The notes under the pieces are model-generated. The model saw only the letters and a list, made by a program, of their open reading frames with translations. It was not told the DNA's origin and did not search any database. From NCBI GenBank assembly GCA_014382375.1, contig JACNJU010000065.1, forward strand, positions 1-64,000: a stretch of 64,000 nt of DNA, written 5' to 3'. The stretch comes from Rhodospirillaceae bacterium. Its GTDB lineage: Bacteria; Pseudomonadota; Alphaproteobacteria; Rhodospirillales; JABHCV01. The position numbers and the translations under genes were made by a program. Positions 1 through 64,000 of the stretch are shown here, piece after piece (positions within the stretch are counted from its first letter, which is position 1; each line of letters starts with the position of its first letter).

Positions 1-95
1 ACACGGTGATGCCGCTGTTCAGGCTGGAAGATCACTACATGCCCAGCGCCGGGCGCATCGTCGATGCGGCACGGCAATCGCTAGCCTTTGGATAA
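1..95 (+). CDS. 2-oxoacid dehydrogenase E1 beta subunit, C-terminal end (partial)
   Basis: Only the last 30 or so codons are in the window, in the frame ending with TAA at 93-95. The translated tail (PLFRLEDHYMPSAGRIVDAA) matches the C-terminal end of E1-beta/transketolase-type subunits of pyruvate or branched-chain 2-oxoacid dehydrogenases, which decarboxylate the 2-oxoacid and reductively acylate the E2 lipoyl group. The E2 gene follows nine bases later, which supports the call. Substrate cannot be told from this fragment. Confidence 0.7.
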   Translation, partial: TVMPLFRLEDHYMPSAGRIVDAARQSLAFG

Positions 96-104
96 GGAGT
101 TAAC

Positions 105-1223
105 ATGAGCACCTTCAATCTGCCCGACCTTGGCGAAGGCCTGCAGGATGCCGAGATCGTTGCCTGGCACGTCTCGGTCAACGACAACGTTGTCACCGAT
201 CAGCCGCTGGTCTCGGTCGAAACCGACAAAGCCGTCGTCGAAGTTCCAGCCCCCCATTCAGGCCGTATCGCCCGGCTGTACGGCGAGGCTGGCCAGCGCA
301 TCGGGGTCGATGCCCCCCTCGCCGACATTGAAGAAAACAAGCACAGCGATGGTGGTGCCGTGGTCGGCGATATTTCCGATAATGATACGGCGGCCGAAGC
401 CCTGAACGCCGAGGAAACGGATACGATCAGGACTGCAACCGGCAGGGTCAAGGCGACGCCTGCCGTCCGCGCAGCGGCGCACAAGTTAGGCATTGATCTT
501 GCCATCGTCGAGGGCAGCGGTGCCGATGGTGCGATATCCAGAAAAGATCTTGAACGCGCTGCCAAGGTATTGGCCGTGGCGGCACCGGCCGAACCGCTTA
601 GCGGTGTTCGCCGCGCCATGGCCGAAAAGATGAGCCGAGCCCATGGAGAAGCGGTGCCAGCCTCGATCCATGACGACGCCGACGTCGATGACTGGGTTGG
701 CAAATCCGGTGCCGATGTGATGGTCCGCCTGATCCGTGCTGTGGTCGCCGGTTGCCAGGCCGCCCCCACCCTGAACGCCTGGTTCGACGGGGCCAAACTG
801 GAGCGCCGGTTGCACAAGTCGGTCGACCTGGGCATCGCCGTCAATACCGACGAAGGCTTGTTCGTGCCGACAATGCGGGGCGTCGACAAGCGCAGCGCCA
901 CTGAACTCAGGGAAGGTCTCGAACGGATGAAGGCAGACGTCGTGAAGCGCACCATTCCGCCGGAGGAATTGCGCGGTCAGACGATTACCCTTTCCAATTT
1001 TGGAACCATCGTCGGCAAACATGCGGAAATGGTCGTGATGTCACCGCAGGTAGCCATATTCGGGGCCGGCGTCATCAGCGAGCAGGTCGTCGCCATCGCT
1101 GGTAAGGCGATGGTTCGCCGGATCATGCCGCTGTCATTGACCTTCGATCACCGCGCCGCCACTGGCGGCGAAGCAGGCGCCTTTTTGCAGGCCGCCATTA
1201 TAGATTTGGAAAAACCGGACTGA
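105..1223 (+). CDS. Dihydrolipoamide acyltransferase (E2) of a 2-oxoacid dehydrogenase complex
   Basis: E2 core enzyme that moves the acyl group from E1 to CoA. Residues 1-77 form a lipoyl domain with the swinging-arm lysine at K42 in ETDKA. A peripheral-subunit-binding domain lies near residues 117-153 (ATPAVRAAA...ISRKDLERA). The catalytic domain runs from about 165 to the end and contains the DHR active-site motif near residue 348. The position usually occupied by Asp in DHRxxDG is Thr here (DHRAATGG), a variant I recall from some other E2 proteins. At 372 residues with a single lipoyl domain it is short for the family. It follows E1-beta by nine bases with AAGGAG before the ATG. The amino acid dehydrogenase downstream hints at amino-acid-derived 2-oxoacids, but this is inference. 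Confidence 0.85.
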   Translation: MSTFNLPDLGEGLQDAEIVAWHVSVNDNVVTDQPLVSVETDKAVVEVPAPHSGRIARLYGEAGQRIGVDAPLADIEENKHSDGGAVVGDISDNDTAAEALNAEETDTIRTATGRVKATPAVRAAAHKLGIDLAIVEGSGADGAISRKDLERAAKVLAVAAPAEPLSGVRRAMAEKMSRAHGEAVPASIHDDADVDDWVGKSGADVMVRLIRAVVAGCQAAPTLNAWFDGAKLERRLHKSVDLGIAVNTDEGLFVPTMRGVDKRSATELREGLERMKADVVKRTIPPEELRGQTITLSNFGTIVGKHAEMVVMSPQVAIFGAGVISEQVVAIAGKAMVRRIMPLSLTFDHRAATGGEAGAFLQAAIIDLEKPD

Positions 1224-1251
1224 TCCACCGGAAATGAAAAGGAGCCGGACC

Positions 1252-2364
1252 ATGGATGAAATTTTCAGATTTTCAGACCCCTACGGACCAAAAATGATTG
1301 TCGCCGTACATGACCAAAAAGTCGGATTGAAGGGCGTCGTTGTCGTTGACAATGTCGCCCGTGGTCCTGCCATCGGCGGCACACGAATGGCCCCTGACGT
1401 CAGTGTCGAGGAATGCTTCCGACTGGCCCGCGCCATGACTTTCAAAAACGCCGCCGCCAACCTGCCCCACGGTGGCGCAAAATCCGTCATCGTTGCCAAT
1501 CCGCAAATGTCCATGGACGAAAAGGAAAGGCTGTTCCGCGCCTTTGCCAGGGCGATTAAGGATATCACCGATTACATCCCCGGGCCCGACATGGGCACCA
1601 ATGAGACTTGTATGGCCTGGATCAAGGATGAAATCGGGCGGGCAGTTGGCTTGCCGGAGGCAGACGACGGTATTCCACTGGATGAAATCGGCGCGACGGG
1701 CCTGGGGCTTGTCGCCGCCATCGATGTGGCAAAGAATTACTGCGACCTTGATCTGAAGGGGGCGACTGTCGCTATTCAGGGTTTTGGCTCGGTTGGTCTT
1801 CATACCGCCCGCTTTCTTAAGGAAAAAGGAGCGGTACTGGTTGGGGTTTGCGATCTTGGCGGCACCGTCGTAGATCCGGACGGCCTCGACCTGGATCGAC
1901 TGCTCACCCTTCAGGCCGATGGCAAGAGCGTCATCGAATATGGCGGCAAGGTCGATAACAAGGACGCCATTATCGATGTCCCCTGCGATATCTGGGTTCC
2001 AGCTGCGCGCCCCGATGTCATCACTAAGGATAATGTTGAGCGCCTGAAGACGCGGTTGATCCCGCAAGGCGCCAATATCCCTATGAGCATTGAAATCGAG
2101 AAACAGCTTCATGATCAAGGTGTTTTGATACTGCCCGATTTCATCGCCAATGCCGGTGGCGTCATCTGTGGCGCCGTGGAGTATCGCGGCGGAACCCGCC
2201 AGGAGGCCGAAGCGCTCATTGAAAAAACGATTTCAGAAAATACCCGTACGATTCTTGACACAATGCGGAAAGACGGGGTTTTGCCACGCCAAGCGGCAGT
2301 CATCCTGGCACGGGAAAGATTGTTGGACTTCATGGATGCATCGGATTTTAACCGGGCAGCGTGA
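1252..2364 (+). CDS. Glu/Leu/Phe/Val dehydrogenase
   Basis: NAD(P)-dependent oxidative deamination of an amino acid to its 2-oxoacid and ammonia. The N-terminal domain carries the substrate and catalytic lysines in FKNAAANLPHGGAKS and the GPDMGTNE segment that holds the catalytic Asp. The C-terminal half is a Rossmann domain with GFGSVG around residue 180. The 370-residue length resembles leucine dehydrogenases, whereas the GPDMGTNE motif is closer to glutamate dehydrogenases, so substrate is open. I chose ATG 1252 over an in-frame ATG at 1234 because AAAAGGAG at 1237-1244 is well placed for 1252. Lying just behind E1-beta and E2, it could feed that complex with branched-chain 2-oxoacids (inference). 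Confidence 0.85.
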   Translation: MDEIFRFSDPYGPKMIVAVHDQKVGLKGVVVVDNVARGPAIGGTRMAPDVSVEECFRLARAMTFKNAAANLPHGGAKSVIVANPQMSMDEKERLFRAFARAIKDITDYIPGPDMGTNETCMAWIKDEIGRAVGLPEADDGIPLDEIGATGLGLVAAIDVAKNYCDLDLKGATVAIQGFGSVGLHTARFLKEKGAVLVGVCDLGGTVVDPDGLDLDRLLTLQADGKSVIEYGGKVDNKDAIIDVPCDIWVPAARPDVITKDNVERLKTRLIPQGANIPMSIEIEKQLHDQGVLILPDFIANAGGVICGAVEYRGGTRQEAEALIEKTISENTRTILDTMRKDGVLPRQAAVILARERLLDFMDASDFNRAA

Positions 2365-2387
2365 AATTTAGTCTGAAAAGCTCCTGC

Positions 2388-2963
2388 TCAGGCGTGGCCG
2401 GCGGTGTCTGAGAGCATTCGCGGATCAATGCCTATTTTGGCCATGGCCTGCGACCACTTGCGATCCAGATCATCACCGAAGACCAGATCATCGTCAGCAT
2501 CGACGTTGAGCCAGCCGTTATTGAGAATTTCCGTATCCAGTTGATCTGGTCCCCAACCGGCATAGCCAAGGGCCAGCAAACAGCGGCGCGGGCCGAAGCC
2601 ATCGGCAATGGCGCGCAGGATGTCCAGGGTCGCCGTCAACGCCGTTGCTTCATCGACAACCAGTGTCGCCTCGCGAATGTAATCGGGACTGTGCAAAACA
2701 AAACCCCGCGATACCTCGACAGGGCCGCCGCACTGGATATCGATGCGGTTCGTACCGCTGCATTCGGAAACGCCCAGTTGTTCGAGAAGGTCCGGGAAGG
2801 AGATGGCGTTGAAAGGTTTGTTGACGATCAGGCCCATGGCCCCGTCTGAACTGTGGGCGCAAACATAAATGACCGATTTTTCAAAGCGCGGATCGGACAT
2901 GCCCGGCATGGCAACGAGAAGCTGCCCGGAAAGTGAATTTTCTATGTCCTCGCGATACGCCAT
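2388..2963 (-). CDS. UPF0301 (YqgE/AlgH family) protein
   Basis: A 191-residue protein with the family signature: N-terminal LSGQLLVAMPGM, then SVIYVCAHSSDGAMGLIVN, a central GGPV segment, and a C-terminal LGYAGWGPDQLDTE block. No biochemical function is established for the family; AlgH was named for an effect on alginate regulation in Pseudomonas. The start at 2963 is chosen over an upstream one at 3056 because GAAAGAG lies just before it and family members begin near this residue. It is divergent from the ScsB/DsbD-like gene and convergent with the amino acid dehydrogenase. Confidence 0.88.
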   Translation of the reverse strand: MAYREDIENSLSGQLLVAMPGMSDPRFEKSVIYVCAHSSDGAMGLIVNKPFNAISFPDLLEQLGVSECSGTNRIDIQCGGPVEVSRGFVLHSPDYIREATLVVDEATALTATLDILRAIADGFGPRRCLLALGYAGWGPDQLDTEILNNGWLNVDADDDLVFGDDLDRKWSQAMAKIGIDPRMLSDTAGHA

Positions 2964-3181
2964 GTGATCTCTTTCAAGTCGGTCCTTGCCGCCCCGAAGC
3001 ATCCATAATGCCACAAAAAATAGGCTTAAACAAAACACTTCGATACAAAAGACCAATGCCTTAAGTCATAATTTGGTCACAAAACCCTCATATATCAAGG
3101 GATAATCTGCCCTCTCAACAGTTTGTGAGTAAAACCATCTTTCCCTTCGCTAAAGCGCAAAAAAGGGTATCATCCGCGGCT

Positions 3182-5311
3182 ATGAAATTGCTTTCCCTGG
3201 TTTCCCGATTCGCCGCCCTGGCGCTGATCCTGTCCCTGTTCGCCGTCATTCCGGCGGCAGCCCAAAGCGTGCTGGCCTCATCACAGACCATTAAAACAGA
3301 TCACACGACCCTGCGACTGATTGCCGCTCACGAAGGCGTCGGCAATGCCGCAAGTCTGAAACTGGGCCTTCACTTTACCTTGAAGCCGGGCTGGAAAGTC
3401 TACTGGCGCAGCCCCGGCGACGCGGGCTATCCACCGAGCATCGACTGGACGGGATCGGACAATGTTGCAAATACGGAAATGCTGTGGCCGGTGCCCCATC
3501 GCTTTTCCGTGCTTGGCCTTCAAACGCTGGGTTACAAGGATGAGATCGTCTATCCGATCACCCTGACCCCGACACATCCCGGCCAGCCCGTAAGCGCCGT
3601 CGCCAACGTCGATTATCTGACCTGCAACGACATCTGCGTCCCTTATCAGGCAAAACTGAACCTCGCCTTACCGGCAGCACCGGCGAGCCCCAGCCGCTTC
3701 GCCCACCTGATCAACCGGTTTGAAGTACAGGTGCCGGGCGACGGTGCCGCCCACGGCCTGTCACTGGATAAACTTGAGGTGCTCGGTCAGGGCAAGGAAA
3801 CCCTGCTGCGTCTCAGCCTTAGCGCCAGAACGCCGCTTGTTGAACCGGACGCCTTTTTTGAAGGCCCCGATATCCTTGCCTTTGACAAACCGGCAGTCCG
3901 CCTGACCAACAACGCGCGTGGCGCTGTGTTAACGGCAAAAGTCTGGGGAGTTGAAGACCTTGCGGCACCGGGTTTGCTGGATATGAAGATCGGGGTGACG
4001 CTCAGTGATGGCGAGCGCTCCGCGATGCGCACCCTTGGCGTGGTTCAGGGGACCGGCAGCGCCGCCGCAGCGACCGACTTGTCACTGCCCGTTATTCTGG
4101 CGCTGGCCATTCTTGGTGGCCTGATCCTCAACCTGATGCCCTGCGTGCTGCCGGTGCTGTCGATCAAGTTGCTCAGCATCGTTGGCCATGGCGGCGGTGA
4201 GCGGCGAAAAGTTCAAGCCAGTTTTATCGCTTCTGCCGCCGGTATCGTGTTTGCCTTCCTGGGCTTGGCGGCGGCCCTTGTGACTTTGAAAAGCGCCGGG
4301 ATGACCATCGGCTGGGGAATACAGTTCCAGCAACCCTGGTTCCTGATCGCCATGACCCTGATTATCACCCTTTTCGCCTGCAATCTGTGGGGACTGTTTG
4401 AATTTCGTCTGCCCGGCTGGCTTGCTGACATGGGCGCACGCACCGCCCATGTTCACGGTATGGGCGGGCATTTCCTGACCGGTTGCTTCGCGACGTTGCT
4501 GGCGACGCCGTGTTCGGCGCCGTTCCTGGGCACCGCCATCGGCTTCGCGCTGGCCCGCGAGGCGGGTGATATTTTTGCCGTCTTTACCGCCCTGGGATTT
4601 GGACTTGCCACACCTTATCTGCTGATCGCCCTGATGCCGGGACTGGCGACCAGATTACCCAAACCCGGCCCCTGGATGGTCACTTTGCGCAAAATTATGG
4701 GTTTTGCCCTGGCCGCCACAGGGCTTTGGCTGGTCAGCGTTCTTTCCGGGGTGATCGGCCTGAATGGCAGCGCCATCGTCGGCTTGTTGATGGTCGGCGT
4801 CATCGCCGTTGTTTTCCTGGGCACCCGCCTGAACAGGTTGTGGCAAATCGGCGGTGCCGGGGTAATGGTGATGGCGTTGCTCGCCTTCGCCGCCCCGACC
4901 CTGATCCCCAATACGGCACCGGGGGCGCGGATGCTTGACAAAGACCCGCGCTTTATCGGCCTGTGGCAACCTTTCGATGCGGTGGCCATTCCAGGACTGG
5001 TCAGTGAAGGCAAAACGGTGTTCGTCGATGTTACCGCTGACTGGTGCCTGACCTGTCAGGTCAACAAGGCTTTCGTGCTGGCCAAGGATGATATGGTGAA
5101 GCGGCTGGGGGCGGATAACGTGGTCGCCATGCAGGCCGACTGGACCCTTCCCGATGACGCCATAGCGGCCTATCTGGCGACCTTCGGGCGCTACGGTATT
5201 CCGTTCAACGCCGTCTACGGTCCGGGCCTGCCCGGCGGCCTTGCCCTGCCTGAATTGTTGACCCGCGATATCGTCACAGAAGGCCTCGACAGAGCCGCCG
5301 ACAACAAGTAA
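3182..5311 (+). CDS. ScsB/DsbD-type thiol:disulfide reductase, membrane electron conduit
   Basis: Transfers reducing power from cytoplasmic thioredoxin across the membrane to periplasmic thiol proteins. From ATG 3182 (709 residues) the order is: signal peptide (1-29, ending AAAQS); periplasmic DsbD-alpha-like region with a Cys pair near 148/152 (CNDIC); a multi-pass core with membrane cysteines near 321 (NLMPC) and 443 (ATPCS); and a C-terminal thioredoxin-like domain with CLTC at about 622-625. A GTG at 3125 would add 19 residues before the signal peptide and is less likely. The periplasmic domain resembles ScsB more than classical DsbD. A peroxiredoxin gene follows after 36 bases, so it may belong to the same oxidative-stress unit. 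Confidence 0.9.
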   Translation: MKLLSLVSRFAALALILSLFAVIPAAAQSVLASSQTIKTDHTTLRLIAAHEGVGNAASLKLGLHFTLKPGWKVYWRSPGDAGYPPSIDWTGSDNVANTEMLWPVPHRFSVLGLQTLGYKDEIVYPITLTPTHPGQPVSAVANVDYLTCNDICVPYQAKLNLALPAAPASPSRFAHLINRFEVQVPGDGAAHGLSLDKLEVLGQGKETLLRLSLSARTPLVEPDAFFEGPDILAFDKPAVRLTNNARGAVLTAKVWGVEDLAAPGLLDMKIGVTLSDGERSAMRTLGVVQGTGSAAAATDLSLPVILALAILGGLILNLMPCVLPVLSIKLLSIVGHGGGERRKVQASFIASAAGIVFAFLGLAAALVTLKSAGMTIGWGIQFQQPWFLIAMTLIITLFACNLWGLFEFRLPGWLADMGARTAHVHGMGGHFLTGCFATLLATPCSAPFLGTAIGFALAREAGDIFAVFTALGFGLATPYLLIALMPGLATRLPKPGPWMVTLRKIMGFALAATGLWLVSVLSGVIGLNGSAIVGLLMVGVIAVVFLGTRLNRLWQIGGAGVMVMALLAFAAPTLIPNTAPGARMLDKDPRFIGLWQPFDAVAIPGLVSEGKTVFVDVTADWCLTCQVNKAFVLAKDDMVKRLGADNVVAMQADWTLPDDAIAAYLATFGRYGIPFNAVYGPGLPGGLALPELLTRDIVTEGLDRAADNK

Positions 5312-5347
5312 AAAGATTAAGAATCATTTTAAAAAGGCAAGCGAGCA

Positions 5348-5830
5348 ATGACCATTAAAGCAGGCGATAAAATTCCTTCGGCGACACTTTACGTAATGAC
5401 CGACGACGGCCCGGACGGCCTCTCCACCGATGCGCTGTTCGGCGGTAAGAAAGTCGCCATGTTTGGTCTTCCCGGCGCTTTCACGCCAACCTGTTCGGCC
5501 CAACATGTGCCGAGCTACCTGAGCAACGCGGCAGCCCTTAAGGCAAAAGGCGTCGATACCATCGTCTGCCTGTCCGTCAACGACGCCTTCGTAATGGGCG
5601 CCTGGGGCAAGGATCAGGGCGTTGGCGACGCCATCGTCATGGCCGGCGACGGGTCGGCATTATTTTCCAAGGCAATGGGCCTGGACATGGACCTGACCGA
5701 ACGTGGCATGGGGGTGCGCTGCCAGCGCTTCTCGATGATTGTCGATGACGGCGTTGTCACGGTGCTCAACCACGAAGCCCCCGGCGAATACCGGGTCAGC
5801 AGCGCCGAGGTTATGCTGGAGCAGCTTTAG
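5348..5830 (+). CDS. Peroxiredoxin, Prx5 type
   Basis: Thiol peroxidase reducing hydrogen peroxide and organic hydroperoxides. The 160-residue protein has the Prx5 active site PGAFTPTCS with the peroxidatic cysteine at C49. Further family marks are the central SVNDAFVMGAWGK segment and the RCQRFSMIVDDG region. No glutaredoxin domain is fused. It lies 36 bases behind the ScsB/DsbD-like reductase, whose substrates include periplasmic redox proteins, but this peroxiredoxin has no signal peptide and should be cytoplasmic. Confidence 0.92.
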   Translation: MTIKAGDKIPSATLYVMTDDGPDGLSTDALFGGKKVAMFGLPGAFTPTCSAQHVPSYLSNAAALKAKGVDTIVCLSVNDAFVMGAWGKDQGVGDAIVMAGDGSALFSKAMGLDMDLTERGMGVRCQRFSMIVDDGVVTVLNHEAPGEYRVSSAEVMLEQL

Positions 5831-5833
5831 GCT

Positions 5834-6025
5834 CTAGACGCTACAGCTCATATCCTGGCCGCAGCACATGGGGGATTTGATCTTGCCGTGATCGTTGGGG
5901 CATTTGGAAACCTGAACTTCGGCCCCGTCGGGCAGGGTCAGGGTATCGTTTACCAAAGGTGCATCACATTTGCCGCAGCTGGCATTGACACTCATCCCGC
6001 ATTTTTCACATTCGTAGGTGGCCAT
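5834..6025 (-). CDS. Small zinc-ribbon protein
   Basis: A 63-residue protein with four cysteine pairs: CEKC and CGKC near the N-terminus, an isolated Cys in SKCPNDHG, and CC/C near the C-terminus (PMCCGQDMSC). This suggests one or two zinc-ribbon knuckles, perhaps rubredoxin-like. It is convergent with the peroxiredoxin gene with a three-base gap. I do not recognise a function. It could be a small metal-binding regulator or carrier, but nothing in the sequence decides that. Confidence 0.7.
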   Translation of the reverse strand: MATYECEKCGMSVNASCGKCDAPLVNDTLTLPDGAEVQVSKCPNDHGKIKSPMCCGQDMSCSV

Positions 6026-6149
6026 TGTTAATTTCCCTGTTCTGATTGTTGATTGTTTTTGCCTGCCATCAATATATGGACCCGCCGAACACTGTTCAAG
6101 CGCCTTTAAGGGACCGAAAACGCGAGAATTTCTTTCCGGAAGATGTTCA

Positions 6150-6836
6150 TCACGCGGTCACATGCCGGGCAAGAGCCGAAGGCGTTTGGCAGCCGACAAT
6201 CGCTGGTGCCTGATGAACCAATTCATCATTCTTCAAGGCATCGACCATGAACAAGGCAAAATCCACTCTGCGCGTAATGTTACTTTTCAGGACAGCATCA
6301 CCGACGTGCCGGCTCCATACGGGCAGACCCTGACTTTCACCTTCCTCAAGGTCACTTCCGCGCACGACAGTCCAGCGCCTGTCACTCTCGAATACGCGCC
6401 GACATGCCTCCACCTGATCATCAATGTCGACGACGCGAATCAACCGGGCAACCCAGCCCGCCACCTTCAATAGCCATTTTAACGACCGTGAATAGACATC
6501 CTGACCATCACGGGTGATGTGCCAACCGCAAGAAAAGACCAGCCTTGCATGGTGCGGGGCAAAATCAAGAACCGCCTGGGCGGTTCCGGATGAATAATTG
6601 TGAACGCCCCATGGGACAAGCACGCTCAGGACACCGTCACATCCCGAAACCGCCTTCTCAATCACCCGGCGATCATTGGTTGGCCCGGGAACAATGGTGA
6701 TGCGGTCTCCAAAAGAGCTCAGCTTCCCGACACTCTTCTCTCGGCAGACTCCAACCACCTCGTATCCACGCTCCAGGGCGTGGCTCACCATGTACCGCCC
6801 CAGCTTTCCCGAAGCCCCGACAATACAAACCTTCAT
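6150..6836 (-). CDS. NAD(P)-binding NmrA/SDR-like protein
   Basis: Extended-SDR-type Rossmann protein of 228 residues beginning with the dinucleotide motif VGASGKLGRYM at residues 5-15. It lacks a clear YxxxK active site, as in NmrA-like proteins that sense or reduce with NAD(P)H. It is the last gene of a leftward cluster with a second NmrA-like reductase and a DUF4345 protein, all divergent from a TetR regulator. Substrate unknown; a TetR-controlled detoxification or redox-sensing unit is plausible. Confidence 0.75.
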   Translation of the reverse strand: MKVCIVGASGKLGRYMVSHALERGYEVVGVCREKSVGKLSSFGDRITIVPGPTNDRRVIEKAVSGCDGVLSVLVPWGVHNYSSGTAQAVLDFAPHHARLVFSCGWHITRDGQDVYSRSLKWLLKVAGWVARLIRVVDIDDQVEACRRVFESDRRWTVVRGSDLEEGESQGLPVWSRHVGDAVLKSNITRRVDFALFMVDALKNDELVHQAPAIVGCQTPSALARHVTA

Positions 6837-6883
6837 GGATACTCCCTCCTACGGGCTAGGTGTTGAAACCGCCATACCGACAA

Positions 6884-7717
6884 TCAAGCGGCCCATGCAC
6901 CTGTTTCAGCTACATCACGGGCGTAATCTGTGAAGTCCTTTGGCGAACGGCCCAGGACACGTTGAATACCGTCTTTCACATATTCATTACGGCCATCCAG
7001 GACGGTCGTAAACAGGTACATGATCAGCCAGACCGTATCTTCCGGAAGCTGATGGTCGACCAGGAGTTCCTTGTACGCCTCATGGGAGACCTCGATGAGC
7101 TGGATGTCCCGACCGCAAGCGGCACTGATTTCCCTGACCCCATCGGCGAAGGTCATCAGGCGTGATCCCGTCACCTCATACAGTTGGCCTATATGATGAT
7201 CGTCCAGCAGGGTTTCGACAACCACGTCGGCAATGTCGTCCGCATCGACGAACGGTTCTTTTGTCGTGACTGCCGGTAGCACAACCTGACCCGCGAGGAC
7301 ACCATCCATCAGGAAACTCTCGCTGAAGTTCTGGGCAAACCAGCCCGCCCGGACGATTGTCCAGTCTGCACCGCTGTGCTGCAGGACTTGTTCGGCGCGC
7401 TGGGCCTCCTCTTCACCGCGTCCCGACAACAAAACGAAGCGGGCGATACCCGCCGCCATCGCCAACTCAACAAACTGCTTTACGGTCTCGACCGCACCCG
7501 GAACGGCAAGGTCCGGTTGGTAAGTGATATAAACTGAGCCAACGCCCTGCAACACGTCTGCCCAGGTCTCGCGATCATTCCAGTCAAAACCTGGAACTGT
7601 TGAGCGTGAAACGGCCCGCACTTCCTGTCCCCGGCCTTGCAGGCGCTCAACCACTCGACGCCCGGTCTTGCCTTTACCGCCGAGTACGAGGATCGGTTTT
7701 TTTGTAGCATTTTTCAT
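6884..7717 (-). CDS. NmrA-like NAD(P)H-binding reductase
   Basis: A 277-residue NmrA/QOR2-like protein. The N-terminal motif VLGGKGKTGRRVV binds NAD(P). The segment LLSGRGEEEAQRAEQVL and the later VRAGWFAQNFSES are typical of the quinone-oxidoreductase-like NmrA group. It starts four bases inside the end of the DUF4345 gene (ATGA overlap at 7714-7717), so the two are translationally coupled. The exact substrate is not visible. Confidence 0.82.
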   Translation of the reverse strand: MKNATKKPILVLGGKGKTGRRVVERLQGRGQEVRAVSRSTVPGFDWNDRETWADVLQGVGSVYITYQPDLAVPGAVETVKQFVELAMAAGIARFVLLSGRGEEEAQRAEQVLQHSGADWTIVRAGWFAQNFSESFLMDGVLAGQVVLPAVTTKEPFVDADDIADVVVETLLDDHHIGQLYEVTGSRLMTFADGVREISAACGRDIQLIEVSHEAYKELLVDHQLPEDTVWLIMYLFTTVLDGRNEYVKDGIQRVLGRSPKDFTDYARDVAETGAWAA

Positions 7718-8157
7718 TGTTCTTTCCTTTTCATGTTGAATGTTAAAAGTTCTCTCGCCCTGTTTTGTTTCCTTTGAAAACTCAACAGCGCGAAAAGGCT
7801 TATTAATCCGATGATGATTTCACAGGCCATGGCGGCGATAACCGTGTTGTTGGGAACACCGTCAACCATCACACCAACAAGGCGTGAAGCCCCGTACGAA
7901 AGATAAAACAGGCAAGATAACAAGATTGACGTCTGGGTGATTTTTTGAACAAAAGCACCCGACACAATGATGATTCCCGCTGCCAGTAATGCACCTCCGG
8001 GGGCTCTGATCTCGCTTAACAGATTCACATCATCCGCAAGACTGATGCCTGAAGATGCCTGAAATTCTACAGGTGTGAATAAAAGAGCGCCGCCAATAGC
8101 GATTCCAATAAGGCCTGAGACGATCAGGAACACTCTCGTCGATAATGAAATTTTCAT
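7714..8157 (-). CDS. DUF4345 family membrane protein
   Basis: A 147-residue integral membrane protein with about four hydrophobic segments, the first at residues 8-28. The sequence SEIRAPGGALLAAG is typical of DUF4345/DoxX-like small membrane proteins of unknown function. It is the first gene of the leftward cluster facing the TetR gene, with AAAAGGAACGGG ahead of its ATG. The tandem TetR operator lies 40-70 bases upstream, so it is probably the main controlled target. Confidence 0.75.
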   Translation of the reverse strand: MKISLSTRVFLIVSGLIGIAIGGALLFTPVEFQASSGISLADDVNLLSEIRAPGGALLAAGIIIVSGAFVQKITQTSILLSCLFYLSYGASRLVGVMVDGVPNNTVIAAMACEIIIGLISLFALLSFQRKQNRARELLTFNMKRKEQ

Positions 8158-8196
8158 ATCCCGTTCCTTTTAAATTATTGCGTTTTCGATATTTGC

Positions 8197-8226
8197 TTGA
8201 CACGGTGTCAATTGACAGGGTGACAA
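8197..8226. promoter_or_regulatory. Tandem TetR-type operator
   Basis: Two 15-base sites abut without a gap: TTGACACGGTGTCAA (8197-8211), a perfect palindrome around CGG, and TTGACAGGGTGACAA (8212-8226), which deviates at one position. They lie in the 85-base divergent region between the DUF4345 and TetR genes. Each site contains a TTGACA, so binding would block -35 elements in one or both directions. Direct autoregulation by the adjacent TetR protein is inference. Confidence 0.7.
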
Positions 8227-8242
8227 ATACGAGTTACTTTAC

Positions 8243-8842
8243 ATGATGTCAAGCAGTATTAACGAAACACGAAAACGCATTTTGAACGCCGCCTGGAAAC
8301 TGCTTGAGGCAGGACAGGGCAGCGGCGTCAGAATGAGCGATATTGCGAAAACCGCAGGCATTAGCCGTCAGGCGGTTTATCTTCATTTTCCGAACCGCGC
8401 CGAATTGCTGACGGCGACAACCCGCTATCTGGATGAAATCAACAACGCTGACGAGAGGCTCCTGGCCAGTCGGAATGCAGCCACCGGCCCGGAGCGGCTG
8501 GATGCCTTCATTGAAGCCTGGGGCAACTACATTCCCGAGATTCACGGTGTCGCCAGGGCTCTCATTGCCATGGAGGATACCGACGAGGCCGCAAAGCTGG
8601 CCTGGGCTGACCGCAAGGCGGCCATTCGCCACGGCTGCCAGGCCGCGATCAAGGCGCTTAAAAGTGATGGTGTGCTGTCACAAGAGCACTCTGTCAAAGA
8701 GGCGACCGACATTCTTTGGTCAATTCTATCAGTACAGACCTGGGAGAATCTGACTCAGGATTGCGGGTGGTCGCAACGCCAGTATGTGAAAAAGATGAAG
8801 GCGCTGGCAAACAAGATGCTGGTCGCCTACTCACCCCGATAA
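8243..8842 (+). CDS. TetR/AcrR family transcriptional regulator
   Basis: A 199-residue one-component repressor. The N-terminal helix-turn-helix spans about residues 10-55 ([13 protein letters not shown], then [25 protein letters not shown]). The rest is a ligand-binding domain without a recognisable ligand signature. Two ATG codons (8243 and 8246) are possible. It is divergent from the DUF4345/NmrA cluster and likely controls it through the tandem palindromes at 8197-8226. Its 3' end overlaps the convergent rnhA by 16 bases. Confidence 0.9.
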
Positions 8843-9273
8843 AGCGTCATGCCCTGACGGGCCAGTTCGTCGGCGCGTTCGTTTTCGGGGTGTCCGGCGT
8901 GGCCCTTGACCCAGTGCCACTCGACCTGATGGTCGCCGATGGCCGTTTCCAGTCGTTGCCATAAATCAACATTCTTGACCGGCTTTCTGGCCGCTGTCTT
9001 CCAGCCGTTTTTCTTCCAGCCGTGTATCCACTTGGTGATGCCGTCGCGGACGTAGGTGCTGTCGGTATAGAGATCGACCTCCATCCCGCGCTTCAGGGAT
9101 TCAAGCCCCATGATTGCGGCCATCAGTTCCATGCGGTTGTTGGTGGTCTCGAACGCGCCTTCGCACAGTTCCTTTTCGTGGTCGTTCCACAACATCAAAA
9201 CCCCCCAGCCACCGGGGCCGGGATTGCCGCTGCAGGCACCGTCCGTATAAAGCTGAACGCGCTCAGAGGCCAT
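8827..9273 (-). CDS. rnhA: Ribonuclease HI
   Basis: Cleaves RNA in RNA-DNA hybrids. The 148-residue protein has the carboxylate active site in order: [14 protein letters not shown] (Asp near 8), [10 protein letters not shown] (Glu), YTDSTYV (Asp), and the final [12 protein letters not shown] with the flexible His and last Asp. The start at 9273 has GGTGA just ahead; an in-frame ATG at 9279 is also possible. It overlaps the end of thrB by 11 bases, so translation is probably coupled. The thrB-rnhA order is common in alphaproteobacteria. Confidence 0.95.
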
Positions 9274-10231
9274 AATCACCGGGTCCTTTGACGCCCTGAT
9301 GAAATTTCAGTTTTTCCAGGTACTCAAGGGGGTCCTTGGGCGTCACCAATGCGTCCTGCGGCGTATTCAACCAGTCGAACAGACGGGTCAGCAAAAAACG
9401 CATGGCGCTACCGCGGGCCAACAACGGCAGGGCGGCAAGTTCGGCGTCAGAAAAATCACGCTCCCTGGAATAGGCGGTCAGCAAGCGCCGCGCCTTGGTG
9501 ACGTTGAAACTGCCATCGGTCTCGAAACACCAGGCATTCAGGCAAATGGCCACGTCATAGGCGAAAACATCGTTACAGGCGAAATAAAAGTCGATCATGC
9601 CCGAAAGCACACCGGACTTGAAAAACACATTATCGGGAAAAAGATCGGCGTGGATGACGCCCGCTGGCAAACCCGAAGCGGGATCAGGCCATCCGGCTTC
9701 CAGATCGTCGAGCTCGCGGGCCAGAAGATCAGCAAGACCGGGCTTGACCTCGTCAGCACGGCCCCCCGACGCCTGCAACAGAGAACGCCAGGAATCCACC
9801 GACAGGGCATTGGCGCGTTTGATCGCAAAATCAGCCCCGGCCAGATGCAGCCTGGCCATGGCGGCACCGACACCGGCACAGTGATCGGGGGTAATGCGGC
9901 GCGGCCACATACCATCCAAAAAGGTGATGATCGCGGCGTGACGACCACACAACCGCCCAAGGGTCTGGCCCTTGTCGTCTTCAAGCGGCGTCGGACAAGC
10001 AATCCCCTTGCCCGCCAGATGGCCCATCAGGCCAAGAAAGAACGGCAGGTCGTCCGGATTCACCCGTTTTTCATAGAGGGTCAGAATGTACGAGCCTTTT
10101 TGCGTGCCCAGCAGGTAGTTGGAATTTTCAACCCCCTCGGCAATGCCCTTGCACGAGGTCACCTCGCCAATGCCATAAGCGGCGACGAAATTGATTAATT
10201 CCTCGTCTGAGACCTCGGTATAAACGGCCAT
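9263..10231 (-). CDS. thrB: Homoserine kinase, choline-kinase-like type
   Basis: Phosphorylates homoserine for threonine synthesis. This is the aminoglycoside-phosphotransferase-fold enzyme, not the GHMP type. Seen are the N-terminal [10 protein letters not shown] segment, the Brenner-like catalytic motif HADLFPDNV, and the metal-binding IDFYFACND segment. The 322-residue length is usual. I start at 10231 ([12 protein letters not shown]), preceded by GAGGGTT, rather than at the upstream in-frame codon at 10270. It is followed by the overlapping rnhA. Confidence 0.92.
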
Positions 10232-10342
10232 GGAACCCTCATCATTCTCTGCACAGGCATTCTTTAGCACCCCCGGCGGGCCAGCCGCAATGAAACAACA
10301 TCTTGTCTCGAAGCGCTGGTAGCGCGATAGTCTTTTTCTGTT

Positions 10343-12058
10343 ATGCCCTTATTCCTTTTCATACTGGCCATTCTCCTTGCCATGCCCACAGGCGACGCTG
10401 TTGCGGCGCGGGCCAGGGACGAGCTGCCCGCGGTTACCTTCAACCCGCTTGAACTTCCCAGCTTCAACGAGGTGGTGCAAAGGGTGCAAAGGGCGCTCAT
10501 CGAAGCCGGCTATTACAAGGGTGCCGCCGATGGCACCTTCAACGAACAGACAGACAAGGCCATCCGTCTTTATCAACGCCGCGAAGGATTGCCGCAAACC
10601 GGCATTGCCGACGAAGCGCTGGCTATTCATATCGAGACCAGCGCCAAGGTTCAGTCGCTGCTCAAGCAATTGCAACGACAACGCCTGAGTAAAATGGATG
10701 AGGCGCGGGCCGCTCTGCTGGCAAGACCCGAAACCCGCGATCTGGTGTCCGATCCCGAACACCGTCAAAAGCGCGCCAGGCCTGAACGTGATGCCTCGGA
10801 ATGTTTTGGTAATCCGACGCCAAAATGTCTGCTCGATGAGGCCTCCCAGAGTGCCATCGCTATTTTCAAGAATGAACTTCGCGACTGGGCGCTTGGTGAA
10901 ATCCTTGTCTCTGAAGCAAAAGCCGGGTTGGTCAGCGAGGCGATGAATACGGTGCGCCTGATTGGCGACCCCCGGTTGGTCATGGTGGCGCTGCGTGACA
11001 TCGCCACGGCCCAGGCCAGTGCGGGCAGGCCCGTCGAAGCGCTTGCCGCCGCCGACATCATCCCCGACGCCGCCAAACGGCTTGAGGCGCTCGCCGCCAT
11101 CGCCGATATTCAGGCCAAAAAAGGCGATCTTGAGGGAGCCCTGTCGACCGCCCAGCTGCTGCTTGACGGACTGGCGGAAATTGATGATAGCCTGAAACGG
11201 GTTTCTCTGGCGACGGGCGCGATCAGCATCCTGGCCCAGGCGGGCAAAACCGCAGCCGCAGAAAAAGAACTGGCCAAAATCAAGGTGATCGCCCAGGCCG
11301 AAGAAAACACCAGCCATCGCAGTGCCGCCCTGCGCCATTTGGCCAGCGCCCTTGCCGAATCCGACAAACCCGGACAGGCGCTGGCTCTTCTCAAGGATTT
11401 ACCTGATGTTTCCGAACGCACGCCGGTGCTGGTTTCTGCTGCCGCCGCGCAAGCCAGGGCCGGTCACCCCGAACAGGCGATTTTGACGGCCCAGACCATT
11501 GAAGCCGTTCGCTACCGCGCCGTTGTCCTGACCCGCATTGCCCTGGCCCAGACAAAAGCCGGCGACAGGACGGGCGGACGCCAGACCCTTGAAACCGCGC
11601 TGCTGGCGGCGTCAACGATCAAGCGTCCGTTCGCCAAAGCCTATGCTTATGAGCGCATCGCCCTGGCGCTGATGGAAATTGACGGCCATGGTGACGCCCG
11701 CAACTTCGATCAAGCCATTGATACCGCCGCCCTGATCAGCGATGACAGATTACGGGCGCAAACCCTGTGGACACTGGCCACCGGTCAGCGCATGGCCGGT
11801 GATGGTCCGGGGGCCGATGAAACCATGGCCCTGGCCGAAACGGCAACGGCGGAAATCAAAAGCCCGTTTACCCGGGTCTGGATGTTTTCTGAAATCGCCC
11901 TGACTCATTTATCAGCAAGCAGGATACAATCCGCCTGGGCCGCCTTTAATCGGGCATTGGCAATTGCTGAAGGTATTGACGAGGCCTGGGCGCGGGCGCG
12001 TGGACTGGCCAGACTGGCCGCGGCTTTAAGCGAACTGTCTGAATATGTGGAAAAATAA
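10343..12058 (+). CDS. Exported peptidoglycan-binding protein with helical repeats
   Basis: A 571-residue protein with a signal peptide (1-22, ending AVAA). A PG_binding_1 domain lies at about residues 38-98 (VQRALIEAGYYKGAADGTFNEQTDKAIRLYQ). After a linker, residues 180-565 hold at least eight alanine-rich helical repeats of the LAxxIADIQAKxGDxxGA kind, resembling TPR or Sel1-type solenoids. It is likely a periplasmic scaffold tethered to the wall. I recognise no catalytic residues and cannot name a partner. It is divergent from thrB. Confidence 0.75.
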   Translation: MPLFLFILAILLAMPTGDAVAARARDELPAVTFNPLELPSFNEVVQRVQRALIEAGYYKGAADGTFNEQTDKAIRLYQRREGLPQTGIADEALAIHIETSAKVQSLLKQLQRQRLSKMDEARAALLARPETRDLVSDPEHRQKRARPERDASECFGNPTPKCLLDEASQSAIAIFKNELRDWALGEILVSEAKAGLVSEAMNTVRLIGDPRLVMVALRDIATAQASAGRPVEALAAADIIPDAAKRLEALAAIADIQAKKGDLEGALSTAQLLLDGLAEIDDSLKRVSLATGAISILAQAGKTAAAEKELAKIKVIAQAEENTSHRSAALRHLASALAESDKPGQALALLKDLPDVSERTPVLVSAAAAQARAGHPEQAILTAQTIEAVRYRAVVLTRIALAQTKAGDRTGGRQTLETALLAASTIKRPFAKAYAYERIALALMEIDGHGDARNFDQAIDTAALISDDRLRAQTLWTLATGQRMAGDGPGADETMALAETATAEIKSPFTRVWMFSEIALTHLSASRIQSAWAAFNRALAIAEGIDEAWARARGLARLAAALSELSEYVEK

Positions 12059-12082
12059 TGACACAGACGGCAGCGGCCATTA

Positions 12083-12108
12083 GATTTTGGTTTCCAAAAT
12101 CCTTTATT
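12083..12108 (+). terminator. Possible weak terminator hairpin
   Basis: GATTTTGG (12083-12090), a TTT loop and CCAAAATC (12094-12101) form a perfect eight-base stem followed by CTTTATT. It lies between the repeat-protein gene and the lipoprotein gene. The stem is AT-rich and the T tract imperfect, so attenuation rather than full termination is as likely. Confidence 0.35.
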
Positions 12109-12119
12109 AGGTAGCAGCA

Positions 12120-12689
12120 ATGAGCGAAATAACAAGCAAAGCAGCCAAACTGACCCGCCCCGTCTGGTTGGCCGTATTGCTTTTATTATCAGCTTGCACC
12201 GGTATGCCTGGCGTCGCCGATCCGCCACCCTGCCCACTTGTTTCAACCCTTGGTGACGCTGAAATCATCACCCGTTATATGGATGGTCCCGGCCGTGACC
12301 TGATTGATCTTGATTTCACCGGCCGGATCAGCAAGCTGAGCGGCAAATGCTTTTTCGAGATTGATGAGGATACCGGCGAAGGCCTGGTCAGGGTCGAGGT
12401 CAATACTGAATTCAAGCTGGAACGCGGCGCTGGCAACAAGACCCGCGAAGCAAGCTTCGACTATTTTGTCTCGCTGCTTGATGACCAGGGCAACGTTCTC
12501 GACAAACTGAGTTTCCCCTTCACGGCGAAATACTGGAAGAACCGCACCACGGTGACAGAGAAAGACGCCGCCGTCGAACTTTCCATTCCACTGACAGGCG
12601 GCCTCACCGGCCAGGATTTTTCAATCTACGTCGGCTTCCAGTTAAGCCGTGAGGAACTTGATTTCAATCGCGGCAAAATCGGGCAGTAA
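12120..12689 (+). CDS. Putative outer-membrane lipoprotein of unknown function
   Basis: A 189-residue protein with an N-terminal hydrophobic segment ending in the lipobox LLLLSAC, so Cys 26 would be acylated. The mature part looks beta-rich, with a repeated VEVNTEF/VSLLDDQGN pattern. I do not recognise a named domain, although similar lipoproteins sit in many alphaproteobacteria. It is between the peptidoglycan-binding repeat protein and the glycine riboswitch and may be co-transcribed with the former. Confidence 0.7.
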   Translation: MSEITSKAAKLTRPVWLAVLLLLSACTGMPGVADPPPCPLVSTLGDAEIITRYMDGPGRDLIDLDFTGRISKLSGKCFFEIDEDTGEGLVRVEVNTEFKLERGAGNKTREASFDYFVSLLDDQGNVLDKLSFPFTAKYWKNRTTVTEKDAAVELSIPLTGGLTGQDFSIYVGFQLSREELDFNRGKIGQ

Positions 12690-12709
12690 AAATCTAACAT
12701 TTCGCGCTG

Positions 12710-12737
12710 TTGACCTGACCGTTGGAACCGCTAAACT
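12710..12737 (+). promoter_or_regulatory. Candidate sigma-70 promoter of the gcv operon
   Basis: TTGACC (12710-12715) and TAAACT (12732-12737) are separated by 16 bases, giving a start near 12744, about 17 bases before the first riboswitch stem. The -10 match is moderate, four of six. Confidence 0.45.
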
Positions 12738-12760
12738 GACGGGAAGATTACTCAAGTAGA

Positions 12761-12994
12761 CCACTACGGGAGAGATCGTCCGTTCCAAGTGCTGTCAATG
12801 TACAAAGGTATCAGCGGATGACGCCGAAGGAGCAACCGCCCCGGAAACTCTCAGGCCCCCGGACCGTAGTGGAATGAGGCTCTGGAAAGCAGATCTTCGA
12901 AGCCCAGGCTTCGGGAATCTCACCGAAGATGTAACCTGATCGTCGAATCCGTCTGAGAACGGGATCAGGGAATCTTTCAGGTTCAAAGACAGAG
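12761..12994 (+). ncRNA. Tandem glycine riboswitch
   Basis: Two glycine aptamers in series. Aptamer 1 (12761-12872) is closed by a perfect nine-base P1, CCACTACGG with CCGTAGTGG, and contains the conserved GACGCCGAAGGAGCAA and AACTCTCAGGC. Aptamer 2 (12880-12994) is closed by CTCTG/CAGAG and contains CACCGAAGATGTAA and CTTTCAGGTTCAAAGACAG. A seven-base linker joins them, as in known cooperative glycine switches. It precedes gcvT and should turn on glycine cleavage when glycine is high. The 12690-13060 gap holds nothing else but the promoter and the hairpin downstream. Confidence 0.93.
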
Positions 12995-12997
12995 GGG

Positions 12998-13033
12998 GCA
13001 CCGTCAAGCGGTCGAGCTTTATCGACCGGGTGC
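12998..13033 (+). promoter_or_regulatory. Riboswitch expression-platform hairpin
   Basis: A strong two-part hairpin directly after aptamer 2: outer GCACC/GGTGC and inner CGGTCGA/TCGACCG around a six-base loop. No T tract follows it, so it is not a standard intrinsic terminator. The gcvT ribosome site (GGAG at 13051) lies 18 bases downstream. Control by pairing alternatives near the start, or by Rho, is inference. Confidence 0.6.
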
Positions 13034-13060
13034 GCCCTGAATTTGTTGTTGGAGAACCGA

Positions 13061-14173
13061 ATGGCCGACCACTCACAAGATTTAAAAAAAACACCGCTTG
13101 ACGCCCTTCACAGGGAGTTGGGGGCTAAAATGGTTCCCTTCGCGGGCTATGAGATGCCCGTTCAGTACAGCGCCGGGATTCTTTCCGAACATCTGCACAC
13201 CCGCGAGCGGGCCTCCCTTTTCGACGTATCGCACATGGGACAGGCGGCAATCCGTGGTGAGGGCCCTGTCGCCGCCCTCGAATCACTGGTGCCGGGCGAC
13301 CTGGCCGCTTTAAGCGACGGGCAGATGCGCTACACCATGTTCACCAACGAGCAGGGCGGCATCCTTGACGACCTGATGGTGACCCGGCGCGGCGATCATT
13401 TGTTCCTGATCGTCAACGCCGCCTGTAAAGATCAGGACTACGCCCTTATGGAAGCGGGCTTACCTGCGGGCAACACCCTTGAAGTCATCGAAGGACAGGC
13501 CCTGCTCGCCTTGCAGGGACCACAAGCCGCAACGGTTCTGGGACGCCTTGCCCCGGCCGTGCGATTGATGGATTTCATGACCTCTGAACCGATCAGCATT
13601 GGCGATATCCACTGCATTATTTCGCGTTCCGGCTACAGCGGTGAAGACGGTTATGAGATTTCGCTACCGGGGGAAGACGCTGAGCGTCTGGCCCGCCTGC
13701 TGCTCAATGAGACAGAAGTCAGGGTTGCCGGTCTGGGTGCCCGCGACTCACTCAGACTGGAAGCCGGGCTTTGTCTCTACGGAAGCGACATTGACGAAAC
13801 AACAACCCCCATCCAGGCCGGACTGATCTGGACCATTTCCAAGCGTCGCCGGGCCGAAGGCGGCTTTCCCGGGGCCGCCGTCATTCAGGATGAAATTGAA
13901 AACGGAGCCCCGCGAAAGCGCGTCGGCATCAAGCCCGAAGGCAAGGCGCCAGCCCGCGCCCATACGGAAATCACCGACAAGAATGGCACCGTTATCGGCG
14001 AAATCACCAGCGGTGGCTTTGGCCCCAGTGTTAAGGGTCCCGTCGCCATGGGCTACGTGAAGACGGAATTCGCCAAGCCGGAAACAGCCGTCGACTTGAT
14101 GGTTCGTGGAAAAGCACAACCGGCCCAGGTTTTCAAACTACCATTTAGCGAACATCGATATTACAAAGGTTGA
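13061..14173 (+). CDS. gcvT: Glycine cleavage system T protein (aminomethyltransferase)
   Basis: Transfers the methylene group from aminomethyl-lipoyl GcvH to tetrahydrofolate, releasing ammonia. The 370-residue protein has the N-terminal folate-binding fold ([12 protein letters not shown], later [10 protein letters not shown]) and the typical [18 protein letters not shown] segment, followed by the C-terminal barrel. ATG 13061 with GGAG at 13051 is preferred over an in-frame TTG at 13043. It is the first gene of gcvT-gcvH-gcvPA-gcvPB, under the tandem glycine riboswitch. Confidence 0.96.
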
Positions 14174-14195
14174 TAGCAAAAAAAGGATTGCACCC

Positions 14196-14570
14196 ATGAG
14201 CATGAAATTTACCAAGGATCACGAATGGATCAGCGTCGAAGGGGACACAGCCACCATCGGCATCACCAACTACGCCCAGGAGCAATTGGGTGATGTTGTC
14301 TTTGTTGAAATACCCGACGCCGGCAAACAGGTTGATCAGGGAGACGACACCGCTGTTGTCGAGTCGGTCAAGGCGGCAAGTGAAATCTTCGCCCCGATCA
14401 GTGGCGAGGTTACCGAAGGCAACGCCGTTCTCGAGGATGCCCCTGCGATCATCAACTCCGATGCCGAAGGCGATGGCTGGATTTTCAAGATGACCGTCAG
14501 TGATGCCTCGCAGCTTGATGAGCTGATGGACGCAGATGCCTACAAAAGTCACCTCGCCGAACTGGAATAG
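14196..14570 (+). CDS. gcvH: Glycine cleavage system H protein
   Basis: Lipoyl carrier shuttling the aminomethyl intermediate between GcvP, GcvT and dihydrolipoamide dehydrogenase. The 124-residue protein has the lipoylation motif VVESVKAAS with K59, and the C-terminal [17 protein letters not shown] block. ATG 14196 is used because AAAAGGA precedes it; an in-frame upstream codon inside gcvT adds a non-conserved extension. It sits 22 bases after gcvT. Confidence 0.96.
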
Positions 14571-14584
14571 GGCCTAGCAAAATC

Positions 14585-15928
14585 ATGCGCTATCTACCGC
14601 TCACCGATGCCAACAGGAGCCAGATGCTGGCCGCCACCGGGGCGAAATCCATGGAAGACATCTACTGTGATGTCCCGGCCGAAGCCCTGCTCGCCAAAAC
14701 CATTGACCTGCCACCCCATCAGGGTGAAATGGAAGTCGAGCGTGCCATTTCGGCAATGGCGGCAAAGAACCTGAATGCCGCAGAGGTCCCTTCATTCCTG
14801 GGTGGCGGAGCCTATCGTCATCATGTTCCGGCAACTGTCGATGCGATGATCCAGCGCGGTGAATTTCTGACCGCCTATACGCCGTACCAGCCAGAAGTAT
14901 CGCAAGGCACCTTGCAATACCTGTTTGAATTCCAGACCCAGGTTGCGTTGATCACCGGTATGGAAGTCGCCAACGCCTCCATGTATGACGGGGCGACGTC
15001 CTGCGCCGAAGCGGTGGCCATGGCGGGGCGGGTGAGCAAACGTAAAAAGGCCATCGTCTCAGGCGGCCTGCACCCCCATTACCGCGACGCCACCAGCACC
15101 ATCTCCGGTCTCCACAACATGGACATCGACCTGGCCGCAGCAAATTACGCGGGCGACGAAGATCTGATTTCGCTTATTGATAACGACACCGCCTGTGTGG
15201 TTGTCCAGAATCCGGATTTCTTTGGCCACATCCGCGACCTGGGCCCATTGGCCAGCGCCTGCCATGAAGCAGGGGCGCTCCTGATCGCGGTTGTCACCGA
15301 AATTGTCTCTTTGGGCGCCATCACCTCACCCGGCGCGATGGGCGCAGATATCGTCGCCACCGAAGGCCAATCCATTGGCAACGCCCTCAATTATGGTGGG
15401 CCGACAGTCGGCCTGTTCGCCGTTCACAACAAACACCTGCGCCAGATGCCGGGCCGTGTTTGCGGGCAAACCACCGATACGGAGGGCAAACGGGGATTTG
15501 TGCTGACGTTGTCGACCCGCGAGCAACACATTCGCCGCGAGAAGGCGACATCAAACATCTGCACCAATTCGGGCCTGTGCGCCCTGGCCTTCACCGTTCA
15601 CATGACGCTGCTGGGTGAGACCGGTTTTGCCAGGCTGGCCGGGCTCAACCACGCCAGCGCCGTGACATTGGCCGACAAGCTGTCGGGTGTCGCCGGGGTC
15701 GAAATCATCAACGAGACCTTTTTCAACGAATTCACCCTCAGGCTTTCCGGGCCCGCCGCCGCCGCTGTCGAAGCGATGGCCGCAAAGGGGGTGCTTGGCG
15801 GCATCCCCGTCTCGCGCCTGTATCCGGATAATCCCGATATGGAAAACCTGCTGCTTGTCACCGCCACCGAAGTCACCACCGGGGACGACATGGACGCCCT
15901 GGTCACTGCATTAAACGAGGTGCTGTAA
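14585..15928 (+). CDS. gcvPA: Glycine dehydrogenase (decarboxylating) subunit 1
   Basis: N-terminal half of the split P protein, which decarboxylates glycine with PLP. The 447-residue length and motifs such as [26 protein letters not shown] and the later [11 protein letters not shown] fit GcvPA. It lacks the PLP lysine, which is in GcvPB. It starts 14 bases after gcvH and ends in a TAATG overlap with gcvPB. Confidence 0.96.
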
Positions 15929-17445
15929 TGGCTGATACACATGAAACCATCACCGGCAACCGTGGCCTGCAATTGGAAGAATCCCTGATTTTCGAGCAGA
16001 GCTCCGAAGGTCGACTGGGCGTCGATCTTGCTGAGCCTCCGCATGTGGAAAACCGTCTTGGCGGGTTGGAACGCGAAGGTCCTATTGGCCTTCCCGATCT
16101 GTCCGAGCCGCAAACCGTGCGCCATTACACCCGTATCAGCCAAAACAACTACGGCATCGATAGCGGCTTCTACCCGTTGGGATCGTGCACCATGAAGCAC
16201 AATCCCCGCCTCAACGAGAAAGTGGCCCGCCTACCGGGCTTTGCCTCCTTGCACCCCTTGCAACCGGTTTCGACGACACAAGGGGCGCTTGAACTGATCG
16301 ATGCCTGTGCCCATTGGCTGAAAGTCATTTGCGGGATGCCAGCCGTCGCCATGTCTCCGGCAGCAGGTGCCCAAGGTGAACTGTGCGGCATGATGGCCAT
16401 TCGCGCTGCTCTTGAGGATCGCGGTGACGTACGCAAGCGTGTGCTTGTTCCCGAATCCGCACACGGCACCAACCCGGCGACGGCGGCGGCTTGCGGCTAC
16501 GCCGTTGACACCATTCCGGCAAATGAGCGGGGGCGTGTCGATTTCGACGCTTTCGTGGCCAAGCTCGACACCGATGTCGCCGGTATCATGCTGACCAACC
16601 CCAACACCTGCGGCCTGTTTGAAACCGACATCATCAAAATCGCCGATGCCATCCACGATGCCGGAGGTTTCTTTTATTGCGACGGGGCCAACCTGAACGC
16701 CATTATGGGCCGGGTCCGTCCCGGCGACCTTGGCGTCGACTGTATGCACATCAACCTGCACAAGACATTCTCTACCCCCCACGGTGGTGGCGGCCCCGGT
16801 GCCGGTCCTGTGGTGCTGTCCGAAGCGCTGGCAGACTACGCCCCACTGCCCTTTGTTACCCATGGTGAGGACGGCTTCGATCTTGTTGAACACAAGACCG
16901 GCAAAGCCGCCAAGGCATTTGGCAGGCTCAAGGGTTTCCATGGCCAAATGGGTATGTTCATCCGCTCACTGGCCTTCATGATGAGCCATGGCGGTGACGG
17001 CATCAGGCAGGCCAGCGCCGACGCCGTGCTCAACGCCAACTACTTGCTGGCCGAATTGAAGGACACCTTGAGCCCGTCCTTCGATGGACCGTGTATGCAC
17101 GAGGCCCTGTTCGACGATTCATTCCTTAAGGATACCGACGTTTCCACCCTGGACTTCGCCAAGGCGATGATCGACGAGGGCTTCCACCCCATGACCATGT
17201 ACTTCCCGCTGGTCGTCCACGGGGCGCTGCTGATGGAACCGACAGAATCAGAAAGCAAGGAAACCCTGGATCAATACATTGACGCCTTGAAGGGCCTTAC
17301 GGCCAAGGCCAAGGCCGGCGACGCCGCCTATTTCCATGACGCGCCAAGGTTGACGCCGCGTCGCCGTCTCGACGAAACCTCAGCCGCCAGGAACCCGATC
17401 CTGCGCTGGAGGCCACCCGTTGATGAGGCGGAGGCGGCGGAGTAG
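15928..17445 (+). CDS. gcvPB: Glycine dehydrogenase (decarboxylating) subunit 2
   Basis: C-terminal, PLP-binding half of the split glycine dehydrogenase. The PLP lysine is in HINLHKTFSTPHGGGGPG, around residue 280. Other marks are the GSCTMKHNPR segment and the SAHGTNPATAA motif. At 505 residues it has the usual length. The ATG shares one base with the gcvPA stop (TAATG), implying coupled synthesis of the two halves. Confidence 0.96.
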   Translation: MADTHETITGNRGLQLEESLIFEQSSEGRLGVDLAEPPHVENRLGGLEREGPIGLPDLSEPQTVRHYTRISQNNYGIDSGFYPLGSCTMKHNPRLNEKVARLPGFASLHPLQPVSTTQGALELIDACAHWLKVICGMPAVAMSPAAGAQGELCGMMAIRAALEDRGDVRKRVLVPESAHGTNPATAAACGYAVDTIPANERGRVDFDAFVAKLDTDVAGIMLTNPNTCGLFETDIIKIADAIHDAGGFFYCDGANLNAIMGRVRPGDLGVDCMHINLHKTFSTPHGGGGPGAGPVVLSEALADYAPLPFVTHGEDGFDLVEHKTGKAAKAFGRLKGFHGQMGMFIRSLAFMMSHGGDGIRQASADAVLNANYLLAELKDTLSPSFDGPCMHEALFDDSFLKDTDVSTLDFAKAMIDEGFHPMTMYFPLVVHGALLMEPTESESKETLDQYIDALKGLTAKAKAGDAAYFHDAPRLTPRRRLDETSAARNPILRWRPPVDEAEAAE

Positions 17446-17473
17446 AGACAAAGGGGCAGGGATATAAAATCCC

Positions 17474-17845
17474 TTAAATAAACCCGCCGTCCTCATTGTC
17501 GGAATATTCTTCTTCGTCTTCTTCGCTGCCGAACAGGGTTTCGACATAGGCGAATTCCTTGCGCAGACCGCGCCGGGCGAGTAGTTTTTGCTGCGCCGGT
17601 TCGGGCAGATCGGTGAAGCGGAAAGTGCCTTTTTCGATAAGCAAGTCGATGAGATCTTCCAGAACACGGGCAAGCCCCAGATCGGATTCGATCATATCCT
17701 TCTTGGCGGCGGCGTCCACGTCGCCTTCGTAGAGGAAGTCGATCAACTGCGGATCACTGGAATTGATCTCGTTCAGACCCGGAACTTCAGCCGACGAATA
17801 AACGGCAATTATTTTTCCGGTATCATCGCGCTTGACGAAAGGCAT
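17474..17845 (-). CDS. Conserved hypothetical acidic protein
   Basis: A 123-residue cytoplasmic protein starting MPFVKRDDTGKIIAVYSS, with a predicted helical middle (residues 45-105) and a very acidic tail (GSEEDEEEYSDNEDGG). Alphaproteobacterial relatives are, as I recall, often labelled tryptophan synthase beta-like, but none of the PLP enzyme's motifs is present, so I give no function. The start at 17845 has GGGGATT ahead of it. It is convergent with gcvPB and downstream of the GST gene on its own strand. Confidence 0.7.
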   Translation of the reverse strand: MPFVKRDDTGKIIAVYSSAEVPGLNEINSSDPQLIDFLYEGDVDAAAKKDMIESDLGLARVLEDLIDLLIEKGTFRFTDLPEPAQQKLLARRGLRKEFAYVETLFGSEEDEEEYSDNEDGGFI

Positions 17846-17903
17846 TGATTGAATCCCCGCTGGTTTCACCTGCAAGCAAGTGTAGCGTCCGGGGGCCTGC
17901 CTG

Positions 17904-18854
17904 TCACGTGATCGTGTCGCGTCCGTGCGCGCTGGTGAAGTCGAGCGATGGTCCCTTGGCGACGATGCCGGTCGGGTTGACCATGGCGTGGCTGGCGTAA
18001 TAGTGGCCCTTGATCTGATCCATGTTGATGGTTTCTGCGACACCCGGGTGCTGATAAAGCTCACGCACATATCCCCACAGGTTCGGATAGTCGATAATAC
18101 GCCGCAAGTTACACTTGAAGTGTCCGACATAAACCGCATCAAAGCGTACCAATGTCGTAAACAGGCGCCAGTCGGCTTCGGTGATCTGGTCACCAACAAG
18201 ATAACGCTGCCCCGACAGGCGTTCCTCGAGAGCGTCAAGACAGTCGAATAAAGCGTCAAAGGCCTCTTCGTAGGCTTCCTGGGTGGTCGCAAATCCGGTT
18301 CGGTAAACGCCGTTGTTGAGGCGGCTGTAGATGTCTTCATTGATGGTGTCGATGGCGGCCCTCAAATTTGGGGGGTAGTAGTCAGTCGTGTTATCGCCGA
18401 AAGCAGAAAATTCGCCGTTCAGCATACGGATGATTTCAGAGGATTCGTTGTTAACGATGGTTTCGGTTTGCCTGTCCCACAAAACCGGAACCGTCACCCG
18501 GCCGCTGTAATCAGGCTTGGCCTTGAGGTAGACCTGATAAAGCGTATCCAGGCCATACAGCGGGTCACCGTCTTCGCCGAAAGTCCAGCCTTGCTTCCCC
18601 ATCAACGGCTCGACAAAGGAGACACTGATGACGTCTTCAAGTTTCTTCAAGGAGCGCATGATCAGCGTCCGGTGGGCCCACGGGCAGGCCCATGACAGGT
18701 ACAGATGATAACGCTCAGGCCCGGCCTTGAAGCCGCTCGTCCCGTCGGCTGAGACCTGATGGCGGAAGGAAGAGTCCCAGCGGACAAATCGACCGCCGGA
18801 TTTTTTGGTGTCGTAGTCTTCGTCCCGCCACACACCTTCTATCAATTTACCCAT
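17904..18854 (-). CDS. Glutathionyl-hydroquinone reductase (Xi-class GST, YqjG/ECM4 type)
   Basis: Reduces glutathionyl-hydroquinones to hydroquinones using glutathione. The 316-residue length and the catalytic cysteine motif SWACPWAHRTLI, near residue 56, define the Xi class, which uses Cys instead of the usual Tyr/Ser. The NNESSEIIRML glutathione-site segment follows, then a helical C-terminal domain. A DoxX-type membrane protein gene lies 23 bases upstream on the same strand; such pairs are common. The divergent LysR regulator may control both. Confidence 0.9.
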   Translation of the reverse strand: MGKLIEGVWRDEDYDTKKSGGRFVRWDSSFRHQVSADGTSGFKAGPERYHLYLSWACPWAHRTLIMRSLKKLEDVISVSFVEPLMGKQGWTFGEDGDPLYGLDTLYQVYLKAKPDYSGRVTVPVLWDRQTETIVNNESSEIIRMLNGEFSAFGDNTTDYYPPNLRAAIDTINEDIYSRLNNGVYRTGFATTQEAYEEAFDALFDCLDALEERLSGQRYLVGDQITEADWRLFTTLVRFDAVYVGHFKCNLRRIIDYPNLWGYVRELYQHPGVAETINMDQIKGHYYASHAMVNPTGIVAKGPSLDFTSAHGRDTIT

Positions 18855-18877
18855 GCTGGTTCTCCCTGACGCCGACT

Positions 18878-19297
18878 TTAAGCGTTGTTTCGGACCTGTC
18901 CTGGAATCGGCAGGCGAACCGCATAGCGGCCTTCGCCCAAAAGCGCCTGAACAACCGCCGCCACAGTCAGGAATACCGGATATTCCCAGCCGCCGCCTTC
19001 GGCGCTGAAGACCCAGCCATTGCCAAAGTGAACCTGGGCCGCGCCCAGCAGAACCGGGATGATGACGATAGAGACGGGGCGCACATAGAGCCCTGCAATC
19101 AGCATGAGGCCGCCGCCGACTTCTACCAGGGTTACGACATAGGCGAGGAAACCCGGATAGCCGATGGATTCAAAGAAGCCAACGGTACCGGGCATGGTGA
19201 AGACAAAAATCTTCAAAAACCCGTGGGCGAGCAGCATAACGCCCAGGGCCAGGCGCAATATCAGTGCCGCGTATGAGGAAGAATTTTCGCTAGGCAT
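18878..19297 (-). CDS. DoxX family membrane protein
   Basis: A 139-residue protein with four predicted membrane helices. The LRLALGVMLLAHGFLKIF opening and the FFESIGYPGFLAYVV segment are typical of DoxX/DoxD-like proteins. The family's function is unclear, though it is associated with quinone and thiol stress. The start at 19297 has AAGGAGAAAG ahead. It leads the leftward pair with the Xi-class GST and is divergent from LysR. Confidence 0.87.
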   Translation of the reverse strand: MPSENSSSYAALILRLALGVMLLAHGFLKIFVFTMPGTVGFFESIGYPGFLAYVVTLVEVGGGLMLIAGLYVRPVSIVIIPVLLGAAQVHFGNGWVFSAEGGGWEYPVFLTVAAVVQALLGEGRYAVRLPIPGQVRNNA

Positions 19298-19376
19298 GGT
19301 CTTTCTCCTTGAAATTTCCGAGTGGTGGACAATCATTTGAATAATCATCAGGAGACTGTACGGCCCATTAAGTAAG

Positions 19377-19422
19377 TAGACAATTTGGCTATTTTGAATA
19401 TAATTGTTTCCATTACGGAAAC
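19377..19422 (+). promoter_or_regulatory. lysR promoter with palindromic operator
   Basis: TAGACA (19377-19382), a 16-base spacer and a consensus TATAAT (19399-19404) form a good promoter toward the LysR gene. The perfect palindrome GTTTCC-ATTAC-GGAAAC (19406-19422) begins two bases after the -10 and covers the likely start point, 15 bases ahead of the ATG at 19437. Such placement suits autorepression. Opposite-strand TTGTCT and TACAGT, 17 bases apart, could drive doxX. Confidence 0.6.
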
Positions 19423-19436
19423 TATAGTGAGGCACC

Positions 19437-20342
19437 ATGGACACCCTGAACGGCTATGCGGTTTTTACCAAGGTTATCGAAACCGGTGGTTTTTCTGCGG
19501 CTGCCCGTGAGCTCAACATCAGCAAATCGGCGGTCAGCAAGCACATCGCCAAGCTTGAAGATCACCTAGGCGTCAGGTTGCTTAACCGGACCACCCGTAA
19601 ATTGTCACCAACCGAGGTCGGCGCGACTTTTTACGAACGGGCGCGGCGGATTGTTCAGGATGTGGAGGAGACCGAGCAAGCCGTCAGCGCCTTGCACGTC
19701 GAACCGCGCGGCACCTTGCGCCTGAACGTGCCGATGTCGTTTGGCGTCTCCCATGTCGCCCCGATCCTGTCAGATTTCAGCAACCGCTATCCGGACCTCA
19801 ACATCGACATGGTCCTGAATGACCGTCTGGTCGATCTTCTTGACGAAGGGTTTGATGTTGCCATCCGCATCGCCCGCCTGCCTGACTCGACCCTGATCGC
19901 CCGCAAGCTGGCACCGATGCGACTGGCCCTTTGCGCCACCCCCCGGTATTGGAAAGAACACGGCATCCCCACCTGTCCATCACAATTGAAAGACTACAAC
20001 TGCCTGATATACAGCTACCTTATCAAAAAGAATGAATGGTCGTTCAAGGGACCTGACGGAGAGATTTCGGTCAAGGTATCAGGCACGATCAGCGCCAATA
20101 ATGGCGACGCCCTTCGTGCTGCGGCCCTTAACAGTGTCGGCGTCTACCTGAGCCCGACTTTCATCGTCGGCGATGATCTGCGTAGTGGCCGCTTGCAATG
20201 CGTGCTCGAGCAATTCATGGAAACGGACCTGGCCATCTACGCCGTCTATCCCCACAACCGCTATCTTTCTGCTAAAGTACGGGCCTTCGTAGATTTTCTG
20301 GCCGAACACTATGGCCCCGAACCTTACTGGGATGGTTCATGA
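19437..20342 (+). CDS. LysR family transcriptional regulator
   Basis: A 301-residue LTTR. The winged helix-turn-helix is at residues 1-60 (FSAAARELNISKSAVSKHIAKLEDHLG) and the effector domain follows with the DVAIRIARLPDSTLIARKL pattern of the CrgA/AaeR-like group. It is divergent from doxX and the GST gene, its probable targets. Its stop overlaps the DUF1285 start (ATGA at 20339-20342), so it heads a rightward run of housekeeping genes, an unusual partner for a local regulator. Confidence 0.92.
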   Translation: MDTLNGYAVFTKVIETGGFSAAARELNISKSAVSKHIAKLEDHLGVRLLNRTTRKLSPTEVGATFYERARRIVQDVEETEQAVSALHVEPRGTLRLNVPMSFGVSHVAPILSDFSNRYPDLNIDMVLNDRLVDLLDEGFDVAIRIARLPDSTLIARKLAPMRLALCATPRYWKEHGIPTCPSQLKDYNCLIYSYLIKKNEWSFKGPDGEISVKVSGTISANNGDALRAAALNSVGVYLSPTFIVGDDLRSGRLQCVLEQFMETDLAIYAVYPHNRYLSAKVRAFVDFLAEHYGPEPYWDGS

Positions 20343-20848
20343 GCAAGCAGAAAAACGCCCTTCCCCTGGACGCCGTTTGCGGTGAAATTGATATCCGCAT
20401 TGATCGCACCGGCCAGTGGTTTCACGAAGGATCGCCAATTGGCAGGAAGGAACTGGTGAAACTGTTCGCCACTGTCCTGAAAAAAGATGATAACGGCGAC
20501 TATTGGCTGCAGACCCCGGTCGAGAAAGGCCGCATCCAGGTCGAGGACGCACCGTTCATTGCCGTCATTATGACTGTTGAGGGAAGCGGCGAGGCCCAGA
20601 CCCTTCACTTCGAAACCAATGTCGGCGACACCATGAGCGCCGGTCCTGATAATCCGATCAGGGTCGAGACCCATCCGGAAACCCGCGAACCTTCCCCCTA
20701 TGTCCTGGTCCGCGACAATCTGGAGGCCAAGATCGCACGGCCGGTGTTTTATGATCTGGTCGCCCTGGGCGTCGACCACGACGACGCTTTCGGGGTGTGG
20801 AGTGGTGGCCTGTTCTTCCCCCTTGGCCGTCTCGATGAGGGACTTTAA
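20339..20848 (+). CDS. DUF1285 family protein
   Basis: A 169-residue protein with the family's opening CGEIDIRIDRTGQWFHEGSPI and the central YWLQTPVEKGRIQVEDAPF. Function is unknown. In alphaproteobacteria it commonly sits upstream of a Nudix CoA pyrophosphatase and cca, exactly as here. It overlaps lysR by four bases and is one base apart from the Nudix gene. Confidence 0.88.
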   Translation: MSKQKNALPLDAVCGEIDIRIDRTGQWFHEGSPIGRKELVKLFATVLKKDDNGDYWLQTPVEKGRIQVEDAPFIAVIMTVEGSGEAQTLHFETNVGDTMSAGPDNPIRVETHPETREPSPYVLVRDNLEAKIARPVFYDLVALGVDHDDAFGVWSGGLFFPLGRLDEGL

Positions 20849-20849
20849 G

Positions 20850-21479
20850 ATGATCAGGATGACCCATCCCCTTTTCCCCCTGGACAGAGACTGGCTTGCC
20901 GGAAATCTTGATCAATCGGCAACGGCCCCTGAACAGGCACCGCGCGGCGACCACGATCTTAATCCGGGCACCCGCACGGGGAGTCCGCTGACTGCGGCGG
21001 CCGTACTGGTGCCGCTGGTCACATATCCTGACACCACAATGGTCCTGATGACCCGGCGCACCGATCATCTTGCCAATCATCCGGGCCAGGTCAGCTTTCC
21101 CGGGGGCCACATTGAGCCGGACGATGGTTCACCCGAAGAGACCGCCATTCGGGAAACCGAAGAAGAAACCGGCATTGCCCGCAACCATGTCGAGGTTATC
21201 GGCAGGCTTGATGATTATGAAACCCGGACCGGCTTCAGGGTCACACCGGTTGTGGCGCTGTTGACCCCGCCATTCGAAGTCAGCCCCGACACCCATGAAG
21301 TCGCCGAGGTCTTCGAGGTGCCGCTGGCGTTCCTGCTCGACCCGGCCAACCATCAACGTCATGCCCGCGAGTTTGAGGGTACGGAGCGACAATTCTTCGC
21401 CATGCCTTACAAGCAGCATTTTATCTGGGGGGCGACAGCCGGTATGTTGATCAATCTATATGAGGTCTTAAAAGAATGA
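20850..21479 (+). CDS. Nudix hydrolase, CoA pyrophosphatase-like
   Basis: A 209-residue hydrolase of nucleoside diphosphate derivatives, probably CoA or acyl-CoA. The Nudix box is GHIEPDDGSPEETAIRETEE plus ETGI, and the preceding NHPGQVSFPGG is the mark of CoA pyrophosphatases (NudL/YeaB group). ATG 20850, with GAGGGAC ahead, is chosen; 20859 is an alternative. It ends in an ATGA overlap with the DUF6111 gene. Confidence 0.9.
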   Translation: MIRMTHPLFPLDRDWLAGNLDQSATAPEQAPRGDHDLNPGTRTGSPLTAAAVLVPLVTYPDTTMVLMTRRTDHLANHPGQVSFPGGHIEPDDGSPEETAIRETEEETGIARNHVEVIGRLDDYETRTGFRVTPVVALLTPPFEVSPDTHEVAEVFEVPLAFLLDPANHQRHAREFEGTERQFFAMPYKQHFIWGATAGMLINLYEVLKE

Positions 21480-21763
21480 TCCGTGTCTTCCTTCTTTATG
21501 TGTTGCCAATCATCCTGCCCTGCTTGATGTATTTCTTCTGGATCGCCTTCGTCCACAAGTTTGACGAGGATGAGCCCGACAAGGCGGCGATGATACGCCA
21601 GGGGCCATGGTTCCGGCTCGTCCTGGCTGGCCTGTGCCTGATGGCTGTCGGCCTGGCCACCGCCGCCATCACCGGCGGCATGAACCCGGATGGTCACTAT
21701 CAGGCGCCATACGCCAAGGATGGCGAGATCGTGCCCGGCCGGATGGTTCCCACGAAGGAGTAA
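21476..21763 (+). CDS. DUF6111 family small membrane protein
   Basis: A 95-residue protein with two membrane helices, residues 3-25 and about 47-68, and a conserved GGMNPDGHYQAPYAKDGEIVPG tail. Function unknown. It overlaps the Nudix gene by four bases and is followed after five bases by cca, the usual arrangement in Rhodospirillales-like genomes. Confidence 0.82.
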   Translation: MIRVFLLYVLPIILPCLMYFFWIAFVHKFDEDEPDKAAMIRQGPWFRLVLAGLCLMAVGLATAAITGGMNPDGHYQAPYAKDGEIVPGRMVPTKE

Positions 21764-21768
21764 GGTTC

Positions 21769-23055
21769 GTGAGCACTGCTTTGCAACCGACCGGTAAACT
21801 GCCGCCACAACCGTGGATGACCGCGCCGCAAACGGTGGCGCTTATTAAAGCCCTTCAGGCCGATGGCAAGGAAGCCCGTTTTATTGGCGGCTGTGTCCGT
21901 AACGCCGTCTTCGGACTGCCGGTCACCGATATTGATATCGCCACCCCCGAACGGCCAGAGCGAGTGCTTGAACTTTTGCAGGTGGCCAACATCAAGGCCA
22001 TACCGACGGGTATCGAACACGGCACCATTACCGCCGTTATTGATGACTGGCACTATGAAGTCACGACCCTGCGCATTGACGTTGAAAGCCACGGACGCCA
22101 TGCCACCGTCGCCTTTAGTGACGACTGGCGAGCCGATGCCATGCGCCGCGACTTCACCATCAACACCCTGTCGTGCAACCTTGAAGGTGATATCTATGAT
22201 CCGTTGACCGGTCTTGACGATCTTGGCCAGCGCTGGGTCCGCTTCGTCGGCCTTGCCAGGGAGCGCATCGAAGAAGATGTGCTCAGGTTGCTGCGCTTTT
22301 TTCGCTTCCAGGCGACCTTTGCAGGAACCACCGTTGACCGGGAAGCCCTGGCCGCCTGTCGCTTGCTCGCCCCCCGCTTAAAAGAACTGTCCGCTGAACG
22401 GGTGCGCAGTGAACTGTTTAAAATCCTTGAAGCCCCCAATCCCGCCGATACCCTGGGGTTGATGAAGGGCGAGCGGGTCCTTGAACATGTCCTGCCCGAA
22501 GCTGAAAACCTTGGCCGCCTGCGCATGATCTGCTGGCTTGAGACGACGGCCATCAAAGTTCCATCGGTACGGCCCGATACCCTCAGGCGGCTCGCCGCCA
22601 CCCTTGCCAGCGATCCATCGGGCCATCAGGCGCTGGCTGCAAGGTTGCGCCTGTCCAACGAACAAACAGTGCGGTTGTCGACGATGACGAGCAGCACCCT
22701 CGCCATAAACCCGGAAACTGACCTCCCGGCCCGGCGCAAGGCCTTGTATCAACTGGGCGCAGATAATGTTCGCGATCTGCTTCTGCTTAACTGGGCCGAG
22801 GAAATGTCCATTGAACCGCGCCATAGCCCCCAACGTACAGAGGCATGGTTGGCTTTACTGGAAACCGCAGATAACTGGACACATCCCGTCTTTCCAATTA
22901 CTGGTGATGACGCCATAACCCTTGGACTGGAACAAGGCCCCGGCGTCGGTGACGTTCTTGGCGCGGTTGAAGACTGGTGGTGTGAAGGTGATTTCAAAGC
23001 CGACAGAAATCAATGCATGGAACGACTAAAAAAAATAATTGGGGAAATGACATGA
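21769..23055 (+). CDS. cca: CCA tRNA nucleotidyltransferase
   Basis: Adds or repairs the 3' CCA of tRNAs. The 428-residue protein opens with the nucleotidyltransferase motif FIGGCVRNAVFGLPVTDIDIA (GG plus DxD), then RRDFTINTL and the FVGLARERIEEDVLRLLRFFRF block that selects nucleotides, and a helical C-terminal body. GTG 21769 is chosen: it directly follows AAGGAG and the upstream in-frame stretch is the antiparallel frame of the DUF6111 gene. It ends in an ATGA overlap with the SGNH hydrolase gene. Confidence 0.93.
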   Translation: MSTALQPTGKLPPQPWMTAPQTVALIKALQADGKEARFIGGCVRNAVFGLPVTDIDIATPERPERVLELLQVANIKAIPTGIEHGTITAVIDDWHYEVTTLRIDVESHGRHATVAFSDDWRADAMRRDFTINTLSCNLEGDIYDPLTGLDDLGQRWVRFVGLARERIEEDVLRLLRFFRFQATFAGTTVDREALAACRLLAPRLKELSAERVRSELFKILEAPNPADTLGLMKGERVLEHVLPEAENLGRLRMICWLETTAIKVPSVRPDTLRRLAATLASDPSGHQALAARLRLSNEQTVRLSTMTSSTLAINPETDLPARRKALYQLGADNVRDLLLLNWAEEMSIEPRHSPQRTEAWLALLETADNWTHPVFPITGDDAITLGLEQGPGVGDVLGAVEDWWCEGDFKADRNQCMERLKKIIGEMT

Positions 23056-23690
23056 CGACTTTACGCATCTGTTTTGTCGGCGACAGCCTGACCAACGGCA
23101 CCAACGATGAGGAATTTCAGGGCTGGCCCGGACGCCTGTGCGCCGCCGAATGCGCTCGCGGCCATGAACTGACACACTATAATCTGGGGGTGCGGGCCGA
23201 AACGTCCGAACAGATCGAAAAGCGCTGGCGCGCCGAATGCGAATCCCGTCTGCTTGATATTCATCCAGGTGCGCTGGTTTTTTCCTTTGGCGTTAATGAT
23301 ATGGCCATTGAAAATTCCGGTCAGGTCCGGGTTTCCAGACAACGCTCCCTGGAGATGGCCAAAAGGATGCTTGGGCAAGCCCAACAGTGGAAGCCGACCT
23401 TGTGGATTGGCCCTGTGCCCGTCGATGAAACTCAGCAACCCTTTAATTCCGCCCCCGGGGTTGCCTACCATTTTTCGACCGGGCGGATGGCCGAACTTTG
23501 TCAGGACTATGAGGCGCTGGCCGCCGAGTTGGGCATTCCCTACCTTAAACTCATCCAGACCCTTGCCGCCGAAAAAGATTGGCAGGAGTCATTCCGGCAG
23601 GGTGACGGGGTCCATCCCGGCGGCGCTGGCTATCAGTTGATGGCCGATAGAATCAGCGCCTGGTCCGGATGGCGCGACTGGCTGGATTAA
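23052..23690 (+). CDS. SGNH/GDSL-type hydrolase
   Basis: A 212-residue esterase or lipase-like hydrolase. Block I is FVGDSLTNG with the nucleophile Ser near residue 11, block III is FSFGVNDMA, and block V is DGVHPGG holding the Asp and His of the triad. There is no signal peptide, so it is cytoplasmic. ATG 23052 overlaps the cca stop; the coupling with a tRNA-repair gene is odd but may be only positional. Substrate unknown. Confidence 0.87.
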   Translation: MTTLRICFVGDSLTNGTNDEEFQGWPGRLCAAECARGHELTHYNLGVRAETSEQIEKRWRAECESRLLDIHPGALVFSFGVNDMAIENSGQVRVSRQRSLEMAKRMLGQAQQWKPTLWIGPVPVDETQQPFNSAPGVAYHFSTGRMAELCQDYEALAAELGIPYLKLIQTLAAEKDWQESFRQGDGVHPGGAGYQLMADRISAWSGWRDWLD

Positions 23691-23978
23691 AACGGCACCT
23701 TTTATTAAGAACTAGTCCAATTACTATATTAGTATTACTTAATGTATTTAAATAAGTCGCGCCGAGAACAGCCACTAGCGCCTACCTGACAAGGTAGTGT
23801 GTATCCTCCTCACAGAAGCAGTAGTAATTGATGACACTTTTATACTAAGGTGCATCCGAATCATTTAAGAAGTTATGTGCTGAGGACTGATTATTGATCA
23901 CCATTACTATATTATCAAATTCTAATATTGCGACTAACTTGCGCCGTATTGCGAACTCCCATCTTGAGAGTGTCGTTC
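23691..23978. other. AT-rich intergenic region upstream of the alternative complex III operon
   Basis: About 288 bases, markedly richer in A and T than its surroundings, with no convincing reading frame. It must hold the promoter of the actA operon. I see several TATTAT/TATAAT-like stretches (around 23720-23750 and 23900-23930) but no single pair I would defend, and no complete TTGA-N6-TCAA box. Confidence 0.5.
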
Positions 23979-24677
23979 GTGAAGGTTGAAGCGAAAACCT
24001 GCCACGAACAAACCCACCGTCCGTTGTTCACGTGGACACGGATGTGGGCTGTACTCGTGCTTGCCGGGCTGCTGGGCGGACTGTCGCTATCAGGCTCGTC
24101 TTCCGCTGGCGAACTTATGGCGCCGCCACGTGTCCATACGCCGCCGGGCGCAGCCGACAGCGCGGATGAACCGCTGGGGCCGTTCCCCGGCGTTGTCGCC
24201 CCCGAAGGCACATACGAAGGCAAGAATGTCGAACAACCGATCGAATTTCCCCATGACCTTCACGCCGACACCAACAAGATCAATTGCCTGTACTGCCACA
24301 CCTACGCACGCCGTAGCGCGGTTGCCGGAATTCCGCCAACGTCCAAATGTATGGGCTGTCACAACGTTATCGCCACGGATCGCCCGCGCATCAAGAAGCT
24401 GACGGAATATTGGGAAAAGGGCGAGTCGCCACCGTGGAAAAAGGTCCATGACCTTCCCGATTATGTCCGCTTCACCCATGAGAGGCATTTAAAGAAGTTC
24501 CTGTTCGACAATCCTGACATGTCCGTCGAGCGCGTCGACGAGGTCTGCGCCCTGTGTCACGGGAACGTCAAGAAAATGACCGTGGCCAGGAAGCAAAAAC
24601 CCCTGACCATGGGATTCTGCACCCGCTGTCACGAGGCCAATGACGGCCCCTTCGATTGCCAGAAGTGTCACAAGTAG
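23979..24677 (+). CDS. actA: Alternative complex III subunit A, pentaheme cytochrome c
   Basis: Periplasmic electron-carrying subunit of the quinol:cytochrome c/oxidase complex ACIII. From GTG 23979 the protein has 232 residues: one N-terminal membrane helix (WAVLVLAGLLGGLSLSG) and five CxxCH haem motifs, in order CLYCH, CMGCH, CALCH, CTRCH and CQKCH. The start is uncertain: TTGAGAG lies eight bases ahead of the GTG, and an in-frame TTG at 23928 also exists. Gene order after it (B1, B2, C, D, E, F) confirms the assignment. Confidence 0.85.
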   Translation: MKVEAKTCHEQTHRPLFTWTRMWAVLVLAGLLGGLSLSGSSSAGELMAPPRVHTPPGAADSADEPLGPFPGVVAPEGTYEGKNVEQPIEFPHDLHADTNKINCLYCHTYARRSAVAGIPPTSKCMGCHNVIATDRPRIKKLTEYWEKGESPPWKKVHDLPDYVRFTHERHLKKFLFDNPDMSVERVDEVCALCHGNVKKMTVARKQKPLTMGFCTRCHEANDGPFDCQKCHK

Positions 24678-24694
24678 AGTGTTTTAGAGGAAGT

Positions 24695-26932
24695 ATGTCG
24701 GCAATGAGCAAAATCGAATTCGATCGCAGGGATTTTCTCAAAGTTATGGGCGTCAGTGGTGTCGCCGCCACCGTTGCCGGTTGCGATATGCCTTCCTACA
24801 TCACCTCTGAAGAAGGTGCCGAAGAAGTCATCCCCTACCTGTCGCCAGAGGAATTCGTTATTCCCGGTGTCGGCGTCCACTACGCCTCGACCTGTCTGCA
24901 ATGTCCGGCAACATGTGGTATCCGGGGCCGTGTTCGCGAAGGCCGGGTATTGAAACTTGAGGGCAATCCGAAGAGCGCCCTGAACACCGGCAAGTTGTGC
25001 CAGATGGGCCAGGCCGGATTGCAGACCCACTATAACCCGGACCGCCTGACAAAGCCGCTGGTTCGCAAGGACGGCGCGCTTGCTGAGGCCACCTGGGAAG
25101 ACGCCCTGGCCCTGATAGAAGAAAAAACCGGCCCGTCTTCAGGGCTCTCGGGGGGCCGCTTCGCCTGGCTTACCGGCACCATCAGCGGCCATCAGAGCGT
25201 TCTTCTGAAGGCCCACCTGGAAAGCCTTGGCTCTTCCAGTCATTTTGTCCACGAGGTCATTAACACCAGGGTCTGGCAAGCCGTCTGCCAGGATATGCTG
25301 GGTCAATCCATGCCCCGCTTGCGCATCGACAAGGCAAAAATGGTGTTGTCCTTCGGTGCCGATTTCCTGGGCACCTGGATGTCACCCATTCACTTCTCCG
25401 CCGACTATGCCAGGTTCCGCTCAGGCGAAGACCGCGGCATGCTGGTGCAGGCAGAACCATCGATGTCGCTGACCGGTGCCAACGCTGATCTGTGGGTTGC
25501 CCTGCGCCCCGGCACCGAAGGCGTGATGGCGCTGGGACTGGCAAATGTCCTGATTAACAAGGAACGCATGGATGCATCGGCCCTGCCCGCCGCCGCCCTG
25601 GAACTGATCAATCAATACGGCGTTTCAAGAACCACCAAGATGACTGGCATCGCCGGTGATCGCCTGATCCGCATTGCCCGGCACCTGAAAGAACGCTCGC
25701 CCAGTCTTGTGCTTGCTGGTGCTTCGGCGGCGGGTCACGTTGGTGGCTATCAGTCCGTACAAGCGGCGATGTTGTTGAATATCCTGCTTGGCAATATTGA
25801 TCAAACCATCGAAGCCAGTGGCGATTTCGCTTTGCCGCAACTGGCGTCGGTAAGCGGTGGCACGTCGGATTTGAGCCGTTTCGCCGATGCTGCCGGGGCC
25901 GGGAAGCTCGATGCCGTCTTCTTTGATGGCAGCAACCCGCTTTTCGCCGCCCCAAACCACCTTGGCTTGACCGAAAAATTCGACAGCATCCCCTTCAAGG
26001 TCGCCTTTAGCCAGTTCATGGACGAAACCACGGCCCACGCCGACGTCGTCCTGCCCATGGCATCGGCGCTTGAGGATTGGGGAACCCATGTCGCGGCTTA
26101 TCAGGGTGGAGATCACGAAATCGCCTTCCAGCAGCCGCTGATGGAGCCAATTTATCCAGGCACCCGCAGTTTTGGTGACATGTTGCTAGCCCTCAATTCC
26201 ATGCGCAACCCCGGTTCCTATGACGGACTGGAAGATTACTACGGCTATCTGCAAAGCGCTGTCGGATCAATCCCCGGCGTCCTCAAGGGTGAGGATGATG
26301 AAGCCATCAACGTCAGTGCCTGGAACCGGATATTGCAAGACGGCCGTCTGCAAATGCCGGTAGACACCAGGGCTTTCACCAGCAACCTTTCCATGGACGA
26401 CATGGACGTCAGGGACGCCGACCCCGCGTTTCCATATTATCTGGTGCCGACCCCGCGCGGCACTCTTTACGACGGACGCCACGCCAACATACCGTGGCTG
26501 CAGGAATCACCCGACCAGATCAGTAAAGTGGTGTGGAACTCGTGGGCCGAAATCCACCCGGTTACCGCCGCCAAGCTGGCTGTCGAGGAAGGGGACGTCA
26601 TCACAGTCACAACCCCGGACGGTGTCCTTGAAGTCCCCGTCTACATTCATAAAGGCATTCATGTTGACGTTGTCGCCGTGCCCATGGGACAGGGTCACGA
26701 GGACTATGGCCGCTACGCCAGGGGACGCGGCGTCAACCCGTTGAAAATCCTTCAGCCCGGCAGTGACGCCAAAACCGGCGAACTGGCCCTGTACGGTAGC
26801 CGGGCGGCGCTTGCCGCCACAGGACGCGCCGGTCGCCTGATCAAAATGGGCAACACTGAAACACAACACGGTCGCAAGATTGTCGCCACCATCACCGCCG
26901 AACAACAACGGCGCAACGAAGGAGACTCTTAA
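24695..26932 (+). CDS. actB1: Alternative complex III subunit B, molybdopterin-oxidoreductase-like half
   Basis: A 745-residue member of the molybdopterin oxidoreductase superfamily. It opens with a Tat signal (RRDFLKVMGVSGVAATVAGC, with a lipobox-like Cys). A [4Fe-4S]-type motif CLQCPATC with a fourth Cys in KLCQMG lies at about residues 67-110. The FLGTWMSPIHFSADYA segment is typical of ActB. In structurally known ACIII this domain carries no molybdenum cofactor, so its role here is probably structural or electron-relay. In many ACIII operons this half is fused to the ferredoxin half; here they are separate, three bases apart. Confidence 0.85.
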   Translation: MSAMSKIEFDRRDFLKVMGVSGVAATVAGCDMPSYITSEEGAEEVIPYLSPEEFVIPGVGVHYASTCLQCPATCGIRGRVREGRVLKLEGNPKSALNTGKLCQMGQAGLQTHYNPDRLTKPLVRKDGALAEATWEDALALIEEKTGPSSGLSGGRFAWLTGTISGHQSVLLKAHLESLGSSSHFVHEVINTRVWQAVCQDMLGQSMPRLRIDKAKMVLSFGADFLGTWMSPIHFSADYARFRSGEDRGMLVQAEPSMSLTGANADLWVALRPGTEGVMALGLANVLINKERMDASALPAAALELINQYGVSRTTKMTGIAGDRLIRIARHLKERSPSLVLAGASAAGHVGGYQSVQAAMLLNILLGNIDQTIEASGDFALPQLASVSGGTSDLSRFADAAGAGKLDAVFFDGSNPLFAAPNHLGLTEKFDSIPFKVAFSQFMDETTAHADVVLPMASALEDWGTHVAAYQGGDHEIAFQQPLMEPIYPGTRSFGDMLLALNSMRNPGSYDGLEDYYGYLQSAVGSIPGVLKGEDDEAINVSAWNRILQDGRLQMPVDTRAFTSNLSMDDMDVRDADPAFPYYLVPTPRGTLYDGRHANIPWLQESPDQISKVVWNSWAEIHPVTAAKLAVEEGDVITVTTPDGVLEVPVYIHKGIHVDVVAVPMGQGHEDYGRYARGRGVNPLKILQPGSDAKTGELALYGSRAALAATGRAGRLIKMGNTETQHGRKIVATITAEQQRRNEGDS

Positions 26933-26935
26933 GCA

Positions 26936-27787
26936 ATGTCTCTCGTCAGAAACTTTATCGAAGACTGGTCGCGTTACCGCAGAAGCATCGACGAAGGTGG
27001 CTTCCACGAATATGAACACATGTGGGGCATGGTCATCGATCTTGATAAATGCACCGGTTGCAATGCCTGTTCGGTGGCCTGTTACGCCGAAAACAACCTG
27101 GCCGTGGTTGGCGAGGACAAGTTCGAAAACGGACAGGGTATGCACTGGATGCGCATCGAACGTTATTGGGACGAGCCAAACATTGGCAACGAGCGGGTTC
27201 GCGACACCCAGGAACACGGCGCTTCGTTCATGCCGATGATGTGCCAGCAGTGTAATTCAGCGACCTGCGAGCCGGTTTGTCCGGTTTCTGCCGCTTATCA
27301 CACCCCTGATGGCCTTAACGCCCAGATTTATAACCGCTGTGTCGGTTCGCGTTACTGCGCCAACAACTGCCCGTATCGTCTGCGTTATTTCAATTTCTTC
27401 TCTTATTATGAAGACAGTTGGCCTTCGCCGCTGGACATGCAATTGAACCCGGACATTACCGTGCGCGACAAGGGCGTTATGGAAAAGTGTACCTTCTGTG
27501 TTCAGCGCATCAGGTCCACCAAAAACGCCGCCAAGATGGAAGACCGTCAGGTTGTCGATGGCGAAGTGCAAACGGCGTGTCAACAAACCTGCCCGACCTC
27601 GGCGATTGTTTTTGGCGATCTTCTTGATCATGAAAGCGACGTTCACAAGCTTTGGCATAAACACCAAACCCGCCTTGGTACGACGAAGCAGAAAAAAGAT
27701 AACCCTGAATTACGCGGATACAGGCTCTACGAACAACTCAATACCGAGCCTTCCGTCACTTACCTGGAACGGGTGCGAGACGTTTAA
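26936..27787 (+). CDS. actB2: Alternative complex III subunit B, four-cluster ferredoxin half
   Basis: A 283-residue iron-sulfur protein carrying four cysteine sets: CTGCNACSVAC, CQQCNSATCEPVCP, CVGSRYCANNCPY and CTFCVQRIRS...CQQTCP. This pattern, with the RYCANNCPYR spacing, is typical of the ActB ferredoxin domain and related CISM ferredoxins. It should wire the NrfD-like membrane subunit to the pentaheme ActA. It has no export signal of its own and probably travels with the Tat-bearing ActB1. The stop overlaps the actC start by one base (TAATG). Confidence 0.88.
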   Translation: MSLVRNFIEDWSRYRRSIDEGGFHEYEHMWGMVIDLDKCTGCNACSVACYAENNLAVVGEDKFENGQGMHWMRIERYWDEPNIGNERVRDTQEHGASFMPMMCQQCNSATCEPVCPVSAAYHTPDGLNAQIYNRCVGSRYCANNCPYRLRYFNFFSYYEDSWPSPLDMQLNPDITVRDKGVMEKCTFCVQRIRSTKNAAKMEDRQVVDGEVQTACQQTCPTSAIVFGDLLDHESDVHKLWHKHQTRLGTTKQKKDNPELRGYRLYEQLNTEPSVTYLERVRDV

Positions 27788-29223
27788 TGGCTGAGGAAAC
27801 ACACTTAAGCGCGACCAAGGATATCGACGAGAAAATCGCCTGGGCGGAGATCAACTCCGATGTCCTTAGAAGTATGGAAAATCCGCGCATGGGTTACTGG
27901 CTGGCGGTCGTCGTCAGTATCTGCATGTTAATGGTCGGCGTCGCTTCGGAAGTTTACCAGTACAACGTCGGCATGGGTCCGGCCCAGTTGAACAATCCAC
28001 ACATGTGGGATTTGTATATCTCGACATTTGTCTTCTGGATTGGCATGAGCCACTCAGGTACGTTGTTGTCGGCTATTTTGCATTTGTTCCACGCCGACTG
28101 GCGCAAGCCCATCTACCGCTTTGCCGAAGCCATGACCACGTTCTCGCTGATGACGGCTCTCGTCTTCCCGATCATTCACTTAGGGAGGGTCTGGAACATG
28201 CACTGGGTCATTCCTTATTACAGTGACCGCGGTATCTGGCCGAATTTCAGATCACCCCTGGTCTGGGACGCCTTCGCCATCACCACGTACCTGACCGGAT
28301 CGGTGCTGTTCCTGTACATCGGCATGATCCCTGATCTGGCGATTTGCCGTGATAACGCCATCGGTTGGCGCAAACGCCTGTATACATTCATGTCCGTCGG
28401 CTGGCGCGGTGACGACCGGCAGTGGCGCAACTTCCGCAAAACCTATCTTCTGATGGCCTGTTTCCTGATCCCGCTGGCGGTGTCCGTGCACTCCATCGTT
28501 GCCGCCGATTTCGCCATGGCGATCATGCCGGGCTGGCACGTCACCTCGTTCCCGCCCTACTTTGTTTCCGGCGCCCTGTATTCTGGTTGTGCGGCGATTA
28601 TTACCCTGTTCGTGCTGCTGCGGTATTTCTTCAAGTTCGAGCAGTACATGACCCTGCCGATCTTGGATAAGACCTGCAAACTGACCTTCGCCATTGCCAT
28701 GGTCTGGTCCTATTTGAACCTGATCGAGTTCGCTTCGGTCTGGTACGGCCATGATATTCCGGCCAAGGAAGTGCTGATCGCCAAGTTCACCGGCCCCTAC
28801 TCACCGTTCTTCCTGGGCATGTTGTTCTGCGGTTCGGTGCTGCCCTTTACCCTGGCTTTCGAGAAAATCCGCCGCAACCCGATGTTGCTGCTGCCGATTT
28901 CCATTTTCCTGAACGTCGGCATGTGGCTGGAACGTTACATGATCGTCGCCCCCACCCTGTCCCTGGCCTATCACCCCTGGAGCTGGGATGTCATGTGGCC
29001 GGGCTGGGTAGAGTGGGGCATTGTCTTTGGTAGTTTCGGCTGGTTTGGCCTGCTGTTCCTTATCTTCGTCAAGGTGTTCCCGTCGGTGTCCATGTACGAG
29101 GTCAAGGAAATGGTCTACCACCGTCGCCGGGTGGTTTATGAAGATGCCGAACTGAGAGCCCACGAGTACAAGAAGGGCGCTTCGGGTGCCAGTAGCGCCG
29201 CACCGGCGACGGAGGGCTCATAG
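27787..29223 (+). CDS. actC: Alternative complex III subunit C, NrfD/PsrC-type quinone-binding membrane protein
   Basis: A 478-residue integral membrane protein with about ten helices. NPRMGYWLAV near the start, then FWIGMSHSGTLLSAILHLF and the HLGRVWNMHW segment contain the conserved polar and His residues expected around the quinol site. It oxidises quinol and passes electrons to ActB2. It starts with one base shared with actB2. Confidence 0.9.
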   Translation: MAEETHLSATKDIDEKIAWAEINSDVLRSMENPRMGYWLAVVVSICMLMVGVASEVYQYNVGMGPAQLNNPHMWDLYISTFVFWIGMSHSGTLLSAILHLFHADWRKPIYRFAEAMTTFSLMTALVFPIIHLGRVWNMHWVIPYYSDRGIWPNFRSPLVWDAFAITTYLTGSVLFLYIGMIPDLAICRDNAIGWRKRLYTFMSVGWRGDDRQWRNFRKTYLLMACFLIPLAVSVHSIVAADFAMAIMPGWHVTSFPPYFVSGALYSGCAAIITLFVLLRYFFKFEQYMTLPILDKTCKLTFAIAMVWSYLNLIEFASVWYGHDIPAKEVLIAKFTGPYSPFFLGMLFCGSVLPFTLAFEKIRRNPMLLLPISIFLNVGMWLERYMIVAPTLSLAYHPWSWDVMWPGWVEWGIVFGSFGWFGLLFLIFVKVFPSVSMYEVKEMVYHRRRVVYEDAELRAHEYKKGASGASSAAPATEGS

Positions 29224-29227
29224 AATC

Positions 29228-29773
29228 ATGGCCAGGAAAACACCTAAGAAAAGACTGCTCGGACTGTTTGGCGATTTTGAACAGGCGATCAAGGTGATTA
29301 TCGATATCCGCCAATATGAAATTCCCGGCGTCAGTGTCGACAATATCACCATCAAATCCCCGATCGAACATCCCGAAATTGAGGAAATCCTTGGCGACCG
29401 GCCCTGCCATGTGTCCAAATTTACCTTGTCGGGTGCCCTGTTCGGCTTGATTTTCGGCGCCTTTTTCCTGGCGGCGGCCCAGGCCAACTTCCTGATCCAG
29501 CCGCAAGGCGGCAAGCCGGTTATCACCATCACATCTAACCTTGTGCTGATTTACGAAATGCTGATCCTGTTCGGAATGCTGGCGACCTTTGTCGGCTTCC
29601 TGTTCGGTGCCGGCCTGATGCGCAAGCGCTCGACCCTCGATGATGAAATGATCAGTCTTGATCAGGTCGGCATCGTTATCGAAGTTGAAGATGAAAACAT
29701 CGACCCGGTCAGGCAATTGTTTGAGAAACACCATGTGCTCGAGATCAGGGACAGGGAGCTAAAGGACCAATGA
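29228..29773 (+). CDS. actD: Alternative complex III subunit D (DUF3341)
   Basis: A 181-residue protein. The N-terminal cytoplasmic part (LLGLFGDFEQAIKVI, then EHPEIEEILG) is typical of DUF3341. Two membrane helices follow, near residues 64-88 and 103-127. It is an accessory membrane subunit of ACIII with no known redox group. GGAGGG at 29211 lies ahead of ATG 29228. It overlaps actE by four bases. Confidence 0.88.
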   Translation: MARKTPKKRLLGLFGDFEQAIKVIIDIRQYEIPGVSVDNITIKSPIEHPEIEEILGDRPCHVSKFTLSGALFGLIFGAFFLAAAQANFLIQPQGGKPVITITSNLVLIYEMLILFGMLATFVGFLFGAGLMRKRSTLDDEMISLDQVGIVIEVEDENIDPVRQLFEKHHVLEIRDRELKDQ

Positions 29774-30345
29774 GACAGCTTTTCCCTGCCCCGTTGGCGT
29801 TTGCCTGCCTGATGCTCGCCGCTGCCGCCCTGTACGCGCCAACCCCGGCCAACGCCTGGCCCTGGTCGACCGATATGATGAACCAGCCAAACTTTAAACC
29901 GCAGGAAGGCCCCATGCGTCCTTTCCCCCGGCGCTCGGTTCCCGTTACCGGCATTCCGACGGAAATTACCGACCGTGATGCGGCCGAGGAAATGAGCAAC
30001 CCCTACCCGGCCAACCCGGCATCAATCAAAACCGGGCGGACCTTGTTTAAAATCTATTGTTCTGCCTGTCACGGCATCACCGGCCGCGGTGATACCCCTG
30101 TCGCCGATCTGATCGGCACAGTTGATTTGACCGACCCCGATATGGTCGGCGACCTGACGGACGGCTGGATCTTTGGCACCATCACATTCGGCAGCGCCAT
30201 TATGCCCGCTTACGGCGTCCCTAACGAAGAAGGGGAATATCGCGGATCTAACGATTTGAACGTCGAGGAACGCTGGCATGTGGTCAATTACATCCGCAAT
30301 GGCCTGGTCGCCGATGCCAATATGCACGAGGCGGCGGCAAAATGA
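29770..30345 (+). CDS. actE: Alternative complex III subunit E, monohaem cytochrome c
   Basis: A 191-residue exported cytochrome with a signal peptide (1-29, ending ANA) and a single CSACH haem site in IYCSACHGITGRGDTP. The FGSAIMPAYGV segment offers the axial Met. It is the terminal electron-accepting haem subunit of ACIII. It starts inside the actD stop (ATGA). Confidence 0.88.
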   Translation: MRQLFPAPLAFACLMLAAAALYAPTPANAWPWSTDMMNQPNFKPQEGPMRPFPRRSVPVTGIPTEITDRDAAEEMSNPYPANPASIKTGRTLFKIYCSACHGITGRGDTPVADLIGTVDLTDPDMVGDLTDGWIFGTITFGSAIMPAYGVPNEEGEYRGSNDLNVEERWHVVNYIRNGLVADANMHEAAAK

Positions 30346-30383
30346 TGGAAACATACTTTTTTAACGAAATGAGCGCCTGAACC

Positions 30384-31427
30384 ATGGAAGATTTCGGTAG
30401 CTGGTCGATCATCACGACGAATTTCCTGATTGTTCTCTATCTGGCTTTGGGGGGCATAATCCTTTCGTCATTGCTGCATCTGGTTAACGCCAAATGGCGC
30501 TTTCAGGTCCGCTGGCTGGCCTGCGCCAATATGGCGTTATTCCCCGTTGCCTTCGTCTTGTTGCTGATTTTGCTGTCAAACGGCGAGGCCACATTCCCGT
30601 GGCTGGCGAGCGCCCATAACGAAGATGTGCACCTGCCGGGATGGCAAAACTATACTTTCCTGGTGATCCGCGAGATTGGCGGTTTTATCATCACCTTCGG
30701 TTTCTGTTACGCCTTTGTCAAATTGCAGAAACAGGCCGACATCGACCCGACGCCGGTAGTCCAGCGCCGCTTCCGCAATGTGGCGCTGACGATTCCCTTC
30801 GTTTACGTCATCTATGGCAGCATGATCGCCTGGGACTTTGAAATGACCATGGAAGCCGGATGGCACAGCGCCAGCTACGCGGCCTATCAGTTTCAAAGTA
30901 ATTTCCATGGCTTCCTCGCCTATTTTGTCCTGATGCTCTACGTCATGGACAAGACAGGTCACATGAAAGACGACTTCGAGCGCAAAATTTACAACTATCT
31001 GGCCCAGCTTATTCTTGGCATGACCATTTTGTGGATTTACTTCTACTTCACCCAGTACCTGGTTTTCTGGTATGGTCGCCTGCCCTTTGAAATGGACCGC
31101 TTTAATCGCATGTTCGAAGGCGGTTACTTCCCGCTTATAGCGCTTTTCCTGACCTTCAAGTTCATTATCCCGTTCTGTACCTTTATCTTCACCCCGGCCC
31201 GCCACAGCCGTCCGACTGTGGCTATCGTGGCGATATTCATTCTTGCCGGGACATGGCTTGAACGCTACGTCTGGATTTCAGGGTCCGTTTCCAGCCGGTA
31301 TTTTCACACCCCCCTGTCAAGCTCCTTTGACCTGCTGGTCACCGGCCTGATCATGGTTGCCGTGTTCATGTCACTGAGATGGCGACTGAACCGTGACAAT
31401 CTGCTCAAAAACCGTCACGCCGTTTGA
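30384..31427 (+). CDS. actF: Alternative complex III subunit F, NrfD-like membrane protein
   Basis: A 347-residue polytopic membrane protein with eight to ten helices. Its position after actE and the pattern HLVNAKWRFQVRW...FFYFTQYLVFWYGRLPFE fit ActF, the second NrfD-like subunit. It is shorter than many ActF proteins, which run to about 400 residues, so some peripheral part may be missing. No strong ribosome site is visible. Its 3' end overlaps the convergent trmL by 13 bases. No terminal oxidase gene follows. Confidence 0.78.
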   Translation: MEDFGSWSIITTNFLIVLYLALGGIILSSLLHLVNAKWRFQVRWLACANMALFPVAFVLLLILLSNGEATFPWLASAHNEDVHLPGWQNYTFLVIREIGGFIITFGFCYAFVKLQKQADIDPTPVVQRRFRNVALTIPFVYVIYGSMIAWDFEMTMEAGWHSASYAAYQFQSNFHGFLAYFVLMLYVMDKTGHMKDDFERKIYNYLAQLILGMTILWIYFYFTQYLVFWYGRLPFEMDRFNRMFEGGYFPLIALFLTFKFIIPFCTFIFTPARHSRPTVAIVAIFILAGTWLERYVWISGSVSSRYFHTPLSSSFDLLVTGLIMVAVFMSLRWRLNRDNLLKNRHAV

Positions 31428-31861
31428 CGCAAGCCTTCACCTAAAACCATGGCAGCCGCGATGGCGACGTTGAGCGAGCGCGCGCTGCGGGCCATCGGCA
31501 CCCTCAATTGCGCATGGGCGGCGGCGAAAACATCATCAGGAACCCCGGCACTTTCACGTCCGACCATGATGATGTCATCGGGCTGGAAAGAAAAATCCGT
31601 GTAAACGGTTTCAGCTTTCGTCGATAGCAGCACAAGCCGCACACCCTGAGCGTCTAGCGCCTGCTTGAAGACATCCCACGAAGAATGCCGGGTAACGTCC
31701 GCATCTTGCAGATAATCCATACCGGCGCGTTTTAACTGCCTGTCTGAAAAAACGAACCCGCAGGGCTCGATAATATCGACGGCCATATCAAGACACATGG
31801 CCGTGCGCAGCAAAGTGCCGGTATTTTGTGGAATATCCGGCTGATAGAGGGCGAGACGCAT
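31415..31861 (-). CDS. trmL: tRNA (cytidine/uridine-34 2'-O)-methyltransferase
   Basis: SPOUT methyltransferase modifying the wobble position of tRNA-Leu isoacceptors. The 148-residue protein has YQPDIPQNTGTLLRT at the start, the AdoMet knot segment VGRESAGVPDDV, and the final RSLNVAIAAAMVLGE. The start at 31861 is the family start; an in-frame upstream codon at 31939 adds unsupported residues. It sits alone between the ACIII and bc1 operons on the opposite strand. Confidence 0.93.
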   Translation of the reverse strand: MRLALYQPDIPQNTGTLLRTAMCLDMAVDIIEPCGFVFSDRQLKRAGMDYLQDADVTRHSSWDVFKQALDAQGVRLVLLSTKAETVYTDFSFQPDDIIMVGRESAGVPDDVFAAAHAQLRVPMARSARSLNVAIAAAMVLGEGLRQTA

Positions 31862-32041
31862 GTTTTTTTCATTCTGACTGTAATAATTGATCAATGTTAA
31901 GGCATAATGCACGAAAGACCTGATTTTATCCCTTTGCATCCAGGATTGTATTGATTATACCCTTCTGCCAATCTAGGGCGCGCGCCCGATAACAAGTTCA
32001 GATTTAAATCGTCCCGAACGGATACCCAAGAGGTTCTTTGC

Positions 32042-32596
32042 ATGACAGACCAAGCAAGTGACGACACGGCAAACCCGGAAGAAAGCACCAGCCGACGTGA
32101 TTTTCTGCAAATAGCCACCTACACGGTCGGTGCTGTTGGCGCTGGCTTGGCCGTCTGGCCAATTGTTGACAGCATTAACCCGCCTGCCGATGTTCTCGCC
32201 CTTTCATCGACAGAAGTTGATCTTTCACCAGTCGAAGTCGGACAGAGCATCACCGTTATCTGGCGGGGCCGTCCGGTTTTCGTTCGCCACCGCTCTGAAA
32301 AGGAAATCGAGGAATCAAGGGCCGTGCCCCTGGACGCCATGCCCGACCCGCAAAAAGATGAAGATCGCACGCAAAAGGCTGAATGGCTGATTATGGTCGG
32401 TATCTGCACCCACCTGGGCTGCATTCCAAACGGCCAGCGGCCAACCGATCCCAAGGGAGACTTCGGCGGCTGGTTCTGCCCTTGTCACGGCTCGCACTAT
32501 GATTTGTCAGGACGCATTCGCAAGGGCCCGGCCCCGACAAACCTTGAGATTCCGGCCTATGAATTTAGCGACGATACAACCGTCAAAATCGGCTAA
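32042..32596 (+). CDS. petA: Ubiquinol-cytochrome c reductase iron-sulfur (Rieske) subunit
   Basis: Transfers an electron from ubiquinol to cytochrome c1. The 184-residue protein has a Tat-type RRDFLQ motif and a membrane anchor at residues 19-45. The [2Fe-2S] ligands are in CTHLGC (C122, H124) and CPCHGSH (C146, H149), with the disulfide Cys 127 and 148. It is the first gene of petABC, twelve bases ahead of petB. Confidence 0.96.
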
Positions 32597-32608
32597 GGGA
32601 AAAATAAA

Positions 32609-33838
32609 ATGAAACTCTCAAAATCCATCATTTTGCCCTTTCTTGACTGGGTTGATTACCGTTTGCCGGTGTTTTCCTATGCACGGCATAACCTGATTGA
32701 TTATCCGACACCAAAGAACCTTAACTACTGGTGGAATTTCGGATCACTGGCCGGCATCGTCCTGATGATCATGATTATTACCGGGTTTTTCCTTGCCATT
32801 AACTACACCCCGCACACCGATTACGCCTTTTCCAGCGTCGAGCACCTGATGCGCGACGTTAACTACGGCTGGTTACTACGCTTTATGCACGCCAACGGCG
32901 GGTCCATGTTCTTCATCCTGGTCTACATCCACATGTTCCGTGGCCTGTATTTTGGCTCTTTCAAGGCACCGCGCGAATTATTGTGGATCATCGGCGTCGT
33001 CATTTACCTGGCCATGATGGGCACCGCCTTCATGGGCTACGTGTTACCGTGGGGACAGATGAGCTACTGGGGTGCGACCGTTATCACCAGCCTGTTTTCC
33101 GCCGTGCCGCTTATCGGCGACACCATCGTCACCTGGTTGTGGGGTGGCTTCGTCATCGATAACAACACCCTGACCCGCTTCTTCGTCGGCCACTACCTGA
33201 TGCCGATGGTTATTTTCATGCTGGTCATCGTTCACATGTGGGCCTTGCATCAGCATAAGTCGAACAACCCGCTGGGCGTCGATATGAGAACCCCGGCCGA
33301 CAGCATTCCGTTCCATCCTTATTACACCATCAAGGATATGGTCGGCATGGGCGTGTTCTTTATCGTCTACTTTGGCTTTGTCTTCTTCGCCCCCGACTTC
33401 TTCGGCGAACCCGACAACTATATCGAGGCCAATCCACTGGTAACACCGCCGCACATTGTGCCCGAATGGTACTTCCTGCCGTTCTACGCAATCCTGCGTT
33501 CCATCGACAATAAACTGATTGGCGTTATCGCCATGTTTGCCGGCGTTTGCATCCTGTTCGCCCTGCCGTGGATGGATCGCTGCCGGGTTCGTAGCGCCAA
33601 GTTCCGGCCAATTTACCGGCAATTTTTCTGGCTGTTCTTTGCCGATTGCATACTGCTTGGCTATATCGGCGCGCAGACTGCGGTCGAGCCGTTTGTCACC
33701 ATCGGCCGTATCGCCACGGCTTATTATTTTGCCCACTTCCTGATTATCTGTCCGCTGATCTGCAAGTTTGAGCGCCCCCTGGTGCCGCCAGAGAGCATCA
33801 GTGCGGGTGTTCTAAAAGCCCAGAAGGGAGCCGAATGA
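32609..33838 (+). CDS. petB: Cytochrome b of the bc1 complex
   Basis: A 409-residue, eight-helix diheme cytochrome b. The haem-binding histidines are in [16 protein letters not shown] and the [22 protein letters not shown] helices. The Qo-site PEWY motif is present in [15 protein letters not shown]. It overlaps petC at the stop/start (ATGA). Confidence 0.96.
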
Positions 33839-34626
33839 TGAGCATCAGCATGAAGCTTTCGCGCACCCTTGGCACCGCATTTACCGGTCTCTTGCTTGCC
33901 GCAGCGATCAGCACAACAGCCCAGGCTTCTGGCGACAGCGTCAAGCTGGAAAAACAGGACTGGTCCTTCAATGGTATTTTCGGCACCTATGACAGAGGCG
34001 CCCTGAAACGCGGTTATCAGATTTATTCAGAAGTCTGCGTCAGCTGCCATTCGCTGAATTACGTCGCCTATCGCAATTTGATGGATATTGGCTTCGAAGA
34101 AGATAACGTCAAGGAAATCGCCGCCGAGTTCGAGGTCGAGGACGGCCCCAATGACGAAGGTGAAATGTACCTGCGCCCGGCCCGTCCGTCGGACCGCTTT
34201 GTCGCCCCTTACGCCAACGAGAAAGCCTCCCGTGCGGCCAACAACGGCGCCTTCCCCCCTGATTTGTCACTGATGGTGAAAGCCCGCAAGGGTGGACCAG
34301 ACTACCTTTATGGCCTTCTCACCCGCTATCAGGAAGAAGCGCCCGATGGCATGGAACTGGCTGATGGAATGTCTTATAACGAGGTCTTCCCAGGCCATCA
34401 AATCGCCATGGCCCAGCCCCTGGATGACGACGCGGTGGAATACGAGGACGGCACGCCTGCGACACTGGTACAGCACGCAAAAGACGTCACCACCTTCCTG
34501 GCCTGGGCTGCAAGCCCGGAAATGGAGCAACGCAAACGTCTTGGCATCAAGGTCATGTTGTTCCTGTTCGTGTGGACAGGCATGTTGATCGCGCTAAAGA
34601 AAAAAATCTGGGCCAAACTGCACTAG
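33835..34626 (+). CDS. petC: Cytochrome c1
   Basis: A 263-residue haem subunit of bc1. It has a signal peptide (to about residue 32, TAQASG), a single CVSCH haem site followed by [11 protein letters not shown], the typical [16 protein letters not shown] and [12 protein letters not shown] segments, the axial Met region, and a C-terminal membrane anchor ([14 protein letters not shown]). Either ATG 33835 or 33838 can start it. It completes a full three-subunit bc1 complex beside the ACIII operon. Confidence 0.95.
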
Positions 34627-34642
34627 CGCAGGTCCTGATTGA

Positions 34643-35047
34643 TTAGTTGTTCAGGGCACCCCGGTTAATCCAACGGCGGAGCATCAGCTTTTCCCACTTT
34701 GTCAGGTCTTTGCGACCGCCGTGGGGCATCTTCAGCATGGCGTCGGCGCGTCCTTCGATCAGCACCATCATGTTGCTTGAGAATGCGTCACCCGGAACGA
34801 TGATAGGGCCATATTCAGTTCCCTTCATCAGGCTTTCATAGGTGCGCATGTCCAGGCCGCTTTTATCGAACCCCTCCTGGCCGGGAACATGACATTCCAG
34901 ACAATGCTCTTTCAAGATCGGCATGACCTCGGCTTTAAAGGTGGCGTGATCGGCGTGCGCACTGGTCGCCATAACCAGCCCGACTAACCCGGCCCCAAGC
35001 AAAAGTCCTTTCGGAAAACATAGAAAACCTGATTTCCGTTTAAACAT
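34643..35047 (-). CDS. PSD1-type monohaem cytochrome c
   Basis: A 134-residue exported protein: basic start and hydrophobic signal (residues 15-32, ending SAHA), then a single CLECH haem site in ILKEHCLECHVPGQ, followed by SGLDMRTYESLMKG and the closing MLRRWINRGALNN. This layout matches the planctomycete-type cytochrome c domain (PSD1). It is the last gene of a leftward operon with a NrfD-like protein, ferredoxin and two further cytochromes, and is probably an electron carrier for that module. Confidence 0.8.
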   Translation of the reverse strand: MFKRKSGFLCFPKGLLLGAGLVGLVMATSAHADHATFKAEVMPILKEHCLECHVPGQEGFDKSGLDMRTYESLMKGTEYGPIIVPGDAFSSNMMVLIEGRADAMLKMPHGGRKDLTKWEKLMLRRWINRGALNN

Positions 35048-35088
35048 ATCGACCTCCTTTCGCTTTCTACGTCCCCCTTTTCCAGCCC

Positions 35089-36294
35089 TTACATGGAAGC
35101 TCGTTTTGGTTCCGTATCCATACTCTTGCCTTCAAAGATCGGAATGAAACGGCTGATTATGTAATACGTCACAAAGGGCGCGACCATGATGATCCCGGCC
35201 GTCAGCAACCCTTCCTTGGCAAAAAATTCAAACTCGTAATCAACGAAACCACGTTCGGATTTTGAAATCAACTGACCGCCGACAACAACGTTGAAACGCA
35301 TGACCAGCACCTGAAAGACCAGCATCAGGCTGCCCAGGTTGCCCAGATAAAGCAGGGCCTTATCCTTGATATCCAGTAGCGAGGCGATGCCAAGCACCAG
35401 CAACGGTCCCAGCGACAGAATACCCATCTGGCCAAGCACATAAGAGTTATACAATGGCCCCATCAGCAGCGGCTTGATAACGGCCCAGTGGGCGCCTTGC
35501 TCGTAACCGACAAAGGCGATTTCCAGAACTTCCAGCGCGTAGTCCAGAATGAACGCCATCCACAAGGTGATGATGAACTTCTTGATCAGGGCGTAATCAT
35601 AGCCTTGTCCGCGCCGCCACATGATGAAGCTGTACATGAGAAACATCATGGCGATCCCGCTGACAATGGCCGATGACAGGAAAATAAACGGCTGCAGCGC
35701 CGTCGCCCACCAGGCGACCGCCTTCACCGAACCGAACACAAAGCCCACATAACCATGCAGCAAACAGGCCCAGGGAATACCGATGCCGGCCAGGAACTTG
35801 GCTAGTTTTTTATCGAAATGCGCCGATTCGGGATTGTAGGTGGTAATGCCCAGGCACAGGATCTTCCAGAAGATCGCCATGTTTCCGACGGTTTCGTTGG
35901 CTTTTTCGATGAACACCTTTCGGTAAATAACCCAGATTTCTATCATCAGAAGAACCAGATAACTTGAATACACGTAGCCGAAAATACTCATCGCCGATGT
36001 TGTGTGCGGTGTTGTGTATATCTGGTATGCCCGTTGTGGCTGGCCCAGATGAACCAGCAGGGGCATGGCCGCGAACAGACCAAAGCTAAACGCCGCAACA
36101 AGCGCAAAATTGGCAATCGGCTTGAACTCCTTGACCCCGAAGACGTGATACATGGAAGACAGAACAAAGGCACCCGCCACCAACCCGGTAATGTAGGGGT
36201 AGATGACAATCATGATCGACCAGGTGACATGGGCATTATTGGGAAAGATGTAATTGACCAGGGCTCCCCCTGGCAGTCCTATGGCTTCCATCAC
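35089..36294 (-). CDS. NrfD/PsrC/DsrP-type quinone-interacting membrane protein
   Basis: A 401-residue membrane protein with nine or ten helices. The YITGLVAGAFVLSSMYHVFG opening and LLVHLGQPQRAYQIY (conserved His and Gln near the quinone site) mark the NrfD family. Size and pairing with a Tat-exported ferredoxin resemble DsrP/DsrO. It should exchange electrons between the quinone pool and the ferredoxin encoded just upstream; its ATG region overlaps the ferredoxin stop (36291-36294). Confidence 0.87.
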   Translation of the reverse strand: MMEAIGLPGGALVNYIFPNNAHVTWSIMIVIYPYITGLVAGAFVLSSMYHVFGVKEFKPIANFALVAAFSFGLFAAMPLLVHLGQPQRAYQIYTTPHTTSAMSIFGYVYSSYLVLLMIEIWVIYRKVFIEKANETVGNMAIFWKILCLGITTYNPESAHFDKKLAKFLAGIGIPWACLLHGYVGFVFGSVKAVAWWATALQPFIFLSSAIVSGIAMMFLMYSFIMWRRGQGYDYALIKKFIITLWMAFILDYALEVLEIAFVGYEQGAHWAVIKPLLMGPLYNSYVLGQMGILSLGPLLVLGIASLLDIKDKALLYLGNLGSLMLVFQVLVMRFNVVVGGQLISKSERGFVDYEFEFFAKEGLLTAGIIMVAPFVTYYIISRFIPIFEGKSMDTEPKRASM

Positions 36295-37067
36295 ACAACC
36301 TCCCTTGGCAAGCCGATGTAGAAGCAGGTCGGATCGGTATGCATTTCAGGCTTCAAAACCATCCATTGGTCGGCTTCAAAGAGTTTCGAGACTTCACTGT
36401 CGATGTCATTGAGATCGCCAAACAACCGGGCCTTTTGCGGGCAAACGGTGACACAGGCAGGCAGCAGGCCCTTTTTCACCCGGTGATAGCACCAGGTGCA
36501 TTTATCAGATTTATGTTCGACGGGATTGATAAAGCGTGCCGCATAAGGACAGGCCTGGACGCAATAACCACAAGCCATGCAGTAATCCCGGTCAACCAGC
36601 ACGAACCCTTCCGGTGATTTAAAAGTCGCACCGACCGGGCAGACCTGAACACAGGGCGGGTTGTGACAGTGATTGCACATTTTGGGGACCGTCCGGCTAA
36701 GCTTAATGTTATCCCGGAACCGTTTGTTGAGCTGTTCAAAACCCTCAATCGCGCCCTTCGGCGAGTCGACATAGACGCCTTCTTCGCGGACCACATAGCG
36801 TTCGACCCAGGTGCGAAAATAATCCGTCGGCACACTGTTTTCACGCTTGCAGGCGCGCACACAGTTTCCGCAACCGATACACTTGCCGACATCGATGATG
36901 TAGGCATACTTGTGATCGGCATCATCCGCACGTTCAGTGCCACCGGTTTCCGGCCCGTGGGCCATCACCCCAGGCCCGAAAACCATCAGCACGGTTGCCG
37001 TTGCCGTCCCTTCGAGCAGACGCACCAGGAATTCCCGCCGGGAGTCAGGCATTTTCGAATTTTCCAT
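36291..37067 (-). CDS. Tat-exported four-cluster ferredoxin (DsrO/NrfC-like)
   Basis: A 258-residue periplasmic iron-sulfur protein. The twin-arginine signal is SRREFLVRLLEG at residues 9-20. Four clusters are implied by CIGCGNCVRAC, CNHCHNPPCVQVCP, CMACGYCVQACP and CTWCYHRVKKGLLPACVTVCP. It would bridge the NrfD-like membrane protein and the multihaem cytochrome encoded upstream. Start 37067 has AAAGGGAA ahead. No molybdenum or other catalytic subunit accompanies it. Confidence 0.9.
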   Translation of the reverse strand: MENSKMPDSRREFLVRLLEGTATATVLMVFGPGVMAHGPETGGTERADDADHKYAYIIDVGKCIGCGNCVRACKRENSVPTDYFRTWVERYVVREEGVYVDSPKGAIEGFEQLNKRFRDNIKLSRTVPKMCNHCHNPPCVQVCPVGATFKSPEGFVLVDRDYCMACGYCVQACPYAARFINPVEHKSDKCTWCYHRVKKGLLPACVTVCPQKARLFGDLNDIDSEVSKLFEADQWMVLKPEMHTDPTCFYIGLPREVV

Positions 37068-37109
37068 ATCGATTATTCCCTTTGCATCTTTTATGTGCTT
37101 TTGCATGGC

Positions 37110-37589
37110 CTAAGGTGTCGGATCATGCGGTGTGTGACAGGCGGTACAAATCATGTCGGGTTCAATTTCCTGATGTTCCTCGATCTTTTCCTTATCAAAC
37201 TGAGGGAAATTTGCAGGCTTGCTTACCTGCGCGTCATGACAATTCAGGCATTGCCAGCTTGAAGCGTCATCAACCACCGCATCCCCTATTTTTTCGCCTT
37301 CCTTGACATGGTCGGCAAGCGCCCCGTGGCATGATTCGCACGACAACGCCTGATGCCTGAATTCGGCAAGTTCCTGGTTTACCTCCTCGTGGCAGGTGAC
37401 GCAGGACTGATTGCCGCCATAAGCGGCCTCATAACTTGAATTGAGCGCCAGTGCGTCGCCACGGTACCAGTCCTTGTAATTCCAGCTTGATGGCGTCACC
37501 ACTTCCTTGATAACAAGGAAAGCGAAAAGAGCACCGACAAGGACCGCCACGAGTCGAACAATGTGAGCTTTGGGGCCTGGTAGCGACAT
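37110..37589 (-). CDS. Membrane-anchored tetraheme cytochrome c
   Basis: A 159-residue protein with an N-terminal helix (residues 10-30) likely retained as an anchor, then four CxxCH motifs: CVTCH, CESCH, CLNCH and CTACH. Spacing suggests a small NrfB/DsrJ-like electron-transfer cytochrome rather than an enzyme. The 37619 codon upstream is an alternative start; 37589 gives a cleaner signal-anchor. It lies between the class I cytochrome and the Tat ferredoxin. Confidence 0.85.
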   Translation of the reverse strand: MSLPGPKAHIVRLVAVLVGALFAFLVIKEVVTPSSWNYKDWYRGDALALNSSYEAAYGGNQSCVTCHEEVNQELAEFRHQALSCESCHGALADHVKEGEKIGDAVVDDASSWQCLNCHDAQVSKPANFPQFDKEKIEEHQEIEPDMICTACHTPHDPTP

Positions 37590-37628
37590 GGTTTTCTTCT
37601 CCCGGAAAAGCCGGTCCAAACAACAGTC

Positions 37629-38003
37629 TTACTTAAGGGTTTGCATGTAGGCGACAATGAGGGCGCGCTCGTCCTCTTTCTTCAGCTTGTAAGCCATTGT
37701 TTTGGCGCCAACGAATTTCTTCGGATTAGCCAGAAACTGGTCCATGTTCTGGGCATCCCAAACCACGTCAGAACCCTTTAAACCTTTATATTTAGCGAAA
37801 TCTGTCGATCCTGCCTTGCGACCGATAATGCCGGCCAGTGAAGGACCGTTCTTGTGCTTTCCAGCCTCTGTAGAGTGACAACTGCCACATCTTTTCTTGA
37901 AAAGTTTTTCACCCTCCTCTGCGTCGGCAAGGGCAATGGTAGAACTGGAAAAAAATGCCAGAACAAATAACCCGGATAGAATCGTCAGCCATGATTTATG
38001 CAT
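37629..38003 (-). CDS. Class I cytochrome c (c2/c550-like)
   Basis: A 124-residue periplasmic cytochrome: signal peptide (1-26, ending ALA), haem site CGSCHSTEAGKHKNGPSL, and axial Met in the GAKTMAYKL segment, the layout of mitochondrial-type cytochrome c. AGGAG lies eight bases ahead of ATG 38003. It heads the leftward five-gene operon, downstream of the FNR/FixK box at 38081. It could link this operon to bc1, ACIII or an oxidase. Confidence 0.92.
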   Translation of the reverse strand: MHKSWLTILSGLFVLAFFSSSTIALADAEEGEKLFKKRCGSCHSTEAGKHKNGPSLAGIIGRKAGSTDFAKYKGLKGSDVVWDAQNMDQFLANPKKFVGAKTMAYKLKKEDERALIVAYMQTLK

Positions 38004-38053
38004 TGGGCGGCTCCTAAAGATCAATCACGAAAAAACTTACAAACGATAACGCT

Positions 38054-38094
38054 AATATAAATGCCTGATTCACGGGAACGTTGACTTAGATCAA
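38054..38094 (-). promoter_or_regulatory. FNR/FixK-type box and class II promoter
   Basis: TTGACTTAGATCAA (38081-38094) fits the TTGA-N6-TCAA consensus with one mismatch to TTGAT-N4-ATCAA. On the minus strand a -10 TATATT (38059-38054) puts the start near 38047 and the box centre near -40.5, the class II activator position. The leader to ATG 38003 is 44 bases. Suggests low-oxygen induction of the cytochrome/ferredoxin/NrfD operon. Confidence 0.65.
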
Positions 38095-38138
38095 TAAAGC
38101 TCAAATTCGTCCTTTATTTAAACTTTAGTACTATTGCT

Positions 38139-38546
38139 TCAGGGGCTTGTTCCTTCGGCCTTTTCTTTGCGACCAAGCCACGGCATCAGCGCCGCCGCCG
38201 CAACGACATTTGTCGCCAGCGGCACCTTGTTGAGGTCACAGACTCTGTAGAAAGGAGAAATATCCGGCTGCCCCTCACCTGTGGCAAGCGGATCACGCAG
38301 AAAAAAGACCGCCCGGATAACCCCGGTCGTGCAAATCAACCCGCACAGATGTACTTCTGCCCCCTGCGAGATTGAATGAAGTGCGGAAACTTCCAGGCCC
38401 AGTTCCTTTTCAATAAGTGCGCCGGTTTCCTTCGTCGATAACAGGCGGTAGGATTCGAAAATTGGCCGATTGGCCTTGACCAGCTTGACCAGTTGATTTT
38501 CCATCCCCTCGTGGGCGATCAGAATCAGGGATTTAGCCGTCGTCAT
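38139..38546 (-). CDS. Methylglyoxal-synthase-like protein
   Basis: A 135-residue MGS-fold protein. SLILIAHEGMENQLV, the LSTKETGALI phosphate loop, FFLRDPL and VPLATNVVAAAAL follow the order of methylglyoxal synthase, which turns dihydroxyacetone phosphate into methylglyoxal. Compared with the E. coli enzyme as I remember it, the catalytic Asp 71 position is Glu and the His 98 position is Gly, while Asp 91 and Asp 101 are kept. Activity is therefore uncertain. Start 38546 is chosen over an in-frame ATG at 38651 that adds a non-family extension. It is divergent from an MFS gene. Confidence 0.72.
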   Translation of the reverse strand: MTTAKSLILIAHEGMENQLVKLVKANRPIFESYRLLSTKETGALIEKELGLEVSALHSISQGAEVHLCGLICTTGVIRAVFFLRDPLATGEGQPDISPFYRVCDLNKVPLATNVVAAAALMPWLGRKEKAEGTSP

Positions 38547-38681
38547 GGGATGGTCCCACAGTTCACAATTATTGTTACCAATACGAAAAATCCATTTTAT
38601 TGAAGGCTGTATTCTACTAAAAGGGTGCAAACTTTCCTTGATTATAGTCAAAGTTCCGCCTTAAACATTTCTGGACCCCCC

Positions 38682-39863
38682 ATGCTAATATCCCGCGATC
38701 ATCGCAACGTCGCCGTTCTTGCCCTTTGTCAGGCGCTGTTCATAACCGGCCAGTCGATGCTGTTTATTCTCGCAGGTCTTGTCGGCGCCAATCTAACCGA
38801 AGAAAAGGCCCTGGCAACTTTGCCCATTTCGGTGATCATTATCGCCACCACCCTGACAACCATCCCCGCCTCGCTGTTGATGAAGCGCATTGGTCGCAAG
38901 CCGGGTTTTATGATTGGCGCAACATTTGGCGTGATTGGCGCGCTTATTGCCTCTTATGGTATTCAACAGGGGGATTTCTGGATATTTGTCCTGGGCACAG
39001 GGACCATCGGCACCTATGGCGGCTTCGCCCAATACTACCGTTTCGCTGCCGCCGATGTGGCCGAGTCCAATTTCAAGGGCAAGGCCATCTCGCTTGTCAT
39101 TTCAGGCGGCATCGTCGCCGCTTTCTCTGGCCCGCTTTTGACTAATTATACCTTTGATATCAATGTCGTACCATTTCTTGGTTCTTTTGTGACCGTTGCC
39201 ATACTGGCGGCAACGGCAATTCTGATGTTGTCCCTGATTGACATCCCCCGCCCCGATGTTGCCGAGCGCGCCTCAAGTGGGCGGCCGTTGATCGAAATCG
39301 CCCGCAATCCGGAACTGCTCGCCGCCATCTTCGTCGGCATGATCGGCTATAGCGTCATGAGCTTGCTGATGACGGCGACGCCGCTTGCCATGATCGCGCA
39401 CGGCTATATGGTTCACGACGCTTCGTTCGTCATCCAGTGGCATTTGATCGGAATGTTCGCGCCAGCCTTTTTCACAGGATCGCTGATCGTCCGCTTTGGG
39501 GTGCGAAAGGTCATGTTCTCGGGTACGGTATTACTCACTGGGGCCATCATCGCCGCCCTTGTGGGCGAAACTGTGGCCCACTTCTGGGTGGCGTTGTTCG
39601 CCCTTGGCCTGGGTTGGAATTTCACCTTCATCGGCGCTTCAACCCTGCTGACCGAAACCTACCATCCCGAAGAGCGGGCCAAGGTCCAGGCCCTGAACGA
39701 CTTCATGGTTTTTGGAACCGTCGCCCTGGCTTCGCTGACCTCGGGCACGATATTGCACTTCTTTGATTGGCGCACGGTCAACTTGGCGGCCATCCCGCTC
39801 ATCACCATGGCCGCAGTGGCGATTGTCTTCCTGATTATCCGGAATAAACGAAGTATAACCTAG
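38682..39863 (+). CDS. MFS transporter
   Basis: A 393-residue, twelve-helix major facilitator. After the first helices comes the loop motif MKRIGRKPGFMIG, the usual MFS A-motif region. The group resembles YnfM/NarK-unlike small drug or sugar exporters; substrate is not readable. The end (LIIRNKRSIT) overlaps the convergent VOC gene by 29 bases. ATG 38682 is preferred to an upstream GTG at 38625. Confidence 0.88.
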   Translation: MLISRDHRNVAVLALCQALFITGQSMLFILAGLVGANLTEEKALATLPISVIIIATTLTTIPASLLMKRIGRKPGFMIGATFGVIGALIASYGIQQGDFWIFVLGTGTIGTYGGFAQYYRFAAADVAESNFKGKAISLVISGGIVAAFSGPLLTNYTFDINVVPFLGSFVTVAILAATAILMLSLIDIPRPDVAERASSGRPLIEIARNPELLAAIFVGMIGYSVMSLLMTATPLAMIAHGYMVHDASFVIQWHLIGMFAPAFFTGSLIVRFGVRKVMFSGTVLLTGAIIAALVGETVAHFWVALFALGLGWNFTFIGASTLLTETYHPEERAKVQALNDFMVFGTVALASLTSGTILHFFDWRTVNLAAIPLITMAAVAIVFLIIRNKRSIT

Positions 39864-40593
39864 CGCCGTTGGCGTACTCTGGCTGCACGGACAGGCCCGG
39901 GTCGTCCTTAGTGTATGAAATTCCGGCGTCCTCAAAGAACGCCGCAGTGGCTGCAAGATTGCCCACCTCGATGCCAAGACCGCAAAGTCCCGGCTCATTG
40001 GCATCTTGGGTGAGACGGACTCTCTGTCTGACGAAGTCCGCTCCCAACACCTGCTCATAGGCGACTGTGGCCGCAGCCACGTCCGCCACAGCGATGCTCA
40101 TCCAGGCGATGCCGCGGGCGCCATTGGCATGGATCAGCCATTCGGGGCGACGCATCAGTTCCGGGGTCAGGTGCCGACAAAAAAACCCCGACAACCCCGG
40201 CAATGTCCCTGGCGGTGGATGGAGCAGCCTGAAGCGCGGCTCGACGGTGCCTTCGGGTAATTCCAGCAGCCGTTTCAGGTCTTGCGGTTGGCCGCCCAGT
40301 TTCTCCGCCAGCGCCTCAAGTTCGGAACTGGCGAAAGCCATGCCGAGCAAGCCCTCGCCATGACTTTGCAGAAATGTATCAAGATTATTGGTGAACTGGC
40401 TGGCATCGACGATACCCAGCAGCTCAAGATAATCGGTGGCGAACATGATGCAGTAATTGGCCGTACCCCAGCCGATATGCTTGCCACGCGGGCAGGTGGA
40501 AAAGCCAAGCCGCTGCCAGTCAAGCCGCGCCGCCTCAAGATCGGCAACCCCGACAAGGGCGTGATCGAAACCGTCGTTTAGGCCGTGGGGCAC
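39835..40593 (-). CDS. VOC-fold (glyoxalase-like) protein
   Basis: A 252-residue protein made of two vicinal-oxygen-chelate halves (about residues 5-120 and 150-250): FDHALVGVADLEAARLDWQRLGF opens the first, and IAWMSIAVADVAAATVAYEQVLG the second. It belongs to the PF13468-like glyoxalase group, and substrate is unknown. I start at GTG 40593, two bases after the LsrF-like stop, with GGAAATAGG ahead. It is the last gene of the mtnP operon and could act on a small aldehyde made there (inference). Confidence 0.75.
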   Translation of the reverse strand: MPHGLNDGFDHALVGVADLEAARLDWQRLGFSTCPRGKHIGWGTANYCIMFATDYLELLGIVDASQFTNNLDTFLQSHGEGLLGMAFASSELEALAEKLGGQPQDLKRLLELPEGTVEPRFRLLHPPPGTLPGLSGFFCRHLTPELMRRPEWLIHANGARGIAWMSIAVADVAAATVAYEQVLGADFVRQRVRLTQDANEPGLCGLGIEVGNLAATAAFFEDAGISYTKDDPGLSVQPEYANGARLYFVYSG

Positions 40594-40594
40594 C

Positions 40595-41521
40595 CTATTT
40601 CCGTCGTTTGGCTCTGGCCGTTTGCCTTTTGCTCTTCTTCTTTTCTTCGGCCAACAGGGTCTGATACAGGTCCAGGGCTTTCTTGGGACGCATATTTTGA
40701 TGAACAACCGCACGAACCGCCTGGATCATGGCCACTGGGCTGTCGGCCTGGAAGATATTGCGGCCCATATCGACACCTGCCGCGCCCTGGTCGATAGCCT
40801 TGTAAGCCATGGTCAGTGCCTCAAGTTCCGGTAATTTTTGGCCACCGGCAATGACAATGGGAACCGGACAGCTGGCGCAAACATTTTCGAAGCCTTTGTC
40901 GAAGTAATAACTCTTGACGTAATGAGCTCCCAGTTCGGCGGCGATACGGGTGGCCAGCAGGAAATAACGTTGATCGCGCTTCATGTCTGTGCCAACGCCG
41001 GTGACGGCCATGGTCGGGATGCCGTAACCATTGCCGCTGTCGATCAACTTGATCAAATTGGCGATGGATTTGTGCTCGTATTCAGCGCCGATGTAGATTT
41101 GGGTGGTGATGGCGGCAACGTTGAGGCGGATGGCATCGTCTATATCAACGGCGATGGTTTCATTAGACAACTCGCTCAAGATGCTTTGACCACCCGAACA
41201 GCGCAAAACTACCGGCTTGTTGATAGACGCCGGCACGATGGACCGCAAAGCGCCGCGCGTGCACATCAAAACGTCTGCATGCTGCATCAGGGGGACAATC
41301 GTCAGGTCCATACGTTCAAGGCCAGAGGTCGGACCCTGGAAGTAGCCATGGTCGAAAGCCAGCATCACGGTGCGCCCGCTTTCGGGGTTGAAAATACGGC
41401 CCAGCCGGTTCTGCATACCCCAATCCAGGGCGCCCGCCCCCTTGACATGAAATGGTTTGTTTTCCTGTGGGATGCCGATGCCGAAATCCTTGCCTTCTTT
41501 GATATTGTCCTTGTCAGCCAT
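40595..41521 (-). CDS. lsrF: LsrF-type class I aldolase/thiolase (DhnA family)
   Basis: A 308-residue protein very similar in layout to E. coli LsrF, the autoinducer-2 enzyme that splits phospho-HPD with CoA to DHAP and acetyl-CoA: shared opening [39 protein letters not shown], and the Schiff-base lysine K203 in [10 protein letters not shown]. No other lsr gene is in the window. Instead it lies between the aldolase/dehydrogenase fusion and the VOC gene, behind mtnP and mtnA, so a role on a deoxy-ketose phosphate is a reasonable alternative. Confidence 0.83.
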
Positions 41522-41547
41522 ATTTATTCTCCTAAACTCAAAAAAAA

Positions 41548-43572
41548 TTATCTCAGCGATGCCTCGATATTGCCGCCATCAACGGTCAGGGTCGCAGCAG
41601 TCGTCGAGGGTGATAACGCCAAATGCAAAAACGCCCGGGCAACATCAAGGGCGCTCACCTCGCGGCCCAACAGATTGCCGGACATGTAATCCTTTTCACT
41701 TAACTCCCGGGCCTTGGAGCGTGCCGCAATCATATCGTCGGACAGCAGCCCGGAACGGATACGGTCAGCGTTGACGGCGTTGCTGCGGATGCCATCGGCC
41801 CCGTGATCAAGGGCATATTGCTTCATCAGAAACAATGTCGCCGCCTTGGGCAGGCCGTAGGGACCGAAATCTTTACCCGGATTGAGCGCCTGTTTGGAGG
41901 TGTTAAACAACAGGCAGCCCCCGGTGCCTTGCGCCTTCATGACCTTGACAGCCGCCTGGGCTACCTTTTGATGGCCCCAGAAATTCAGCTCGAAGCTTTG
42001 CCGCAGCACCGCCTCCTCAACGTCGCCAATACGCCCCTGCCAGGCGGCACCGGCATTGGAAACCACAATATCAATACCGCCAAAAGCCCTGGTTACCCTT
42101 GCCAAGGCGGCCTCGACCGCATCCCCATCGGTGACATCACATGCCAGGCCCAGGCCTGCGAATTCGGCTGCCGCTTTTTCGGCATCCTCACCATCAAGAT
42201 CAAGGACCGCCACCGCCGCCCCAACGGCCGCGAACAGGCGCGCCGTAGCAAGTCCAATGCCCGAAGCAGCCCCGGTTACCACCGCTACCTGCCCGACAAG
42301 CGGTTTTTCGTCTTGCGATGGCAGCTTGGCTTGTTCAGGGGCCCAGTATTCAATATCGAACAGGTCAGACTGGCCCGCGCCTTCGAAATCAGCCAGGCCT
42401 TCCGCCGTCATTACCACCCCCGCCGTGCATTCTGCCAGATCGGCGGCGACGACGGCCTCCGCAGCTGATCGACCAAGCCCGAACAAGCCCAGTCCCGGAA
42501 CCAGAATGACACGGGGTTTGTTATCAAGCATGACTTGTGAGCCATCACTGTAGCTCTCGAAATAGGCCTGGTACCGGTTTTCATATGCCTTCATGGCCGC
42601 CCTCGCCGCCTGGGCGAAAGCCTCAAGATTTCCGGCTTCGGGGGCCGGCACGATCAAGGGACGGGGTTTGATGCGAATAACATGATCCGGCGTCACATTC
42701 CCGGCGTTGGCGTAACGTTCGACATCGGCCCCGTTGACGAAGGTCATAACATCCGGGCCATCGCGAAATTCCAGAATGAAATGTTTGAAGGTTCCGGTTT
42801 CTTCATCAGGCAGGGCACACAAGCCGCGCAGGATTGGCGCTACCTCACTGACGGGCGCCAATTTAGCCGGGATTGTTGCCACCTCAAAGGCACGATTTGC
42901 AAAGGTGGCCAAATATTCTTCTGCCACACAGACCAGATCAATCATGCGCGTGTAGGCCTGTTGGGCGGTTTCGCCAAAGGTAAACAGGCCATGGCGCGGT
43001 ATCAGGATGCCCTGTTCACCGTCACCGGCATGCACAATGGCCTTTGCCAGGGCGAATCCGGACATGGCGTAGGGCGCAACGGCGACCTTGTCGCCAAACA
43101 CCTGTGCGCTTAAGTCCTCGCCGTCCGACCGGTTGGTTAAGCTAAGGACGGCGTTGGCGTGGCTGTGAAAGACAAACTTATGAGGCAGGAAGGCATGAAC
43201 AAGGGTTTCAACAGAGGCCGTGGGCTGGCTTGCATCCATCGTCGCCGCCTTCATAGCGGTTGTCATTTCGGCGTCGGACAGGGTGTCCAGCCCGGCCAGG
43301 TCGCGCAACGGCTGAAGTCGCAATGCCGCAAATCCCTGCGCCCCTATGGCCGCCATATCGTAGCCGCTTGCCTTGACGTAAAGCACTTCCGTATCGCGGC
43401 CATGGATATCCTTCAGGGACGTCTTGACCGATGTGTTGCCGCCGCCGTGCAGAACCAGTGCCGGATCGCCGCCCAACAGGCGCGTGGCATAGACGCACAG
43501 GGCCAGATCGGCGTCCCCCCTGGCATCTTTTATCGCCGCTTTGGCGTCTTTTTCAGACCAGTGGTTTTTCAT
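41548..43572 (-). CDS. Class II aldolase fused to short-chain dehydrogenase
   Basis: A 674-residue bifunctional protein. Residues 1-420 form a class II (zinc) aldolase/adducin domain: [10 protein letters not shown] at 43-52, metal His 136 and 138 in FHSHANA, and His 194 in RHGLFTF. Residues 426-674 form an SDR with TGAASGIG (433-440), Ser 559, Tyr 572 and Lys 576. Fusions of this type include rhamnulose-1-phosphate aldolase/lactaldehyde dehydrogenases, but no rhamnose gene is nearby. Between mtnA/PilZ and lsrF, it may cleave methylthioribulose-1-phosphate or 5-deoxyribulose-1-phosphate to DHAP and an aldehyde, then oxidise or reduce the aldehyde. Confidence 0.85.
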
Positions 43573-43880
43573 TAATCTTTCTCGAACATGGATTTCAAGT
43601 GTTTGGCCAGACGAAGGCGTTCTTCTTCAACCGGATCGAACCTGACGGCAAAGCTGTCGTTGCTGGTCCTGACAACGTGGCCGGTCATCTCGCCAATGGT
43701 TTCGATGTGCATATGGACGAAGGCATCATTGCTAAGATGATTTTCGGCATGGATTGAAACACCGCCTTGGGAAATATCAGACGTTTCACCGACAACCACT
43801 TCGCCATCAATTTCAATACGGACACTTTTGTGCAGCTCGTGGCGCGGGTAACGCCTTTTTTCTATATGATCGTCGCTCAT
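43572..43880 (-). CDS. PilZ domain protein
   Basis: A 102-residue single-domain c-di-GMP-binding protein. The RxxxR motif is RRYPR (R9, R13) and the DxSxxG motif is DISQGG (D35, S37, G40), both intact. It has no output domain. It shares four bases with the mtnA stop and one base with the aldolase start, so it is firmly inside the mtnP-mtnA operon, an unexpected place for a second-messenger receptor. Confidence 0.9.
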   Translation of the reverse strand: MSDDHIEKRRYPRHELHKSVRIEIDGEVVVGETSDISQGGVSIHAENHLSNDAFVHMHIETIGEMTGHVVRTSNDSFAVRFDPVEEERLRLAKHLKSMFEKD

Positions 43881-44971
43881 TGATGCTCCGGATACAGCGC
43901 CGCCAGCCCTTCCTCGGATGCTTCGGCGACGCCGCGCTCTGTAATCAGGCCGGTGACCAACCGGGCCGGGGTGACATCGAAGGCGAAATTGGCGGCCGGG
44001 CTGTCTTTTGGCGAGATTGTCACCGTTTCAATGCGGCCATCATCGCTCAGGCCGACCAGTCGGGTAACTTCGCCGGGGTCGCGCTCCTCGATAGGCACAT
44101 CGCGAACCCCGTCCTTGATCGTCCAGTCAATGGTCGGGCCGGGCAGACCGACATAGAACGGCACGTCATTATCAAATGCCGCCAACGCTTTAAGATAGGT
44201 GCCGATCTTGTTGCAGACATCGCCCGCCGCCGTTGTCCGGTCGGTGCCGGTGATCACCACGTCGACCATCCCGTGCTGCATCAGGTGGCCGCCGACGTTA
44301 TCAACGATCAGCGTATGGGGAACGCCGTGCTGGCCCAGTTCCCAGCAGGTAAGCGACGCGCCCTGATTGCGTGGCCGGGTTTCATCAACCCAGATATGAA
44401 CCGGAATTCCGGCGTCATGGGCCTTGTAGACCGGGGCCAGTGCGGTGCCCCAGTCAACCGTCGCCAGCCAACCGGCGTTGCAATGGGTCAGCACATTGAT
44501 CCGTTCGGGCTTGCCCTTGTCGTTCCAGATTTTCTCAATGACACCCCGACCATGCTCGCCGAGGGACGAGCAGATCTCGACATCCTGATCACAGATTTCG
44601 GCGGCCCGGGCGTAGGCCGCGGCCTGTCGCTGGTCCGGCGGCAATGATGAAAGCAGACCCTTCAGGTCATCCAGCGCCCAACGCAGGTTGACCGCCGTTG
44701 GGCGGGTCGCGTAGAGCACCTTGTAGGCATTTTCAAGGCCCGCGTCGGAGGCATCATCGCGCATAGCAAGGGCCATCCCGTAAGCCGCCGTCGCCCCGAT
44801 CAGCGGCGCGCCGCGGACCTGCATGTCGAAGATCGCCCTTTCCGCGTCTGCCAGGGTATCCAGGCGGGCGACAATGTATTCGTGCGGCAAGCGGGTCTGG
44901 TCGATGATCTCGACACTTTCGCCGTTATCGCCAAGCCAGATGGTACGAGTCGGTTTGCCGTTGACGATCAT
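43877..44971 (-). CDS. mtnA: S-methyl-5-thioribose-1-phosphate isomerase
   Basis: Isomerises 5-methylthioribose-1-phosphate to the ribulose form; some relatives also handle 5-deoxyribose-1-phosphate. The 364-residue protein has VRGAPLIG (52-59), the catalytic cysteine C164 in LTHCNAGWLAT and the catalytic D244 in GTDRTTAAGDVCNKIGTY. Start 44971 overlaps the mtnP stop (ATGA) and its own stop overlaps PilZ. Later methionine-salvage genes (mtnB, mtnC, mtnD, mtnW) are not in the window. Confidence 0.95.
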   Translation of the reverse strand: MIVNGKPTRTIWLGDNGESVEIIDQTRLPHEYIVARLDTLADAERAIFDMQVRGAPLIGATAAYGMALAMRDDASDAGLENAYKVLYATRPTAVNLRWALDDLKGLLSSLPPDQRQAAAYARAAEICDQDVEICSSLGEHGRGVIEKIWNDKGKPERINVLTHCNAGWLATVDWGTALAPVYKAHDAGIPVHIWVDETRPRNQGASLTCWELGQHGVPHTLIVDNVGGHLMQHGMVDVVITGTDRTTAAGDVCNKIGTYLKALAAFDNDVPFYVGLPGPTIDWTIKDGVRDVPIEERDPGEVTRLVGLSDDGRIETVTISPKDSPAANFAFDVTPARLVTGLITERGVAEASEEGLAALYPEHQ

Positions 44972-45855
44972 CCCTTCAACACCCGCCCTGCCACCGCGTC
45001 GAGCTTTTCGACCATCGCCGGGTCGCGGGCCTCGGGGGCGGTGATGATGGCGCACTCAAGGGCCGTATGGCAGCCTGATGAGCAACGATCTGTTCGACCA
45101 CTTAAAGAGGGTGCTACCTGTTTGACCAGCGAGCGGCCCTTGTCGGCGTTATCCAGCAACACCTTGATGATGGCGTCGACGCTGACGTGATCATGGTCCG
45201 GGTGCCAGCAGTCGAAATCGGTGACCATGGCGACGGTCGCGTAGCACATCTCTGCCTCCCGCGCCAGTTTGGCCTCCGGCATGTTGGTCATGCCGATAAC
45301 ATCGCAGCCCCACGAGCGATAAAGTTCGGATTCGGCGAGGGTCGAAAACTGCGGCCCTTCCATGGCGAGGTACGTGCCGCCGCGCTGGTAGGGAATATCC
45401 AGTTGCTTGATCGCCACTTCCAGGGCGTCGCCAAGCCGCCCGCAAACCGGGTGGCCGAGGCCGACATGGGCGACCAGACCGGTGGAGAAGAAGCTTTTTG
45501 CCCTATCGATGGTGCGGTCGATAAACTGATCGGCGATAACAAAATGGCCCGGCGGCAATTCCGCTTTCAGGGAACCGCAGGCGCTGACCGAGATGATTTC
45601 AGTAACGCCGACCCGTTTCAGGGCGTCAATATTGGCGCGGAAGTTCAATTCCGCCGGTGGAATGCGGTGGCCGCGGCCATGGCGCGGCAGAAAAACCATC
45701 TTCTGGCCGTCCAGTTCGCCCATCAACAACGCGTCGGAGGGTTCGCCAAAGGGTGAGGAAACCTTCTCCCAGCGGGTGTTTTCCAGCCCTTCAATATCGT
45801 AAATCCCGCTGCCACCAATGACGCCAATAACTGTGGGCGTTCCCGGTTCCGACAT
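44968..45855 (-). CDS. mtnP: S-methyl-5'-thioadenosine phosphorylase
   Basis: Cleaves 5'-methylthioadenosine to adenine and 5-methylthioribose-1-phosphate. The 295-residue protein has the phosphate-binding GGSGIYDIEGL and PRHGRGHRIPP segments, the EGPQFSTLAES substrate motif and NMPEAKLAREAEMCY, all typical of MTAP. Start 45855 (with GGGGGAA ahead) is chosen; 45867 is an in-frame alternative. It heads the operon mtnP-mtnA-PilZ-aldolase/SDR-lsrF-VOC and is divergent from two hotdog genes. Confidence 0.95.
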   Translation of the reverse strand: MSEPGTPTVIGVIGGSGIYDIEGLENTRWEKVSSPFGEPSDALLMGELDGQKMVFLPRHGRGHRIPPAELNFRANIDALKRVGVTEIISVSACGSLKAELPPGHFVIADQFIDRTIDRAKSFFSTGLVAHVGLGHPVCGRLGDALEVAIKQLDIPYQRGGTYLAMEGPQFSTLAESELYRSWGCDVIGMTNMPEAKLAREAEMCYATVAMVTDFDCWHPDHDHVSVDAIIKVLLDNADKGRSLVKQVAPSLSGRTDRCSSGCHTALECAIITAPEARDPAMVEKLDAVAGRVLKG

Positions 45856-46003
45856 AAATTCCCCCATTTCCTAGAAAACTGCTGATAATCAACCAATTGA
45901 CAGTTTTTCAGGTTCCGCCGCCCGCATCAAGACAGGTTTTTGCAAATGCCAAAAAGAGCCCTATACTCCGCCCCCTCCGAAACCTGCAAAGCCACCCCTT
46001 TTC

Positions 46004-46459
46004 ATGCCCGAAACCGCCGATCTGAAACAACTGGCTGATATGTTCTCGCAAATTCCCCATTGCCGTGAAATGGGAATCGAAATCACCGCCCTGGCGACAG
46101 GCAGGACATCCATGCGCCTTGACTATCATGAGAGGCTGGCCGGTAACCCGGAAACCGGCGTCGTTCATGGCGGCGTGATTTCGACACTTCTGGATACCGT
46201 CGCGGGACTGACGGCGATGTCTGCGGTTTCTCCGACAACACCGGTTGCGACCCTTGATCTGCGCATTGATTACCTGAAACCGGCCCGCCCCGGCGATGCC
46301 ATTTTTGCCGATGCCGACTGTTTCCGCCTCAGCAGTTCCGTCGCCTTCGTGCGCGCCACCGCTCATCACGGCGATAACACCGACCCCATAGCCCACTGCA
46401 TCGCCACCTTCATGCTCAATGCCGCAGGCTTCACCTCTGCCGGGCAAGGGACAAGTTGA
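46004..46459 (+). CDS. Hotdog-fold acyl-CoA thioesterase, PaaI-like
   Basis: A 151-residue single hotdog domain. The GVVHGGVISTLLDTVAG segment carries the catalytic region and DLRIDYLKPARPGD is the central strand motif of PaaI-type thioesterases. It is followed after two bases by a paralogous hotdog gene, so they may form a heteromer. Substrate unknown. Confidence 0.87.
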   Translation: MPETADLKQLADMFSQIPHCREMGIEITALATGRTSMRLDYHERLAGNPETGVVHGGVISTLLDTVAGLTAMSAVSPTTPVATLDLRIDYLKPARPGDAIFADADCFRLSSSVAFVRATAHHGDNTDPIAHCIATFMLNAAGFTSAGQGTS

Positions 46460-46461
46460 GC

Positions 46462-46887
46462 ATGCTTAAAGATATCCAAAGTCTTAAGGATAAGGGCGAT
46501 TATTCATCAATAAGCAATCTTATTCCCTATACCCGTGTGATTGGCCTTCAGTGCGCGGTTGAAGACGGTGCCATGGTGACACGTTTGCGCCACCAGGACA
46601 GCAACATCGGCAATTATCAAATGGCGGTTCTGCACGGCGGCACAGTGGCGGCCCTTTTGGAACATGCGGCGATTTTCCAGTTACTATTTGAACTGGATAT
46701 CAAGGCGATCCCGCGCATTATCAATATATCCGTCGATTATCTGCGTCCGTGCCGGGCCATGGACACACAGGCCAGCGCCGTCCTGGTTAAACAGGGCCAG
46801 CGCATTGCCAATGTCCGGGTTCAGGCCTGGCAGAGCGACCCGGCAAAGCCGGTTGCCACGGCGCACGCCCATTTCCTGCTCTCTTAA
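46462..46887 (+). CDS. Hotdog-fold thioesterase paralogue
   Basis: A 141-residue hotdog protein with AVLHGGTVAALLEHAA and NISVDYLRPCRAMD in the same order as its upstream neighbour, but more diverged around the helix. ATG 46462 is used, not the TTG at 46456 that overlaps the preceding stop. The pair is likely co-translated and ends 12 bases before the FKBP-rhodanese gene. Confidence 0.85.
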   Translation: MLKDIQSLKDKGDYSSISNLIPYTRVIGLQCAVEDGAMVTRLRHQDSNIGNYQMAVLHGGTVAALLEHAAIFQLLFELDIKAIPRIINISVDYLRPCRAMDTQASAVLVKQGQRIANVRVQAWQSDPAKPVATAHAHFLLS

Positions 46888-46899
46888 GAAAGAAAGACT

Positions 46900-47643
46900 A
46901 TGAAAACTTTTAATAAAACCGCTTTTTTCGCCATCATTCTTCTTCTCATCCCACTGGCCGTACGGGCTGGCGAGGAAGAAATGATAATTACCGATCAGGT
47001 CGTCGGCAGCGGCGGTGAGGCGAGCAATCTGAGCAAGGTTACGGTCAACTATACGGGTTGGCTGATGGATGGCACCCAGTTCGATTCCAGTATCGGCAGG
47101 GAACCGTTCGTCTTCACCCTTGGCGCTGGCATGGTCATCCCCGGTTGGGATATGGGGGTCAAGGGTATGAAAGTTGGCGGCAAGCGCGAGCTTATTATTC
47201 CGCCGCATCTGGCTTACGGAAAGCGCGGCGCCGGAAGTGTTATTCCGCCGGGCTCGAAACTGCGATTTGAAGTCGAACTGCTGGCCGTGGCGGCACCGAC
47301 ATTTAACAACATCGACAATGCAGAGCTAAAAGCATTGCGCGCCAGGGGGGTCAAGCTGATCGACGTTCGCCACCCCGAAGAATGGCAGGAAACAGGTGTT
47401 GTTGAGGGTTCAATCCTGATTGAATCGTTCAAAAAATCAGGACGCCTGCGCCGCGAATTCATCGAGGAGCTGGCCAAAACCGTCAAAAAAGACGAACCGG
47501 TGATGCTGATCTGCCGGGTCGGAAACCGCACGGCCATGCTGGCCGAAGGTTTAAGTGACCGCTTTGGCTACAGCAACATTTACAACGTCACAAACGGCAT
47601 CGAGAACTGGATCAAGGAAGGCAACGCCGTCGTCAGGCCCTGA
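46900..47643 (+). CDS. Exported FKBP-type prolyl isomerase fused to a rhodanese domain
   Basis: A 247-residue fusion. Residues 1-22 are a signal peptide (ending VRA). Residues 30-131 form an FKBP peptidyl-prolyl isomerase (VTVNYTGWLMDGTQFDSS, then VIPGWDMGVKGMKVGGKRELIIPP). Residues 138-247 form a rhodanese domain with LIDVRHPEEW and the active-site loop CRVGNRT with Cys 205. The periplasm is the expected site. Folding catalysis plus persulfide transfer on one chain suggests a sulfur-redox or outer-membrane cytochrome maturation role, but that is inference. The gene ends at the inverted-repeat element. Confidence 0.88.
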   Translation: MKTFNKTAFFAIILLLIPLAVRAGEEEMIITDQVVGSGGEASNLSKVTVNYTGWLMDGTQFDSSIGREPFVFTLGAGMVIPGWDMGVKGMKVGGKRELIIPPHLAYGKRGAGSVIPPGSKLRFEVELLAVAAPTFNNIDNAELKALRARGVKLIDVRHPEEWQETGVVEGSILIESFKKSGRLRREFIEELAKTVKKDEPVMLICRVGNRTAMLAEGLSDRFGYSNIYNVTNGIENWIKEGNAVVRP

Positions 47644-47645
47644 TT

Positions 47646-47817
47646 ATACCAACGAACACTAATAATGACTCACAGAGACGGTTTCACAAGACTTTTGGCT
47701 AGGAGCGCGCGGCGTAGCGATGTGGGGCATCTCAAGACGGGCGCGACAACGTCCAAAAGTCTTGTGGAACCGCTGTTGAGGCGATCTCTATGGGTCATTA
47801 TTAGTGCTCGTTGGTAT
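47646..47817. repeat. 172-base inverted-repeat element in a convergent gap
   Basis: The terminal arms (47646-47678 and 47785-47817) match at 30 of 33 positions in inverted orientation, and an inner pair (47679-47698 and 47753-47772) at 19 of 20. The interior is about 54 bases and GC-rich. It fills the entire space between the FKBP-rhodanese stop and the GFA stop, and contributes the last base of the GFA stop codon. Non-coding, MITE- or REP-like; no transposase is nearby. It could also terminate transcription from both sides. Confidence 0.8.
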
Positions 47818-48239
47818 TAGTCAGCAGGCTTGGGCGGCATTCCCGGAAACGACTTGATCGAAGGATCGATGTGATCCCAACTTTGAGCGCTATCGCTAAA
47901 CAGCGAGAAATTGGCCTCGAAAATAGCGGGGTCGTCCAGCCCCCCGACGCGGATCATGACACCGGCGGGATTGCCGCTGCTGGCACCGTAAACCGGCGAG
48001 CCGCATTTGGAGCAGAAAAAGCGGGTCATGGTATTGCCGCTGTCGGCGGTGTACTCGTAGCGCGTCATCTCGCCGGTTACCGTGAAGGCATCTTTTGGCA
48101 GCATCATGTTGGTGGCGTGACCGGTGCCGCTGAATTTCTGGCAATTGGTACACTGGCAATGCCCGGCGACGATCGGCCCTTCACTGCATTCGTAACGCAC
48201 CGCCCCACACTGGCAACCACCTGAAATTTTCTCAGCCAT
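47817..48239 (-). CDS. GFA (CENP-V/glutathione-dependent formaldehyde-activating) family protein
   Basis: A 140-residue zinc protein of the Mss4 fold. The cysteines GGCQCGAVRYEC, HCQCTNCQKFSG and FFCSKCGSPVYG are the family's metal ligands. Members were linked to formaldehyde and glutathione chemistry, but the assignment is weak for most. It is convergent with the FKBP-rhodanese gene, and its stop codon abuts the inverted-repeat element. Confidence 0.88.
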   Translation of the reverse strand: MAEKISGGCQCGAVRYECSEGPIVAGHCQCTNCQKFSGTGHATNMMLPKDAFTVTGEMTRYEYTADSGNTMTRFFCSKCGSPVYGASSGNPAGVMIRVGGLDDPAIFEANFSLFSDSAQSWDHIDPSIKSFPGMPPKPAD

Positions 48240-48401
48240 GACCCTGTCCTTTTCGGATTGTTACAGGCGGACAGTATTGGTCATGATCTGGATGTTGGCA
48301 AGGGCGGGAGATGCCTCGACAAACATAAATTTGTAACCTATGGTCGAAAATTACATCATAAATCTCATCTTGTCACAGGCTTCGACCCGTCGGGAATTTT
48401 A

Positions 48402-49490
48402 ATGTCAACCCTGCGCACCCTCTCAATTGTCACGATCCTTTTCCTTTCTGCTTGTGCGACTCCACAGACGAGCATAAATAAAGTTGATTCTGTTGCCGCT
48501 GAAATTGAAGCCAAAAAACAACGTGAACTCGTTGTTCAAGATTGGGTCGAGGCCGAACAACGGTTGTTCCGTATCGGTTATCCCATTCTTGTCAAAGGTA
48601 TCCCGTTTTGCGAGAAAACCTCCTTCCAGACCGGCATGATCGTCTGGTCCGCCACTGGCTTAAAAAAAGAATGGGAAGAGGCCTTTCGATCTGTATATGG
48701 GTTATCAGATATTCTTGAAGTTAACTACATTGCCCCAGACGCGGCGGCGACTGAAGGCGGGTTGAAAATTGGCGATGTCTTAATAACTGTGAATGACTGG
48801 TCAGTTCCTGTTGGCGAGAAGGCGAAGAAGAAATTCGACAAAAAACTCAAAGATCTTCTAAAAAACGATGCTCCCATCGAATTCAAAGTTCGACGTGGCG
48901 AAAATGACCTCACACTCACCATTAATCCAGAGAAAGCATGTGATTATCAGATCGTTCTTGACCCCGCAAATGATCTCAACGCTTTTGCCGATGGAAAAAC
49001 GATTACCTTTCATAAGGGCTTAATGGATTTCTTTCGAACTGATCAGGAAGTGGCGCTGGTCTTCTCACACGAACTCGCTCACAACACGATGGAGCATGTA
49101 GAAGCAAAAACCCAGAACGCGGTGATTGCCGGAGCGGGTGGTTTCATTGTTGATTTGCTGGGAGCACTGGCAGGAATAAACACGCAGGGACAATTTACCG
49201 ACATGGCTATGCGTGCCGGTGGCGGCGCATTCTCGGTAGCATTCGAGGCGGAGGCGGATTACGTCGGCCTTTACATCATGGCCTCCGTGGAGCTTGAAAT
49301 TGAAAAATCGTCCCATTTCTGGCGGCGAATGTCTTTGAAAAATGCACAAGGTATTTCCATGGCAACTTCACACCCTGCCAATGCAGACCGGTTTGTCGGG
49401 ATCGAAAATACGATTAAGGAAATTAAGGCCAAAATCGCGGCCGGGGAGCCATTAGAGCCTGAAATGAAAAAAACCAAAAAGGTTCAGTAA
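48402..49490 (+). CDS. M48-family lipoprotein metalloprotease with PDZ-like insert
   Basis: A 362-residue exported protease. The lipobox LFLSACAT (residues 14-21) predicts a lipoprotein. A PDZ-like region near 105-185 includes APDAAATEGGLKIGDVLITVND. The zinc motif HELAH is near residue 225 and the third ligand is in FEAEADYVGLYIM. A TSHPANADR segment near the end is common to BepA/LoiP-like M48 proteases, which suggests outer-membrane protein quality control. ATG 48402 gives the clean lipoprotein signal; upstream in-frame codons do not. Confidence 0.87.
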   Translation: MSTLRTLSIVTILFLSACATPQTSINKVDSVAAEIEAKKQRELVVQDWVEAEQRLFRIGYPILVKGIPFCEKTSFQTGMIVWSATGLKKEWEEAFRSVYGLSDILEVNYIAPDAAATEGGLKIGDVLITVNDWSVPVGEKAKKKFDKKLKDLLKNDAPIEFKVRRGENDLTLTINPEKACDYQIVLDPANDLNAFADGKTITFHKGLMDFFRTDQEVALVFSHELAHNTMEHVEAKTQNAVIAGAGGFIVDLLGALAGINTQGQFTDMAMRAGGGAFSVAFEAEADYVGLYIMASVELEIEKSSHFWRRMSLKNAQGISMATSHPANADRFVGIENTIKEIKAKIAAGEPLEPEMKKTKKVQ

Positions 49491-49500
49491 CCCCGAGCCC

Positions 49501-50601
49501 TCAAACATTAAACCTGAACAGCATCAGGTCGCCGTCCTGGGTTATGTAGTCGCGGCCTTCCTGGCGCATTTTTCCGGCTTCCTTGGCACCATGCTCACCG
49601 TTACAGGCGATGAAATCGTCGTAGGCGATGGTTTCGGCCTTGATGAAACCCTTTTCAAAATCAGTATGGATGGCGCCGGCCGCTTGCGGCGCTTTTGAAC
49701 CAGCATGCACGGTCCAGGCGCGGGTTTCCGTCGGCCCGACAGTGAAGAACGTAATCAGGTGCAAAAGCTCGTAGCCGGCGCGGATTACCCGCGCGAGACC
49801 GGTTTCCTGAAGACCGATGGCGTCGAGGAATTCCTGCCGTTCGGCGGCGTCAGCCAGAGCGGAGATTTCTTCCTCGATACGGGCCGAGATCACGACCGAG
49901 ACAGCGCCCTGCTGAGCCGCCATTTCGGCGACTTTTTCTGATAGTGCATTGCCCTTACCCGCCGCGTCCTCTTCGACGTTGCAAACGTAGAGAACCGGCT
50001 TGCCGCTTAACAGCTGCAGCATCTCGAAAGCCCGCTTGTCATCTGCGCTGATGTCCATGGTGCGGGCCGGTTTGCCTTCACCCAAGACAGCCAGAACACG
50101 CTCGACCATGACCAACTGGGCGGCGGCGTCCTTGTCGTTGCCGCGCGCTTTCTTGGTCAGCGGCGTGACACGTTTCTCGAGGCTTTCCAGATCGGCCAGC
50201 ATCAATTCTGTTTCAACCGTTTCCGCATCGCGAATGGGATCGATGCCGCCTTCCACGTGAGTGACGTTTTCATCCTCGAAGCAACGCAGAACATGGATGA
50301 TGGCATCGACCTCGCGGATATTGGCGAGGAACTTGTTGCCCAGACCCTCACCCTTGGAGGCGCCGCGCACCAACCCTGCGATATCGACAAATTCAAGTTG
50401 CGTCGGCACGATTCTGGCCGACTGACCGATCGCCGCGATCTTGTCCAGTCGCTCGTCGGGAACCGCTACCCGGCCGGTGTTGGGCTCGATTGTGCAAAAC
50501 GGAAAGTTGGCCGCCTCAGCAGCAGCCGTCGCCGTTAGTGCATTGAACAGGGTCGATTTACCAACGTTTGGCAAACCGACGATGCCACAATTAAAGCCCA
50601 T
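49501..50601 (-). CDS. ychF: Redox-regulated ATPase/GTPase YchF
   Basis: A 366-residue Obg-family P-loop ATPase. The P-loop is [15 protein letters not shown] at residues 7-21, [21 protein letters not shown] covers switch II, and the C-terminal TGS domain ends with the characteristic [19 protein letters not shown]. Binds ribosomes and affects oxidative stress responses in other bacteria. Downstream of pth on the same strand, a very common pairing. Confidence 0.96.
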
Positions 50602-50607
50602 GGTGCG

Positions 50608-51204
50608 TTATCCTTCGTCTTTGTCTTTATTTTTTGGAGGTTTTATGTCGAGCGCGACCTTGTTGAGGAAACCCGCGTCATCACCTTCCATAACCAGGCC
50701 AATGTGACCCGCGATGGAGGCAAGCAAGGGTTCAAGCCATTGTTGATCGGCTTTGGCGAAGTCCTTGAGCACATGACTTGTGACCTTCGCCTTGTCGCCC
50801 GGATGGCCAATACCCAGGCGCAGGCGACGATATCCTTCGCCCAGGTGTGCGTGGATCGAACGCAAGCCATTGTGACCGGCATGGCCGCCACCGGATTTAA
50901 GCCTGAGCTTTCCCGCTTCCAGATCAAGCTCGTCATGAATGACCAGAACGTCGGCCGGATCAATTTTGTAGAAGTTGGCTGCCGCCGCAACCGAACGGCC
51001 ACTTTCGTTCATATAAGTGGCAGGCTTCAGGGCCAGTACCTTGCTTGTACCTATGCGGCCTTCAGCAAGCGCACCATTGAATTTGGCACGGAACGGCTGA
51101 AAGGAATGGCGGCGGACGATTTCGTCCACCGCCATAAATCCAATATTGTGACGGTTCCTGGCGTAGTCCCCACCGGGGTTACCCAGGCCAACAAGCAGCA
51201 GCAT
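50608..51204 (-). CDS. pth: Peptidyl-tRNA hydrolase
   Basis: Releases tRNA from prematurely dropped peptidyl-tRNA. A 198-residue enzyme with [18 protein letters not shown] (catalytic His near 20), [10 protein letters not shown] and the [30 protein letters not shown] block. Lies between rplY and ychF, the standard order. Confidence 0.96.
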
Positions 51205-51231
51205 GATAATGGCTCCTGCGGGGGAAAAGGA

Positions 51232-51924
51232 TTAGTCCTCTGACCCGCCTTTTTCGCCTTCGCTCTCGCCTTCGCCGCCGTCTTCTGCGCCCTCTTCGCC
51301 TTCGACGCCTTCTTCGCCTTCAACACCTTCTTCGCCTTCTTCTTCAGGCTCAATGTTGATGGTCGGGGCGGCGATGGTGGCGACGGTGAAGTCGCGATCC
51401 GTAATGGTCAACTCGACGTCGTCGGGCAGTTTGATGGCGCTGATGTGAACACTGTCGCCGACTTCAAGACCCGTCAGATCAACGCTGAGACTTTCGGGAA
51501 TGCTGTCAGGAGAGCACAAAAGTTCAATATCATGACGAACGATGTTAAGCACGCCGCCGCCACGCAAGCCGGGGCAATCCTCTTCGTTTTCAAAGATCAC
51601 GGCGACATCGATGTTGAGGCGCGTTTTGGCGCTGAAACGCATGAAATCAACGTGGATCGGTCGATCGGTGACCGGGTGGAGCTGCAAATCACGGGGCAGG
51701 ACGCGGTGCTTTTGTCCATCTGCTTCAAGTTCATAGACGCGCGAGAAGAAGCCGGGGCCCCTTAACTGCATCATCAGTTCAACAGGTTCGAGGGAAATCA
51801 TAATCGGGTCTTGTTTGTTGCCGTAGATAACGGCTGGTACCCGACCAGCCCTGCGTATGGCACGGGCTGCCCCCTTACCTGCCCGTTCGCGCAGCTCGAC
51901 ACTCATAGTAGCGGCTTGAGCCAT
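51232..51924 (-). CDS. rplY: 50S ribosomal protein L25/Ctc, long form with acidic tail
   Basis: Binds 5S rRNA. A 230-residue long-form L25: the N-terminal TL5-like domain (RAIRRAGRVPAVIYG, then PRDLQLHPVTDRPIHVDF) to about residue 100, a C-terminal beta domain to about 195, and then a strongly acidic tail of Glu/Gly repeats (EEGVEGEEGVEGEEGAED). The tail is low-complexity at DNA level, which yields meaningless Lys/Ala-rich frames on the other reading. First gene of rplY-pth-ychF. Confidence 0.95.
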   Translation of the reverse strand: MAQAATMSVELRERAGKGAARAIRRAGRVPAVIYGNKQDPIMISLEPVELMMQLRGPGFFSRVYELEADGQKHRVLPRDLQLHPVTDRPIHVDFMRFSAKTRLNIDVAVIFENEEDCPGLRGGGVLNIVRHDIELLCSPDSIPESLSVDLTGLEVGDSVHISAIKLPDDVELTITDRDFTVATIAAPTINIEPEEEGEEGVEGEEGVEGEEGAEDGGEGESEGEKGGSED

Positions 51925-52107
51925 TGGAATTGTCTCCTAAATATCCGTTTCTAAAATGCCGACCTCCAGGGGTGTCGACGGTTTTGATTGCGCCTGAAAA
52001 CAGGCACATCAAGGAGTGGCGTGTCTTTTAAAGGGATGTCAGCCAACAGTCAAACACTGAAAGCCGAAAATGAAGGGTTTTAGCGCACCCGGCCAACAAC
52101 CCCGCCC

Positions 52108-53040
52108 TCACACGAACAAACTGGAGACCGAGCTTTCATCGCTGATCCGGCTGATCGCTTCGGCGATCAGCGGGGCGATGGTCAGTTGCTTGATGTTGTG
52201 GGAGACGCGAACCGCCTCGGTCGCCTGGATGGAGTCGGTAATAACAAGGTTTTCCATCGGTGATGAGGAGACCCGGGCAACAGCACCGCCCGACAGAACC
52301 CCGTGGGTGACGTAGGAGGATACCGATGAGGCGCCTTTTGCCTTCAGCGCCACCGAGGCATTACACAGGGTGCCCGCCGAATCGACAATATCGTCGATCA
52401 GGATACAGCGGCGACCATCGATCTCGCCGATGATGTTCATGACTTCTGAAACACCGGCCTGTTCGCGCCGCTTATCAATAATCGCCAGGTCCGCATTCAG
52501 ACGCTTGGCCAGCGACCGGGCCCGGACAACGCCACCCACATCGGGGGAGACAATAACCAGGTCTTCGCCGTTCATGGTGTCGGCAATATCCTTGGTCAGC
52601 ACCGGGGCGGCGAACAGGTTATCGACGGGAATGTCGAAAAAGCCCTGAATCTGGCCCGCGTGCAGGTCCATGGTCAGGACCCTGTCGGCACCGGCGGTGG
52701 TGATCAGGTTCGCGACAAGTTTGGCTGAAATCGGCGTCCTGGGGCCGGATTTACGGTCCTGCCGGGCGTAGCCAAAATAAGGAATGACGGCGGTAATGCG
52801 GCGCGCCGAGCCACGCCTGAGCGCGTCCAGTGCAACCAGCAGTTCCATCAGGTTGTCATTGGCCGGGTATGATGTCGACTGAATGACGAAGACATCCTCG
52901 CCGCGCACGTTCTCCTGAATCTCGACGAAGATTTCCATGTCCGAAAACCGGCGCACGCTGGCTTTGGTCAATGGCAGATTCAAATATGCAGAAATAGCTT
53001 CGGCAAGGGGCCTGTTTGAGTTGCAGGCAAGGATTTTCAT
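52108..53040 (-). CDS. prs: Ribose-phosphate pyrophosphokinase
   Basis: Makes PRPP from ribose-5-phosphate and ATP. The 310-residue enzyme has the [22 protein letters not shown] start, [22 protein letters not shown] flexible loop, [11 protein letters not shown] and the PRPP-binding [15 protein letters not shown]. Monocistronic here, 183 bases ahead of rplY on the same strand. Confidence 0.96.
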
Positions 53041-53200
53041 CTTGGCGGTTCCCCCTGGGGTCTTATTCCAGATCTGGTCGCCGAATCACACGGCGGCATC
53101 ATAAGAATCTGGTCGTCCAACCCGGAACAGGGCGAAATCTAACAGCGTCCCCATCGCCTGTAAACGGGATTCAGGACCGTTATCCAAGGAAAGGTGATTT

Positions 53201-54139
53201 TTATTCAGGTGGTGGTGGCGCACGCCCCGGAATCCGTTGCAATTCAGGAGCCAGCGGCGGCGTTCCCTGTTGGCCGACCGATGAGGGCGCCGCCCGTTTA
53301 TTGTCGGCGCCGAGAATCCGTTCGATCCCGACGAGCGCGGCAGCGGCGACATCTTCTGCCTGCCCTGCCCACGGACCGTTAAGGCTTCCGCCGGGGACGA
53401 CGTTTTCCTGGGTCGCCCGGCCGACCTCGAACCCGTCCATGGTCAGGACCCGCCAGACGATCAGGACCTTGTCGAGATTGCCTTCCTGGGATTGCAGGGC
53501 GACCTGGCCGGAAAGCACCAGACTGGCCTGACGCTTATCCTCGGTAATAGAGACATCGGCCTCGCGCAGGGCGCTGACAATGGCCTGACGCAAGGCGGCA
53601 TTGCCATCGCCGGGTGCGCCGGTCACGGGCCCCACCAGGATTCCCGCACCCAGCAGCAACACCGGCAAGGGGGCTTTTACATCATCAACGATCATCGCCG
53701 CCAGCGGCTTGGCGGCCCCATTACCGACGGCGCGGATAATGCGCGGGTCGCCATATTCCCATTTCCAACGCGCCCCCCGCACGCCTTGGGTATAGTCGCC
53801 GATGGTATCGCCCTTAAGGTCTACCAGGGTCCAGTGGATCAGCATCACAAAGGGGACGCGGGCATCATTCCAATTGGCTTCGGCCCTGCCTTTAAGCACA
53901 TAACGGCTGATTTCATTTTCCTTGATAGAAGTCTTCACGCCGTGCTCGACGAGGCCGGCGGCGACGGCGCTGGACAATAATTTCGCCATCGGCAGGGCCG
54001 GCCCCTGAACCAGCTCAACGCGAACATCGGTGACCTTGGCGACCTCGACCCGCGCTTCCAGGGGTTCGTAGGACAGTGGCTGCTCGTTCGGCGTACAGGC
54101 CGCCAGTATCAGCACCAACAGGGGCAGGATCAGGCGCAT
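53201..54139 (-). CDS. Putative lipoprotein of unknown function
   Basis: A 312-residue protein with signal and lipobox LVLILAAC (Cys near residue 15). The mature part shows two similar halves in which alternating hydrophobic strands include AEANWNDARVPFVMLIHWTLVD and LSGQVALQSQEGNLDKVLIVWRVL, and a Pro-rich end. I do not recognise the family. It is four bases downstream of the tiny hydrophobic frame at 54143-54211, with which it may be coupled. Confidence 0.68.
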   Translation of the reverse strand: MRLILPLLVLILAACTPNEQPLSYEPLEARVEVAKVTDVRVELVQGPALPMAKLLSSAVAAGLVEHGVKTSIKENEISRYVLKGRAEANWNDARVPFVMLIHWTLVDLKGDTIGDYTQGVRGARWKWEYGDPRIIRAVGNGAAKPLAAMIVDDVKAPLPVLLLGAGILVGPVTGAPGDGNAALRQAIVSALREADVSITEDKRQASLVLSGQVALQSQEGNLDKVLIVWRVLTMDGFEVGRATQENVVPGGSLNGPWAGQAEDVAAAALVGIERILGADNKRAAPSSVGQQGTPPLAPELQRIPGRAPPPPE

Positions 54140-54142
54140 CGC

Positions 54143-54211
54143 CTACCCCGCAACACACATGACAAGCATGAAGATCAAGGGAACCAGCAACATGAAAAAA
54201 AGGTATGGCAT
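54143..54211 (-). CDS. Possible 22-residue membrane micropeptide
   Basis: ATG at 54211 opens MPYLFFMLLVPLIFMLVMCV ending AG and TAG at 54143. The peptide is almost wholly hydrophobic and would span the membrane once. AGAAGGTAA just upstream overlaps the end of the M24 gene and gives a plausible ribosome site. It sits seven bases after the M24 stop and three before the lipoprotein ATG on the same strand. No family is recognised and short frames occur by chance, so this is a suggestion. Confidence 0.42.
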   Translation of the reverse strand: MPYLFFMLLVPLIFMLVMCVAG

Positions 54212-54217
54212 GGCGGT

Positions 54218-55369
54218 TTACCTTCTGATCAGGTCCAGCGATGACCGTGAAAGACGCTCCGGCGTCGTATCGGTAACCCGTACGGTTTCGCCAAGGGTCA
54301 TCGCCACTCCTGCGTCGCTATCGAAAATAATCATGTGCAGAAAGAAGATCATGTCGGGTGCGGCAAGCACCGGATTGCCATGATAAAGCATCGGCCAATC
54401 CATCCAGTTGGGCGCAAACGTCGTTCCCAGTGAATAGCCACAGGCATTGAGCCTGTGGTCGGCCAGTCCGTGCCGGTCGAGAACCGTTGCGTGGGCATCG
54501 AAGGCCTCGCCGACAGGACGCCCCGGAAGCAGCGCGGCGGTAACGACTTCAAGGGCCTCACGAGCCGCTTCATACAGGGCCAGTTGTCGATCCGGCGGCG
54601 GCCCGATGGTGATCGTCCGCATCATGCAGGCGTGATAATGGCGATACACCCCCGCCCATTCCAGGGTTAGCTGGTCGGCCGCGTCGAGATGCCTTCTGCC
54701 GGTGAAATAACGACACAGCAAGGCGTCCGGCCCCGAACCAATGATGGTTTCATTGGCGGGGTCATCGCCGCCACCACGGAATACTGCTGACTGCATGGCC
54801 GCCAGAATGTCACCTTCAAAAGCGCCGGGACCAGTCAGCGCCACCGCTTCATCAAGGGCGTCATCGGCCAGCTCTGCGGCACGGCGCACGTAGGTGATCT
54901 CTGCCGGGCTTTTGACCAGCCGCAGGCGACTGACCAGATCCGAGGCATTCTCCAACGTACAAAAGCCATCCAGGGCGGCGCTCAATCTTTGACCGTTGAG
55001 GGCGGTCAGCCCGTAGGAATCCCATTCGACACCCAGACGCTTGCCTTTCATGGCGTACTCATCAAGTATCTGCGCCAGCTCGCGGGCCGGGGTGGCGTCA
55101 GGGCCATCGACCCAGATCCGTATATCGTCAATCACAGAGGTATGGCGGGCCTGTCGCAAATCCGCCGAACGGGTGAGCAGGGTCATGGCCCCGTCCGCAC
55201 TCAGGAAAAGGCACTGAAAATAGACATATCCAAAGCTGTCGTAGCCGCTCAGATAGAACATGCTTTCCTGCCGGAATATCAACAAGCCGTCGAGGCCGCG
55301 CGAAGCCATCTCGTCGCACGCACGGCTGCGGCGCCCGGCCAGTTCCTGTTCGCTGAAATGCAGGGCCAT
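54218..55369 (-). CDS. Creatinase/M24-fold hydrolase lacking usual metal ligands
   Basis: A 383-residue pita-bread-fold protein. The N-terminal creatinase-like domain (residues 1-140, with FYLSGYDSFGYVYFQCLFL) is followed by the M24 domain. In metallo-members five residues (two Asp, His, two Glu) bind metal. Here the first Asp position reads Glu (LTLEWAG), the second Asp position is not Asp (YHACMMRT), and the His of GHG is replaced (CGYSLG). GETVRVTD near the end is kept. This matches creatinase and ectoine-hydrolase-like members, which do not need metal, more than proline peptidases. Confidence 0.82.
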   Translation of the reverse strand: MALHFSEQELAGRRSRACDEMASRGLDGLLIFRQESMFYLSGYDSFGYVYFQCLFLSADGAMTLLTRSADLRQARHTSVIDDIRIWVDGPDATPARELAQILDEYAMKGKRLGVEWDSYGLTALNGQRLSAALDGFCTLENASDLVSRLRLVKSPAEITYVRRAAELADDALDEAVALTGPGAFEGDILAAMQSAVFRGGGDDPANETIIGSGPDALLCRYFTGRRHLDAADQLTLEWAGVYRHYHACMMRTITIGPPPDRQLALYEAAREALEVVTAALLPGRPVGEAFDAHATVLDRHGLADHRLNACGYSLGTTFAPNWMDWPMLYHGNPVLAAPDMIFFLHMIIFDSDAGVAMTLGETVRVTDTTPERLSRSSLDLIRR

Positions 55370-55385
55370 GGATTTAGTCCTTCTA

Positions 55386-55423
55386 GATCAAACTGCCATC
55401 GCTTGATGGCAGGTCATTTGATC
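55386..55423. repeat. Two-part hairpin 1
   Basis: Outer arms GATCAAA/TTTGATC enclose an inner perfect stem CTGCCATC/GATGGCAG with loop GCTT. It lies in the short gap between pgeF and the M24 gene on the minus strand, next to a second, similarly built hairpin. May act as a transcript boundary or REP-like element. Confidence 0.6.
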
Positions 55424-55435
55424 GATTCTATAAAG

Positions 55436-55479
55436 TTAGAGCAACTTATCTGCCCTCACTTAAGGGCAGGTTGCTCTAA
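55436..55479. repeat. Two-part hairpin 2 overlapping the end of pgeF
   Basis: A perfect ten-base outer arm TTAGAGCAAC/GTTGCTCTAA encloses an inner stem CTGCCCT/AGGGCAG with loop CACTTA. It contains the pgeF stop codon (55456-55458). It shares the layout and the CTGCC...GGCAG core of hairpin 1, twelve bases away. Confidence 0.62.
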
Positions 55480-56235
55480 TACTATCGCCGATAACAGCCG
55501 ACCATAATCTTTTTCACCATTCAAGGTACAGCGGCGGTAGCTATAAAAGCGTTCAGGATCGCCGCAGGTATCGACGCCCAGCGCCGCCACCGAAGCCAGC
55601 TCCAGCCTGGATAATCGCCGCTCGATATAACCGGAAAGATCGAACTGGAAGTGACCGGGCCGCGTCGAGGTTTTGAAAAAATCATCGTGGGCGGCATCCT
55701 CGTCGATAAAATCCTGATAGAACTCCGGCCCCACTTCATAGGACGACTGGGCGATGCAGGGGCCGATGGCGGCGTCAATGTTTGAAGGCCTGGCACCGAT
55801 GGCAACCATTTCAGCGATGCAGGCCTCGACAACCCCTGCCCTGGCCCCGCGCCAACCGGCATGGGCGGCGCCGATGATGCCGGCGGTCCTGTCGGCAAAC
55901 AGTACCGGTGCGCAGTCGGCGGTCAGAATACCCAGCACCATACCGCTCTCGCCTGTGACCATGGCATCGACCTGCGGCGCATCCTGGTGCGCCCAGGCCT
56001 GGGTCACCCGAACCACTTTGGCCGAATGAACCTGATAGGCGGTCACCAAATCGCAACCCTGAACGCCCAGCCGGGCAACAGCCAGACGACGGTTTTCGGC
56101 GACATTTTCGGAGCTGTCATCGGAACCAAAACCGCAGTTCAGACCATCCATATCACCAATACCATCGGCACTGACACCGCCCTTGCGGGTGAAAAAGCCA
56201 TGCCGGACGCCGTTTAGATTTGATGCAGTCAACAT
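55456..56235 (-). CDS. pgeF: Multicopper polyphenol oxidase-fold protein (purine nucleoside phosphorylase, peptidoglycan editing)
   Basis: A 259-residue YfiH/PgeF member. Metal-site residues are in AYQVHSAKVV, TADCAPVLF and HAGWRGARAGVV, as in family members now regarded as purine nucleoside phosphorylase/adenosine deaminase rather than laccase. The stop lies inside hairpin 2. Neighbours hldD, lgt and a MidA-type methyltransferase precede it on the same strand, an arrangement common in alphaproteobacteria. Confidence 0.93.
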   Translation of the reverse strand: MLTASNLNGVRHGFFTRKGGVSADGIGDMDGLNCGFGSDDSSENVAENRRLAVARLGVQGCDLVTAYQVHSAKVVRVTQAWAHQDAPQVDAMVTGESGMVLGILTADCAPVLFADRTAGIIGAAHAGWRGARAGVVEACIAEMVAIGARPSNIDAAIGPCIAQSSYEVGPEFYQDFIDEDAAHDDFFKTSTRPGHFQFDLSGYIERRLSRLELASVAALGVDTCGDPERFYSYRRCTLNGEKDYGRLLSAIVLEQPALK

Positions 56236-56279
56236 GACGCTATTATGCTTTTTTTATGGCCACCAAGGGAAGGGCCCCT

Positions 56280-57353
56280 CTAATCAAAGCCCGGCAGCGG
56301 CGGGGCTTCCAGAGCGGTCACCGCCATGACCTTGAACAGACCGCCCATTTCTTCCGGGTCTACCAGTCTTTTTAAGGCCTGGGCGATGTCTTCTGCCTGC
56401 TCAGGGGTGGCATTTTTTCGCAGGATTTCAGCTCGCTCAACGATGCCAAGGGTGGTCAGGAAATCCCCCTGTGTAACCGGTCCCAGGGCCCGTGCACCAG
56501 AGGCAAAAACCCGCTGGGCCAGCGCCCCGAAATCCACATGGGCGGTCAGGTCGGCGGTGCCGGGATCAACCAGAGGATCGTGGAAATTGTGATTTTTAAC
56601 CGCTTGCAAGGTCTCACCGGGGGCGCTTTGCCCATGGCCATAATCGACAAACAGGGCCGCCCCGCCGTGATCGGCAATACGACGGGCGATATCTTCGCTG
56701 ATGTCGAGGGCCGCCGGGCAGACCTCTACCATAACATCGGCAGGCGCATCTATCAGTCCCGGCGGTAATTCCGGCTGGTCGAACGGCGGCAGCAGGACAA
56801 AACACAGCCCGTCACCGTCGGGCTTGATATCTACCATGCGCGGACACCAGAAATCACCGGCGTGAAAATACTGCTCAATGGGCAGGGCGTCTAAGAATTC
56901 ATTGGCGATGACAATCAAAGGTCCTTCGGGCACATCGGCAAAGGCGCGGTGCCAGACCACATTCGCAGCTTCCAGTTTTTGCTGCTGGATTTCCTGCAAG
57001 GCCGGACTGGTTTCAACCAGATGAACCTCAACCGCATCGCTAAAACCATCAACCAGCGGTGCGGCGCGCAGCATATCGGCCATCAGGGTTCCCCGGCCCG
57101 GTCCCAGTTCGACCAGATTGATGGTTTCGGGGCTCCCCGCTGTCATCCAGGCGACACCGGCCCAAAGGCCAAGCAGTTCACCGAACATCTGCGAAACTTC
57201 CGGGGCCGTGACAAAGTCACCGCTGACCCCGAAAGGATCACCGCGCATGTAATAGCCGTGTTCCGGATGGGCCAGCGCCTGTTCCATGTACTCTGCAATG
57301 GTTAGGGGGCCGGTCCCCCTTATCCGCTCGATAAGGATTTCTTCCAGCGACAT
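56280..57353 (-). CDS. MidA/NDUFAF7-type class I SAM-dependent methyltransferase
   Basis: A 357-residue protein of the family that includes NDUFAF7, which methylates an arginine of respiratory complex I. Seen are AHPEHGYYMRGDPFGVSGDFVTAPEVSQMFGE, the AdoMet site VELGPGRGTLMAD, IANEFLDALPIEQY and VDYGHG. Start 57353 (ATG) or a TTG at 57365 overlapping the lgt stop are both possible; I take the ATG. It lies between lgt and pgeF in a conserved order. Confidence 0.92.
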   Translation of the reverse strand: MSLEEILIERIRGTGPLTIAEYMEQALAHPEHGYYMRGDPFGVSGDFVTAPEVSQMFGELLGLWAGVAWMTAGSPETINLVELGPGRGTLMADMLRAAPLVDGFSDAVEVHLVETSPALQEIQQQKLEAANVVWHRAFADVPEGPLIVIANEFLDALPIEQYFHAGDFWCPRMVDIKPDGDGLCFVLLPPFDQPELPPGLIDAPADVMVEVCPAALDISEDIARRIADHGGAALFVDYGHGQSAPGETLQAVKNHNFHDPLVDPGTADLTAHVDFGALAQRVFASGARALGPVTQGDFLTTLGIVERAEILRKNATPEQAEDIAQALKRLVDPEEMGGLFKVMAVTALEAPPLPGFD

Positions 57354-57361
57354 AGAATCTC

Positions 57362-58159
57362 TCAACTTTCGCCTTTAGCCCGGGTTATCAGGAAAAGGCC
57401 ACCCAAAATCATTGGAATGGACAACCACTGCCCCATGGTCAGTCCGGCGGCAAGGATGCCCAAATGGGCATCTGGCTGGCGGAACAATTCAACAAATGCC
57501 CGCGCCAGCGCGTAGCCGACAAGAAAAACACCGGTCAATACGCCGGGGCGATTGCGGATACTTTCTTTTTTGGACAACAGATAAAGCAGACAAAACAGCA
57601 CCAGCCCCTCAAGAAAGGCTTCGTACAACTGGCTGGGATGGCGCGGCGCGTCCCCGCCACGCGGGAAGACCATCGCCCACGGCACGTCAGAGGCCCTGCC
57701 GAACAATTCCCCGTTGATGAAATTGGCGAGCCTGCCCAGCATCAAGCCAACCGGTGTCGCACAGGCGACGATGTCGGCGAAACGCAGGGCCGGAATATTT
57801 CGCCGTTTAACAAAAATCAGCCCTGAAACAATGACCCCCAGCACACCGCCGTGAAAAGACATGCCGCCTTTCCAGATTTGCAGGGCCGCCAACGGGTTGT
57901 CTGCGTAATAGTCGAAATTATAGAACAGCGTATAACCGACCCGCCCGCCCAGAACCACGCCCAGGGTTGCCCAGATCAGAAAATCATCAACGGCCTCACG
58001 GCTTGCGACTTGCGGCGAGAGGGCAGCGAGCCTGATCATATAACGCCAGGCGAACAACAGGCCGCCGATATAGGCCAGCGAATACCATCGAATGGCGATT
58101 GGACCGACCTGAAAAATGATCGGATCAATGCTGGGATAGGGAATGGCGAGAAAACTCAT
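57362..58159 (-). CDS. lgt: Prolipoprotein diacylglyceryl transferase
   Basis: First enzyme of lipoprotein maturation, an inner-membrane protein that adds diacylglyceryl to the lipobox cysteine. The 265-residue protein has IRWYSLAYIGGLLFAW, the active-site MSFHGGVLGV, the Lgt signature GRLANFINGELFGR, and PRHPSQLYEA. Seven helices are expected. It overlaps hldD by four bases (58156-58159). Confidence 0.96.
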   Translation of the reverse strand: MSFLAIPYPSIDPIIFQVGPIAIRWYSLAYIGGLLFAWRYMIRLAALSPQVASREAVDDFLIWATLGVVLGGRVGYTLFYNFDYYADNPLAALQIWKGGMSFHGGVLGVIVSGLIFVKRRNIPALRFADIVACATPVGLMLGRLANFINGELFGRASDVPWAMVFPRGGDAPRHPSQLYEAFLEGLVLFCLLYLLSKKESIRNRPGVLTGVFLVGYALARAFVELFRQPDAHLGILAAGLTMGQWLSIPMILGGLFLITRAKGES

Positions 58160-59142
58160 CGGTAAGGGTCTGCAGCGCCGAGAAAATCGCCAATATAGGA
58201 CCCGACGCCGTCCTCAAGGGTGGTGAAAGGCTTTGCGTAACCGGCAGCTCTAAGGCGGCTCATATCGGCCTGCGTAAAGTACTGGTACTTGTCGCGAATT
58301 TCTTCAGGCGTCGGGACAAAGTTGATATCCGGCTCTTTGCCCATGGCCGCATAGACGGCGCAGACAAGATCGTGGAAGGAGCGCGCCTGACCGGTACCGC
58401 AATTAAACAGGCCGCTAACGTGCGGATTTTCGAGTAGCCACAGGACGATATCGACACAGTCACCAACCCAGACAAAATCCCTAAGCTGGCCACCATCGGC
58501 GTAATCAGGATGGTGGGACTTAAACAGGGTCGCCGTTTTACCGTCCCTCGCATCGGTGAAAACTTTCGAGGCGACGCTCTGCATGGAGCCCTTATGATAT
58601 TCGTTGGGGCCATAAACATTGAAAAACTTGAGCCCGACCCACTGCGGCGGTGTTGGTTCCTCTGCATCAATCATGCGCATGACCCGGCGGTCGAACAGGT
58701 GCTTGCTCCACCCGTAAGGGTTAAGCGGCCGCAGCTTTGCCAGCGCGTCGCGGTCCGGATTATCATCGAAACCGTGGGCACCATCGCCATAAGTCGCCGC
58801 CGAAGACGCGTAAATAAGCGGCACATGATGGCTGGTGCACCAGTTCCACAAGTCAATGGACAGTTTAAAGTTTTGCCTGAAAATCAGGTCGACATCGGTT
58901 TCCGTCGTCGAGGAAATAGCGCCCATGTTGATGACGCCCTTGATGCCGTATTCATTGCCACCCAGATATTCAAATAAATTTTCGGGCGGAATAATATTTG
59001 TCAAATCCAGTTTGGCCACATTGCGCCACTTGTCGTCTGTGCCCAGCCAGTCGCTGACGACGACCTTGCCCAGGCCGCGCTCTTCGATGGCGGCGGCGAT
59101 GTTAGAGCCGATGAAACCGGCCCCGCCCGTTACCACATACAT
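58156..59142 (-). CDS. hldD: ADP-L-glycero-D-manno-heptose-6-epimerase
   Basis: Epimerises ADP-heptose for lipopolysaccharide inner core. The 328-residue extended SDR has VTGGAGFIGSNIA at the start, the family-typical SDWLGTDDKWRN, SSAATYGDG and the active-site YGWSK, then KFFNVYGPNEYHKGSM. Divergent from ubiK; the stop overlaps lgt. Confidence 0.94.
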   Translation of the reverse strand: MYVVTGGAGFIGSNIAAAIEERGLGKVVVSDWLGTDDKWRNVAKLDLTNIIPPENLFEYLGGNEYGIKGVINMGAISSTTETDVDLIFRQNFKLSIDLWNWCTSHHVPLIYASSAATYGDGAHGFDDNPDRDALAKLRPLNPYGWSKHLFDRRVMRMIDAEEPTPPQWVGLKFFNVYGPNEYHKGSMQSVASKVFTDARDGKTATLFKSHHPDYADGGQLRDFVWVGDCVDIVLWLLENPHVSGLFNCGTGQARSFHDLVCAVYAAMGKEPDINFVPTPEEIRDKYQYFTQADMSRLRAAGYAKPFTTLEDGVGSYIGDFLGAADPYR

Positions 59143-59278
59143 GGACTATCCTTAATCTTTAAGTTCTTCGGTGGGTTAAGTTTATAAAGCCAGCATCAAC
59201 ACTGAGCAAGCGGTGAGGCGTTGCTAACGTACCGGCCAAGGGTCATAATGGTCGCCTTAAAACTTCGGAGAGAAACTC

Positions 59279-59584
59279 ATGCAGACTTCCAACCGTATTC
59301 TTGATGACCTGGCGAAAGTCGCAGGCGGCGCCGCGTCAACCATTGCCGGCATGAAATCCGAGGCTGAAAACCTGATTCGCCAGCAACTGCAACGGCTGCT
59401 CGCCGATGCCGACCTTGTCAGCCGCGAGGAATTTGAAGTCGTCAAAGCCTTGGCTACCAAGGCCCGCACCGAACAGGAAAAACTGACAGCCCGGGTCAAA
59501 AAGCTGGAAGCCAAACTGGCGGCAAAAAAACCCGCCGCCAAAAAAACCAAAACGGCCACGGCAAAGAAAACCAAAAAGGCTTAG
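59279..59584 (+). CDS. ubiK: UbiK accessory factor (BMFP family)
   Basis: A 101-residue coiled-coil protein that assists aerobic ubiquinone biosynthesis. It has the family's N-terminal MQTSNRILDDLAKVAGGAAS amphipathic part, the LLADADLVSREEFEVVKALA centre, a coiled coil (residues 65-84) and a Lys/Ala/Thr-rich tail. GGAGAGA lies ahead of the ATG at 59279. Confidence 0.88.
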   Translation: MQTSNRILDDLAKVAGGAASTIAGMKSEAENLIRQQLQRLLADADLVSREEFEVVKALATKARTEQEKLTARVKKLEAKLAAKKPAAKKTKTATAKKTKKA

Positions 59585-59807
59585 AATAAGCCGGTCAGCC
59601 CAATGGGTAAGGCTGGCTGTCTTATCCACAATTAATATTCCTTAAAAGCAATTCGGTCCTTGCGTCCGGACTCCCCTATTGGTTAGGCTATACCTAGTGG
59701 TGTACGGGGGGTCAATCCACCATATATCGGGTATTATCCCATATTTAGTGGTTTATCTTCCCTAAACGGCTATTTCGACCGCCCGAGACAGCAATGGGAG
59801 ACCGATC
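59585..59807. other. Intergenic region between ubiK and the YbjN gene
   Basis: About 223 bases, AT-richer than the genes. It shows an imperfect stem at 59717-59751 (CCACCATAT with ATATTTAGTGG) and a TTAATATTCCTTAA near 59630. I cannot assign a terminator or a promoter with confidence, although the YbjN promoter must lie here. Confidence 0.45.
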
Positions 59808-60311
59808 ATGACCAACCTCAACATTGCCCAGACCAAGCATTCCTCACACCCGCTGGACATTATTGAACGGATCGTTGATGACAACGACTGGATTTCTGAT
59901 CGCCGCAGCGATCAGGAAATGGCCGTTCAGGTGCCTGGACACTGGTGTGATTATTCCATGTTCTTTGCCTGGAACGATGCCGCCGACGCCATTCACTTCA
60001 CCTGCGCCTTCGACATGCGGGTACCTGCGGAATGCCGGGACAAGGTCCACGAATTGCTGGTCATGATTAACGAAAAGCTGTGGCTCGGTCATTTTGGTGT
60101 CTGGGATGACGAGGGTCTGCCCATGTATCGTCATGCCCTGCCCCTGCGTGGCACCGATGGTCCCAGCCAGGGCCAGATGGAAGATATGGTCGAAACGGCG
60201 CTGATGGAATGCGAGCGATTCTATCCGGCTTTCCAGTACGTGATCTGGGGCGGCAAAAGCGCCATTGATTCGATTGCCGCGGCCATGGTCGATACCGTCG
60301 GCGAAGCCTGA
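59808..60311 (+). CDS. YbjN domain-containing protein
   Basis: A 167-residue protein of the YbjN (type III secretion chaperone-like) family. It has DIIERIVDDNDWISDRRSDQEM, the central FAWNDAADAIHFTCAFDMRV and the WLGHFGVWDDEGLPMYRH block. Function unclear; often found beside proC in Rhodospirillales-like genomes, as here (three bases between them). Confidence 0.87.
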   Translation: MTNLNIAQTKHSSHPLDIIERIVDDNDWISDRRSDQEMAVQVPGHWCDYSMFFAWNDAADAIHFTCAFDMRVPAECRDKVHELLVMINEKLWLGHFGVWDDEGLPMYRHALPLRGTDGPSQGQMEDMVETALMECERFYPAFQYVIWGGKSAIDSIAAAMVDTVGEA

Positions 60312-60313
60312 TT

Positions 60314-61126
60314 ATGACAGTCAAATTATTGTTGGCCGGTTGTGGCAAGATGGGCGGGGCGATGCTCGCCGGTTGGCTGGACAAGGGCTTCGAGGCGACC
60401 GCCATCACCGTCGTCGAACCCAATTCGGACACCGCAGAGGATTTGCAGCAAAGATACGGCATCGCCACCATCACCAATCCCGAAGATCTTGATTTCAACG
60501 CCGCCCCCAATGTCGTGATATTTGCCGTCAAACCGCAGGTCATGGATGATGTCGCCCCGGCCTATGCCCGCTTTGCAGGACCCGGCGTGGTTTACCTGTC
60601 GATCGCCGCAGGCAAGACCATCGGCTATTTTGAAAAAATGCTTGGGGCTGAAGCCGCCATCGTTCGCGCCATGCCCAACACCCCTGCCGCCGTCGGCCGG
60701 GGCATTACCGTCTGCTGCGCCAACGGCCATGTAGCGAACGATCAGATTTCCCTGTGCGGCGACTTGTTGAGCACCGTCGGTGAAGTCGCCTGGGTCGATG
60801 ATGAAGAACAGATCGACATCGTTACTGCGGTTTCAGGTGGTGGCCCCGCTTACGTGTTCCTGCTGGCTGAATGTTTGGGCCAGGCTGGCATCAATGCCGG
60901 GTTGCCGGAAGATCTGGCAAAACGCCTGGCCCGGGTGACCGTTGCAGGGTCTGGCGAACTGCTGCACCGCTCGTCCGAGCAACCCGAAACCCTGCGCCAG
61001 AATGTCACCAGTCCCGGCGGCACCACAGCCGAAGCCTTGAGAGTGCTGATGGCCGATGATGGTTGGCAACCGCTGCTCGACCGTGCCATTGCCGCCGCCA
61101 CCGCCAAATCCCGCGAATTGGCCTGA
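60314..61126 (+). CDS. proC: Pyrroline-5-carboxylate reductase
   Basis: Last step of proline synthesis. The 270-residue protein has the dinucleotide motif LLAGCGKMGGAMLAGWL at residues 5-21, MPNTPAAVGRG, AVSGGGPAYVFLL and the C-terminal VTSPGGTTAEALRVL signature. It ends with a T-rich run (61127 on) that may help terminate transcription. Confidence 0.95.
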   Translation: MTVKLLLAGCGKMGGAMLAGWLDKGFEATAITVVEPNSDTAEDLQQRYGIATITNPEDLDFNAAPNVVIFAVKPQVMDDVAPAYARFAGPGVVYLSIAAGKTIGYFEKMLGAEAAIVRAMPNTPAAVGRGITVCCANGHVANDQISLCGDLLSTVGEVAWVDDEEQIDIVTAVSGGGPAYVFLLAECLGQAGINAGLPEDLAKRLARVTVAGSGELLHRSSEQPETLRQNVTSPGGTTAEALRVLMADDGWQPLLDRAIAAATAKSRELA

Positions 61127-61194
61127 ATTTTTTAACTTTTTTTGATTTTTTTCATCAGACCCCCGTAACTGATTGATTTCAGGTCTTTTTATTT

Positions 61195-61270
61195 ATTGTG
61201 CAGTGCAACATAAGCATTGACATATACCCTGCTATACCTCATATTATGTTCATTGTGCAGTGCAGCATAA
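61195..61270 (+). promoter_or_regulatory. Phasin promoter flanked by a repeated operator
   Basis: ATTGTGCAGTGCAACATAA (61195-61213) and ATTGTGCAGTGCAGCATAA (61252-61270) differ at one base. Between them is TTGACA (61217-61222) with TATTAT 19 bases on (61242-61247), or CATATT at 17. The TGCAGTGCA core resembles sites of the polyhydroxyalkanoate regulator PhaR in alphaproteobacteria. Repression released by the polymer is inference. Confidence 0.65.
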
Positions 61271-61294
61271 AATGAAATTCAGGAGACTATTATC

Positions 61295-61774
61295 ATGGCT
61301 AAGCAAAGCAACCCGTTCCTCAACTTCGACGTCACCAAAATGATGGCTGACTTCGATCCGTCCAAGATGGCTGACGAATTCACCAAGTTCGCCAGCAACT
61401 ACAAACTTCCTGCCTTCGATGTCGAATCCGTAATGGCTTCCCAGCGCAAGAACATCGAAGCCCTGGCTGCAGCCAACAAGGCCGCAACCGAAGGCATGCA
61501 GAATGTCGCCACCCGTCAGGCTGCGATTTTGCAGGAAACCCTCGACGAAGCAACCAAGAGCTTCGCTAACTTCGGCAAAGCTGGCGATCCGTCGGCTGCC
61601 GCCGCCAAGCAGGCAGAACTCTATCAGGCTGCTTTCGAAAAAGCCCTCGCCAACATGAGCGAACTGGCCGACATGGTTGCCAAGTCAAGCAACGAAGCGA
61701 CCACCGTCGTTAACCAGCGCATCAGCGACAGCCTGGACGAAATCAAGGCTCTTTCCAAGAAGTCTGCCAAGTAA
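61295..61774 (+). CDS. Phasin family protein
   Basis: A 159-residue coat protein of polyhydroxyalkanoate granules. The N-terminus is amphipathic (FLNFDVTKMMADFDPSKMADEF), the centre has the phasin pattern SQRKNIEALAAANKAATEGMQNVATRQAAILQE, and the rest is a long alanine-rich helix. Lies alone between an operator-flanked promoter and a strong terminator. AGGAGA lies ahead of the ATG. Start codon usage and composition (few rare codons) suggest high expression. Confidence 0.92.
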   Translation: MAKQSNPFLNFDVTKMMADFDPSKMADEFTKFASNYKLPAFDVESVMASQRKNIEALAAANKAATEGMQNVATRQAAILQETLDEATKSFANFGKAGDPSAAAAKQAELYQAAFEKALANMSELADMVAKSSNEATTVVNQRISDSLDEIKALSKKSAK

Positions 61775-61801
61775 TCTCAACCCTCCCCTTTGAGATCTCC
61801 C

Positions 61802-61841
61802 AAGGCCGTACCCTTTCAACAAGGGTGCGGCCTTTTCTTTT
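61802..61841 (+). terminator. Rho-independent terminator of the phasin gene
   Basis: AAGGCCG..ACCCTT and AAGGGT..CGGCCTT form a 14-base-class stem around a TCAAC loop, followed by TTCTTTT. A clear intrinsic terminator, 28 bases after the phasin stop. Confidence 0.92.
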
Positions 61842-61874
61842 GCCCTTGGGGCTGCCTTATCTATAAGTTGCGTC

Positions 61875-62765
61875 ATGCAACCAACGCCCCCTTTACAAAG
61901 CTCGCCAGCGCTGGCCATCGTGCTGATCCTGAGTGCCGGGATTATCCTGGCCGGTATGGACGCAACGGCCAAGTATCTGTCCCTCGAGTTGCCCATCCTG
62001 ATAATCATCTGGGGCCGTTATTTTTTTCATACAGTTATCACCTTTTTCATCTACGCCGGGCGCACCCGCTCGCTCAGCTTTCTGCGGGCGCGAAGGCCCG
62101 GCCTGCAATTGATTCGGGCCAGCGCCCTGTTCGGCGCAACATCGAGCATGTATGTGGCAATCACCCACATGCAACTGGGTGATGCCTCTGCCATTCAGTT
62201 CCTGGCCCCGGTTCTGGTAACAGCCCTTTCCGGCCTGGTACTGGGCGAGCATGTCGGGCCAAGACGCTGGACCGCCGTGGTGTTTGGATTTATTGGCGTC
62301 CTGATCGTCGCCAGGCCCGGTTCGGGGGTGCTTGGCTGGTGGGCCATTCTGCCGCTGATGACAGCCGCAATGCTGGCCGTCTACATGCTGATGACGCGGA
62401 TCATCCGCGACAAGGACGGGGCCGCCACAACGACCTTCTATTCAACGGCTGTGGGGGCTTTTGTGCTCAGCGCCGTGGTCCCGTTTTTTTGGCAAAGCTT
62501 AAGCCCGGGCCAGTGGAGCTTAATGCTGATCATGGGCTCGGCAGGCGCCATGGGTCATTTCATGCTTGTCAGGGCCTTCTTTACGGCGGAAGCCTCGATG
62601 TTGGCACCCTTTACCTATTCGCAGGTCGTCGCCTCGATCATTTGGGGCTTGTTGATTTTTGCTGACGTGCCAAGCGTCTGGACAATTTGCGGGGCGCTTG
62701 TCGTTAGCGGCAGTGGTCTTTATGTGTGGTACCGGGAAGCTTCTTTGCGCCGCGCCACTTCTTGA
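61875..62765 (+). CDS. DMT/EamA family transporter
   Basis: A 296-residue protein with ten predicted helices in two EamA repeats. The SMYVAITHMQLGDASAIQFLAPVLVTALSGLVLGE segment is the usual end of repeat 1, and APFTYSQVVASIIWGLLIF of repeat 2. DMT exporters of this type move metabolites, and substrate is not readable. It follows the phasin terminator and is 14 bases from csaA. Confidence 0.88.
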   Translation: MQPTPPLQSSPALAIVLILSAGIILAGMDATAKYLSLELPILIIIWGRYFFHTVITFFIYAGRTRSLSFLRARRPGLQLIRASALFGATSSMYVAITHMQLGDASAIQFLAPVLVTALSGLVLGEHVGPRRWTAVVFGFIGVLIVARPGSGVLGWWAILPLMTAAMLAVYMLMTRIIRDKDGAATTTFYSTAVGAFVLSAVVPFFWQSLSPGQWSLMLIMGSAGAMGHFMLVRAFFTAEASMLAPFTYSQVVASIIWGLLIFADVPSVWTICGALVVSGSGLYVWYREASLRRATS

Positions 62766-62779
62766 ATTGGAGAAAATCC

Positions 62780-63124
62780 ATGCAAACAGAGACAATTTCT
62801 TACGACGATTTCGCCCGCGTAGATATCAGGGTCGGCACTGTTGTGCGGGCCGAGGCCTACCCTGAGGCCCGAATACCGGCAATCAAGATGTGGATCGACT
62901 TCGGTCCCGATATTGGCGAGAAGAAAACATCGGCCCAGATTACCAAGCACTATAGCCCTGAAACCCTGAGCGGACGGCAAGTCTGCGCCGTCGTCAACTT
63001 TTCACCCCGTCAGATTGGCAAATTCATGTCCGAAGTGTTGGTCCTGGGCTTGCCCGACGATGAAAACGAAGTGGTGATGATCGGGCCGGGGGAAAAGGTC
63101 GCCAATGGCGGCAGGCTGTACTAA
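62780..63124 (+). CDS. csaA: CsaA-type tRNA-binding protein
   Basis: A 114-residue OB-fold protein: YDDFARVDIRVGTVVRAEAYPEARIPAIKM, KTSAQITKHY, then VCAVVNFSPRQIGKFMSEVLVLGL. This is the EMAP-II/CsaA tRNA-binding domain. In Bacillus it behaves as a secretion chaperone, and the role here may be tRNA or protein binding. ATG 62780 with GGAGAAAA ahead is chosen. Confidence 0.93.
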   Translation: MQTETISYDDFARVDIRVGTVVRAEAYPEARIPAIKMWIDFGPDIGEKKTSAQITKHYSPETLSGRQVCAVVNFSPRQIGKFMSEVLVLGLPDDENEVVMIGPGEKVANGGRLY

Positions 63125-63126
63125 CC

Positions 63127-64000
63127 CTATAGCGGCAATTTAATACGGGCGCGCAGGCCGCCGTTGGGACTGTCGCCCAGTTCGATATCGCCACCGTGAG
63201 CCCGCACCACATCGCGGGCGATGGTCAACCCCAGGCCGACGCCGCCAGTTCCGGGGTTTCGTGATTCATCAATGCGGAAGAACGGCTTGAAGACATCCTC
63301 GCGCATCTCTTCGGGAATGCCGCGACCATCATCATCAATGGTAATATCGACCAGATCGCCACGTTTTCCCGCCTTGACCGACACATGCTCGGCATAACGC
63401 ATGGCGTTGTCGATCAAATTGGTCAGGCAGCGCCTGAACACCTTCGGCCTGAGCGGAACCGTGATGGCACTTTCAACATGCAGGTCGATGATGCCTCCCT
63501 TTCGGCGGGCCTGCTCGGAAACGCTGCCCAAAAGATCACCAAGATTGGTCTCCACCGGTTCCTCGCCGCCCTCGCCCCTGGCAAAAGCCAGATAGCCTTC
63601 AAGCATATGCTCCATCTCGCCGATGTCGCTTTTCAGATCTGCCAGACTGTCATCTGCGGCTGCCATTTCCAGTTGCAGTTTCATGCGCGTCAGTGGCGTC
63701 CTGAGATCGTGCGAGACACCGGCCAGCATTTTTGTCCGTTGCGAAATCTGGCGCTGGATACGATCACGCATATCAATAAAGGCGGCGGCAGCCTGACGCA
63801 CTTCGGTAGCACCCTCTGGCTTGAATTTTGGCGCGTCGCGGCCCTTGCCAAAATCATCGGCGGCTTCGGCCAGTCGCCTGATCGGCTTGACCTGATTGCG
63901 CATGAAAATGGTCGCGACGGCGAACAGGACAAGCGAACTGCCAATCATCCAGATAACAAAAACATAGGTCGTCGAGCTGAATAGCCGTTTACGTGAGGTG
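63127..64000 (-). CDS. EnvZ-like sensor histidine kinase (partial at window end)
   Basis: The C-terminal part of a two-component sensor; the frame stays open to 64000 and the start lies outside. Visible are one membrane helix (TTYVFVIWMIGSSLVLFAV), a HAMP domain (KPIRRLAEAADDFGKGRD), the HisKA segment with the phospho-acceptor His in GVSHDLRTPLTRMK, and HATPase_c boxes NLIDNAMRYA, DDDGRGIP and GVGLGLTIARDVV. The layout fits EnvZ. Its response regulator would lie to the right, beyond the window. Confidence 0.9.
   Translation of the reverse strand, partial: TSRKRLFSSTTYVFVIWMIGSSLVLFAVATIFMRNQVKPIRRLAEAADDFGKGRDAPKFKPEGATEVRQAAAAFIDMRDRIQRQISQRTKMLAGVSHDLRTPLTRMKLQLEMAAADDSLADLKSDIGEMEHMLEGYLAFARGEGGEEPVETNLGDLLGSVSEQARRKGGIIDLHVESAITVPLRPKVFRRCLTNLIDNAMRYAEHVSVKAGKRGDLVDITIDDDGRGIPEEMREDVFKPFFRIDESRNPGTGGVGLGLTIARDVVRAHGGDIELGDSPNGGLRARIKLPL

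Follow-up and report, generated by a model that had tools for sequence, protein, structure and literature searches.

Five open reading frames lie at positions 34,643 to 38,003 on the minus strand of the window, by which we mean the whole 64,000-nucleotide stretch of DNA analysed here. Reading of the ORFs and of the sequence verified the number, strand and order of the genes as an earlier note on this DNA had given them. In the order of transcription they encode a class I cytochrome c, a tetraheme cytochrome c, a ferredoxin, an NrfD-family membrane protein and a PSCyt1-type cytochrome c. They are separated by approximately 40 nt, 3 nt, a one-base overlap in which the ferredoxin and NrfD genes share one base (TGATG), and approximately 41 nt. 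Because of this close packing and the one-base overlap, the five genes are likely to form a single operon. No catalytic subunit is encoded within the operon or adjoining it, in agreement with the earlier note's description of a module that lacks one. The features of the locus and its surroundings are listed in Table 1.

Table 1 Features of the module and its neighbourhood in the window
Feature	Position	Strand	Remarks
Alternative complex III operon (ActA, B1, B2, C, D, E, F)	23928..31427	+	QrcA/B/C-like, NrfD, ActD, cytochrome c families
Cytochrome bc1 (petABC)	32042..34626	+	By sequence; convergent neighbour
PSCyt1-type monoheme cytochrome c	34643..35047	-	134 aa
NrfD-family membrane subunit, predicted ActC-like fold	35089..36294	-	Probable start ATG at 36291
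Tat-signal (RREFL) ferredoxin subunit, four [4Fe-4S] clusters	36291..37106	-	271 aa
Membrane-anchored tetraheme cytochrome c	37110..37589	-	159 aa
Class I (mitochondrial-type) monoheme cytochrome c	37629..38003	-	124 aa, signal peptide
FNR/FixK-type box TTGATCTAAGTCAA	38081..38094		78 nt upstream of cytochrome c start
Methylglyoxal-synthase-like gene (mgsA-like)	38139..38546	-	NF003559 87.8 bits, cut-off 84
Second FNR/FixK-type box	38638..38651		Upstream of mgsA-like gene

Pfam searches and cofactor motifs bore out the identities proposed earlier for the first four proteins. The class I cytochrome c matches Cytochrom_C (2.8e-13) and, with values to 6e-21, cytochromes c in the PDB; it is of the mitochondrial type. 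The tetraheme protein matches Cytochrom_c3_2 (4.2e-8; cytochrome c3/c7-type) and has four CXXCH motifs, all invariant in 10 homologs, as are H79, H94, H139 and H155, histidines that would be suited to bis-His heme ligation. An N-terminal membrane anchor, helix 6-31, was predicted confidently in a structure model of this protein with a mean pLDDT of 49, in which the anchor helix alone is usable and the rest is poor. The ferredoxin matches Fer4 families (6e-25, Pfam) and carries an RREFL Tat motif; 16 cysteines, enough for four [4Fe-4S] clusters, are invariant across 12 homologs. Among proteins of solved structure, its nearest relative is the iron-sulfur subunit of polysulfide reductase (2vpw, 1e-47). 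The last gene had been called PSD1; this label had to be corrected, since Pfam gives PSCyt1 (PF07635, 4.6e-10), a domain distinct from PSD1.

The membrane protein belongs to Pfam NrfD (2.1e-34), and neither the protein nor its profile matched any PDB entry by sequence. A structure model (pLDDT 76, pTM 0.79) was used for a fold search, in which the best match was ActC of alternative complex III, with Z 29-30 and an rmsd of 3.4-3.8 for 355-360 aligned residues, and with PsrC of polysulfide reductase at Z 19 over 242 residues. Quinone sites of NrfD-like subunits are marked by a serine and a histidine, aspartate or glutamate in TMH2 (PMC8076601). H82 and S100 of the module protein are invariant in its homologs and align with these positions, so that both the predicted fold and the quinone-site residues of an NrfD-family quinone-reactive complex are present. 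The likeness to NrfC/NrfD or DsrO/DsrP pointed out in the earlier note holds at the level of superfamilies and fails at the level of equivalogs: the ferredoxin scored 154 bits against the NrfC model (cut-off 377.6) and 179.6 bits against DsrO (cut-off 200), and the NrfD protein 45 bits against NrfD (cut-off 347.6) and 45.3 bits against DsrP (cut-off 350).

The module is flanked by other respiratory genes. A complete bc1 operon converges on it from 16 nt away, and a complete alternative complex III (ACIII) operon lies at a distance of 3.2 kb, beyond bc1 and TrmL; thus, three probable quinol:cytochrome c systems occur within 15 kb. The arrangement of module, bc1 and ACIII is kept in genomes G051 and G033, and bc1 adjoins the module in G113; among the loci read, bc1 genes adjoin it in L006, L020 and L024. 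The module of G069 stands beside cytochrome c oxidase genes (coxBACC). The mgsA-like gene on the other side also adjoins the module in L005, L006 and L020; it is a conserved neighbour outside the redox complex.

Homologs of the NrfD protein (E <= 1e-20) were found in nine of 150 sampled genomes of the order, many of them fragmented assemblies in which absence can be assembly loss, and were rare beyond it. With stricter cut-offs, a search of 385 genomes of the class found homologs in G201 and G504, and among 398 genomes of the phylum there were distant homologs in G725 and G781 (35-41% identity). In a plasmid collection the NrfD relatives were all distant, and the diheme and tetraheme proteins had none. 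Genes in the relatives' loci were called with a codon model. Every complete locus has the tetraheme-ferredoxin-NrfD core, and the surrounding cytochromes vary: class I and PSCyt1 cytochromes accompany the module in G000, G051, G033, G144, G008 and G113, diheme cytochromes with the motif RGGxLYDxW...WRCKECHGWDY are encoded at other loci, and a NapC/NirT protein at two. The module is conserved across several families at 38-95% identity and is therefore not a product of chance. Several of the alphaproteobacteria that bear it also carry reverse Dsr sulfur-oxidation genes.

According to the earlier note, steady linkage of the module to an Nrf- or Dsr-type reductase in relatives would have made it an ordinary system of that type. 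Such linkage was looked for, and no reductase was linked to the module in the loci read. A co-occurring catalytic gene was sought in the module genomes. PF02239 (cytochrome d1), a family that comprises NirS and relatives and also covers NirF and NirN, occurred in every one of the nine module genomes from the order and in 53 of the 141 genomes without the module (Fisher P 0.0002). These nine positives are few and related; stratification by family, a rough calculation on members with a visible family only, gave P of about 0.01. Direct reading showed a protein of NirS length in G000, G051, G033, G504, G008 and G009, G504 being a case from outside the order, and a contig-end fragment in G069. PF02239 had no match in G201 (87% complete, with the module) or in G725 and G781, which have the distant homologs. 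Since nirS is common in genomes without the module, nirS is not sufficient for its presence; the two were never adjacent in the loci read, and in G051 about 48 kb separate them on a single contig. Other candidate partners were rejected: none of the nine module genomes has NrfA (PF02335), DsrA showed no significant enrichment (6/9 vs 54/141), and NirK and NosZ each occur in a single module genome (1/9 vs 21/141 and 1/9 vs 47/141, respectively).

The cytochromes around the module recur around nirS. Within one to three genes of nirS there is a gene for the RGGxLYDxW diheme protein in G005, G006, G008, G015 and G065 and a NapC/NirT gene in G005 and G006, and a NirT-containing protein follows nirS in G009; in G033 and G069 the RGGxLYDxW diheme and NapC/NirT families are both found next to the module. 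Beside the module of G009 is a PSCyt-type diheme protein about 75% identical to those beside nirS in G005, G006 and G015; both of its halves are homologous to the window's PSCyt1 protein. By position only, the module-side and nirS-side diheme proteins may be termed "NirB-like". The 558-aa NirT-containing protein by nirS in G009 was considered as a NirT-NirB fusion and rejected as such, its C-terminal part matching neither the PSCyt-type nor the RGGxLYDxW diheme family.

FNR/FixK-type boxes were searched for with the strict motif TTGAYNNNNRTCAA. It occurs twice in the 64-kb window (38081 and 38638), as against 0.3 expected there, both times at the module operon, and 32 times genome-wide as against 5 in a reversed control. 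One strict box is situated 82 nt upstream of nirS, and others precede soxXA and a gene resembling nnrS by eye. The spacing of 78 nt before the cytochrome gene is found in G000, G051 and G144, and boxes stand ahead of the module run in these three as well as in G033, G069 and G504; the G051 locus (L020) has a box also at 16505. None was found at the module loci of G008, G009 and G113, and a promoter scan gave results at shuffle level. Judging from the motif, an FNR- or FixK-type protein may bind the module boxes, which would place the operon under such control in the cell.

Taken together, the gene content, cofactor motifs, predicted fold and quinone-site residues indicate that the module is very probably a quinol:cytochrome c conduit, as the earlier note had suggested. 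The same note had proposed a catalytic partner encoded elsewhere; the two options are compatible, and the second is supported by the co-occurrence with cytochrome cd1 nitrite reductase and by the cytochrome families common to nirS clusters. On balance, and by a narrow preference, we favour a low-oxygen conduit with NirS as its main acceptor. Quinol would be bound near the periplasmic face of the NrfD subunit and oxidised there, and the electrons would pass to the four clusters of the Tat-exported ferredoxin and on to the membrane-anchored tetraheme cytochrome, the subunits presumably assembling into a complex. The tetraheme protein would reduce small periplasmic cytochromes (class I c and PSCyt1, in relatives also NirT-like and diheme proteins), and these in turn would, at low oxygen, deliver electrons mainly to NirS, encoded elsewhere in the genome.

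The neighbourhood of the module lends itself to a different account, a general low-oxygen bypass of bc1 that would not be specially tied to NirS and would supply chiefly the terminal oxidases or the cytochrome c pool as a whole. Consistent with it, the module adjoins bc1 and ACIII in G000, G051 and G033, bc1 in G113 and coxBACC in G069, and its first gene encodes a mitochondrial-type cytochrome c. The association with nirS and the common NirT, diheme and PSCyt families are, however, unexpected under a bypass, and we hold it to be unlikely, though a serious alternative and the strongest of the rivals. Electrons might also run in reverse, periplasmic cytochromes (e.g. of Sox/Dsr sulfur oxidation) reducing quinone, possibly driven through NrfD by the proton gradient. 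QrcABCD runs toward quinone reduction according to the available part of one source (PMC13059093), and the genome encodes DsrA, DsrLJOP and the soxXA genes with an FNR box. The incomplete and non-significant occurrence of DsrA among the module genomes speaks against reverse flow. So does the potential of class I cytochrome c, normally too high to reduce ubiquinone without energy input, and reverse flow is improbable.

Least probable of all is that the proteins serve as the electron-transfer part of a known ammonifying nitrite, polysulfide, tetrathionate or sulfite reductase whose catalytic subunit lies elsewhere. Its attraction is that the ferredoxin is closest in sequence to TtrB/PsrB and that a PhsA/DmsA-like molybdoenzyme is encoded separately in the genome. 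That molybdoenzyme and the Dsr operons, however, have a ferredoxin and an NrfD protein of their own, every score fell below its family cut-off, NrfA is missing throughout the module genomes, and none of the loci read has such a reductase gene next to the module.

The new element in the preferred reading, a conduit that feeds NirS at low oxygen, is the probable partner itself; no description of the module together with nirS was found in the literature searched. The electron supply of denitrification is usually described as bc1 or NirT. More tentatively, and with the likelihood rather against it, the module may represent a third quinol route to cytochrome cd1 in alphaproteobacteria beside these two, in the form of an ion-translocating, ActC-like NrfD complex that conserves energy and is switched by FNR/FixK. 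If true, an energy-conserving quinol dehydrogenase would be added to denitrification, an otherwise orphan NrfD operon would gain a testable named partner, and the presence of three quinol:cytochrome c systems (bc1, ACIII and the module) in NirS bacteria mostly without NosZ would be explained in part.

Among known systems, NrfABCD and DsrMKJOP have the ferredoxin and NrfD superfamilies in common with the module, which differs from them in having neither NrfA, absent from the nine genomes as a whole, nor DsrMK, absent from the operon; a separate DsrJOP is on another contig. The linked molybdopterin catalytic subunit of Psr/Ttr-type enzymes is missing from the operon, and none of the loci read has one alongside the module. 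The likeness to ACIII is closer, in that the module NrfD has the ActC fold in its model and keeps the TMH2 histidine, and both systems would send quinol electrons to cytochrome c. The module operon nevertheless has no ActA pentaheme, molybdopterin-like ActB1, ActD or ActF, the complete ACIII set being the separate one listed in Table 1. Ferredoxin/NrfD quinol dehydrogenases free of a catalytic subunit are known, as far as the available text of the sources goes, from Geobacter (CbcSTU) and Shewanella (SirCD) (PMC11434368, PMC10989804, PMC8524038). SirCD is described there as a ferredoxin and NrfD/PsrC-type quinol dehydrogenase able to feed several periplasmic pathways (PMC11434368, PMC8524038); it differs in being tied to the sulfite reductase SirA, and those portions describe no dedicated tetraheme anchor for it. 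CbcSTU (Cbc4), a proposed menaquinol:ferricytochrome c oxidoreductase, likewise consists of a four-heme cytochrome, a 4Fe-4S ferredoxin and an integral membrane subunit with no catalytic subunit (PMC11434368, PMC10989804). The module has this gene content (four-heme, ferredoxin and NrfD-like genes in one operon) in a comparison by description only, whereas CbcSTU comes from another phylum, serves metal reduction and, in the portions available, is described with no class I or PSCyt1 cytochrome genes. The nirSTB operons, finally, with NirT and NirB as electron donors of cytochrome cd1, resemble the module in that diheme and NapC/NirT cytochromes of nirS-side kinds adjoin it in relatives; NirT is a one-subunit NapC-type quinol dehydrogenase, whereas the module combines NrfD with a ferredoxin and a tetraheme cytochrome.

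The molybdoenzyme operon and the five-gene cytochrome module are found in one genome. The methylglyoxal-synthase-like gene next to the module carries its own FNR-type box, and this adjacency was observed in four genomes. A complete bc1 operon and a complete alternative complex III operon adjoin each other at window positions 23928-34626, with trmL between them; the order alternative complex III, trmL, bc1 was also found in two relatives.

Coordinates of features beside the module, beside nirS (cytochrome cd1 nitrite reductase gene) and elsewhere (L, contig)
Feature	Location	Setting
EB_dh-type cytochrome, NapC-like tetraheme, ferredoxin, NrfD and PhsA/DmsA-like molybdoenzyme operon	L027:7034-13303	
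Methylglyoxal-synthase-like gene and its FNR-type box	window 38139-38651	
RGGxLYDxW diheme domain, tandem arrays (4 and 8 hemes)	L023:7931-12045	adjoins module, genome G009
Cytochrome b-ferredoxin-FlpD fusion protein and 247-aa partner	L077:5267-7461	near nirS
Heme-copper oxidase subunit I, divergent	L077:2432-4126	adjoins nirS cluster

The oxidase subunit scores far below the aa3 and quinol oxidase cut-offs. An FNR box lies upstream of the fusion locus, and homologs are also encoded close to nirS in the sampled genomes G051, G008, G065 and G006.

Follow-up and report, generated by a model that had tools for sequence, protein, structure and literature searches.

How does a bacterium process methylthioadenosine (MTA) and 5'-deoxyadenosine when its mtnP and mtnA genes share an operon with a fusion of a class II aldolase and a short-chain dehydrogenase (SDR), and with a homologue of LsrF, an enzyme that to our knowledge has so far been known only from breakdown of the bacterial signalling compound AI-2? 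Both nucleosides are toxic by-products of S-adenosylmethionine chemistry that arise in almost every cell, where they inhibit the very enzymes that form them. Classical salvage requires oxygen, and the DHAP shunt sets free a reactive aldehyde. Here, we analyse a window of 64,000 nucleotides from a Rhodospirillaceae bacterium (contig JACNJU010000065.1), the whole stretch of DNA under study, together with the surrounding genome and nearly 500 others. Gene content and family distribution suggest that the system may be a DHAP-shunt variant whose new element is thiolytic cleavage, a reading to which we assign a probability of about 0.5.

The six genes form a single minus-strand operon in the order mtnP-mtnA-PilZ-(class II aldolase/SDR)-LsrF-VOC (Table 1). 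The preliminary description of this DNA had named these six families on one strand, and curated models and domain matches agree with it; the catalytic residues that it listed (H136/H138/H194 and S559-Y572-K576 in the fusion, K203 in LsrF) match exactly. Overlaps "at nearly each junction", in contrast, was an overstatement, as three of the five junctions overlap (mtnP/mtnA and mtnA/PilZ by 4 bp each, PilZ/fusion by 1 bp), while 26 bp separate the fusion from LsrF and 1 bp LsrF from VOC. For mtnA we took Met29 of the long ORF, which extends to 45055, as the start, as in its homologues; MtnA is single-copy in the genome, its sole copy being the one in the operon. The predicted structure of the fusion has a pLDDT of 90. 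The PilZ gene also stands between mtnA and the fusion in three other genomes (G001, G004 and G005), and the VOC gene adjoins fusions as well as LsrF elsewhere; the VOC protein itself found no match when its sequence was searched against the PDB.

Table 1. Coordinates of the operon genes, the two parts of the fusion and the convergent transporter gene in the window
Feature	Position	Strand	Evidence and remarks
mtnP, methylthioadenosine phosphorylase	44968..45855	-	ATG at 45855; PRK08931 515 bits (cut-off 437), TIGR01694 302 (275)
mtnA, methylthioribose-1-phosphate isomerase	43877..44971	-	PRK05720 467 bits (cut-off 271), TIGR00512 402 (279)
PilZ-domain protein, no assigned role	43572..43880	-	PF07238
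Class II aldolase/SDR fusion, 674 aa	41548..43572	-	PF00596 + PF13561; PRK08324.1-6 896 bits (cut-off 639)
Fusion aldolase part, residues 1-400	42373..43572	-	Metal site H136, H138, H194 + E122
Fusion SDR part, residues 425-670	41563..42300	-	GxxxGxG, D458 (NAD type), N506, S559, Y572, K576
LsrF-type thiolase	40595..41521	-	PRK08227 499 bits (cut-off 297); PDB 3gkf/3glc/4p2v
VOC (glyoxalase-like) protein, no assigned function	39835..40593	-	GTG at 40593; PF13468
MFS transporter, convergent to operon	38625..39863	+	PF07690

Gene content makes it highly probable that the operon serves to turn 5'-deoxynucleosides into DHAP. By orthology, MtnP and MtnA would form 5-deoxyribulose-1-phosphate from 5'-deoxyadenosine, and the 5-methylthio analogue of this sugar phosphate from MTA. 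The later methionine-salvage genes, noted before as missing from the window, are also missing from the genome, which is 99% complete: it holds no PF03079 match for the acireductone dioxygenase (ARD) MtnD, and neither an MtnB- nor an Ald2/DrdA-type second aldolase among its two class II aldolase proteins. One of these is the PRK08324-type fusion; the sole other PF00596 protein is of the PRK07490 type (391 bits, cut-off 260), the single-domain class II aldolase reaching 31 bits against the MtnB model TIGR03328 (cut-off 137). We thus reject a complete methionine salvage elsewhere in the genome, given the lack of ARD and MtnB, and discount a RuBisCO match as a salvage gene because it is located in a Calvin-cycle-type cluster. 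In our comparison set, which is mostly alphaproteobacterial and includes many incomplete assemblies, a search for the same neighbourhood found mtnP/mtnA adjoining the aldolase/SDR family in dozens of genomes from many families, and the entire block recurs in the congener G001. The linkage is therefore far beyond chance.

Similar to the DHAP shunt of Rhodospirillum rubrum and Rhodopseudomonas palustris (MtnP-MtnA-Ald2) and of E. coli ATCC 25922 (MtnN, MtnK-MtnA-Ald2), MtnP and MtnA feed a pentulose-1-phosphate towards DHAP, with both MTA and 5'-deoxyadenosine handled (PMC10986504, PMC12632272). In contrast to those systems, the fusion here replaces Ald2, LsrF is part of the operon, and the predicted second product is an acyl-CoA instead of an aldehyde. 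The 5-deoxyribose salvage of Bacillus thuringiensis (DrdK-DrdI-DrdA) likewise turns 5-deoxyribulose-1-phosphate into DHAP, but is entered through a kinase, uses a single-domain Mn aldolase and releases acetaldehyde (PMC6079011).

What could LsrF contribute to such a route? We propose that the NAD-type SDR of the fusion would oxidise the C4 hydroxyl of the pentulose phosphate to give a 2,4-diketone. From 5-deoxyribulose-1-phosphate, the expected product of MtnA, this 4-keto form, 4-dehydro-5-deoxyribulose-1-phosphate, would be 3-hydroxy-5-phosphonooxypentane-2,4-dione, the known substrate of LsrF and an intermediate of AI-2 breakdown. E. coli LsrF yields DHAP and acetyl-CoA (PMC7828210, PMC8016206), and its counterpart here may use CoA to cleave the C3-C4 bond, releasing DHAP with acetyl-CoA from 5'-deoxyadenosine or methylthioacetyl-CoA from MTA. 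The aldehyde of the classical shunt would then never be set free, the two carbons being retained as a thioester; in relatives that lack LsrF, the fusion would cleave with its own aldolase domain. A comparable logic is found in the 2,4-diketo route for L-fucose and L-rhamnose, where an SDR-type 4-dehydrogenase and an FAH-family hydrolase carry out C4 oxidation and then diketone cleavage with no retro-aldol step, although that route acts on sugar acids by hydrolysis with an unrelated cleaving enzyme, as opposed to the sugar phosphates and thiolysis proposed here (PMC13406643). The fold matches of the SDR include L-2-keto-3-deoxyfuconate 4-dehydrogenase, a producer of 2,4-diketo sugar acids, as one of very many. 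In the open-licence literature we found no paper joining LsrF with 5-deoxyribose, nor one joining mtnA or MTA with an aldolase and a short-chain dehydrogenase.

The distribution of LsrF is central to this proposal. Across the nearly 500 genomes, LsrF is limited to a subset of those that bear the fusion, with a single exception that carries a true lsr operon. Within the same order the fusion occurs in nine of the ten other LsrF genomes, the tenth having the true lsr operon, and in a sample of the class it was present in 5/5 LsrF genomes versus 69/384 overall. In a test made after the first tree, all eight genomes of the LsrF-linked fusion clade, five of them newly seen, contain LsrF, as opposed to 1 of 48 outside the clade, where LsrF adjoins a second fusion. 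Mapped on the fusion tree, LsrF presence requires 3 changes versus ~21 when shuffled. In G183, LsrF does not lie near the fusion, which there appears ancestral. The LsrF-bearing relatives found are for the most part metagenome assemblies. Because LsrF tracks one subset of fusions almost without exception and is known to act on the expected MtnA product once C4 carries a keto group, oxidation before cleavage is indicated, and we consider SDR action at C4 followed by LsrF thiolysis to have an even chance of being correct. The earlier proposal of a DHAP route fed by MtnP and MtnA is thus upheld by the missing salvage genes, the recurrent linkage and the failure of the RhaEW models (see below), whereas its assignment of the SDR to the released aldehyde and of LsrF to an extra carbon-processing step fits poorly with this tracking and substrate; LsrF is probably more than that.

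The fusions themselves have changed where LsrF is present. Fusions of LsrF genomes retain the SDR and metal-site residues and have lost aldolase residues that are nearly invariant elsewhere; in the operon fusion C65, W71, Q107, P171 and N342 of other fusions are replaced. The aldolase metal ligands and E122 are kept in 22/22 LsrF genomes, and the aldolase domain therefore still does something, which rules out a dead domain. Support for the LsrF-linked clade comes chiefly from the aldolase half, an SDR-only tree scattering the LsrF rows with weak support. The operon fusion also matches the fusion of its own family poorly. Gene displacement is likely; as the sole cause of the poor match it was rejected, since by domain comparison the aldolase half evolves faster as well. 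Tentatively, and from sequence comparison, we suggest a thiolytic shunt in which LsrF would act outside quorum sensing and its partner aldolase domain may have drifted because cleavage passed to LsrF.

The main rival to this thiolytic mechanism places the SDR on the aldehyde, with LsrF as an extra step: the aldolase would cleave to DHAP and (methylthio)acetaldehyde, the SDR of the same polypeptide would oxidise the aldehyde to the acid, as has been suggested for RhaEW, and LsrF would do no more than remove a 4-keto by-product of SDR activity, or serve otherwise. It is in keeping with a metal site that is intact in every sequence, with fusions that lack LsrF and must cleave unaided, with the same retro-aldol step in Ald2 and DrdA (PMC10986504, PMC6079011) and with the formation of DHAP and lactate by RhaEW (PMC3870299). 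Yet RhaEW forms no DHAP until NAD+ is present (PMC3870299), and this alternative leaves unexplained why LsrF is restricted to fusions whose aldolase part has changed and why aldolase residues invariant elsewhere were lost. We regard it as possible but doubtful. NAD use by an SDR is commonly signalled by an Asp that closes the second strand, and Asp458 occupies this place. On this sign, and as RhaEW shows no NADH-driven activity (PMC3870299), aldehyde reduction was rejected as the main SDR direction.

Could the fusion instead be a rhamnulose- or fuculose-1-phosphate enzyme of the RhaEW type, with mtnP and mtnA as chance neighbours? It belongs to the same superfamily, shares the two-domain architecture of the NAD+-dependent rhamnulose-1-phosphate aldolase/lactaldehyde dehydrogenase RhaEW (PMC3870299), and its NCBI group is named just 'bifunctional aldolase/short-chain dehydrogenase'. 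However, it stays below the cut-offs of both RhaEW models, TIGR02632 and PRK08324.1-3 (441 < 568 and 416 < 634), whereas the control fusion of a rhamnose operon (L040) passes them with 963 and 1069, and on these cut-offs a rhamnose enzyme was rejected. E122 is Asp in both rhamnose-operon fusions, the locus is an mtn operon with no rhamnose genes around it, the mtnA/mtnP linkage recurs and G018 carries both fusion kinds, making this reading improbable.

It is more improbable still that LsrF degrades phospho-DPD in AI-2 breakdown and sits in an mtn operon by chance. The protein has ~69% identity to E. coli LsrF, retains K203 and exceeds the equivalog cut-off, and a true lsr operon occurs in the same order (G038). 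Against this, LsrF is accompanied by no lsr transporter, and we found no LsrG and no LsrK in its own genome, where the best LsrK matches are generic kinases at 27-28%, while the same searches were positive for both in the G038 control; on the lack of LsrK and LsrG we rejected AI-2 degradation. Other fusion-bearing genomes examined likewise have no lsr genes adjoining LsrF, save weak matches to general ABC ATPases; LsrG-like proteins (43%) occur in G018 and G039. Least credible is a condensing aldolase, joining for instance methylglyoxal and DHAP to 6-deoxy-5-ketofructose-1-phosphate as proposed for archaeal relatives, since despite a fold family shared with MJ0400 (119 bits) and a methylglyoxal-synthase-like protein at 38139-38651, whose gene is no regular neighbour outside the family, LsrF falls below the ADH-synthase cut-offs (162 < 299, 180 < 241) that would mark a DKFP/ADH synthase and passes that of the LsrF equivalog (499 > 297).

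If the thiolytic reading holds, one bacterial group would evade a reactive aldehyde by means of an enzyme of AI-2 breakdown, and the orphan LsrF homologues of bacteria that lack an lsr operon would be accounted for. For aldolase/SDR fusions, which are widespread and include RhaEW, the order of reactions becomes directly testable with purified proteins. Finally, the convergent MFS gene is a regular neighbour of the operon within the family, and its product possibly transports a substrate or product of the pathway.

What is a thiolase known from the breakdown of AI-2 doing in a probable operon for deoxynucleoside salvage? The operon itself is a six-gene same-strand block, as the preliminary description had it, although the overlaps seen there at nearly each junction occur in three of the five, the remaining two being gaps of 26 and 1 bp. 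Curated models name MtnP, MtnA, a bifunctional aldolase/SDR (PRK08324 group) and LsrF (PRK08227), and the PilZ and VOC domains were found by Pfam. The catalytic residues assigned earlier to these proteins were all confirmed; with E122 added, the class II aldolase site of the fusion is complete. AlphaFold2 models the fusion with confidence (pLDDT 90, pTM 0.90). By fold, the aldolase half matches a class II aldolase domain from Thermoplasma (3m4r), and the SDR half matches many SDRs, mostly secondary-alcohol dehydrogenases.

The assembly holding the window (3.3 Mb, 99.4% complete) has one copy of MtnA, that of the operon, and no acireductone dioxygenase was found in it. Besides the fusion, it encodes one other class II aldolase protein, which is of PRK07490 type and scores 31 bits with the MtnB model, below the cut-off of 137. 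The absence of later methionine-salvage genes, described for the window, thus extends genome-wide for those searched for, and among these enzymes only the fusion and its operon partners remain to take the MtnA product. A RuBisCO match outside the window was considered as MtnW; from its neighbouring genes it looks like the Calvin-cycle type instead, and the organism may be autotrophic.

A close LsrF is present in 10 of 59 relatives within the order, nine of which have the fusion (Fisher p 0.013); the tenth genome, G038, has lsrK, lsrR, lsrG and transporter genes surrounding LsrF, which is a real AI-2 locus. Across a class sample of 385 genomes, 5/5 other LsrF genomes, representing three genera, have the fusion versus 69/384 overall (p 1.7e-4). 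In an initial tree the LsrF-associated fusions formed a clade. A follow-up detected LsrF in all eight genomes queried from that clade, five of them new, and in 1/48 genomes placed elsewhere in the tree (eight of the 48 being known negatives). This single exception carries a second fusion copy, with LsrF 0.4 kb downstream of it. The LsrF downstream of such a second copy in genome G462 (L222) groups, on long branches, with that of the G038 lsr operon, and may be an independent recruitment. On a 152-sequence tree, LsrF presence takes three changes, versus about 21 when shuffled. Generic kinases (27–28% identity) account for the LsrK-like proteins in the window's genome, and LsrG was not found there; LsrG-like proteins at 43% are present in G018 and G039. 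The LsrF genes of G021 and G041 are separate from the fusion, each head to head with a window-like VOC gene. In one genus (L177, L179, L180) LsrF adjoins a SUF-type iron–sulphur operon, and in two of these loci also an HpcH/CitE-type lyase (family assigned by eye).

Three members of the window's family, G002, G004, and G005, have MtnP and MtnA that are 79–89% identical to the window's, but their fusions reach only 55–59% (73–82% among themselves), and LsrF is absent from these three genomes. The congener G003 (assembly 67% complete) has VOC directly after the fusion, with no LsrF between, and ancestral residues in the aldolase. For the SDR half, the closest match to the window's fusion comes from G018, of another family (78% versus 71–72% for G004 and G005), a pattern that, judged by sequence, agrees with the fusion having been acquired from elsewhere.

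Of the 40 columns that differ most between fusions of LsrF and non-LsrF genomes, 35 belong to the aldolase part and four to the SDR. Most LsrF genomes have lost C65, W71, Q107, P171, and N342, with replacements that differ between lineages, whereas fusions from genomes lacking LsrF, like those of the sugar-operon outgroup, keep these residues almost without exception. At least three of seven marker positions are changed in 21/22 LsrF rows, and never more than two in non-LsrF rows. Median within-group divergence is 0.53 versus 0.39 for the aldolase part and equal (0.31) for the SDR part; no change affects the metal ligands, E122, or the SDR residues. The LsrF-linked clade is driven by the aldolase part of the alignment; on an SDR-only tree the LsrF rows are dispersed and support is weak (six changes), so that shared ancestry and repeated drift are indistinguishable and independent events are few.

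In E. coli, LsrF converts phosphorylated AI-2, after isomerisation, with CoA to DHAP and acetyl-CoA (PMC7828210, PMC8016206). The substrate in the PRK08227 name, 3-hydroxy-5-phosphonooxypentane-2,4-dione, is 5-deoxyribulose-1-phosphate with the C4 alcohol as a ketone. The SDR domain would oxidise C4 of 5-deoxyribulose-1-phosphate to this LsrF substrate, and LsrF would then cut the diketone. This is the simplest reading of the observed gene content, co-occurrence, and residue changes, and we give it, with the substrates, step order, and products we infer, a probability of about one half. It would explain LsrF without AI-2 genes, the pairing of LsrF with this fusion, and a conserved SDR beside a drifting aldolase part. 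It also fits RhaEW, the rhamnulose-1-phosphate aldolase/lactaldehyde dehydrogenase fusion, which releases no DHAP without NAD+ (PMC3870299), and L-fucose and L-rhamnose degradation, which follows the same C4-oxidation-then-cleavage logic (PMC13406643). The main point left over is the conserved metal site. A classical retro-aldol reaction, in which the aldolase domain itself cuts the pentulose-1-phosphate to DHAP and an aldehyde, is the main alternative, somewhat less probable.

The operon shares its way of working and its first two enzymes with the DHAP shunt, whereas Ald2, the aldolase of that shunt, is missing here. Sequence identifies its thiolase as LsrF, here in surroundings that lack the AI-2 system. 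Searches of the open-licence literature turned up neither a paper joining LsrF to deoxyribose salvage nor one that combines mtnA, an aldolase and a short-chain dehydrogenase. By curated models the fusion falls outside RhaEW: L040, the one rhamnose-type fusion tested, passes the RhaEW models and the window's fails them. Rhamnose-type operon fusions are a distant outgroup (29–33% identity), and G018 carries a fusion of each kind: L040 is part of an ABC-transporter operon, and L003 adjoins mtnA and mtnP. The mtnP-mtnA-fusion neighbourhood recurs in other genomes, with mtnA or mtnP beside 60 of 130 fusions in the stretches fetched around each, many of them short, and beside 0/22 in the fetched stretches of the Rhizobiales and Rhodobacterales clade. 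Fusions L097–L124 from these two orders form a sister clade (47–50% identity), mostly within ABC-transporter sugar operons, with no mtn linkage and not RhaEW-like by tree position. At six loci of an LsrF-bearing group (L087, L091, L094, L096, L099, L108) a PfkB-type kinase, recognised by eye, adjoins the mtnA-fusion pair and mtnP was not detected in the fetched stretches, so pathway entry may be by the kinase.

Features of the operon, its flanks, and the RuBisCO cluster
Feature	Position	Strand	Remark
Six-gene operon	39835–45855	−	
NrfD-type membrane protein, 4Fe-4S ferredoxin subunit, CxxCH-rich protein, small cytochrome c	35089–38024	−	
Methylglyoxal-synthase-like protein	38139–38651	−	PRK05234 passed (87.8 > 84); TIGR00160 failed (87.5 < 146.9)
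Two hotdog (4HBT) acyl-CoA thioesterases	46004–46459, 46456–46887	+	Divergent from mtnP
FKBP-type isomerase fused to rhodanese domain	46900–47643	+	Upstream of mtnP
RuBisCO match	G000:C48 (L219), outside window		Neighbours phosphoribulokinase, transketolase, class II FBP aldolase, Rpe (named by eye, no models run)

The thioesterase pair, which could act on an acyl-CoA product, is also found in the congeners G001 and G003; in G017 (L038), where no LsrF was detected, it immediately follows the fusion. Bona fide methylglyoxal synthases use DHAP as substrate; the methylglyoxal-synthase-like gene is kept near the operon in G001 and G005. The FKBP–rhodanese gene is conserved upstream of mtnP in G001, G003, G004, and G005, and the four genes at 35089–38024 constitute an electron-transfer module.
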